This document shows positions 1 to 33,879 of a stretch of 33,879 nt of DNA, piece after piece (position 1 is the first letter of the stretch; every line of letters starts with the position of its first letter). The translations under genes and the position numbers were made by a program. Where the stretch lies: positions 1-33,879 of the forward strand of contig JAKEGK010000064.1 in the NCBI GenBank assembly GCA_022627515.1, read 5' to 3'. Source of the DNA: Gammaproteobacteria bacterium (GTDB taxonomy: Bacteria; Pseudomonadota; Gammaproteobacteria; SZUA-152). The notes under the pieces are model-generated. The model saw only the letters and a program-made list of their open reading frames with translations. It ran no database searches and had not been told where the DNA came from.

Positions 1-12
1 AGTAGAATTAGT

Positions 13-774
13 CTATTTGGTTTTAGTTAAATCAGCAGGCAACAGGCTGGCGGCGTCGCCGTCAACAAACCATGCAAGTTCACCCAGCGGTTGAATCCTT
101 GCCACGGGATTACCACCGGTTTTATCCACCAATACCTCTTTTAGTTTTTCCGCCTTGGATTTGCCGCTCACCATCACCGCAACATGCCGGGCATGATTAA
201 TCAGCGGATAGGTAAAACTCAAACGCCAGCTTTGCAGTTTTTCGACAAACACAGGCGCTACCAGCCGGGACTGTTCGGCCAAAATTGTTGACCCCGGAAA
301 CAATGACGCCGTATGGCCATCATCGCCCATTCCCAGCAAGATCAGATCAATCACCGGAATATCATGCTCATCAACCGGCAGTTCACGGCGTAATATCTTT
401 TCATAATGCCGCGCGCTATTGTCCAGGTTATCGAGGTCGGTAAGCAACGGAAATATATTGGTAGCGGGTATTACAAGTTTGTCCAGCATCGCCTCGCGCG
501 CCATGCGGAAATTGCTTTGCTCATGATCCAGCGGCACGGCGCGTTCATCGCCAAAATAAAACCGGGTATGTTGCCAGTCAATTTGATTGGCATATTCATT
601 ACTGGCAAGTAACCGGTACAGACCGCGGGGCGTGCTGCCGCCGGCCAGCGCGACATGAAATTTTCCATGGTCCCGGAGCGCGGTTTTTGCCAATTGCCGC
701 CAGTAATCAGCTACACGCTGAAACAGCTCATCCGCACTTTTAGCTATTGATATATCAACCATCGGAAATTCCAT
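13..774 (-). CDS. pgl: 6-phosphogluconolactonase
   Basis: Hydrolyses 6-phosphogluconolactone to 6-phosphogluconate, the second step of the oxidative pentose phosphate (or Entner-Doudoroff) route, in the cytosol. About 253 residues, the usual length of the DevB/SOL-type family. The N-terminal half has the sugar-phosphate-binding segment ALAGGSTPRGLYRLL and the FYFGDERAVP motif. The central LGMGDDGHTASLFPG is the family signature and carries the catalytic-region histidine. It lies about 60 bases downstream of the hybrid kinase gene on the same strand and may be co-transcribed, although the two functions are unrelated. The start is uncertain: I use the ATG at 774. A TTG at 786 and an ATG at 762 are in frame, and none has a clear ribosome binding site. 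No intrinsic terminator is visible before the window edge. Identification is firm. Confidence 0.95.
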   Translation of the reverse strand: MEFPMVDISIAKSADELFQRVADYWRQLAKTALRDHGKFHVALAGGSTPRGLYRLLASNEYANQIDWQHTRFYFGDERAVPLDHEQSNFRMAREAMLDKLVIPATNIFPLLTDLDNLDNSARHYEKILRRELPVDEHDIPVIDLILLGMGDDGHTASLFPGSTILAEQSRLVAPVFVEKLQSWRLSFTYPLINHARHVAVMVSGKSKAEKLKEVLVDKTGGNPVARIQPLGELAWFVDGDAASLLPADLTKTK

Positions 775-836
775 TTTTTCAGCCAAATTTAAGCAGGAGT
801 ATTTTGAGCTGCAGTTTTAGTCAGTCCGTTCTATTA

Positions 837-3224
837 TCATTTAGTTTGTGTAATAACGCCAGTTTGCGCTGCCCGGCGGCGCACACAACTGTTTATAACC
901 GCCTGCAGCAATGTTTTATCGGTAGGCACTGCGAGACAATCCACCGCACCCATCGCCAATCCCTTGCCCGCCTGATCTCTGTCACCCAACAGAACGATTG
1001 AGGCGCCACGCATGTTGGGATGATTCAGAATATAACTGAATAAACGCCAATCCATTTTTTCGGCCAGCGATACATCCAGCACTACGATATCAAAGAATTG
1101 ACTCGCGATAAAATTTTCGCAGGCTTCCGCATCAATCGCTGTTTGGGTTGTAAAACCTTTCAGCTTGAAATAGCGCGCGAATTGCTGAGCAATCACAGGC
1201 ACTTCATTAACGAACAGAATGGAACTGATATAGGTCCTGCGCTCAAAGCGTTGTGAATCCGTTAAATTTATCCGTTGTTGGCGCGCATCGTTTGGCTGAA
1301 CCGCAGCATTGCGCTCAAGATCGCTCTGTGTAATATCCTTCACTTTCACAGGCAGCATTATGGAAAAAGTGGAGCCCTTGCCTTTAACACTGGTAACGGA
1401 CAGGTCTCCGCCCATTAATTGGCAAAAGTTACGGCTGATCGCCAGGCCCAGTCCGGTTCCTCCGTATTCACGGGTGGTGGATGAATCCGCCTGAGTAAAC
1501 GCATTAAAAATTTTCGCCATTTCCTTTTTGGACAGGCCAATGCCGGTATCAGTAACCGAAAAGACGATTTTTTCCCCGTTGTTTTCCGTTATCCGCCTGA
1601 CTTGCAGTTTGATTGATCCGTGCCGGGTAAACTTCGCGGCATTACTCAAGATATTCAGCAAAGTCTGCCGCAGTTTGAGGCTATCGGCAAAAATAACTCC
1701 GCAAGACTCATCGCAATCAATAGTGAAATCGTTGTTGTTTTTGCTGACTACCGGCTGAACGGTTTGTTGAATTTCCCGGATCAACTCCGCGACATTAATT
1801 TCAGAGATGTCCAGTTCAATCTTGCCCGCTTCGATTTTGGTTAAATCAAGAATGTCATTTATCAGCACCAGCAGGTGCTGCGCCGCAGAATGAATTTTTG
1901 TCAAATCACTTGTCAGCATCTCATCTTCGTTGCTTTGCGATTCATCCAGCAGCAACTCCGAGTAGCCTATAATGGCGTTCAACGGCGTGCGCAGTTCATG
2001 ACTCATATTGGCGAGAAACTGGCTCTTGGATTGACTGGCCCGGATTGCTGCATCGCGTGCAATGGCCAGATCCGCCGTTCTTTGTTCCACCAGTTCTTCC
2101 AGGTGGTCACGGCTGAGTTTGAGCTGCACTTCCGCCGCCTCACGCTCCTTGATTTGCGCTTTCAGGTCTTCATTGGTGTGTTGCAACTCGTCATAGAGTT
2201 GCTTGAGTTCGGCGGTCATTTCGTTGAGGCCCGCCGCCAGTTCCCGCACTTCCCTGTTACCCTGCAGCTCAATGGATTTACCAAAGTATTCACTGCCGCG
2301 GCGGATTTTGCCTAAATGCATACCTACCCGGCGCAGGGGATCAAGCGTTGTCTTCTTGATAAAAAACATGGTTATCAACGCCACCAGCAATGTCGCCACA
2401 ACGACAGTCAGCATTAACGCAGTGCGTGTTTTGAGCAGTTGTTTTTCATACTGATTGACATCCCTGATCACGTAAAGCCGGAACGCTTCCCGGCCCGATA
2501 CGGTTAGCGGGGAAAATTGAGCGACAATACTATGCTCGGGAATCGCGCCTTCCGGCCAATGCTTTGATTGAAACGCAATGGAGCTGTCCAGGTACTCAAT
2601 ACGCAAGGGCATGCCGAGTTCCTTTTCGATCAGGGAAACGGTATAGGTAGGATCAGTGACAACTTCCAGGTAACCCAGCAAGCGCAGTCCGCCGATGGGA
2701 ATCAATACATGCATGAAGGGATAGCCTTTGGTCAGGCATAATTCGGAAATTACTTTGTACCGGTCTACACCATTGCGTAAGCGCGCGATCGTGTGCAAAT
2801 TTCCGCAGGCTGCCCCACCCCGAGGGGCAGCGTCTTTTGTGTCATCCACCGCTATAGCCATCAAATCAAGTTGTGCATCATGCACGATCAGGCTGTTCAG
2901 CTTTAATACTCCCGCGGTAACAAAATACTGGTGAAAATGCTGCTGCAGGTAGTTATGCAGGTTTTGCGCGTTGCGGATTTTCAAATCCTCGCGGAACGCC
3001 TGATTATTTTGTATGGTTTGTCCGAGATCGCGCGAATATTTTTCCAGTTCCGCCAGCAGATCGCCCACTCGCAGGCGCATAATCTCCTCGATCGCCACGC
3101 GCTGGTTGTCCAGCGCTACACGGCGATAAGTCACATCGACATAAAGGGCCAGAATTACCCCCAGGATTCCCATAATAGCAATCCCGATGGTCAGACTCAG
3201 CCGCAAAGACAATCGGCCAAACAT
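837..3224 (-). CDS. Membrane hybrid histidine kinase with degenerate receiver domain
   Basis: Sensor kinase of 795 residues. Order: TM helix (about 9-30), extracytoplasmic sensor region (31-265), second TM helix (about 268-290), HAMP (about 291-345), coiled coil (345-400), HisKA with [20 protein letters not shown] (phosphorylated His409), HATPase with N box [11 protein letters not shown] (522-532), G1 DTGIGL (559) and G2 GGTGLGL (588), then a C-terminal receiver-like domain (668-785). The kinase core looks intact. The receiver keeps an aspartate in VVLDVSL (D717). However, its first acidic pair reads NE (673-674) instead of DD/DE, and the conserved lysine is replaced (AVP around 764-767). The ligand is unknown. 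No cognate response regulator is adjacent; pgl follows downstream. No clear Shine-Dalgarno precedes the ATG at 3224. Confidence 0.9.
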
Positions 3225-3906
3225 ATCGTTTTTTCTAAAAGTAATTTACGGACAACCAGCAAGCCGTACACACCATAAGTTTCGACCTCCCGCTGGAAAA
3301 TCTGAAATAAAATCAATCGATTTTGATAAAAGCATTTACGCCGGCGCGCCCACCGGCCCGGCGACAGCCAGTACTAAAACCGCTGACTGGCCTAACATAA
3401 ACCGTCAAACCATTCGTCACAACTGGCAGTTGTAATTGGCGGAAAAATGATCCTTGATTGCAACGTATGAGCTCATGCGGCCCGGATGCACATATTTCGT
3501 TGAATTACTATATAAAACAAGGTGTTGTGACACAAACAACGAAAAAATCCCGGTTTTACCCGAAGCGCCGGGGATAGGCAGCCAAGCGCTGGAATTTAGA
3601 AACGTTCTTGCGTATAGTTGCGCCTCGCCCGGCCTGGTACTGATTTCCGTTTGCTACCCCTGCCGGATTCAGCGGTTTGCTGGATGGACAGTACACAAAC
3701 TTAACATTAAACATGGGTAATGTGGTTTTATCGATCAGCGATTCGATTTTCGGCCAAACTGGTTCCAGATCCGGCCACATGGCCCTGCGCCTTTTAAACC
3801 AGGTGATCTGGAAATTGCGCCAGTAGCTTCCCGTCCGAATCGCCCCGCATGAGTAAACCGAAAAAACAAAATAAACTGGCTGTTCTCTTTGACGAAGGTT
3901 GTTATT
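3225..3906. other. Divergent intergenic region, kinase / helicase
   Basis: About 680 bases between the divergently transcribed hybrid kinase and RhlE-type helicase. It should hold both promoters, but I could not assign convincing -35/-10 pairs. Open frames here have no supporting ribosome binding site or family resemblance. The notable sequence is a perfect odd palindrome at 3419-3433. A 25-codon ATG frame at 3849 overlaps the helicase start in another frame and is probably chance. Confidence 0.5.
3419..3433. repeat. 15-bp palindrome, possible operator
   Basis: ACAACTG-G-CAGTTGT: two perfect 7-base arms around one central base, about 195 bases upstream of the hybrid kinase start and 475 upstream of the helicase start. 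The compact symmetry would suit a dimeric regulator. No second copy was noticed in the window, so the assignment as an operator is only a suggestion. Confidence 0.3.
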
Positions 3907-5208
3907 TTGCCATTTCAAAAATTTGAACTGCACACGCTGTTGTTGAAAGGGATCAACACCTGTGGATTTGAATCCCCTACCGAAATCCAGGAAAAAGCGC
4001 TCCCGTTGGCGCTGCAAGGCCAGGATATCATCGCGACGGCGCAAACCGGCACGGGGAAAACGGCTGCTTTTGTCATACCGGCACTCCAACAGTTAGCCAA
4101 AACCTGGACGGTGCAACGCAACACCGGCATAACACAGACATTGGTGCTTACACCCACCCGCGAACTGGCCAATCAGGTTACTGAAAACATTCGCCAGCTC
4201 GGCCGCTTCATGCGCATTCGCTATGCCAATATTGTGGGAGGTGTGCCGTATCCGCCGCAAATCCGCTTATTAAGCCAGGCATTGGATATTATTATCGCCA
4301 CACCTGGAAGACTGATAGACCACCTCAATAACGGCCGGGTTGACCTGTCACAGATCAAAATTTTTGTACTGGACGAGGCCGACCGCATGCTGGACATGGG
4401 ATTTGTAAATGACGTGAAAACCATCGCCCAGCAACTGCCTGAACAACGCCAAACGCTGTTGTTTTCCGCCACCTTTGAAAAAGAGGTGCAGGACATTGCG
4501 CAACAGTTATTGACCAATCCGGTGAAAATCGAACTAACCCACGCCTTTAAAAAACATGAAGCAATCAAGCAGCATATATTGCAGGCGGACGACTATAGCC
4601 ATAAACACGCATTACTGCGCCATATCCTGAAGGACCGTGAGTTGCAGCAAGCGGTGGTTTTCACATCCACCAAGCGCAGCGCGGAAAAACTGGCTGATCA
4701 GCTGAACGAACGCGGCTTCAAGAGCGCCGTGTTGCATGGCGACATGAAACAAACCGCAAGAAAACGCACGATCGACATTATGAAGCGTAATCACGCGCAG
4801 GTACTGGTTGCCACGGATGTCGCGGCGCGCGGCCTGGATATCAAAACCATTACCCATGTCGTGAATTTTGATCTGCCGCAGGTTGCCGAAGATTATATCC
4901 ATCGCATCGGACGCACAGGCCGTGCCGGCATGAATGGCATTGCGTTTTCCCTGGTGGGACCCAGTGATTGGGCTTACCTGTATGAAATAGAAAAATTTAC
5001 CGGCAATAAAATCTCCCAGACCGTCATTGAAGGACTGGAGCCGCGGCTGGCTAAACCCGGTTTGCCTTTAAAACGGCCGCACTCTGCGGCGCAAAAACGC
5101 CAGCCGGTAAAAAAACACAAACGCAACATGGATAAACCACCCCGCCCAAAAACGGGCCGTCAGGCGGAATTGAAAAAAGCCGCGTCCCAGGAACATTCCG
5201 AAAATTAA
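3907..5208 (+). CDS. rhlE: RhlE-like DEAD-box RNA helicase
   Basis: ATP-dependent RNA helicase of about 433 residues, probably acting in ribosome assembly, RNA decay or cold adaptation as other RhlE-type proteins do. The motifs run in order: aromatic/Q motif (F6, GFESPTEIQ at 20-28), Walker A AQTGTGKT (45-52), PTRELA (83-88), TPGR (132-135), DEAD (156-159), SAT (188-190), then the second RecA domain with LHGDMKQTAR, DVAARGLDI and HRIGRTGRAG (332-341). The last 45 residues are a Lys/Arg-rich tail, typical of RhlE and a likely RNA-contact region. I place the start at the TTG at 3907. It gives MPFQKFEL, matching RhlE N-termini, and a GAAGG lies 8 bases upstream. The gene is convergent with the Sel1 gene, with 52 bases between them. 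Whether this is RhlE strictly or a close paralogue is not resolved. Confidence 0.9.
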   Translation: MPFQKFELHTLLLKGINTCGFESPTEIQEKALPLALQGQDIIATAQTGTGKTAAFVIPALQQLAKTWTVQRNTGITQTLVLTPTRELANQVTENIRQLGRFMRIRYANIVGGVPYPPQIRLLSQALDIIIATPGRLIDHLNNGRVDLSQIKIFVLDEADRMLDMGFVNDVKTIAQQLPEQRQTLLFSATFEKEVQDIAQQLLTNPVKIELTHAFKKHEAIKQHILQADDYSHKHALLRHILKDRELQQAVVFTSTKRSAEKLADQLNERGFKSAVLHGDMKQTARKRTIDIMKRNHAQVLVATDVAARGLDIKTITHVVNFDLPQVAEDYIHRIGRTGRAGMNGIAFSLVGPSDWAYLYEIEKFTGNKISQTVIEGLEPRLAKPGLPLKRPHSAAQKRQPVKKHKRNMDKPPRPKTGRQAELKKAASQEHSEN

Positions 5209-5260
5209 AATTGATTACCGCGTTAACGCGTTCATTGAAAATGTTGCAGTGTGAATGATT

Positions 5261-6007
5261 TTAATTGCCGCCATGACCCGGCGGCAAACGTTCTGTGGCA
5301 GGTGCGGATTGTGTGGCGGCCGCGGAAGGCTCTGTACGGATACCCTGATGACCGCCCGGAATCCGTGGATGGCTGCTTCCGGACTGTTGGCTGACCTGAA
5401 CCTGGAATGGCGCGACATACCGGCTGAAATAATCTCTCGTCAGGCGCTGGGCATTTTGCAGAAGTTCATCAGACATATCTTTTTTAAGCAGGTTGCGGTT
5501 TTCCAGCGCGGCAGTAAGCCCTTGTGATGCCGCCAGGCTAAACCAGACATAGGCCAGCACAATATCCTGATTGATACCTTCTCCATTGGCGTAGCAAACG
5601 CCAAGATTGGCCTGGGCTAAAGGATCTCCGCCTTGCGCGCCTTTCTGATACCACTGCACCGCCAATTGCGGATTTTTCTCCACCCCTTCCCCGGCGTCAT
5701 ACATATGCCCCAGGTAGTATTGGGCACTGGCCAAACCCTGGTCCGCCGCCTTACGAAACCATACCGCTGCCAGCTTCGGGTTCTGCATAACACCTTTACC
5801 CTGGCGGTACAAAATCGCCAGATTGTGTTGCGCTTCCGCGTCGCCTTCCACAGCGAGCGTTTTAAAAATCTGATACGCCGTCATATAGTCCTGATTTTCC
5901 ACCGCGGCGATTGCGGCGTCCACGTTACGCTCTTGCGCAAAAATAGCAGACGCCCCTGCTGATGCAGTTATAGTAATACAAATAAACAATAGATTTTTCG
6001 CCGTCAT
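5261..6007 (-). CDS. Exported Sel1-repeat (TPR-like) protein
   Basis: A 248-residue protein with a signal peptide (TAKNLLFICITITASAG up to AIFAQ). It has at least three Sel1-type repeats of about 36 residues, recognised by AQHNLAILYRQGKGV, AQYYLGHMYDAGEGV and AQANLGVCYANGEGI, each followed by a W/A-rich helix such as AAVWFRKAADQG. Sel1 repeats form alpha solenoids that bind other proteins, so a periplasmic scaffold role is likely; the partner is unknown. The C-terminal 50 residues are Ser/Gln/Pro-rich and look disordered. The start is the ATG at 6007, with AGGA 7 bases upstream; an in-frame TTG at 6022 lacks support. It is a single gene, convergent with the helicase. Confidence 0.85.
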   Translation of the reverse strand: MTAKNLLFICITITASAGASAIFAQERNVDAAIAAVENQDYMTAYQIFKTLAVEGDAEAQHNLAILYRQGKGVMQNPKLAAVWFRKAADQGLASAQYYLGHMYDAGEGVEKNPQLAVQWYQKGAQGGDPLAQANLGVCYANGEGINQDIVLAYVWFSLAASQGLTAALENRNLLKKDMSDELLQNAQRLTRDYFSRYVAPFQVQVSQQSGSSHPRIPGGHQGIRTEPSAAATQSAPATERLPPGHGGN

Positions 6008-6048
6008 TCTTGTTTCCTGCAAGCCATTGAAAATAATTGGTGTGACCC

Positions 6049-6264
6049 GAATGGCACTTACTCAATTCGCCCGGCATACAAATATTCTCAAAACCGGGTA
6101 CTGCATCAAGCAACAGCTGCCAGGCGCAATGAAAAAATCGTTGGCGGCAGGGATGCCGCCATCGAGCTACAAGGACGTATTTACAGCGTATTTTTCATCG
6201 CGCCTGGCAGCTGCTGCTGGTAACCAAGATTTAACTTGTTTGATTTCTCAAGTAAGCGCCATTC
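6049..6264. mobile_element. 216-bp MITE-like element with target duplication
   Basis: A non-coding element bounded by 14-base terminal inverted repeats with 13 matches: GAATGGCACTTACT at 6049-6062 and the complement of GAATGGCGCTTACT at 6251-6264. It is flanked exactly by an 11-base direct repeat with 10 matches: TGGTGTGACCC at 6038-6048 and TGGTGTGATCC at 6265-6275. That is the expected footprint of a target-site duplication. Inside are longer inverted arms at 6109-6136 and 6191-6218 (26 of 28 bases match) and a central hairpin GGCGGCA/TGCCGCC (6143-6149, 6154-6160). No transposase is encoded. The 11-base duplication would suit mobilisation by an IS4-family-like transposase, which is an inference. 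The core also resembles, from memory, a dispersed intergenic repeat of other Gammaproteobacteria. Confidence 0.7.
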
Positions 6265-6275
6265 TGGTGTGATCC

Positions 6276-6594
6276 CTGTCAAAAAAATGTAAATAATATC
6301 TGAAGCTGCTGTAAAATTTCCGCAGAAGCTTCCGTTAATCCTATTAATAATCGATAATAGGTTTTGTTTACTGTTGTTAACCAAACGCAAGGCATCCTCC
6401 GCCTGCGCCGGCTGATAGTTCCACAGACTGGCTGGCTGTCCGGAAGTCTGCAATACTTTATGTTTTACACGATAGCATAGAAGCTACCATTATCAGATTA
6501 TTGTTATTGCAATTTAGTTCAGGCTTAATCCGGCCCTGTTACACCGAGAAATCCTCTTTGCAACCTGAATACTAATTAGTAACCAGTAGCGCTT
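6276..6594. other. Intergenic region upstream of the SHOCT gene
   Basis: About 320 bases between the right end of the 216-bp element and the SHOCT membrane gene. It is AT-rich and presumably carries that gene's promoter, but no convincing promoter hexamers, open frame or repeat was identified. Confidence 0.4.
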
Positions 6595-7314
6595 ATGAAT
6601 AAACAGACATCCAATGAGCAAATAGTCTTACATTCCAACGAGTTCGAAGACAAAATTGAGAAAATCGAACTCAACCAGCTTACCCTGGAATTACTGCAAA
6701 ACGCCAAATGGAAAGAACAGCAAAAACTATTTCGCATTTTTGATAAAAAATTCCTCAATATTAACGCGAAAAACGCCAATAAAACCAGAACCTACAACAT
6801 ACACCTATCCCTGCTCGACGCAAATCCTGTCCGGAAACATTCCTTCAAGATTCGTTACCTTCTGATTGCATGTATATTGTTTGGGCTGGCCGGATTAACC
6901 TATCGTTTAATACAACTTGGCATCGCCGGGCTCAACAGTCTATACATGTATGCGTTGCCTATATTATTTATCACCGCTGGCGCCATAATGATTGTTTACG
7001 CCGTCAAGCAATACAAACATGTCCTGATCTTTTATTCCAACTATGGCCGGGTTCCTCTGGCCAGTCTGCTATACAATAATCCGGCAAAGAAAAGCTTTAA
7101 ACAGTTCGCCGGGCAACTTGTCAATTGTATACATGCCGTCAAATCGGGAAACCGTTTCAGCGAGCAGCAGGCCCTCGCCGCTGAACTCAGCGAACTCCGC
7201 CGCTTGAGGGATGAAGGTGTGTTTTCAGACACCGTTTATGAACAGGCAAAAAACAATATATTGACTTATCATTCCCGGCCGGCCGGCCGGAATTCAAATC
7301 GTGCCCTTCACTAA
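6595..7314 (+). CDS. SHOCT-domain membrane protein
   Basis: A 239-residue protein of unknown specific function. Residues 1-85 are charged and cytosolic-looking. Two membrane helices follow (about 88-108, YLLIACILFGLAGLTYRLI; and 114-136, ending IMIVYAV). A soluble segment comes next, then a C-terminal SHOCT-like helix pair (about 194-224) with LSELRRLRDEGVFSDTVYEQ. SHOCT is a short oligomerisation-type domain common at the C-termini of membrane proteins. The gene stands alone and is convergent with the next gene, 47 bases away. No strong ribosome binding site precedes the ATG. Near its 3' end the DNA has a 16-base run of alternating CCGG (7275-7290) within the Arg-Pro-Ala-Gly-Arg codons. Confidence 0.65.
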   Translation: MNKQTSNEQIVLHSNEFEDKIEKIELNQLTLELLQNAKWKEQQKLFRIFDKKFLNINAKNANKTRTYNIHLSLLDANPVRKHSFKIRYLLIACILFGLAGLTYRLIQLGIAGLNSLYMYALPILFITAGAIMIVYAVKQYKHVLIFYSNYGRVPLASLLYNNPAKKSFKQFAGQLVNCIHAVKSGNRFSEQQALAAELSELRRLRDEGVFSDTVYEQAKNNILTYHSRPAGRNSNRALH

Positions 7315-7361
7315 CCGGCCTGCTCACGCCTCACGTGCCAAACGATTGCCGGCCGGCGTAG

Positions 7362-8111
7362 TCACTCCAGCTTAATGATAAAGCGCTGATAGGCTTGATT
7401 ATCCCGTTCGCGTTCAACTGACTCAGTTAATTTTTTAGACTTCCTGGGCCGGAATATGGACAGAGGAGACTTCTTGGGATTCTGGCGGACTGGCAGATTT
7501 TCCGGGATTGCAATACTGAGATTGTCATAACGGATAAAATCCTCGGCCCGCTGTTGTACTGTGCCAGGCCGGTGGTGACTATCTTTTAACTTCTGCAGCG
7601 CCTGCTTTTTCTTTTCCAACAGGCGTTGTTGGCGCGCTTTGATTCCGCCGCCTGCCGCTTTTTTCTGCTGTTGATGAATTTTATATTGCTCTGCAGTCCA
7701 TAATTCCAGCGCTTCGACATATTTTTCTTTCAGTAATTTCAATTTTTGCTGCGATATGGATGGTTTCAGTCTGAGTTCATGCAGGGAAAACTGAATAATT
7801 CTCCCGGACAGATTGGGCTTGGTAAATACGTAATACCGGTTGGCCGCGATTTTCTCCCGTAAAAACTGGTAAATGCTTTGCGGCCGGCCGTAGTGAAACG
7901 AAACAGTTGGTGTTTTCCAGCGGCGTGAATTTTTATCAAACTTGGTCGATATGACATTACCCTGTGATATTGATATGCCATCGATGTTGTCACGCAATAA
8001 ACGCAGAGGTTCTGACTGGGTGCGTTTGAACGTTCCATCAGATTCCTCCACGAAAACGGAAATATAGTGCAGATTGTTTTCGTCAGAATAAACCGGGATA
8101 TGTGCGGGCAT
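7362..8111 (-). CDS. Hypothetical protein with basic C-terminal region
   Basis: Unrecognised protein of about 249 residues. The first 120 residues look like a folded alpha/beta domain (HIPVYSDENNLHYISVFVEE, then TVSFHYGRPQSIYQFLREK). The middle (about 120-185) is Lys/Gln-rich helical sequence with QQQKKAAGGGIKARQQRLLE. The C-terminus is strongly basic (FRPRKSKKL), so nucleic-acid or membrane-surface contact is possible but unproven. I place the start at the ATG at 8111 because GGAG lies 6 bases upstream; the frame is open further to a GTG at 8213. It begins 14 bases after the stop of the cysteine-rich frame at 8126-8551, so the two could form one transcript. No membrane segments or signal peptide. 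Confidence 0.6.
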   Translation of the reverse strand: MPAHIPVYSDENNLHYISVFVEESDGTFKRTQSEPLRLLRDNIDGISISQGNVISTKFDKNSRRWKTPTVSFHYGRPQSIYQFLREKIAANRYYVFTKPNLSGRIIQFSLHELRLKPSISQQKLKLLKEKYVEALELWTAEQYKIHQQQKKAAGGGIKARQQRLLEKKKQALQKLKDSHHRPGTVQQRAEDFIRYDNLSIAIPENLPVRQNPKKSPLSIFRPRKSKKLTESVERERDNQAYQRFIIKLE

Positions 8112-8125
8112 ATCAGACTCCGATT

Positions 8126-8551
8126 TTAATGGCTGCGGCGCAGGTGCAATTCTCCACGTCTTGATATGAGAATACGCCTTGATACAGGTTGTGGTGCGAG
8201 TTCCGTACACCACGGCGTTGTGTTCTTCAATTGAAGCCGGAATTTGTGAACAGTTCCGGCGAAGGAAAATTGCCGTTGCAAATAGCAGGAATCCGATTTT
8301 GCTCGCACAGCAGAAACAAGACTTATACTAAATGCAACGGCATTCCCCACCATTGTTATTATTGTTTTGGTGACCCCGAACAGTAGCAAGTTTAAATTCG
8401 TGAGCGCTGCCTTCATTGATAAAGCGCAATTGCAGGAACCGCAATCACAGCAATCATTGTAAAATTTTTTGTTATAGAGCGTTTTGCTGGAGAACTTATT
8501 GTTGCAACACTCTGTGACGATTATTGTGTTACTTGATTGCCTGCACATCAT
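8126..8551 (-). CDS. Possible small cysteine-rich membrane protein
   Basis: A 141-codon frame that I do not recognise. For it: AAGGAG sits 5 bases before the first of two tandem ATG codons, about as good as ribosome binding sites get in this window, and the stop falls just before the start of the following gene on the same strand. The predicted N-terminus is Cys-rich (CC at 15-16, then CCDCGSCNC around 34-42). One hydrophobic stretch follows (LLLFGVTKTIITMVGNAVAF) and then a basic tail. Against it: it uses several codons that are rare in its neighbours (ATA, AGG, AGA), and the tail looks random. It could be a recently acquired gene, or a genuine start followed by a frameshift. Confidence 0.35.
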   Translation of the reverse strand: MMCRQSSNTIIVTECCNNKFSSKTLYNKKFYNDCCDCGSCNCALSMKAALTNLNLLLFGVTKTIITMVGNAVAFSISLVSAVRAKSDSCYLQRQFSFAGTVHKFRLQLKNTTPWCTELAPQPVSRRILISRRGELHLRRSH

Positions 8552-9210
8552 GCCTGCTCCTTGAATTCATAATAGTCAAAACTCATGAGACTTCGCAATA
8601 CAAAAGTTAATCGCTAACGTGGCGTGTCAGTGAGAACAACTTCAAACCTGCAACGTCGCGTGTTGTTTCCTTATCACTAAACCCTCGCTGTAGTCAGTGC
8701 TTAATTCATTTGTATTGCCTGGTGTCAGCGCACTACTCCCGCAAATACTACGTATGTCAAAGGGAAGTACCTAAGTAGCCAGCAGATAAATAGCACGTGA
8801 TTTGATTGCTTAATAGTCATTCTCTTACTGCTGGAGGTTATGCTTTTTTACCTGCCCAGCATCGCCTCCCGAAAGGCGCAAGGTATCTGCTTTAGGTAGT
8901 TATAACCTGTTCGTTACTGGATACAGGCAAAATTTTACTTAGCAGAGAACAGGATAACGAATTGGAATGTTAGTAAATTTTTCTGGATTGATGAATAAAA
9001 AATTCTTAAACAGGGATAAGAAAATACAATCAATTATGACTCAATGTTTATTGAATCCGGACCGGCCTGCAACTAAAACTGGCCACCCGTCAAACTGTTT
9101 TCAGGCGATTTCAATCCGATTTTAATACGGAGTTGATTGCGGATTTTCGGGATTTCAATCTTCAGAAGTGGAAAGCGGAAAGCCAAACATTTTTATAAGC
9201 CGTCTGTTCG
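8552..9210. other. Gene-free region with multiple inverted repeats
   Basis: About 660 bases with no supportable gene. Structures seen: an imperfect dyad CTACTCCC/GGGAAGTA (8733-8740 with 8762-8769); a bulged hairpin GCTGG-AGGT/ACCT-GC-CCAGC (8830-8860); a small hairpin CGCCT/AGGCG (8863-8878); a perfect 7-base pair of arms CCTGTTC/GAACAGG (8906-8912 and 8947-8953); and an 11-base pair with one mismatch (8929-8939 and 8972-8982). The last two interlock. They could belong to the 5' leader of the cysteine-rich frame, the 3' region of the diguanylate cyclase gene, or a separate RNA. Confidence 0.4.
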
Positions 9211-10182
9211 TCAGTCAGCATCCTCATGCGCCACTACCCGGTTACGGCCTGATTTTTTCGCGCGGTACAATGCCTGATCAGCGCATGCAAGCCAATCCCG
9301 GTAGTCTTCAATCCTGTCCGACAACTCGGCAACCCCGAGGCTGATCGTGCAACAGATTTCGCAGCCTTCGTATTCGATGGACATTGTTTCTATCGCCTTG
9401 CGCAATCGTTCCGCCAGATAGCGCGCGCTATCAGCACTGGTATCAATCAGGATAATGCCAAATTCTTCACCCCCGTAACGGCCCGGTATATCGGTTGCCC
9501 TGACTTTTTTGCGCACCTGATCCGCCGTCAAACGGATAACTTCATCTCCCGCTTGATGTCCATAGGCGTCGTTGACATTTTTAAAATAGTCAATGTCAAA
9601 CAATATCAGGCTGCAGGGCTGGCCGGTTCGTTTGGAGCGCAGAAATTCTTCTTGCAGCCGCGCTTCCCAGTACCCGCGATTATGCAGTTTGGTCAAATGA
9701 TCGGTACGGCTCAGTTCCTGCAAAGTGCTATTGGCTTTCTCCAGTTCACCGCCGTTGATGGCGCTGTCCGTTACATCATAAATGATGATGCCAATATGAT
9801 TGACTGTTCCGTCAACGGAAGTCAGAGGAATAAAGGTCACATTCTGGTACATGAATTCCGCCGGGCCGGTAATGGGTCGATAGTTCTTGAATTTGATCAG
9901 ATACGGCCGCTGTTCCCAGGTTGTAAATGAGCGGCAATTCAACAATACCACGGATTCGGCTTTGCGTTTGAACCACTCCTCAGAGATGTCCGCAAATATT
10001 TCAAACAGTTTTTTGCCAATAATATCCTTGGCGGGCACCCCGCTGTGATTGGCCATGAAACTGTTCCAAACCTGAACATGGTAATCGCCATCCAGCACAA
10101 TCAGACCCACATCGATTGACTGCAGCATGTCCATCATCCAATGCAGCTCGGTAATTTCAATTTTCGCGGATCTGGTTGTCAT
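9211..10182 (-). CDS. PAS-GGDEF diguanylate cyclase
   Basis: Makes cyclic di-GMP from two GTP. The 323 residues have no signal peptide or membrane helix, so it is cytosolic. Residues about 12-140 form a PAS sensor (SIDVGLIVLDGDYHVQVWN), joined by a short helix (LEKANSTLQELSRTD) to a GGDEF domain. The active-site motif reads GGEEF (237-241), a fully active variant. Metal and substrate residues are present in LILFDIDYFKNVND, and an allosteric I-site RATD (228-231) lies five residues before GGEEF, so product inhibition is expected. Its ATG overlaps the stop of the receiver-CheC gene (ATGA, 10179-10182), implying translational coupling. It is likely the output of that upstream regulator, which is an inference from the operon. 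Confidence 0.92.
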   Translation of the reverse strand: MTTRSAKIEITELHWMMDMLQSIDVGLIVLDGDYHVQVWNSFMANHSGVPAKDIIGKKLFEIFADISEEWFKRKAESVVLLNCRSFTTWEQRPYLIKFKNYRPITGPAEFMYQNVTFIPLTSVDGTVNHIGIIIYDVTDSAINGGELEKANSTLQELSRTDHLTKLHNRGYWEARLQEEFLRSKRTGQPCSLILFDIDYFKNVNDAYGHQAGDEVIRLTADQVRKKVRATDIPGRYGGEEFGIILIDTSADSARYLAERLRKAIETMSIEYEGCEICCTISLGVAELSDRIEDYRDWLACADQALYRAKKSGRNRVVAHEDAD

Positions 10183-11171
10183 GCCGGCATCACGTAAGAA
10201 ATCAATTCGAATAATGGAGCGATGGAATCCTCAGTAAATAAAAACAGCAGATCGCAGGTGATCGACTTGCCTTCAAACGTAAAACTGGCCTCAATCGCCA
10301 GCGTCCTGTTCCAGCGGGAGACGCTGCGCTTTAACAGATCGTCCACCTTTACATGCCGTCCCAGTACGATCGGATGACCTTGACTGAAATTCACATCCAG
10401 CTGCTCGGCGATACCTTTCAGGAACGCGCTAATTAATATGCTGGACATATCCATCAACAGTTCCAGCTCCATGGCGTCATCAAGCTGCTCATGAAAGTTC
10501 ATCAAACTGGCCATATCGGTAAAACTGGCGTCATCAAAAATCAGCAACGCCTCCCCGGCAATACCCGCGCCGATGAATCCCTGGCAAACAGCGGACACCG
10601 CCTCTTTCTGGTCAACGTATTTCAGCGCCATGCGCAGCTCGTTTTTCTCTATAGTATTTACATTGGGAATCGGCATATTGATATAAACATTCAGCAGGCG
10701 CGCAAGCAGGTCGACCGCCCTGCCCATGGCGACATTCGCCACTTCCTGACAGCCCGCGCGGACATCGGTGTCAATCTCCACCTGTTGCACATGTTTGCGT
10801 TTGAAGATTTTCACCCCGTGCCGGGCCAGCACCTCAGCTATTTCCTGCTTATTGACCGGCTTCCTGATAAAGGCGTCCACGCCCAAATCCATTACCCGCT
10901 TGCGTGCATCCGGCTGTATGTCGCCGGACACGACAATCACTTTTGGCGACAGCCCGGCATCGCGGATGGCTTCCAGCGCCTGGTAGCCATCCATAACCGG
11001 CATATTCAGGTCCAGAAATATGATTTCCGCCTTGCCGGCCTTTACTGCGGCGAGCCCCTCGGCGCCATCGCTGGCAAAGGTAACCTCAACATCACAGCCG
11101 TCCGGTAGTGCGCGCAACATTTGTTTGCGTGCAAAACTGGAATCGTCACAAATTACGATAGGTGTCGGCAT
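10179..11171 (-). CDS. Receiver domain fused to CheC/CheX-type phosphatase domain
   Basis: A 330-residue two-domain protein. Residues 1-120 form a complete receiver: D9-D10, phosphoacceptor D54 (IIFLDLNMPVMDGYQ), S82 and K104 (IRKPVNK). Residues 130-330 resemble the CheC/CheX/FliY family of CheY-P phosphatases. The first active helix carries the ExxN signature (E143-V-A-N146 in GCQEVANVAMGRAVDLL). The pseudo-symmetric second helix (ELLMDMSSILISAFL) lacks the E..N pair. The protein could therefore both accept a phosphoryl group and remove one, from itself or a partner. No other chemotaxis gene is near. It is the first gene of an operon with the diguanylate cyclase at 9211-10182. The CheC assignment rests on motif and helix pattern only. 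Confidence 0.85.
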   Translation of the reverse strand: MPTPIVICDDSSFARKQMLRALPDGCDVEVTFASDGAEGLAAVKAGKAEIIFLDLNMPVMDGYQALEAIRDAGLSPKVIVVSGDIQPDARKRVMDLGVDAFIRKPVNKQEIAEVLARHGVKIFKRKHVQQVEIDTDVRAGCQEVANVAMGRAVDLLARLLNVYINMPIPNVNTIEKNELRMALKYVDQKEAVSAVCQGFIGAGIAGEALLIFDDASFTDMASLMNFHEQLDDAMELELLMDMSSILISAFLKGIAEQLDVNFSQGHPIVLGRHVKVDDLLKRSVSRWNRTLAIEASFTFEGKSITCDLLFLFTEDSIAPLFELISYVMPA

Positions 11172-11490
11172 AATCAGCTGACTTCAATTTCCAGAGTTTG
11201 TTTGCAAATTTGCATACCTGTGGTTTTTTGAATGACCGCCCGTTTGACTCACCCGCCGCGGCGGGTTTCCTCCGTGATATCCCTGAAGGCCGCGTGTTAC
11301 TTACGGCTGCATCATCTTTGTATATCGGCGTGACCACTGGCAACTTAATGGTGTTTCCAGGAGCGGTGAAATAATACCTGTTTGAAATCAGTGAGCTAAA
11401 ACCGCCAGAGCGCGGGCAAATGCCGCGCAACAGTAAATGACTGGCGGCGGCTGTTATCTTCAATCATCGATCATCTAAAATCATGAGATA
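11172..11490. other. Intergenic region upstream of the receiver-CheC operon
   Basis: About 320 bases that must hold the promoter of the receiver-CheC/diguanylate cyclase operon. An open frame at 11146-11463 overlaps the operon start and has no ribosome binding site or recognisable product. The main visible feature is the perfect palindrome at 11251-11266. Confidence 0.4.
11251..11266. repeat. 16-bp GC-only perfect palindrome, possible operator
   Basis: ACCCGCCGCGGCGGGT is exactly self-complementary over 16 bases and lies 80 bases upstream of the receiver-CheC start. It has no loop and no T-tract, so it is more like a protein-binding site than a terminator. Assignment as an operator of the cyclic di-GMP operon is a guess from position. 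Confidence 0.35.
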
Positions 11491-11537
11491 AAAAAAAGGC
11501 CTGGTTGCAGCGACTAACGCGCGCCAACCAGGCCTTT
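11491..11537 (-). terminator. Intrinsic terminator of the rhodanese gene
   Basis: Ten perfect base pairs, GGCCTGGTTG (11498-11507) with CAACCAGGCC (11525-11534), followed on the minus strand by a run of seven T (11491-11497). It lies about 65 bases after the stop of the exported rhodanese gene. Confidence 0.85.
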
Positions 11538-11599
11538 GCTTCTGTGTAACTTCAAAAGCTGATCCAATGACCGCTCATTGTATTTTTTGGATCGCTGAC

Positions 11600-12436
11600 T
11601 TATTTTTTCTTCGCTTTCCTGTCAAACTGGGAAATCATCTTGTAGTAGCCGGTCGCGCCTTTCTCCATGAAGTAGTAATCCTTCACGCCTTCACGTTCCA
11701 GCGCATACTGCAGCCATTGCACCTGCGCGCCTACTTCATCGTAAATGAACAGGGTTTTACCTTTTTCTTTCGCCTGGCGGATATAGCTGTATACCTTGTC
11801 CATTTGACTCAAACTGGTCCAGCGCTCCTGAACCGGAAAGAAACCAATGCCGGCGCGCTGAAATTTATCGCGGATATCCAGCACAATGACCTTGCTCGGA
11901 TCATCTGTCGCCATATCACTGAATTTATCAGGATTCAGCACGCGGTCCGTGAATTGTTTCTTCGAGATTATATCGCGCGCATCCACCGGACTTTTACCCA
12001 GCAATATGGCCTGATCGGGATATGCTTTGGCCCAGTCGAATATACCCGCATCATAGGCATAAACATCCTTTACTCCTGCTCTCATGGCGTCCTTGACGGC
12101 AATATAAGACTTCATACAGGAATGGCCATTGCAATAAAATATCAGGGGCTTGTCGGTCTTCTGGCGGAGTTTTTGTATTTCTCCCTCGAAGGCGTCGGTG
12201 CCCACAGGAATGTTAATGGCGCCCTTGATTTGCAGAGTGTCGTACTCAAACTTGGAACGCACATCGACAACCACCACATCCTTGAATTTCGCATGCAGGT
12301 CTTCCAACTCGATATATGGCGCATCCTTGTATTTTTCGTGAGTTCGCCCGGGAAACTTTTCCTTTTCAGCCGCTATCGCAACGGCCTGACATACCACTAC
12401 TAGCATTGTTGCTAAAAATACACTTAATCGACGCAT
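11600..12436 (-). CDS. Exported tandem rhodanese-domain protein
   Basis: A 278-residue protein with a signal peptide (MRRLSVFLATMLVVVCQAVA, cleavage near AIAA) and two rhodanese-like domains. Rhodaneses carry sulfane sulfur on an active-site cysteine. Domain 1 (about 40-145) has VVVDVRSKFEYDTLQIKGA and the loop YCNGHSC (Cys102, Cys107), with the cysteine in place. Domain 2 (about 150-270) has VIVLDIRDKF, but its loop reads YDEVGAQ, so the catalytic cysteine is absent and the domain is probably structural or regulatory. The start is the ATG at 12436 with GGAG 9 bases upstream. Upstream in-frame starts have no ribosome binding site and would spoil the signal peptide. It is a single gene with its own strong terminator. 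Substrate is unknown; periplasmic thiosulfate or sulfane handling is plausible. Confidence 0.85.
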   Translation of the reverse strand: MRRLSVFLATMLVVVCQAVAIAAEKEKFPGRTHEKYKDAPYIELEDLHAKFKDVVVVDVRSKFEYDTLQIKGAINIPVGTDAFEGEIQKLRQKTDKPLIFYCNGHSCMKSYIAVKDAMRAGVKDVYAYDAGIFDWAKAYPDQAILLGKSPVDARDIISKKQFTDRVLNPDKFSDMATDDPSKVIVLDIRDKFQRAGIGFFPVQERWTSLSQMDKVYSYIRQAKEKGKTLFIYDEVGAQVQWLQYALEREGVKDYYFMEKGATGYYKMISQFDRKAKKK

Positions 12437-13042
12437 CTCAGTAAGCTCCAGAAACATGTAGAAATCACAATCCGCTGAATCCTTTTGAATTTTGCGATTG
12501 CCAGCGCAACTCATTTATCGGAATAAAAAGGTTAAAACTTTAACAACCCTCAATGAATAAAACGGAAAAATCGCGTTAGATCCCTATGGCGTCCTTTCCT
12601 CACGAGCACAGAAAAACTGGTTAATTTCAGGGTAATTCGCCCGGACCGTGCTTGATTGAAGCAATTGCTGATGATCGCGGCTAACGGCCGGAAAAACTCT
12701 AAGCTTACGGGGCTGTGCGCTGTTCATAAATAGTCACAAAAGGCCTGCCGGCTTCGCGTAACCTTTCCTGTACAGAGAGAATTTCTTATTGTCCGCGCTG
12801 ATCTTTACTAGGGTAATTGGAACAGTGATAGCTGTGAACCTGATTACCATAACTTAAATAACAATTTAGCTAGAACCGCCCGTATGCATCAAAGATCAGG
12901 TGATATCGTCATCGCTTTTGAACATAAATACTCACTGTAGAAGCCGTAAATCACCTCGGACCGGGCTTGCAGTAAGCCGGCGTAATTTACAAATAAGCTC
13001 CGCTTCCGGCATATAAGACCTCCTTCACCAAATCAATAAAGT
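12437..13042. other. Gene-free region between rhodanese and slyX
   Basis: About 600 bases with no supportable gene. Near the rhodanese start is the small palindrome GTTAAA-AC-TTTAAC (around 12531-12544), possibly in its promoter. The middle has the nested inverted repeats described at 12798-12899. Closer to slyX is an imperfect hairpin CCGGGCTT/AAGCCGG (about 12961-12980) without a T-tract. Confidence 0.4.
12798..12899. ncRNA. Possible structured RNA (three-way junction)
   Basis: Nested complementarity read by eye. The outer stem is a perfect 9 base pairs, CTGATCTTT (12798-12806) with AAAGATCAG (12891-12899). One inner arm is GGTAAT/ATTACC (12812-12817, 12843-12848) with a further ACAG/CTGT hairpin inside. 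A second inner arm is TAAAT-AACA-ATTTA (12855-12868). Together they form a closed three-way junction of about 100 bases. The symmetry does not reveal the strand, and no promoter or known RNA family was recognised. The outer stem alone could arise by chance in a region this long. Confidence 0.25.
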
Positions 13043-13249
13043 TCAATAATGCGGGGGAGGAGTTTCCTCTTTCTGATCGGCAATCAACGACGGCTCCAGG
13101 ATTTGAATTTGTTGTTTCAGCAACTGCAATTCTCCCGTCAAATGTTCGATGTCGTGCTGTTGCCGGACAATCACATCGTTGAGCTTTTGCAGAGTGTCAT
13201 CCTGAAAGGCCACGCGGGATTCAAGTTCCGTCAAGCGCTCCTCAATCAT
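13043..13249 (-). CDS. slyX: SlyX family protein
   Basis: A 68-residue protein, nearly all one coiled coil. It has the SlyX hallmarks: an N-terminal ERLTELESRVAFQDDTLQKL, a heptad pattern through LNDVIVRQQHDIEHL, and the C-terminal PPPHY ending. Function is not well defined in any organism; in enterics it sits next to slyD or fkpA. Here no FKBP-type isomerase is adjacent. I start at the ATG at 13249, with GGAGG 5 bases upstream; the frame is open further upstream but those starts lack support. It is transcribed alone, divergent from the small frame at 13317. Confidence 0.9.
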   Translation of the reverse strand: MIEERLTELESRVAFQDDTLQKLNDVIVRQQHDIEHLTGELQLLKQQIQILEPSLIADQKEETPPPHY

Positions 13250-13316
13250 GATTTCCTCCCGTTCGTGATTCTTATGTTTATAGGGCTTGCCTGCTGTCCA
13301 TCCAATTATACCGCCC

Positions 13317-13484
13317 ATGACAGACAATGATGACATTCCCGGTAAGCAGGAGACTCAGCACCGGAAACTCATCAATATGGAGACCAGCAAAATCGCCTGC
13401 CCGGTATTGCAACGGTATTATGCGCGTGGTGTCGTAACTATTGTGGCAAAAGAACCCGATCGCGTCGAGGTGGCGCGAAAATAA
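13317..13484 (+). CDS. Small hypothetical protein
   Basis: A 55-codon frame whose product I do not recognise. Codon choice in its second half (ATC GCC TGC CCG, GTG GCA AAA GAA CCC GAT CGC) looks like that of real genes here. The product ends IACPVLQRYYARGVVTIVAK followed by a short charged tail. There is no convincing ribosome binding site before the ATG at 13317; an internal ATG at 13377 has only GGAAA upstream. The next open stretch (13520-13777, another frame) begins with a hydrophobic helix (LLIAAAVLITYIALIP) and also lacks a good start. The pair may be remains of a broken gene. Confidence 0.35.
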   Translation: MTDNDDIPGKQETQHRKLINMETSKIACPVLQRYYARGVVTIVAKEPDRVEVARK

Positions 13485-13519
13485 TTTTCTTCACCGCTAA
13501 AATCCTTGTGTAGTTCCTG

Positions 13520-13777
13520 TTGTTAATCGCCGCAGCAGTGCTGATCACCTATATCGCCCTGATTCCAAACCGCGCCAAGGCGATGGCCACTGAAAACAAA
13601 CCGGACCAGTTGCTGTCGGATACTCCCAGTCATTCCCTGTTGTTCACACCTGCCGTACTTTTTCATATGCATTTCATCGCTTCGCTGCTTTACGTCAACG
13701 CTTGCTTTTTCAGTACATGCAATCACAGCCGGCGCACGATTTTGCTTATGATATGTATCAATGAAATACCCGATTGA
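13520..13777 (+). other. Open frame with a hydrophobic helix, possibly a gene remnant
   Basis: An 85-codon frame that can only start at TTG. The first 35 codons look coding-like and predict one membrane helix (LLIAAAVLITYIALIPNRAK). The rest reads as random Cys/His/Phe-rich sequence and runs into the upstream region of the CBS gene. No ribosome binding site. I list it as an uncertain remnant rather than a gene. Confidence 0.2.
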
Positions 13778-13838
13778 GTCAGATAAATTGATAGTGAATT
13801 TCCATTCCAGCCGCAACATTATTGAAGGAAATGCAGCA

Positions 13839-14309
13839 ATGAATACCATAAAAGACATTATGAGCGCCAACGTGCAAAGCGTCAGGGATGACTGGTCATT
13901 GGAGATGCTGTCGCAATTTTTCTTTGACAAACAGATTTCCGGCGCACCCGTCATAGACGCCAATGGCAAACTGGTTGGCGTGGTTTCCTTGTCAGACCTG
14001 ACATGGAACAACGCGCTCCCGGTAATGCACAACCAAGAATCAGAGCATGATTATTATAAAAACATACATTCTGTCAGCGGTATCTCCCGGGAAGACCTGA
14101 GCCGGTTGAAAATCGAATCGGAATCCATGATTACAGTCAAAGACATCATGACGCCCATGATATTCGAAGTCAGCGAAGATGCGCCGGTGCAAAAAGCCGC
14201 GGAAACCATGCTAAAGGGCCACATTCACCGGCTTCTGGTCACACGCGGGAAAAAACTGACTGGCATTGTAACGACAATGGACATGCTGAAAATTATCGCG
14301 CATGGCTGA
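13839..14309 (+). CDS. CBS-pair domain protein
   Basis: A 156-residue protein made of two CBS motifs and a linker. CBS pairs bind adenosine nucleotides and act as energy or ligand sensors. CBS1 (about 1-60) has TIKDIMSANVQSVRDDWSLE and APVIDANGKLVGVVSLSDL. The linker (60-95) is polar. CBS2 (about 97-155) has TVKDIMTPMIFEVSEDAPVQ, HIHRLLVTRGKKLTGIVTTM and a final MLKIIAHG. No enzymatic or membrane domain is attached, so it is a stand-alone sensor. I use the ATG at 13839 because AAGGA lies about 9 bases upstream and the CBS1 strand starts right there; the frame is open to 13761. It lies upstream of rapA on the same strand, but 325 bases separate them. Confidence 0.85.
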   Translation: MNTIKDIMSANVQSVRDDWSLEMLSQFFFDKQISGAPVIDANGKLVGVVSLSDLTWNNALPVMHNQESEHDYYKNIHSVSGISREDLSRLKIESESMITVKDIMTPMIFEVSEDAPVQKAAETMLKGHIHRLLVTRGKKLTGIVTTMDMLKIIAHG

Positions 14310-14634
14310 TACCAGCAAGATTCGGTTCATTCACCATCTTAACCAATTCACTATTACTGGCTCGTTATGAACGTGGCCAGCGGCAACGCTGTTAAACTTC
14401 AATCCATTCACAAAATTTTTCAACCTGCACACGCTCTGCAAAACCGCCCGCCGCTTAATTTAAAAATATCCGGGATACTTAAGCCTGCAATACCAATTTA
14501 TGTCATAATCGATTATTTAGCCTGAGCCGCTGGTAAAACGAAAGATAATAATCAATGTCAGCAAGGTAATGCCGGTCCTGGCCGCCATGGCCAATTCAGG
14601 ATAATGTTATGGATTGTCACGGAGAAACTGGTTA
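14310..14634. other. Intergenic region upstream of rapA
   Basis: About 325 bases. A 55-codon ATG frame at 14367 has no ribosome binding site or recognisable product. The AT-rich part at 14490-14520 probably holds the rapA promoter, though no consensus pair is clear. No terminator for the CBS gene was found. Confidence 0.4.
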
Positions 14635-17538
14635 ATGCAGGATTTTATACCCGGCCAACGCTGGATAAGCGACACGGAACTTCAGCATGGCCTTGGCACG
14701 GTGCTTAAAACCGACCAGCGCAGTGTGACAATCGTATTTATGGCAACTGGTGAAACCCGCACCTACGCCAAAGAAACAGCGCCCCTGACCCGCGCGAGGT
14801 TTTCCCCAGGTGATGCCATTCGCAGTCACGCGGGCTGGACACTTGTGGTTGCGTCGGTGGCTGAACACAACGGCTTGTTTACTTATCATGGCACCCGCGA
14901 TAACCAACAGGCGGCAAGCCTGAAAGAAAGCGAACTGGATAATTTCATTCAGCTCAACAAACCCATTGACCGCCTGTTCAGCGGACAAATAGATCCCGGC
15001 AAATGGTTTGAACTGCGCTACCAGACACTGTTGCATGTCAATGCGCAACTTCATTCTGAAATACGCGGCATGATCGGCGGACGCACCAGCCTGATCCCTC
15101 ATCAGCTCTATATCGCTCATGAAGTTGCAAACCGTTACGCGCCGAGAGTTTTATTGGCTGACGAAGTGGGACTTGGGAAAACCATTGAAGCCGGCATGAT
15201 TCTGCATCAGCAATTAATTACTGAAAGGGCCAGCCGCGTACTCATTGTCGTTCCGGATACCCTGCTTCATCAGTGGCTCGTGGAAATGCTGCGCCGCTTT
15301 AACCTGCGTTTCAGCATCTTTGATGAAGAACGCTGCCTGGCGGACGAGGAAAGCGCAACCCAGGAAAATCCCTTTCATACTGAACAACTGGTCCTTTGCA
15401 GCCTGGATTTTCTGGTCAGGCATCCGCAACGGTTTCAGCAGGCGCTTGCCGGAACGTGGGATATGCTGGTGGTGGATGAGGCCCACCATTTGCAGTGGAC
15501 GCCGCAGCAAGCCAGCCCCGAATACTTGGTAGTTGAAGCGTTGTCCCGTCAAACCAAGGGTGTCCTGTTATTAACCGCTACGCCGGAACAATTGGGCAAG
15601 GCAGGTCATTTTGCGCGCCTGCGCCTTCTGGATAGCAACCGGTTTTCCAGCTTTGAAAATTTTCTCGAAGACGAACGCCATTACGCACCGGTAGCGCAAG
15701 CCATTGAAGAGTTGCTCCACGATGAAACACTCAGCGAACCGGCATATCAAACCCTGTTAGCCACGATTGATGAAGTTGACAATTCGGAATTACTTAATCA
15801 ACTGCAAGCTGACAATATAGCGCAGGAAACCAAAAGCATGGCGCGCATGCAATTGGTGGAACACTTGCTGGACCGGCATGGCACAGGCCGCGTTCTGTTC
15901 CGTAACACGCGGGCTGCGGTCAAAGGTTTCCCTCAAAGAACGGTGACTTCATATCCCCTGCCTCTGCCCGCCGCTTACCAGGCCTGCCTGGCGGACTTGC
16001 AGTCCACCGGCATAAGCCACCCGCAGGATTTATTGAGCCTGGAATTGGTCTATCAAAACACCGCAAGCCGGCCATCCGCATCGTGGACTTTATTCGACCC
16101 GCGGATTGACTGGCTTGCCGGTAAACTGAAGGAACTGCGGCCGGAAAAAGTATTGGTGATTACTTCAAGCGCCCGGTCGGCACTGGATATTGCTGACGAG
16201 TTGCGGAAAAAGCAGGGAATACACGCGGCAATATTTCATGAAGGTTTAACGATCGTTGAACGCGACCGCGCCGCCGCTTACTTTGCGGACCGCGACGCCG
16301 GAACACAGGTTCTGATCTGTTCGGAAATAGGCAGCGAAGGACGCAATTTCCAGTTCGCTCATCACATGGTCCTGTTTGATTTGCCCTACAATCCTGATCT
16401 GCTCGAACAACGGATCGGCAGGCTGGACCGCATCGGGCAAACGCAGGCCATTCAAATCCATATCCCGTTTCTCGGCAACAGTCCGCAGCAGATTATGTTT
16501 CAGTGGTATCATGAAGGCTTGTCGGCCTTCGAACACACCTGCCCGGCCGGCCACAGCGTGTTTGTACGGGTGGAGTCCACACTGCTTGAAGCACTGCACC
16601 AGATCGATGAGGGCATCGAAGACCTGCCTGCCCTTATTAACACCACAAAAAAACTGCATCAGGAACTTAATGCTGAATTGCAGAAAGGGCGCGACAGGTT
16701 ACTGGAATCTAACTCCTGCCGAACCGATGCCGCCAGCCGGATCAAGGAGCAGATTCAAATTCAGGATAACGATCCAGCGTTGCAGAACTACCTGGAAAAG
16801 GTTTTCGATTGCCATGGAATCGAGGCTGAAATTCATGGCAGCAACAGCTTTGTTTTACATCCCGGCCCGCAAACCGACCTGGCGTGTTTTCCCGGATTGC
16901 ACGAGGAAGGCGCCACCATTACCTTTGACCGGCATACCGCGCTGATGAACGAGGACATGCAGTTCATAACCTGGGAGCACCCCATGGTCATGGGCGCCGC
17001 GGATATGATTCTAAGCAATGAACGGGGTAATACGGCGCTTTGCGCCATTAATCATAAAAACATCCAGCCAGGAAACCTGCTCGTAGAAACTGTTTTTATT
17101 TTGGAGTCTATGGCAAAAACGCAATTGCAGGTCAGCCGTTATCTGCCGCTGACAGCCATCAGACTTGTCATCGACGGCAAAGGAAAGGATATCGGCGACC
17201 GCTTGACGCATGATACGATCAATCAACATCAGTCAATCGTGCCGCCGCAAGTGGCCGCCAAAGTTGTGAAATCACACAAGAAAGAAATTCGTGAATTAAT
17301 TCAAAATAGCGAAGCGCTCGCCAGACGCTCTGCGCCAGCCATCCTGGCGAACGCAAGGCAGCATACCAGGGAGTTGCTGCAGCGGGAAATCAACCGCCTT
17401 AAGGCCTTGCAACAGGTCAATCCCAATGTACGTAATGAAGAAATCGAATACTTTGAACACCAGCACCGCGGGGTAATTGATGCGCTGGAATCCGCCGTGC
17501 CGCGGCTGGACGCGCTGCGGGTGATTGTTTCAACCTGA
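14635..17538 (+). CDS. rapA: RNA polymerase-associated ATPase RapA (HepA)
   Basis: A Swi2/Snf2-family ATPase that binds RNA polymerase and recycles stalled post-termination complexes. It is 967 residues, essentially the E. coli length. The N-terminal tandem Tudor-like region starts FIPGQRWISDTELQHGLGTV. Walker A is DEVGLGKTIEAGMI (from about 176) and the Walker B box is VVDEAHHLQW. Motif III is LLLTATPEQLG. The helicase C lobe has VLFRNTRAAVKGFP, CSEIGSEGRNFQFAHHMVLF and QRIGRLDRIGQT. The C-terminal region (after about 650) matches RapA-specific sequence such as FITWEHPMVMGAADMILS and ends ALRVIVST. The start is the ATG at 14635 with GGAG 10 bases upstream; an in-frame TTG at 14614 is less likely. 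All ATPase motifs are intact. It is convergent with the OsmC gene, 55 bases away. Confidence 0.97.
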   Translation: MQDFIPGQRWISDTELQHGLGTVLKTDQRSVTIVFMATGETRTYAKETAPLTRARFSPGDAIRSHAGWTLVVASVAEHNGLFTYHGTRDNQQAASLKESELDNFIQLNKPIDRLFSGQIDPGKWFELRYQTLLHVNAQLHSEIRGMIGGRTSLIPHQLYIAHEVANRYAPRVLLADEVGLGKTIEAGMILHQQLITERASRVLIVVPDTLLHQWLVEMLRRFNLRFSIFDEERCLADEESATQENPFHTEQLVLCSLDFLVRHPQRFQQALAGTWDMLVVDEAHHLQWTPQQASPEYLVVEALSRQTKGVLLLTATPEQLGKAGHFARLRLLDSNRFSSFENFLEDERHYAPVAQAIEELLHDETLSEPAYQTLLATIDEVDNSELLNQLQADNIAQETKSMARMQLVEHLLDRHGTGRVLFRNTRAAVKGFPQRTVTSYPLPLPAAYQACLADLQSTGISHPQDLLSLELVYQNTASRPSASWTLFDPRIDWLAGKLKELRPEKVLVITSSARSALDIADELRKKQGIHAAIFHEGLTIVERDRAAAYFADRDAGTQVLICSEIGSEGRNFQFAHHMVLFDLPYNPDLLEQRIGRLDRIGQTQAIQIHIPFLGNSPQQIMFQWYHEGLSAFEHTCPAGHSVFVRVESTLLEALHQIDEGIEDLPALINTTKKLHQELNAELQKGRDRLLESNSCRTDAASRIKEQIQIQDNDPALQNYLEKVFDCHGIEAEIHGSNSFVLHPGPQTDLACFPGLHEEGATITFDRHTALMNEDMQFITWEHPMVMGAADMILSNERGNTALCAINHKNIQPGNLLVETVFILESMAKTQLQVSRYLPLTAIRLVIDGKGKDIGDRLTHDTINQHQSIVPPQVAAKVVKSHKKEIRELIQNSEALARRSAPAILANARQHTRELLQREINRLKALQQVNPNVRNEEIEYFEHQHRGVIDALESAVPRLDALRVIVST

Positions 17539-17593
17539 TATTAGTGCCGCCATTCAAATTGCCACTGTTTGGTTTCCCGCCCGCAACCAGCCA

Positions 17594-18013
17594 CTAAATA
17601 AATCGGATGGTAGTTCTCGTATCAGGCGCCGCTTTCAAATTCACGGAAACCGGACAGTGAGTCATACGTTCTACAATGTAGGCTTCGTCGTCCTTTGCCG
17701 GAGCGCCGTTGAGGAGTTGCCCGTCAAAATGAATATGCAGCTTTTGCATCTCCCAGTCATTATTGGCTTCCGCCTCAAGTGTCCCTTTTACTGACTTGAG
17801 TTGCAGGCCACGTTCCGCCGCATTAACCCGGAAGTACATGTGCTGACAATTCAATATGGCATACAGCAAAACCAGAAATCCGGCCGCATAGCTTGCGGAA
17901 TCATATTCGCGCCATTCACTGTTAACCAGATGTTCAAACAGCAAACTGGACACATCATTCTTCTTGGATTCATACCTGCCGGTAACCCGGAATTGAAATT
18001 TGCGCGTAGCCAT
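17594..18013 (-). CDS. OsmC-like protein
   Basis: A 139-residue protein with the layout of the OsmC/Ohr peroxiredoxin-like family. The N-terminal strands (FQFRVTGRYES) are followed by a central helix with Cys56 (YAILNCQHMYFRVNAAERGL), and a second cysteine sits in the C-terminal HCPVSVNL (Cys120). Two cysteines near 59 and 125 are the redox pair of OsmC, so hydroperoxide reduction is a reasonable guess. The overall similarity is weak and the usual HH motif is not obvious. The start is the ATG at 18013, four bases after the stop of the DUF4188 gene, so the two are one operon. A weak AGGGTG overlaps the upstream gene's end. Confidence 0.65.
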   Translation of the reverse strand: MATRKFQFRVTGRYESKKNDVSSLLFEHLVNSEWREYDSASYAAGFLVLLYAILNCQHMYFRVNAAERGLQLKSVKGTLEAEANNDWEMQKLHIHFDGQLLNGAPAKDDEAYIVERMTHCPVSVNLKAAPDTRTTIRFI

Positions 18014-18017
18014 ATAT

Positions 18018-18479
18018 TCACCCTGTTTCAGATTCAACATTGATCGAGGTTGCTTTCGACGGTGTCAGCTGCGTCGCCTTGCCCAAACCATACGGGGGCA
18101 TGTTTCTGTACACCGCCTTGAAGGTTCCGGGTTTGGCAAAATAAATCTCATGCCAGAGCCCCACATCACCGCCGCGGCTGACACTGGAGTTAAAATCAAA
18201 CCAGGCCGGAAAGTGTCCGGCGCTTTTGTCGCGGGCGTAATCCAGCAGTTGCTGGTAGCTTTTCCAGTACTGGATACAGGCCCGCCCACGTCCGCTCCAA
18301 TATTCATAGCCCATACAGCCTTTGCCGGGATTGTTTTCGAGTTCCTTTAGCATGCGTTTAAACGCACGCAGCACCGGTAGCCATTTGTGGATCTTCCAGT
18401 AATTATTGATGCGAAAGCCGACGATGAATACGATAAATGGTTCATCAACCAGTGGTTCCATCCGCTGTTTAAAAATCAT
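18018..18479 (-). CDS. DUF4188-family protein
   Basis: A 153-residue protein matching the DUF4188 pattern: VFIVGFRINNYWKIHKWLPV near the N-terminus, MLKELENNPGKGCMGYEYW, IQYWKSYQQLLDYARDKSAG, then HFPAWFDF and a C-terminal VGLWHEIYFAK. The family resembles small heme-type monooxygenase or dimeric alpha-beta barrel proteins, but its function is unknown. The His and Trp residues in HFPAW and LWHE are the likely functional ones. First gene of an operon with the OsmC-like protein. There is no obvious ribosome binding site in the AT-rich leader upstream of 18479. Confidence 0.7.
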   Translation of the reverse strand: MIFKQRMEPLVDEPFIVFIVGFRINNYWKIHKWLPVLRAFKRMLKELENNPGKGCMGYEYWSGRGRACIQYWKSYQQLLDYARDKSAGHFPAWFDFNSSVSRGGDVGLWHEIYFAKPGTFKAVYRNMPPYGLGKATQLTPSKATSINVESETG

Positions 18480-18737
18480 TTTTTATTTCCAGCAGCTGAT
18501 TTTTACCTTTTTTACAACATACCTTCGAATTGAAATCAAAACCACCAATATGATAATGAAAACATTCCATATTTGGATTAAATATCCGGTATTTTTTGAT
18601 GCAGATCAATCAACACTTACCGGTTTTTACCAGCGTTCTGATGGGCCAGCAGCGTCAGGCCAAGGATTATTCAGTTAGTGTTAATATTCCAAAAATTATA
18701 ATGCCCGCCAGCATCGGAATTTTTGGAGGTTCAACGA

Positions 18738-19007
18738 ATGAAAATGAAAGTATGCAGTTCTTGCGGCTATATGGGAGAACCGGTCAAACAATGCTTTGAA
18801 AGCTTTTTGGTGGATCTTTTTATATGGTTAATCGTTGGCAGCGTCACGCTGATGAGCGGCCTGCTGCCTTTACTGGTCATTCCAGCCGCCTGGACGTTGT
18901 ATCACATCGTGCGTTTCAAAACTAAATGCCCGGAATGCGGCAACCTGGACATGGTGTCTTTAAACAGCGCCAAAGGCAAAGACGCCATGGCGCACACCCA
19001 TCATTAA
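18738..19007 (+). CDS. Small membrane protein with split zinc ribbon
   Basis: An 89-residue protein of unknown function. Two CxxC pairs, CSSC (6-9) and CPEC (64-67), flank one hydrophobic region (about 25-57, LFIWLIVGSVTLMSGLLPLL onward) long enough to cross the membrane once or twice. The spacing suggests one zinc ribbon closed across a hairpin of membrane helices, or two metal half-sites. The tail ends AHTHH. The start is the ATG at 18738, with GGAGG 8 bases upstream. Likely a monocistronic gene with about 260 bases of upstream region. Confidence 0.65.
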   Translation: MKMKVCSSCGYMGEPVKQCFESFLVDLFIWLIVGSVTLMSGLLPLLVIPAAWTLYHIVRFKTKCPECGNLDMVSLNSAKGKDAMAHTHH

Positions 19008-19078
19008 TAGCATATCGTGATATTCCAACAATCCGGCATTGCACACCGCAATGCCGGGCTGTTTTACATCGGCAATTT

Positions 19079-19459
19079 CTATTTCGGAAAAATATAACCC
19101 TGAGGTTTTTTGGGATCCAGCTTTTGGGTCTGATCGAACTGTGTCTGCGGCGGGGTGTAATTTTTTGTGGAAAACTTAAGCCGGGTATTTCCCAACCGGA
19201 CAATATCTCCCTCTTTTAAGGTATGCCTGGAGATTTGCACGTTGTTAACAAACGTTTTGTTAGTGCTATTCAGGTCTTCAATAATGTATTCATCCCGGTT
19301 TTCGTTGCGCGCAAGGGGACGGATGGTGATCAGCGCATGGTGACCGCTTACCGCCTCGTCATCAAGTATGATCTCGTTGTCAGGGGAGCGTCCGATGCGC
19401 ATTTGCTCCTGGCTCAGCAGGCATTTGGCATCATTTCCCAGTTTTTGCAAAGTCGCCAT
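19079..19459 (-). CDS. Stand-alone FHA domain protein
   Basis: A 126-residue protein that is almost only a forkhead-associated domain, which binds phosphothreonine peptides. Key residues are GRSPDNEIIL (conserved Gly-Arg), SGHHA (Ser-x-x-His) and LNSTNKTFVNN (the Asn/Thr loop), all intact. The last 25 residues are Pro/Gln-rich and probably disordered. No Ser/Thr kinase or type VI secretion genes are nearby, so the partner is elsewhere. I start at the ATG at 19459 (MATLQKLG); a GTG at 19486 is possible. No strong ribosome binding site. Confidence 0.85.
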   Translation of the reverse strand: MATLQKLGNDAKCLLSQEQMRIGRSPDNEIILDDEAVSGHHALITIRPLARNENRDEYIIEDLNSTNKTFVNNVQISRHTLKEGDIVRLGNTRLKFSTKNYTPPQTQFDQTQKLDPKKPQGYIFPK

Positions 19460-19676
19460 CTTACATATTCTCTTAAAGTCTATCACTCATAATTATCGTT
19501 AAATCCCGTAAAATCTGCGTTAACCAATTCACATTATTCCGGGCACTTTTTGCATAAAGTATAGCTGACCTGAATAGCGCCGAGTTAAGTCTCTTGCACT
19601 ATAAAAAACAGTGTTGCAGCTTCCATGTTATGCAACCGATGCAAGGCACATTGAAAAAATAAGCAGTGAATACGAT

Positions 19677-19706
19677 AAAAAAAAGAGGGCCGAAGCCCTC
19701 TTTTTT
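19677..19706. terminator. Bidirectional intrinsic terminator
   Basis: GAGGGC-CGAA-GCCCTC (19685-19700), a six-pair stem with a stable tetraloop, with A-run 19677-19684 on one side and T-run 19701-19706 on the other. It lies 20 bases after the stop of the minus-strand small exported protein gene, which it most likely serves. Confidence 0.85.
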
Positions 19707-19725
19707 GCCTGTAACCGGTTGATTG

Positions 19726-19995
19726 TCAGATTTCCACCAGTTTATCCGTCTTAACCGCGGAGCTGCCGCCGGATTTCTCCGTCTGTTCCTGGCTTTTGGT
19801 ATTGCTATCCGCTTCCGCACCATCCGAAAAAATCCAGCTATGATTGTTTTTGAATTCCTGCATGGTTTCGGCAGACATATCATGTTTGGCGTGACCATCT
19901 TTGGACTTGCATCCTGCGCCTTCGGCAAACACTGCGGAAGATAAAACCGTCATCGACATTATTGCGGCCATTTGAATTAAACGTGTTCTCATCAT
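19726..19995 (-). CDS. Small exported protein
   Basis: An 89-residue protein with a clear signal peptide (RTRLIQMAAIMSMTVLSSAV, cleavage near VFA-EG). The mature part of about 65 residues is polar. It has a single cysteine (GCKSKDGHAKHD), a His/Asp-containing segment (KDGHAKHDMSAE) and a Ser/Gln-rich tail. I do not recognise a family. Metal binding by the His/Asp segment is possible but unproven. The start is the ATG at 19995 (second Met at 19992), with GGAG 8 bases upstream. Monocistronic, ending at the strong terminator at 19677-19706. Confidence 0.7.
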   Translation of the reverse strand: MMRTRLIQMAAIMSMTVLSSAVFAEGAGCKSKDGHAKHDMSAETMQEFKNNHSWIFSDGAEADSNTKSQEQTEKSGGSSAVKTDKLVEI

Positions 19996-20399
19996 GTAAT
20001 TATCTCCATCGTGGAAAAATAAAACACCGGACTTTCATCATTCATATAGCATAGTATTAATTTTTGCAATCACAGGCGTTTTTGACGATAGCCCTGCAAA
20101 ATTGTTCCTTATGGTTTGCAGATTCACTGTTTTTATCGAACAGTCAATGCCGCTCATGCCCTATAACAGGAGCCAGCCCTTACAAATGTGCTGGCGGTGC
20201 GGCATCTTAAAATACACTGTGAAAACCATCGGTTAAACTGAAATGCATCGTTTATCCATTGATCCGCCGGTCAAAGGAATAAAACGTATGAATCAAATTT
20301 AATCATTATTTTTTTATGGTTTCAGATCAGGCTGGTTCGCTGAAACATCAAACACAGTATTGCCGTACACCGGTTCAATTGACTGTTTAGTGGAACCGC
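19996..20399. other. Gene-free region between the small exported protein and dsrE-like genes
   Basis: About 400 bases with no supportable gene. It contains the nested inverted repeat at 20147-20205 and must hold the promoter of the small exported protein gene. Confidence 0.4.
20147..20205. repeat. Nested inverted repeat, possible RNA structure
   Basis: Outer arms ATGCCGC (20147-20153) and GCGGCAT (20199-20205) enclose inner arms GCCAGC (20172-20177) and GCTGGC (20190-20195), all perfect. It lies 150-210 bases upstream of the small exported protein start. No T-tract follows on either strand, so it is not a simple terminator; a leader structure or small RNA is possible. Confidence 0.3.
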
Positions 20400-20434
20400 C
20401 AAAAAAAAATCCCGGCGGTATTTTTGCCGGGATT
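20400..20434 (-). terminator. Intrinsic terminator of the DsrE-like gene
   Basis: AATCCCGGC (20408-20416) pairs with GCCGGGATT (20426-20434); on the minus strand the stem is followed by a long T-run. It lies about 28 bases after the stop of the DsrE-like gene. Confidence 0.85.
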
Positions 20435-20461
20435 TACTGTCAGGTTTGAGTTACCGCAAAA

Positions 20462-20929
20462 TTAACGCGGATAAACGTAAGCGTAACCTTTTTCCTGCAA
20501 TTCAATGACGCGCACCACACCATCTTCGACAACGCCCACACCCGAAACCAATTTGGGCCGTTTGCCGTTGTTGGCTTCCATAAATTTCAAGGTGCCTTCA
20601 CACGCGCTGAATTTCACGTTGTGTTCCAGCAGGCTTTTCACTTTACCGGCATTGGGGCTTTCCGCGGTAAGGATGCCCAGGCCGGGACCATAGGCCACCA
20701 CTTCGATATCGACGTTATCCATACCGTAATGTTTTTGCAAATTGCCGGCGATCACCAGCGCCAGTCCCTGCAATTCCGGATCGGAACTGGAGCTCTGCAC
20801 AACCACCTTGTGCTTTGCCAGACTCATATCCGCATTCGCGGCATTAACAACACCCGCCGCAAGAAAAACCAACACAATCAATAAAACTGACCCGATAACA
20901 AAGTTGTTCTGTTTACTTAGTCGCACCAC
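20462..20929 (-). CDS. Exported or membrane-anchored DsrE-like protein
   Basis: A 155-residue protein. An N-terminal hydrophobic segment (FVIGSVLLIVLVFLAAGVVN) acts as signal peptide or anchor. It is followed by a DsrE/DsrF-like domain with VVAYGPGLGIL (78-88) and the conserved cysteine region VKFSACEGTL (Cys110). DsrE-type proteins relay sulfur or bind small molecules as oligomers; the exported single-cysteine branch has no assigned function. The start is the GTG at 20929 (two tandem GTG codons), with AGGAG 6 bases upstream. It follows the GGDEF-EAL gene on the same strand by 66 bases and could be co-transcribed. It ends at its own terminator. Confidence 0.8.
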   Translation of the reverse strand: MVRLSKQNNFVIGSVLLIVLVFLAAGVVNAANADMSLAKHKVVVQSSSSDPELQGLALVIAGNLQKHYGMDNVDIEVVAYGPGLGILTAESPNAGKVKSLLEHNVKFSACEGTLKFMEANNGKRPKLVSGVGVVEDGVVRVIELQEKGYAYVYPR

Positions 20930-20995
20930 GACACACTCCTATTGATTTGCAACCTGTTTTTTGCAGCCTGCTTTTTTTCAGCCTAAACACCGACG

Positions 20996-23386
20996 CTAAA
21001 TGATTTTAAATTTATCGTCTGACAAGTAGTGAACTTTAAAGTTTAACGGCTCGAGGGCTTCCGGCATATGAATACCGTACCCCTGCGCAAAGTCCACCTG
21101 CATCACTTTAAGAATATTAAGAATATCCTCATTCTCGACGAATTCCGCGATGGTTTTGATACCCATCACTTGCCCGATCTGGTTAATCGCAATCACCATC
21201 ACCTGGTCGACCGGATCCGACAACATATCGCTGACAAACGCGCCGTCAATCTTGATGTAATCAACCGGCAGGTTCTTCAAATATGCAAACGACGACATAC
21301 CGCTGCCAAAGTCATCCAGGGCAAACTGGCAGCCTCTGGATTTTAACGCGGATACAAACTGGTTCGCGTGACGCCAGTTGGATATCGCCGCGGTTTCCGT
21401 GATTTCAAAACAGATTTGCCGGGGATCCACTCTGCTCTCGTCCAGTTCAGTAATACAAAATTGCAGGAACCCGTCATCGCAAAGCGACTGCCCGGACAAA
21501 TTAATGGAATATACGTCGTTGTTTTTGATTTTGCCGTGTTTCCTGTGCAACCAGCCCAGCACCCGCTTGACCACCCACTTGTCAATAGCCGCCATTGTGC
21601 CAAAGCGCTCGGCCGCTGGTATAAATGCCATGGGCGCCACAATTTCCCCGCTTTCGTTCACCATTCGCAACAGGAACTCAAAATAATTGCAACCGTCATT
21701 TTGCGTGATAGGTTGGACTTTCTGGTAGTAGAGCAGGAAACGGTCGTTTTCCAGCGCGGCATTGATTTTGGATGCCCACTCCATTTCCCCATGACGCTGG
21801 GCGACATCCTGATCATCGAGGTGGTGGATCCAGACGCGGCTGCGCCCCTTGTCTTTCGCGATGAAACAGGCCGCGTCAGCCGCGCTAAGAATAGCTTCGG
21901 AATCCCGGCAATGCTCATCGATCATGGCCAGACCAATACTGACGCCGAGTGAAAAAACCTTGCCTTTCCAGACGAACCTGAAATCTCTCACCGACTCTAC
22001 AAGCTGAGAGGCGATACGTTCGGCCTTGGGCAGTGGGCAGGCTTCCAGGATCAATCCAAACTCATCGCCGCCCAACCTTGCCAGCAAGTCAGCCTCACGG
22101 ATATTGGACTTTAACAGCGCGACAATCTGCTTGAGAAGTTCGTCTCCGGCAACGTGCCCGCAAGTATCGTTGACCAGTTTGAATTGATCCAGATCGAGAT
22201 ATAACAAGGCATGCTTGGGCCGGTTGGGATCAGTGTTCGATAACAGAGTATTCAGCAATATTTCAAATTCACGCCGGTTTGCCAGGCCGGTGAGACTGTC
22301 ATGACGCGCCTGCCATGACAGTTGATGGGCAAGATTGCGTTCATGGGTTACGTCCCGCGACACCACCACCACGCCGAATTTTTCCCCATTGTTTTTGAAT
22401 AACGGCGACGTGGTATCTATCACCATATATTCATTTTCATCCCGGCTGTTAAGCACGTAGTGTTGATGCAGCCCCATGACCTGCCCGTCGACATTGCCCT
22501 GATACGCCGGGTGGTTCACTTTATTTCCGGTCAGTTCCTCATTTACGCGATACACCAGGGAAATATCCTTGCCGGCGGCGTCCGCGCAGCGCCAGCCCGT
22601 TAAATGCTCGGCTACCGGATTTAAATAGACAATCCGGCCTTGCGCGTCAGCTGTTATCACAGCGTCGCCAATGGCATGCAAGGTGACTTCCGCCTGTTCC
22701 TTGGCTTCAAACAAAGCGCCTTCAATTTGCCGGGTCCGGTAAATTACCAGAACCGTAATCAGCACGCCCACCAGGGTGACAATGACGCCAATCGTGATCA
22801 TCATGAAATAGGCGGTTTCATATTCCTGCTTGGCCGCCGCGTTGGCGTTGCGGGTAATCTCCTGTTCGATCTCAATCAGCTTGTCAAATAATGTGAGTAT
22901 CTTTTTTTCCAACGGCAGGTCGATAGCCGACATTAATGAGTAAATATCTTTTTGATTATCTTCGATCATCAAGTCGACGATTCTTTGCTGGAGCGGAGCG
23001 CTGCGGCTGATCAATTGCAGCGCTTCGGAAAACATGGCCTGTTGCTGGGGCAATACGCCGGCTTCCTCAAACTGCGTACGCAGCTTGATGAACTGTTCCG
23101 CCAGCGCATTGAAATGCATAAATTCATCGTCGCGCGAAAACGCATCTTCTGTGAGATAAATGGCATACATCGTCAGGGACCGCTCACGCACAATACGGCG
23201 CATGGCGGTGATGATATTGATACGTTCAGCGCGTTCAATGGTAATGGTTTCCATGGCATCCTTAATGGAACCCATATGAGAAATGCCGGTAATCGCCAGA
23301 CTGATCATCAATGCAATCATTAATGATGAACCCGCTGCGATTACGTAATTGGCATTGGTAAAAAGTCTGCGCGGATAAGATGTCAT
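20996..23386 (-). CDS. Membrane PAS-GGDEF-EAL cyclic di-GMP enzyme
   Basis: A 796-residue bifunctional-type protein. TM helix (about 14-36), periplasmic four-helix-bundle-like sensor (37-190), second TM (about 191-216), short helix, PAS (about 228-350), GGDEF (355-520), EAL (535-785). The cyclase site is intact (ARLGGDEFG, 436-444; LDLDQFKLVND) and an I-site READ (430-433) is present. In the phosphodiesterase, EAL reads EFL (570-572). The other catalytic elements remain: INLSG, FEITETA, LDDFGSG (690-696), IKIDGAF, AEFVEN and AQGYGIHMPE (767-776). Both activities are therefore possible; which dominates cannot be read from sequence. No strong ribosome binding site precedes the ATG at 23386. The DsrE-like gene follows 66 bases downstream. 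Confidence 0.92.
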   Translation of the reverse strand: MTSYPRRLFTNANYVIAAGSSLMIALMISLAITGISHMGSIKDAMETITIERAERINIITAMRRIVRERSLTMYAIYLTEDAFSRDDEFMHFNALAEQFIKLRTQFEEAGVLPQQQAMFSEALQLISRSAPLQQRIVDLMIEDNQKDIYSLMSAIDLPLEKKILTLFDKLIEIEQEITRNANAAAKQEYETAYFMMITIGVIVTLVGVLITVLVIYRTRQIEGALFEAKEQAEVTLHAIGDAVITADAQGRIVYLNPVAEHLTGWRCADAAGKDISLVYRVNEELTGNKVNHPAYQGNVDGQVMGLHQHYVLNSRDENEYMVIDTTSPLFKNNGEKFGVVVVSRDVTHERNLAHQLSWQARHDSLTGLANRREFEILLNTLLSNTDPNRPKHALLYLDLDQFKLVNDTCGHVAGDELLKQIVALLKSNIREADLLARLGGDEFGLILEACPLPKAERIASQLVESVRDFRFVWKGKVFSLGVSIGLAMIDEHCRDSEAILSAADAACFIAKDKGRSRVWIHHLDDQDVAQRHGEMEWASKINAALENDRFLLYYQKVQPITQNDGCNYFEFLLRMVNESGEIVAPMAFIPAAERFGTMAAIDKWVVKRVLGWLHRKHGKIKNNDVYSINLSGQSLCDDGFLQFCITELDESRVDPRQICFEITETAAISNWRHANQFVSALKSRGCQFALDDFGSGMSSFAYLKNLPVDYIKIDGAFVSDMLSDPVDQVMVIAINQIGQVMGIKTIAEFVENEDILNILKVMQVDFAQGYGIHMPEALEPLNFKVHYLSDDKFKII

Positions 23387-23786
23387 CGATGGTAAACGAA
23401 TTTCGCCCCTCGTTATGTATTCGGATGCTCAGCTGAATCCTTTATTGCCGATACGGGCATTTTATTGACGCTGAGTTGATTTATTCTATTTAAGCAATTG
23501 TAATGCCTGAGACTTTTAGTACGCTATCGAAACTATCGAAATAAGTCTTGATTATATGATCCAAAGAGTTTGCGGCTTTTTTAAAGGAACGATTATATAC
23601 AATCGATTGTAAACAACGATGCCCGCGGGGCGCGGGCACAATTAAATGGCAGGAAAAAGTTTAAAATGTAAGCTGGGATCAGCCCGATACAGCGCTTACC
23701 TAAGCGTCTGACTTACAAATACTGACAAATCCAGATGCCGCATCTGCTGTTTGTAAGCGGAATGTAACTTGTTTGCCGTCTAAAGG
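23387..23786. other. Gene-free region between the GGDEF-EAL and pirin genes
   Basis: About 400 bases. Next to the pirin stop is a compound inverted repeat (23668-23757). Further on is a tight GC hairpin GCCCGCG-GGG-CGCGGGC (23621-23637) without a T-tract. The GGDEF-EAL promoter should lie in the AT-rich part (about 23420-23600). No gene is supportable. Confidence 0.45.
23668..23757. repeat. Compound inverted repeat downstream of pirin
   Basis: Two adjoining dyads. First: GTAAGC (23668-23673) with GCTTAC (23694-23699). Second, nested: CTTACAAA (23712-23719) with TTTGTAAG (23750-23757), enclosing CAGATGC-C-GCATCTG (23732-23746). All arms are perfect. The GTAAG/CTTAC word recurs four times. It starts 30 bases after the pirin stop. 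No T-tract, so if it terminates transcription it is not by the standard intrinsic mechanism; a REP-like element is possible. Confidence 0.45.
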
Positions 23787-24644
23787 TCAGGCCGTCGTAA
23801 AACTGGCTTTGTTGCGTACCAGCCTGCCTTCCCGGTAATCAGTGAAGGCCTGTTGAATTTCTTCCTGAGTATTCATCACAAACGGTCCGTACTGCACAAT
23901 AGGTTCCTGTAACGGCCGGCCGGCCACCAGAATCAAACGGGCGCCTTCATTACCTGCGGTTACCTTCAACGCGCCGCCCGCGCTTAACACCGCAAATGTA
24001 TGTTCCGGAAGTGCGGTGTCCCCGATCCGGGCATCCCCTTCGAAAACGTAGATGAAGCCCTGCAGTTCTTTATCAAGCGCATGAGTAAAATCCGCGTAAT
24101 CCTTGATCGTCACATCGAAATATTGCACTTGTGTGTAAGGATCCTTGATGGGACCTTGTTGACCCTGGTAATCGCCGATCAGAATCTTGAGTTGTATATT
24201 GTCATCCTCGACCACTGGAAAAACTTCCGGTGAAAATTCCTGATACGCTGGATCACTCATTTTGGCGCTGGCCGGCAGGTTAATCCACAATTGGAAACCA
24301 CGCATCATTCCCGCGGTTTGCTGCGGCATTTCCGAATGAATCACCCCGCTCGCCGCTTTCATCCATTGCGCGCCGCCGGCGCGCAAATCACCCTTGTTAC
24401 CCATGCTGTCCTGATGCAACATATGCCCATCCAGCATGTAAGTGAAAGTATTAAAGCCACGATGCGGATGATCCGGGAATCCGGCAATATAATCGTCCGG
24501 ATCATCACTGCTGAAATGATCCAGCATGAGAAAGGGATCCAGGTGGCGTAACGCCGGAGTCCCAATAGTGCGATGCACGGTCACTCCCGCCCCTTCCGAT
24601 ACCGGCATTGCCCGAACGATTTGTTTGACTCGACGCATATTCAT
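23787..24644 (-). CDS. Pirin family protein (quercetinase-like bicupin)
   Basis: A 285-residue bicupin. The N-terminal cupin has the pirin metal ligands in the exact family pattern: FPDHPHRGF (His59, His61) and VIHSEMP (His103, Glu105), plus RHLDPFLMLDHF. The C-terminal cupin lacks ligands, as usual. Pirins bind iron; bacterial YhhW-type members show quercetin 2,3-dioxygenase activity in vitro, but the natural substrate is unclear. The start is the ATG at 24644 with AAGGAG 7 bases upstream. It follows azoR by 33 bases on the same strand, forming an azoR-pirin operon divergent from a LysR regulator; this context suggests a response to quinones, flavonoids or other electrophiles. Confidence 0.93.
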   Translation of the reverse strand: MNMRRVKQIVRAMPVSEGAGVTVHRTIGTPALRHLDPFLMLDHFSSDDPDDYIAGFPDHPHRGFNTFTYMLDGHMLHQDSMGNKGDLRAGGAQWMKAASGVIHSEMPQQTAGMMRGFQLWINLPASAKMSDPAYQEFSPEVFPVVEDDNIQLKILIGDYQGQQGPIKDPYTQVQYFDVTIKDYADFTHALDKELQGFIYVFEGDARIGDTALPEHTFAVLSAGGALKVTAGNEGARLILVAGRPLQEPIVQYGPFVMNTQEEIQQAFTDYREGRLVRNKASFTTA

Positions 24645-24677
24645 GTTTGTCTCCTTTGTCTTATGCAGGCTTAAAGA

Positions 24678-25331
24678 TTAAGCAGCAGCACGAAGTGCCT
24701 GCTGAAGTTTTTCGACCGCCTCCCCAATTTGTTGTTGCGCGCTGTGCATGCTGTCCGTGTTTTCGATATTCAACCGCCCGGCACTGATCAGTTCGACATC
24801 ATGAATGCCGAGAAATCCCAGCACATGACGCAGGTAGCCGCTGGCATAGTCGATATCACTGCCGATGGGGGTGCCGCCAGACGCCAAAATCAGGAGGGCT
24901 TTTTTATTTTCCAATAATCCCACCGGACCATCGGCGGTATAACGAAAGGTCAATCCCGCCCTTGCCACCAGATCGATCCAGGCTTTGAGCGTGGCAGGCA
25001 CACTAAAATTATAAATGGGGACGGCGAACACGAGCATGTCCGCGTCCTGCACCTGTTTCACCAGGCTATCGGACTGCGCCAATATCTGCTTTTGTTGCGC
25101 TGTACGCTGTTCGGGTTTAGTAAAATTCGCGCCGATCCATGCATCGTCAATGAACGGCAGTTTATCGCGCGCGAGGTCACGAAACTGAATTTGTATCCCA
25201 CCGTAATTTCGTTGTAATTCCTTGATAAAATCGTCCGCGAGCCGCCGCGTCACCGATCCTTCGTAACGGGCGCTGGCGTCTATTCTCAGTACTTGCAGTG
25301 GAGTTTTGGTTAACTGTTTGTCTGAAATCAT
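24678..25331 (-). CDS. azoR: FMN-dependent NADH azoreductase
   Basis: A flavodoxin-like quinone/azo reductase of 217 residues, slightly longer than E. coli AzoR because of an N-terminal extension (MISDKQLTKT). FMN-binding elements are ASARYEGSVTRRL, PIYNFSVPATLKAWIDLVAR and LASGGTPIG; RAGLTFRYTADGPVGLL is also characteristic. It performs two-electron reduction of quinones using NADH, which avoids semiquinone radicals; azo-dye cleavage is a side activity. Cytosolic, probably dimeric. GAAGG lies 8 bases before the ATG. First gene of the azoR-pirin operon, divergent from the LysR-type gene (122-base gap), which probably regulates it. Confidence 0.95.
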   Translation of the reverse strand: MISDKQLTKTPLQVLRIDASARYEGSVTRRLADDFIKELQRNYGGIQIQFRDLARDKLPFIDDAWIGANFTKPEQRTAQQKQILAQSDSLVKQVQDADMLVFAVPIYNFSVPATLKAWIDLVARAGLTFRYTADGPVGLLENKKALLILASGGTPIGSDIDYASGYLRHVLGFLGIHDVELISAGRLNIENTDSMHSAQQQIGEAVEKLQQALRAAA

Positions 25332-25453
25332 GGTTTCACCTTCCTTTTCGGGCTGCTTTGCCTAATGACTCTCGTTAAGTTCTAGTGTAGTGATTGATTT
25401 TCAGAGAATAAACAGCTATTTTTTCAATTAATTGTTCTTTAATTAGCAACAAT
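25332..25453. promoter_or_regulatory. Divergent azoR / lysR control region
   Basis: A 122-base AT-rich gap between divergent genes, the classical arrangement for a LysR-type regulator and its target. A dyad AATTAA...TTAATT (within about 25427-25444) contains T-N11-A-like spacing and is the best candidate regulator site. It sits next to the lysR start, as expected for autoregulation. No exact promoter hexamers were fixed. Confidence 0.5.
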
Positions 25454-26371
25454 ATGGATCGATTCGAAAATTTACACACTTTTGTCAAAGTGGTGGACTT
25501 CGGCGGCATCAGCGCCGCGGCCGAGCACCTTAACATTGCCAAGTCTGCGGTCAGCCGCCGCATCACGGAATTGGAGCAACGCCTGGGGGTGCAGCTTTTC
25601 CGCCGCACTACGCGCCAACTCAATCTCACCGATAGCGGAAAAAGTTTTTACGAACGGGCGGTACGCATACTGACAGACCTGGAAGAAGCGGAACTCGCGA
25701 TATCCCAGCAACACGGCGAACTGGCGGGACCGCTGAAAATCGCCGCGCCGTTGTCGTTCGGTTTACGGCATTTGACACCGGCAATCACGGACTTTATGAA
25801 AAACCATCCGAAACTGCAATTTGACCTCGACTTCAACGATCGCCATGTGGATATTTTGCAGGAAGGATTTGATCTTGCGATCCGGATCAGCCGGCTCGGT
25901 GATTCCAGTTTTATTGCCCGGCCGCTGGCAACCGTTCACCACATGGTATGCGCCAGTCCTGAGTATCTGCAGCGCCGCGGCACACCGTCCACACCCGATG
26001 CGCTCATCCATCACCACTGTTTGTCTTACAGCAATGTTCCCGATTCGGATATCTGGCGGTTCACAGACCCGGACAGCCAACCTGGGCAAATCAAAATCCC
26101 CGTTGCGCTGCGCGCCAATAATGGAGATTTTTTGCGGGATGCCGCTATTGCGGGACTTGGCGTGATTCTGGAGCCCACATTCATTGTTTATGATGCGGTT
26201 AACAAGGGGCAGCTCACCCCGCTTCTTACTGGCTATCAATGGCCCATTATTAATGCCTACGCGGTTTACCCGCATACCCGGCATTTATCACAACGTGTTC
26301 GCGCCTTCGTGGATTTTCTTGCTCAGCGTTTCACGGGAACGCCTTACTGGGATTTGATCGCGCCGCGGTAA
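25454..26371 (+). CDS. LysR-type transcriptional regulator
   Basis: A 305-residue regulator of the usual LysR length. The N-terminal winged helix-turn-helix (about 1-60) contains GGISAAAEHLNIAKSAVSRR and LGVQLFRRTTRQLNLTDSG. The rest is a periplasmic-binding-protein-like effector domain (AAPLSFGLRHLTPAITDFM; DLAIRISRLGDSSFIARPLA; NNGDFLRDAAIAGLGVILEP), most like the group containing DsdC/CrgA/AaeR-type regulators. It probably controls the divergent azoR-pirin operon in response to an aromatic or quinone-like effector; that is inference from position. The ATG at 25454 has no strong ribosome binding site. No terminator was found in the 38 bases before the convergent gene. Confidence 0.92.
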   Translation: MDRFENLHTFVKVVDFGGISAAAEHLNIAKSAVSRRITELEQRLGVQLFRRTTRQLNLTDSGKSFYERAVRILTDLEEAELAISQQHGELAGPLKIAAPLSFGLRHLTPAITDFMKNHPKLQFDLDFNDRHVDILQEGFDLAIRISRLGDSSFIARPLATVHHMVCASPEYLQRRGTPSTPDALIHHHCLSYSNVPDSDIWRFTDPDSQPGQIKIPVALRANNGDFLRDAAIAGLGVILEPTFIVYDAVNKGQLTPLLTGYQWPIINAYAVYPHTRHLSQRVRAFVDFLAQRFTGTPYWDLIAPR

Positions 26372-26409
26372 ACATGCGCGGTAATAACGGAAGATAAACC
26401 CGCGTGAAA

Positions 26410-26781
26410 TTAAAACCGGTCTTTTACTGTCGCGGATTTCGCGCGCAGTATTTCGCCGTCAGTTGACTTGATAATCAGTTTCAGATAAATCCTGTCAACG
26501 CCCAATGTTTCATCCAGCACTTCACAAGGCACGGAAAATCGGCGTTTGACGGGCATTTTTTGCCGGTGATCCACCACATGCGCGTCATAAAACCTTTCTC
26601 CCAGGCATTGATCCATTAACCGGTCCTCGCCATGCAACTGGATTACCGCGCTGAATTCAACGCCGGCAATATATTGGCCGGGGTCTATATTTAAATGATA
26701 GGAATATTCCACCTGGCATAAGTGGCCAATGGGATGTGATGTGCGGGTGATGCTGAAGGTGAGCGCTTCAATGGTTGCCAT
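26410..26781 (-). CDS. Hypothetical beta-rich protein
   Basis: A 123-residue protein I do not recognise. Alternating hydrophobic pattern (LCQVEYSYHLNI, GVEFSAVIQLHG, IYLKLIIKSTDG) suggests a small beta sandwich. No signal peptide, membrane helix or obvious catalytic motif; two cysteines only partly spaced for metal. It is convergent with the lysR gene. The start ATG at 26781 has a weak upstream sequence. Codon use is like that of its neighbours, so I consider it a real gene. Confidence 0.6.
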   Translation of the reverse strand: MATIEALTFSITRTSHPIGHLCQVEYSYHLNIDPGQYIAGVEFSAVIQLHGEDRLMDQCLGERFYDAHVVDHRQKMPVKRRFSVPCEVLDETLGVDRIYLKLIIKSTDGEILRAKSATVKDRF

Positions 26782-27102
26782 AAATTTTGTGCCGGTTTGT
26801 CTGATGTTCGCTGATATTATACAGTCCGCTAATATTGTTATCCCGGAACCCGATTGAATTCAATATAGCCGCCTGCCTTCCTGTTAATTTGCTATTTATT
26901 TTGCTTTTCACGGCACAGAACAGATGATTGTTATTCATCAGGTTTTTACATAACGGACGCTTTATTATTAATACTTACGTAACCTTGTTCCCCACCTAGC
27001 CACATATGATAAAGCAAAAGGTTTTACATGGACTTCCATTCATGTAAGCTACTTATTGTCCTTGTTAGTTGTAACGGTTGTAAACAGTTGGGGGTGATAA
27101 CT
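26782..27102. other. Intergenic region upstream of the coiled-coil gene
   Basis: About 320 AT-rich bases between divergent genes. Shortly before the coiled-coil gene is a tandem near-repeat GTTGTAAC-GGTTGTAAAC (about 27067-27084). No hairpin, RNA gene or supported open frame was seen. Confidence 0.4.
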
Positions 27103-27687
27103 ATGGGTTTGTTTCAAAAAATCAAAACGGCTGAAAAAAGTTCCGACGAACTGCCAAAGTACGTCGACACTTTACTCGAGAATTCTCATCAATCCACCAA
27201 TGAGCAAATTGACGAGCGCTTCTCCCTAGAAAGCATGTCGCTTAACCGCAAGTATGGTATTGATCACGCGGTGGCATTGATGCGCGACCTGCCAAACGAA
27301 AATTCCAGCGTAATCGTCGCCGTGGTGACCAAAACCCTGGAATCCGCCAACATCAACGTGGCAAGCATCGTCGAAGATGCAAAAGCCAAGGAAGCCGCAT
27401 TGCAGGCGCAGATCAAGCAATTAAACGAAGAGATTGGCGCGCTCGAAGCCAGGATCGCCGAAAAGAAAGAGCAAATCAGTGTCTCCACGGCCATCCTGCA
27501 GGAAACCTGCAAGGTGCGGGAACTGCTTGAAAAGGCGGAAAAGCATGGCGCCGCTCAAGAGCCATCCGTGAAAGCCACGCAACATGCTGTGATAAAAGAA
27601 CAGGCTGCCGCAAAAGAACACCCTGCCAAAAAAGCCGATCCATCCAGGACGGAAACTGTTACAAAACTGGCAATCGAAGCTGTTTAA
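27103..27687 (+). CDS. Coiled-coil hypothetical protein
   Basis: A 194-residue cytosolic protein of unknown function. Residues 1-80 are mixed (GLFQKIKTAEKSSDELPKYV onward). Residues about 80-155 are one long coiled coil (KAKEAALQAQIKQLNEEIGA, EARIAEKKEQISVSTAILQE). The C-terminal 45 residues are Ala/Lys/Glu-rich and likely disordered. It could be a structural or adaptor protein. The start is the ATG at 27103, with GGGGGTG about 6 bases upstream; an upstream in-frame ATG at 27028 would add a Cys-rich 25-residue extension and is less likely. It ends at a strong terminator. Confidence 0.65.
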   Translation: MGLFQKIKTAEKSSDELPKYVDTLLENSHQSTNEQIDERFSLESMSLNRKYGIDHAVALMRDLPNENSSVIVAVVTKTLESANINVASIVEDAKAKEAALQAQIKQLNEEIGALEARIAEKKEQISVSTAILQETCKVRELLEKAEKHGAAQEPSVKATQHAVIKEQAAAKEHPAKKADPSRTETVTKLAIEAV

Positions 27688-27700
27688 TATTTTTATAAGG

Positions 27701-27756
27701 GCGGCAACAACTGCGATCCAGTGAGCCAAAAACTCCTGTTGCCGCGCTCTTTTTTA
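27701..27756 (+). terminator. Intrinsic terminator of the coiled-coil gene
   Basis: GCGGCAACA (27701-27709) pairs perfectly with TGTTGCCGC (27737-27745), followed by a T-rich run (27747-27757). An inner ACTG/CAGT pair extends the structure. The T-run overlaps the last codons of the convergent ankyrin gene. Confidence 0.85.
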
Positions 27757-28815
27757 TTTGGTGCCAGTAAGTTTTTTATAGTCCTGGAGGGCTTTTACAA
27801 CGTCCCGATGCCCGCGTTCCTGCGCATGTTTCAATGCGTCCACGCCTTTATCATCAACAGCGTTGATATTAGCGCCCACACTGAGCAGTTTTTTAACGAT
27901 ATTCATGTTGTTTTCTTTCGCCGCCACAATCAGCGCGGTGCATTTTGCCTGGTTATAATCTTCTACACGCGCGCCGGCAATAATCAGGGAATTTACGGAT
28001 TGATAGTCACCCAATTGCGCCGCCACTATTAAAGGTGTCGCCCCATCGGGTTCGCGTTTGTGGTTTACATCCACACCATGTTTAATCAATTTATTGATGA
28101 TTGACCGGTTTTGTTTTTCAATGGCATAAACTAAGATGGACTTTCCGTCCTCTGCCGCATTGGGATCCAGGCCCTCCGCCAGCAGCTTCGAAACAAGATC
28201 GTTGCACGAATTATCGATAATAATTTTCCATTTCTGCGCCGGAGTCGCGGACTTGTCAAATGGTTTGGAACACGCAATTTTTACACCTTCAGCATCCTCA
28301 TCGCCATTCTCCGATTCTGTAATTCGTTTGAGTTTTGTCACAGTGCCGTCAGGTTCACGCAGCACTAATTCGCTTTCTGATATGTTTTCAATAAAGGAGA
28401 AATGTTTGGTTTTGCCCTTGACATACGACCAGTTGCCTTTGCCCTGTTCATATTCCCATTTGATCATCTCGCCAGACACGCCCCACATTCCCACGCCGTT
28501 GTACCGGAAACGGTTGTTCTCCTCGGTACGGTCTTCAAAACGCCCGTCAGTATTAAAATTCAAATAGACGTTTTCATTTTTACGGTCGCCAACCCAGTTG
28601 CCAATCAACGTGCGGTGAATTTTTTGTTCTGCCGGTGTTCCAGTCAGGATTTTTTTGCCGGAATCCTGATGCATCTGATCCTCACGGGGCGGTGTTTGCG
28701 TGTATTGCACCTGGCCGTTCTTATCCACCCATTTATAAAACGCGCTGTTCGCAGCGGGCACAAAAAGGAGTTGCATCATGAGCATGAAAGCAATCATGTA
28801 ATGTTTATGAAGCAT
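27754..28815 (-). CDS. Exported DUF4124 / ankyrin-repeat protein
   Basis: A 353-residue protein. Signal peptide (MIAFMLMMQLLFVPAANSA). Then a DUF4124 motif FYKWVDKNGQVQYTQTPP, a short beta motif common in exported proteobacterial proteins. A middle beta-rich region (about 75-165: GNWVGDRKNENVYLNFNTDG, FSFIENISESELVLREPDGT) looks lipocalin-like. Residues about 215-345 hold four ankyrin repeats (GKSILVYAIEKQNRSIINKL, GATPLIVAAQLGDYQSVNSL, CTALIVAAKENNMNIVKKLL, GVDALKHAQERGHRDVVKAL). Probably a periplasmic protein-binding factor. The start is the ATG at 28815 with AGGTG 6 bases upstream. It is convergent with the coiled-coil gene. Confidence 0.8.
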   Translation of the reverse strand: MLHKHYMIAFMLMMQLLFVPAANSAFYKWVDKNGQVQYTQTPPREDQMHQDSGKKILTGTPAEQKIHRTLIGNWVGDRKNENVYLNFNTDGRFEDRTEENNRFRYNGVGMWGVSGEMIKWEYEQGKGNWSYVKGKTKHFSFIENISESELVLREPDGTVTKLKRITESENGDEDAEGVKIACSKPFDKSATPAQKWKIIIDNSCNDLVSKLLAEGLDPNAAEDGKSILVYAIEKQNRSIINKLIKHGVDVNHKREPDGATPLIVAAQLGDYQSVNSLIIAGARVEDYNQAKCTALIVAAKENNMNIVKKLLSVGANINAVDDKGVDALKHAQERGHRDVVKALQDYKKLTGTK

Positions 28816-29314
28816 GTCGATCACCTGTTTAAGACTCCATGGCACAACAGGACATGGATATTATATTCATACATTTTGATTTCAAAGTAACGATATGGCG
28901 GCACTACGTAAAACAGAACATATGAACGCGTATAGGCGAACAATTCCGTTACGCTCGAATAATTGAAATCTGCCAGAAAAAAGCCGGCGCGCCAAACGCG
29001 AATAACACACTTGCCGCCGCGCGATTACTGACCATATACTCGAATATATAACGACCAAATTACAGCTATCTTTATGCGCGGATATGATCCGGACTGGGCT
29101 GTTAATATTTTGCAACACGGAAGGATCTTATCGATTTTTCAATATCTTACGGCATTGCGCGCCGGGGATATCTATCAGAAGTAGCGAATTTTTACACCTT
29201 CAACCACGCCATTAAGCGGAAAAAATTAAGCGCAGAAGCGGAAACAAACGCCTTCCATTGCAGCGGACCAATGCGATAAAACACCGCGGATAAAACGCAG
29301 CCTTGCGAAATTGA
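28816..29314. other. Gene-free region
   Basis: About 500 bases between the ankyrin gene start and the NHL-repeat gene end. The open frame at 28882-29118 has no ribosome binding site and a random-looking product. No terminator for the NHL gene and no repeat was recognised. Confidence 0.4.
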
Positions 29315-30190
29315 TTACTCCGGCAGCGGCCACCGAAACAACACAACTCGGTCATTGTAGGTATCGGCAATCCATATCAGACCATTGTACGCTTCAACAC
29401 CTTCAATGTTGTTCAGCGGCTTATCACCGGCGTTGGTTATGTTTGCAACTTCATTTCTTTGCGCATTGAAAATCCGCAGCCTGTTATTCCGTTGATCCGC
29501 GACAAATAACCAGTCCCCATCCAAAGCCAGGTATTTTGGTTCATCAAACGGCTGTTTCCGGTCTTCTATGCTTGCGTGGTAGTCAAGCGCATCCGTCAGC
29601 ACCTGAATACGGCTGTTACCGGGATCACCCACATAAAGCAATCCGTCACGGCCGCGTTCGATGTCGTGAGGACGGACAAACTCGAGCTTGCCACTGCCTC
29701 GGCCGCCGGCCGTTTTGATTAAATTGCCATTGTGGAATTTCAGGATTTTATGGTTGCCGGTGCTCGCCACATATATGTTACCGTCAGGATCACTGGTAAC
29801 ACCTTCGGGACTGCGCATGCCGTCTTCCAGTTCGCCGATGAACCGTGCTTCGGCGCCATCAATATCATAAATCGCGATCCGGTCATTGCCGCTGTCCGCC
29901 ACCAGCAAACGGCCAGCTGAATCAAAATGCACATCATGCGGCGCATTTAATTTACCCACTCCAACTACCGCCACCGCCTCCAGGGTTTTGGCATCGATCA
30001 CTTTTATGTTGTGATGATTAACATCCGCAACAAATACCCAGCGGCCGGAAGGATCGAGTTCCAGATCATGGGGATTAGCGAATATGCCCGCTGTGGCCCG
30101 GACAAATTCCGGCGCTGCGCTTGCCATAGAACACCACCCGCACCACATCATAAGCCATATTGTCCGTTTGACCGCCGCTGATAAACTCAT
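29315..30190 (-). CDS. Exported NHL-repeat beta-propeller protein
   Basis: A 291-residue protein with a signal peptide (AVKRTIWLMMWCGWCSMASA) and about six NHL repeats forming a beta propeller. Repeats are marked by NPHDLELDPSGRWVFVADVN, APHDVHFDSAGRLLVADSGN, SPEGVTSDPDGNIYVASTGN, RPHDIERGRDGLLYVGDPGN, EPKYLALDGDWLFVADQRNN and the last WIADTYNDRVVLF. NHL propellers bind proteins or other ligands; no enzymatic motif is visible. I use the ATG at 30190, with GAGG about 8 bases upstream. An ATG at 30217 also has a fair AAGGTG and would lengthen the signal region. Divergent from the small frame at 30444. Confidence 0.85.
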   Translation of the reverse strand: MSLSAAVKRTIWLMMWCGWCSMASAAPEFVRATAGIFANPHDLELDPSGRWVFVADVNHHNIKVIDAKTLEAVAVVGVGKLNAPHDVHFDSAGRLLVADSGNDRIAIYDIDGAEARFIGELEDGMRSPEGVTSDPDGNIYVASTGNHKILKFHNGNLIKTAGGRGSGKLEFVRPHDIERGRDGLLYVGDPGNSRIQVLTDALDYHASIEDRKQPFDEPKYLALDGDWLFVADQRNNRLRIFNAQRNEVANITNAGDKPLNNIEGVEAYNGLIWIADTYNDRVVLFRWPLPE

Positions 30191-30443
30191 GATAAGTTCC
30201 TCGTATTGATAACGCATGTATTGATCACCTTTACCACTCCAATCGCCGCGATTTTTGCACCATATTTGCGCCGATAGCGGGCGCGGTGCGCTTGCATAAC
30301 TCATTGGCAACGAACCATGTCTGGGTTTGCATTTAATATTAACGTAGTTACAAGCATTTGCATGACGCCGGATTCTGGCCTGTATTTTGCTCATCAAATA
30401 TATCAACAGAAGATCACAAGGTCACCAACCAGTGAGGAGCGGC

Positions 30444-30662
30444 GTGCTTATCATTCAGAAAATTCACGGCATGGATGGCGGGTTGTCGCGGGCCAACTCC
30501 ATGCTGCTGAAAACCTTGCTTCATCAACCGAATTTGCCGCTCTGGCGCAGCGCCCGAAACATGGTGATCTGCGATCAACCGTTGATTACGCTCAATGCGG
30601 CAGTCAAGGCGGTCACACGGGGCAAACTGGTATTTGGCGAATTTCCTGATACATTTACTTAA
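30444..30662 (+). CDS. Small hypothetical protein (GTG start)
   Basis: A 72-residue product I do not recognise. Evidence that it is real: GAGGAG lies 4 bases before the GTG at 30444, and codon use is gene-like (CTG CTG AAA ACC, TGG CGC AGC GCC, GTG ATC TGC GAT). The protein has the look of a small alpha/beta domain (VLIIQKIHGMDGG, RNMVICDQPLITLNAAVKAV, KLVFGEFP). It lies between the divergent NHL gene and the DUF2934 gene, 106 bases upstream of the latter on the same strand. Confidence 0.5.
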   Translation: MLIIQKIHGMDGGLSRANSMLLKTLLHQPNLPLWRSARNMVICDQPLITLNAAVKAVTRGKLVFGEFPDTFT

Positions 30663-30768
30663 TATCGGGCGCTGAAATACAGTGTCGAATTACGCAAACG
30701 TTGCTTCCATAATATGGAAGTCTGCGATACAGAATCTTAATATCTTGGCGTTCACACAGGAACCGGTC

Positions 30769-31149
30769 ATGGCAGAAAATAACGCGGTCAACGCGGGGGC
30801 AAAAAGCAAAAAGTCCGCGAAAAAAGCTGTAAAAAAGCAAGCAGCCGCAAAAAAACCGGCAACGGCAAAAAGTATCGGCGCGAAAGCCACGCAGAAAACC
30901 ATCGAGAAACTTTCCGGTGGCAAGCCGGCGGCAACCGCCGCCAGGAAATCCACAGCGGGCCCAAACGCAAAAAAAACCAAACTTGCCGTTAAGCCGGGCG
31001 AACCAAATGATAGTAAACGCTTTACACTGATCCAGCAAACAGCATATTACATCGCGGAAAAACGCGGTTTCACCGGTGGCAATCCTGAACAGGATTGGCT
31101 GCAGGCGGAAAAACAGGTGGATGAAATGCTGAAAAGTTCCAGCACGTGA
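30769..31149 (+). CDS. DUF2934 protein with Lys/Ala-rich N-terminal region
   Basis: A 126-residue protein. The first 75 residues are a low-complexity Lys/Ala region with many AAKKPA- and KKAVKKQ-type words, like the tail of bacterial histone H1-like proteins. The C-terminal 40 residues are a DUF2934 domain (FTLIQQTAYYIAEKRGFTGG then NPEQDWLQAEKQV), a small helical domain of unknown function. The basic region suggests DNA or RNA binding; the DUF2934 part may be the specific unit. The start is the ATG at 30769 with AGGA 7 bases upstream. Followed by a strong terminator. Confidence 0.8.
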   Translation: MAENNAVNAGAKSKKSAKKAVKKQAAAKKPATAKSIGAKATQKTIEKLSGGKPAATAARKSTAGPNAKKTKLAVKPGEPNDSKRFTLIQQTAYYIAEKRGFTGGNPEQDWLQAEKQVDEMLKSSST

Positions 31150-31176
31150 ATGATTGCCGGAACATTCATTAACATA

Positions 31177-31214
31177 AAAAAGCCGGTTGTTACTTTTTTA
31201 ACAACCGGCTTTTT
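31177..31214. terminator. Bidirectional intrinsic terminator
   Basis: A 15-pair perfect hairpin, core AGCCGGTTGTT with AACAACCGGCT (31181-31191 and 31200-31210), with A-run before and T-run after. It separates the plus-strand DUF2934 gene from the convergent small Sel1 gene and can serve both. Confidence 0.9.
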
Positions 31215-31285
31215 AGTTGCAACAATTTGGAAAACAAATTGATAAGTGCTGATCGGCTTTACTGATCGATTTAGTAATATTCTGT

Positions 31286-31612
31286 TTAGTGCTGGATCGC
31301 GAATCCATCCTCATGCATCATTAATATACCCGCGCGTTCCTCGGCTTCTTCGATAGCATCGTCCGACAGGATTTCCGCCACCATGGAACGCAGCAAAACC
31401 GCATCCTGATCACCTTGCAGTATCGCGGCCGTTAACCATGCGTAGGATTCAACCGGATTATATTGCACGCCGCGCCCTTCCGCGTATATCAATCCGAGAG
31501 CGTACTGTGCGTTCCGATCCCCTTGTAACGCATACTCTTCGATGACCCGCGCCAACTCGGGATCGTTTCGGTACAGCGCCAGTTCAGCGAGATATTGGTT
31601 TGAGTTTGCCAT
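31286..31612 (-). CDS. Small Sel1-repeat protein
   Basis: A 108-residue cytosolic protein with about two Sel1-type repeats (NAQYALGLIYAEGRGVQYNP, ESYAWLTAAILQGDQDA). The pattern is the same as in the exported protein at 5261-6007, but it lacks a signal peptide. Likely a small protein-binding adaptor. GGAAG precedes the ATG at 31612 at about 6 bases. Acidic C-terminus (EEAEERAG). Confidence 0.75.
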   Translation of the reverse strand: MANSNQYLAELALYRNDPELARVIEEYALQGDRNAQYALGLIYAEGRGVQYNPVESYAWLTAAILQGDQDAVLLRSMVAEILSDDAIEEAEERAGILMMHEDGFAIQH

Positions 31613-31839
31613 AATTCACTTCCTTTTTTTCCTTATTTTTTTTGACAATTTAATGTCGTATATTGTTGCAAACTCAGTGAATTTTATTTTTACCGCCTGA
31701 AACAAACGCTTATGACAGCCTCATGGCGCCAACATTTGATTGAAACCGGAAGATGACTTGCCGCAACCAGCGCGCGTTAAAACCCGCCGGTAACATCCAA
31801 AATGACTGCAACTGTTTCCGCACCACGAAGCACTGCTGC

Positions 31840-32418
31840 TTATTTTTTACCAACCGGCTCAAAACTGAATTTCTGCCCACCGATACTAGCCTCATACATC
31901 AAACCACCTTTGGCGCGTGTAAATACCACTATACCTTTATGGTAGGCAGCCTGCGCTTGTTTACCAGCGTCATCTCCCGCGGATGCTCCCGCTGACGCGC
32001 CCGTGGTGCCAGCCTGCGCCTGGGCGCCCGCCGTTATGGCGACCGCGGCCGCTTGCGCGCCAAACTCAAAATTGCCACTGGTAAATTCTTTATAGGCCCG
32101 TTGATCTTCAAAGAAAATAATCTGACTAAACGCTTGCCCGCCAAGTTGGAAACCGATGGTAACCTGGGTCATGGATGTGGCGCCGGTAACTTTGCCACCC
32201 TGATAGACCTTGCCGCTGCCATGCGCGCCGCCAATACCGATTCCTCCTTTGCCAATAGTGGGGAATACCGCATAGCCGTAGCAGTTCCTGAAAAATTTGT
32301 TCACCACAGGGGACGACTTGAACAATTTGATAGTTTCACCGTAATCGTCACCACCTTGTATCGGCGCCAGGATGAAAAAAGATAAAAACAGGACGAATGG
32401 AAAGAAAAGTTTTTTCAT
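31840..32418 (-). CDS. YSC84/SYLF-type lipid-binding exported protein
   Basis: A 192-residue exported protein. Signal peptide (LFFPFVLFLSFFILAPIQGG), then a YSC84-like domain: NCYGYAVFPTIGKGGIGIGG, GSGKVYQGGKV, QVTIGFQLGGQAFSQIIFFE, AYKEFTSGNFEFGAQAAAVA and GIVVFTRAKGGLMYEASIGG. YSC84/SYLF domains bind phosphoinositides in eukaryotes; bacterial members are exported, of unknown function. A Gly/Ala/Ser-rich linker (about 135-160) is usual in this subgroup. AGGGA lies 8 bases before the ATG at 32418. No terminator was found downstream. Confidence 0.85.
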   Translation of the reverse strand: MKKLFFPFVLFLSFFILAPIQGGDDYGETIKLFKSSPVVNKFFRNCYGYAVFPTIGKGGIGIGGAHGSGKVYQGGKVTGATSMTQVTIGFQLGGQAFSQIIFFEDQRAYKEFTSGNFEFGAQAAAVAITAGAQAQAGTTGASAGASAGDDAGKQAQAAYHKGIVVFTRAKGGLMYEASIGGQKFSFEPVGKK

Positions 32419-32845
32419 GGAAGTGTTCCCTTGTAGTTAAGCTTGATGTTACGCGGCAAATCTGCAAACCACCTGATCGCTAGCAAACCTCAATTCATAT
32501 ATCCTAGTCGAGGCGTTCCGAAACAACAACGAACGCTCAAAAGTATTTCCAATGCAATGAAGGCATATTTTGCACAGCGCTACATTACCGCCTTCGCATG
32601 GATCATCAGGCCATGCAATCCCTGCGGGTATTTTTCATCACTGGAAAAACATCATGGGTGCATAGCCTCAGCAGGAAAGCAGTTATTCGCGATTTTATAT
32701 TTTACTTTATTCACACCCAGACACTGGCCACATAAATTGTGGCGCCGCCTGACATGTAATTGGCGCCATTAGTCAAAACGGAAAGCCAACACTATCTATC
32801 CAATATGTCCAGCAGCTCAAAAATATTGCATATCGGGAAACGCCT
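32419..32845. other. Gene-free divergent region
   Basis: About 430 bases between the divergent YSC84 gene and the SpoIIAA-like gene. An open frame at 32443-32772 has no ribosome binding site and an unlikely composition. A dyad TGGCGCC/GGCGCCA (around 32740-32769) is the only repeat seen. Confidence 0.4.
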
Positions 32846-33220
32846 GTGACATACGAAATAGAAATAAATAAACAGCCTGATTACATCTTTGTTAACTATA
32901 TCAACCAAGCCAATTTGGCTGCGCGGAAGACTCTGACCCATGACCTCATAGTGAGCTGCAAAGACTCGGAAATTTTCAACATAATTTTTGATACGACGGA
33001 AATGAACCATCCAATGTCGCCCATTGATTTTTTCGCGTTCGCTGACGCTTTCTGCGGGGCCAGGCCGCAACACAGGATTAAAGTGGCAATAGTCACGCGC
33101 AAGCTTGAAACATTCACGGTGCTAACCAGAATTGTGATGAATTGCAACGGTATTGCCAACACCTTACTGAACAGCAAAGAGCAGGCAATACGGTGGTTAC
33201 TGAAAGATAATAATGAATAA
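32846..33220 (+). CDS. SpoIIAA-like (STAS-fold) protein
   Basis: A 124-residue protein with the alternating strand-helix pattern of the SpoIIAA-like/STAS group: YIFVNYINQANLAARKTLTH, IFNIIFDTTEMNHPMSPIDF, HRIKVAIVTRKLETFTVLTR, and a typical end, LNSKEQAIRWLL. In this group the protein usually binds a partner or lipid; there is no phosphorylatable serine in a clear anti-anti-sigma motif. The start is a GTG at 32846, with GGGAA about 7 bases upstream; no ATG alternative near. Family assignment is moderate. Confidence 0.5.
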   Translation: MTYEIEINKQPDYIFVNYINQANLAARKTLTHDLIVSCKDSEIFNIIFDTTEMNHPMSPIDFFAFADAFCGARPQHRIKVAIVTRKLETFTVLTRIVMNCNGIANTLLNSKEQAIRWLLKDNNE

Positions 33221-33244
33221 GATCAAGACCGCCACGGTTTGTGT

Positions 33245-33343
33245 TTAAAATGTGCGATGTCTGGATGACTGTGCGGGAGCATCCGGCCCGGTCTGAACTG
33301 GCAATGCCAAAAGCGCCAATCCCGCTATAACAATCGCCAGCAT
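33245..33343 (-). CDS. Possible short membrane peptide
   Basis: A 32-codon frame starting 5 bases after the stop of the partial gene at 33349. It begins with a hydrophobic helix (MLAIVIAGLALLALPVQTG) followed by a short polar tail. Position and codon use suggest a small co-transcribed membrane peptide or the remnant of a signal peptide. Only a weak GAAAG lies before the ATG. Confidence 0.35.
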   Translation of the reverse strand: MLAIVIAGLALLALPVQTGPDAPAQSSRHRTF

Positions 33344-33348
33344 GGCTT

Positions 33349-33879
33349 TCAGCGGCTGAACCAGTACACGATGCCGGGTATGTCAGTCACGCCAAATAGT
33401 AAATACCAGCTGTCACCGGTGTTATCAAAATCCCGCGCGCCCAGCGCAAGCCTCAGCTTGTCCTGAAGAACGCGGATATGCACTTCACCACCAAATGAGT
33501 CAACACCGCCGGATTCCTGGCTGCGGAATGCCCGGTAGTAGCCGGGTGTAATGCCATAACTGCTGAACACTTGCTTGCCGGTCAATTGCGAGTAACTAAG
33601 ACCGAAAGAAAAATAATTATCCCGTATTTCATGCGAGCTTTCGCCAACAAGGCCTTCCGCCAGCGCTACTGTTCCCCGCACGCCTAACAGCTTATCTTTT
33701 GACAGCATCCAGGTTGGCTGCCAGACAAACTGTAAATCACCTCCCACCAAATCAATTGCGATTTCATAAGGAATGAAGTAACGCCATTGCCACTCTTTGG
33801 GCGCCGTGGATGGAGTAAAATCATAATCCGGATATTTGTAGGTTGACGAACGCAATACAAACGACGCCCCGCCCAGTAC
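33349..33879 (-). CDS. Partial gene, possible outer-membrane beta-barrel protein
   Basis: The open frame runs off the right edge, so its 5' end is missing; 176 residues are visible. The sequence is beta-rich with alternating aromatic strands (EWQWRYFIPYEIAIDLVGG, DNYFSFGLSYSQLTG, YGITPGYYRAF, SWYLLFGVTDIPGIVYWF) and Gly/Ser turns, as in an outer-membrane barrel or a beta-rich periplasmic protein. The C-terminal residues (YWFSR) are not the classical terminal Phe. I do not recognise a family. Confidence 0.55.
   Translation of the reverse strand, partial: VLGGASFVLRSSTYKYPDYDFTPSTAPKEWQWRYFIPYEIAIDLVGGDLQFVWQPTWMLSKDKLLGVRGTVALAEGLVGESSHEIRDNYFSFGLSYSQLTGKQVFSSYGITPGYYRAFRSQESGGVDSFGGEVHIRVLQDKLRLALGARDFDNTGDSWYLLFGVTDIPGIVYWFSR

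Follow-up and report, generated by a model that had tools for sequence, protein, structure and literature searches.

Conserved pairing of receiver-CheC proteins with a PAS domain, with hints of a chemosensory ancestry

The gene pair and its domains

The window analyzed here (i.e., the whole stretch of 33,879 nucleotides of contig JAKEGK010000064.1 from a gammaproteobacterium) carries, on the minus strand, a gene for a REC-CheC response regulator (10179-11171; 330 aa, P0001) and a gene for a PAS-GGDEF diguanylate cyclase (9211-10182; 323 aa, P0002), which are joined by a 4-base stop/start overlap, ATGA (10179-10182); all coordinates given below for the pair are on this strand. The receiver domain of the first protein (residues 1-122; 10806-11171; Pfam Response_reg, E = 4e-22) contains the phosphoacceptor D54 (codon at 11010-11012) and K104 (codon at 10860-10862), and D9, D10, D54 and K104 were invariant in alignments of 7 and of 29 fused homologues. 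A linker (residues 123-134; 10770-10805), with pLDDT <50 at residues 126-129, leads to the CheC domain (residues 135-327; 10191-10769), which was assigned by profile searches against CheC and FliY structures in the PDB and by Foldseek. This domain includes a first ExxN phosphatase motif, E143-V-A-N146 (10734-10745), which is invariant in alignments A1, A2 and A3, as well as a second, degenerate motif, D241-M-S-S244 (10440-10451), found by alignment with homologues. In the partner protein, a PAS domain (9766-10170; Pfam PAS_4, E = 5.6e-8; alignment A4) of a subfamily marked by WNxFMxxHSG ... FTxWEQRPYLFxF ... RPITG is joined to a GGDEF domain (9229-9723; Pfam GGDEF, E = 1.8e-45) with an intact GGEEF active site (residues 237-241; 9460-9474) and RATD I-site (residues 228-231; 9490-9501). 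A sequence-only reading of this locus had described the complete receiver with D54 and K104, the overlap between the two genes and the intact active site and I-site of the cyclase, and on each of these points our analyses agree with it; the degenerate second ExxN site of the CheC domain went unmentioned there.

Residues 82-86 of the receiver (SGDIQ; 10914-10928) represent a signature, [ST][AG][DN]xQ, that follows beta-4 and is kept in 120 of the 124 fused and split receivers; SAN- and TAN-type versions were also noticed by eye in distant receivers. This signature is possibly a partner-binding surface.

When the window protein alone was searched against Pfam, the scores for CheX (E = 0.019; 15.5 bits, as compared to a gathering cut-off of 27) and CheC (E = 0.15; 12.4 bits, as compared to a cut-off of 22) were both below threshold, and a check of this kind alone would thus return a "no" for CheC. 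The assignment was made with family profiles in place of single-protein Pfam or NCBIfam searches. Relatives of the window CheC domain reach E values of 1e-8 to 1e-9 in the same Pfam library, and a profile built from fifteen domains matched, in the PDB, FliY (4hyn, E = 6.5e-13), CheC (1xkr and 2f9z, E of approx. 1e-11) and a CheC-like protein (3qta, E = 4.8e-7), and both CheC motif regions were aligned. An AlphaFold2 model of REC-CheC (mean pLDDT 88.6, pTM 0.64) showed low confidence in the linker only, and 2f9z, 3qta, 1xkr and 4hyn ranked first when this model was searched with Foldseek (E = 1e-10 to 1e-11), with C-ring structures also among the matches. The domain is approx. 15% identical to the solved CheC and FliY structures. 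The first ExxN motif was present in 98/98 fused and 17/17 split homologues extracted, where the extraction itself required the motif; the invariance of E13 and N16 in alignment A2 provides an independent check. At the second motif, the window has D241..S244, the fused clade D..N or D..S, and most split relatives E..N. As CheX and some CheC have only one ExxN site, loss of the second site does not exclude membership in the CheC/CheX/FliY family. Overall, these data confirm that the window protein carries a CheC domain, with the CheC fold and an intact first ExxN motif, as the CheC/CheX-type assignment made earlier from E143..N146 had held, and they suggest that REC-CheC probably carries its own predicted "off" enzyme.

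Three other genes of the window may be mentioned here. A hybrid histidine kinase (837-3224, minus strand; HAMP, HisKA, HATPase_c and a weak C-terminal receiver, E = 8e-7) is encoded on the same strand as the pair, approx. 6 kb away, and is not conserved beside the pair in relatives. A 4HB_MCP sensor-PAS-GGDEF-EAL protein (20996-23386, minus strand) represents the second cyclic di-GMP enzyme of the window, and a RapA-type RNA polymerase recycling factor with the full domain set is encoded at 14614-17538 on the plus strand. No RNA family, tRNA or phage match was found in the window.

Conservation of the pairing and variation around it

Among the 84,980 species genomes scanned (GTDB), 557 relatives were confirmed, and the 80 best of these were retained. 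PAS-GGDEF enzymes are common; the PAS domain of the partner belongs to one recognizable subfamily, which was found 3' of CheC in each of the 110 loci examined. To guard against best-hit bias, the CheC and PAS profiles were run independently on 369 genomes sampled evenly across the class, and CheC at E < 1e-35 and PAS at E <= 1e-20 identified the identical set of 45 genomes. The listed CheC and PAS positions are adjacent in these 45 genomes, and PAS domains of the partner subfamily were found, in this survey, only together with a CheC of the window type. Even where one genome (G368) has three copies of the module (L136, L170 and L171), each has an adjacent PAS; one of these copies has a PAS-only partner, one has PAS-GGDEF and one is more diverged. 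The gene pair named in the sequence-only reading is thus strongly conserved: receiver, CheC and PAS form an obligate pairing, far above chance, and what stays constant beside this CheC type is the PAS domain rather than the cyclase. No kinase was found to recur beside the pair in the 80 close-locus neighborhoods, and the window locus has no adjacent cognate kinase gene as in a canonical two-component pair.

The fusion of receiver and CheC is one of the features that vary. Relatives from the window's own family, Burkholderia and Caballeronia have three separate genes, i.e., CheY-like, CheC and PAS-GGDEF. Frameshifts had been suspected at the REC/CheC stops in relatives and were rejected, as each of these marks a genuine gene end that overlaps the next start. 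In a tree of REC and CheC, one change suffices for the fusion, and two unfused loci that are otherwise like the fused clade (L063 and L103) are placed, with weak support, close to its base; the tree indicates that the fusion is derived. Spacing between the REC-CheC and partner genes in fused loci is short (median of a few bases). Fused proteins are 327 to 413 aa long, some as counted from start codons that are merely the first in frame, with the extra length located mainly in the REC/CheC linker.

The cyclase varies as well. The partner usually carries a cyclic di-GMP-making GGDEF domain and, where this is present, GGEEF and RxxD are retained in nearly all cases. PAS-only partners (146-178 aa), on the other hand, occur in Vibrio, Salinivibrio, Aeromonas, two Pseudomonas plasmids, one Colwellia and several uncultured lineages. 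By parsimony, the cyclase state must change 9 times on a tree in which many branches are weak; strongly supported branches force approx. 4 changes for the PAS-only group, with L065 counted as cyclase-less. Three loci, L040 (GGEEY), L062 (frame truncated at GGE) and L065 (GGDDF), were left out of the count of cyclase losses. In Shewanella mangrovi (L107), the motif of the PAS-GGDEF partner has decayed to GGETL, while PAS and REC-CheC are kept. The invariant core is the receiver, CheC and PAS.

These patterns bear on the switch pictured in the sequence-only reading, in which phosphorylation of the receiver controls cyclic di-GMP synthesis and the fused phosphatase ends the signal. As GGDEF is missing in many lineages, control of cyclic di-GMP synthesis by phosphorylation cannot be a general rule and finds no support as such. 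As the fusion is derived and CheY and CheC are separate in relatives, the circuit would not need a built-in self-resetting protein; the split arrangement nevertheless makes it likelier that CheC acts on its partner receiver.

Chemosensory relatives of the pair

A tblastn search for che genes found none in the window. The earlier remark that no chemotaxis gene is near is thus true within the window but misleading, since distant versions are located in complete chemosensory clusters and CheW was found in all genomes with close members. Among the weaker CheC matches of the 369-genome survey (E = 1e-15 to 1e-25), CheY, CheC and PAS-GGDEF(-EAL) often occur in that order. Chemosensory genes were located beside 6 of the 14 distant regions, as compared to CheA, CheB, CheR or CheW beside none of the 80 close loci and a lone MCP beside 5 of these 80. 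By Pfam, one distant locus (L175) consists of CheW, CheR-TPR, CheW, MCP, CheA with a receiver, CheB, CheY, CheC and PAS-GGDEF, and is Wsp-like; another (L174) consists of CheA, CheW, MCP, CheR, CheD, CheB, MCP, CheY, CheC and PAS-GGDEF-EAL, and in a third (L173) CheA lies beside the CheY/CheC/PAS triple. The Wsp/ACF arrangement, in which MCP, CheW, CheA, CheR and CheB are encoded with the output, was found only in the distant L174 and L175 and is absent at the window. These distant relatives hint that the cassette may have its ancestry in chemosensory operons, and also at the type of kinase that may activate it.

A strong CheW match was present in 45/45 genomes with close members as compared to 187/369 genomes overall, and CheZ was present in 43 of these 45. 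The associations support a link to CheA without proving it, as they are confounded by kinship and genome size; the listed genomes lacking CheW are mostly small. About a dozen CheW matches were found in the window's own genome. No CheZ scored above the cut-off in its 312-contig draft, in contrast to 43 of the 45 module-bearing genomes. A separate canonical CheX (75.7 bits; L001/L172, G000:C274:17715-18011) was also observed in this genome.

Two further distant CheY-CheC-PAS sets (L176 and L182) are flanked by an MCP-like protein (tblastn match) and, as judged by eye, by a receiver-led protein of 596 aa, a STAS-like protein of 100 aa and a Ser/Thr-kinase-like gene. For these neighbors, a link to partner switching is possible.

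Proposed mechanism and alternatives

We propose that the window pair may represent the two-gene, orphaned form of a three-part cassette in which a CheY-like receiver is accompanied by a CheC-type aspartyl-phosphate phosphatase and by a dedicated PAS partner, attached here to a diguanylate cyclase. D54 would most likely be phosphorylated by a CheA-type kinase that belongs to a chemosensory array and whose gene lies elsewhere in the genome; the phosphorylated receiver would act on the partner's PAS domain, thereby altering the activity of the cyclase dimer; and CheC, through its single intact site (E143/N146), would strip the phosphate and end the signal, acting either within the chain, across the flexible linker, or between chains. 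Here we infer the kinase, the contact between receiver and PAS, the direction of the signal and the phosphatase activity alike. The stand-alone CheY beside a stand-alone CheC in split operons suggests that this receiver is the natural CheC substrate, and the PAS domain is proposed as the contact point because it is invariant while GGDEF comes and goes. Conversely, the lack of a kinase or che gene recurring beside close-clade loci counts against the model, as do the lineages without a cyclase, since the cyclase cannot then be the sole output, and the degenerate second CheC site. We estimate the probability of the whole model, from CheA-type kinase through receiver and PAS to cyclase, with reset by CheC, at approx. 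0.5. If true, the pair would link chemosensory phosphate to cyclic di-GMP through a route equipped with its own reset, and would provide a case of a PAS domain reading a receiver.

More generally, and more tentatively, CheY-CheC-PAS may be a detachable chemosensory output cassette that left its operon, became fused and works with a distant CheA, in which PAS rather than GGDEF reads receiver phosphorylation or regulates CheC, and to which a cyclic di-GMP enzyme was repeatedly added and lost. Orphan REC-CheC or CheY/CheC sets are found in hundreds of species, among them Vibrio, Shewanella, Colwellia, Pseudomonas and Burkholderia relatives, and the obligate PAS and the chemosensory ancestry make it testable which CheA feeds the set and whether PAS serves as output or as regulator.

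The main rival to the proposed mechanism reverses the flow: PAS would be an input, sensing a ligand or the redox state, and would regulate CheC in the manner of CheD in Bacillus and Thermotoga; REC-CheC would be a tunable phosphatase, and GGDEF, where present, would be a parallel second output. The invariant PAS and dispensable GGDEF fit this explanation, an operon with a PAS-only partner lacks an output domain, and CheC is known in a complex with a regulator (2f9z, CheC-CheD). We nevertheless regard it as less likely than the proposed mechanism; no ligand signature was identified in the PAS domain, and the GGDEF or GGDEF-EAL joined to it in most lineages, and also in the distant chemosensory operons, has conserved catalytic motifs, which suggests an output.

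Two other explanations assign the CheC domain a different role and appear less probable. REC-CheC could be an auxiliary phosphatase of the flagellar CheY, gated by its own receiver, which would agree with the strong CheW matches in genomes with close members, with the absence of CheZ above the cut-off in the window's genome and with the action of CheC, CheX and FliY on CheY in other bacteria, as cited in PMC10542144. We consider this improbable, as CheZ is already present in nearly all genomes with close members, the cassette lies outside flagellar che loci and brings its own receiver (encoded by a gene of its own next to CheC in split loci), and the window's genome is a draft that has a separate CheX. 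The CheC domain could also be a non-catalytic binding module, as in CheC-CheD or in FliY/FliM of the C ring, with the receiver controlling docking on PAS or the motor. The CheC fold is common to the FliM middle domain, which is non-catalytic, C-ring structures were among the Foldseek matches and the fused clade no longer has a second ExxN site; the invariance of the first ExxN motif across fused, split and Burkholderia forms, however, is hard to explain without catalysis and makes a purely binding role very improbable.

As compared to known systems, the fold and first ExxN motif of the window protein are common to CheC of Thermotoga and Bacillus and to FliY, while the window CheC is fused to a receiver, has a degenerate second site and is located in an operon without CheD, outside a che locus. 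The distant L175 has the operon plan of Wsp (MCP, two CheW, CheR-TPR, CheA-REC and CheB) and a cyclic di-GMP output, with the three genes CheY, CheC and PAS-GGDEF in place of WspR (REC-GGDEF), and no chemosensory genes flank the copy in the window; CheR-TPR and a receiver-GGDEF output are marks of ACF/Wsp pathways (PMC3447774), a parallel to the proposed model. According to two papers (PMC2222644; PMC5654926), REC-CheC ("CheC-like") proteins are a class of orphan response regulators that includes Pseudomonas syringae Psyr_0886 (PSYR0886), PSPTO1039 and PSPPH0923; we liken Psyr_0886 to the window protein by its REC and CheC architecture, orthology aside. In PMC5654926, Psyr_0886 was assayed with one kinase only, the phytochrome kinase BphP1, and phosphotransfer is reported for another regulator. 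The Pseudomonas plasmid relatives found here have a PAS-only partner, whereas an active-looking GGDEF is attached to the window PAS. No description of the operon, of an obligate PAS partner or of a chemosensory ancestry turned up in the literature searched, although such an absence is weak evidence where most subscription journals are excluded, and "CheC" as a whole word is absent from PMC1183210, PMC4331095 and PMC5847659. The REC-CheC class was thus already known, while its obligate PAS pairing and chemosensory origin appear to be new within this literature.

The nearest solved relative of the partner PAS, by sequence (E = 1.9e-31) and by fold, is 3mxq, a PAS domain from a Vibrio cholerae "sensory box sensor histidine kinase" that is approx. 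28% identical to the window PAS. As 3mxq was deposited as part of a histidine kinase, it may provide a lead to a Vibrio kinase that shares the PAS type of the partner.
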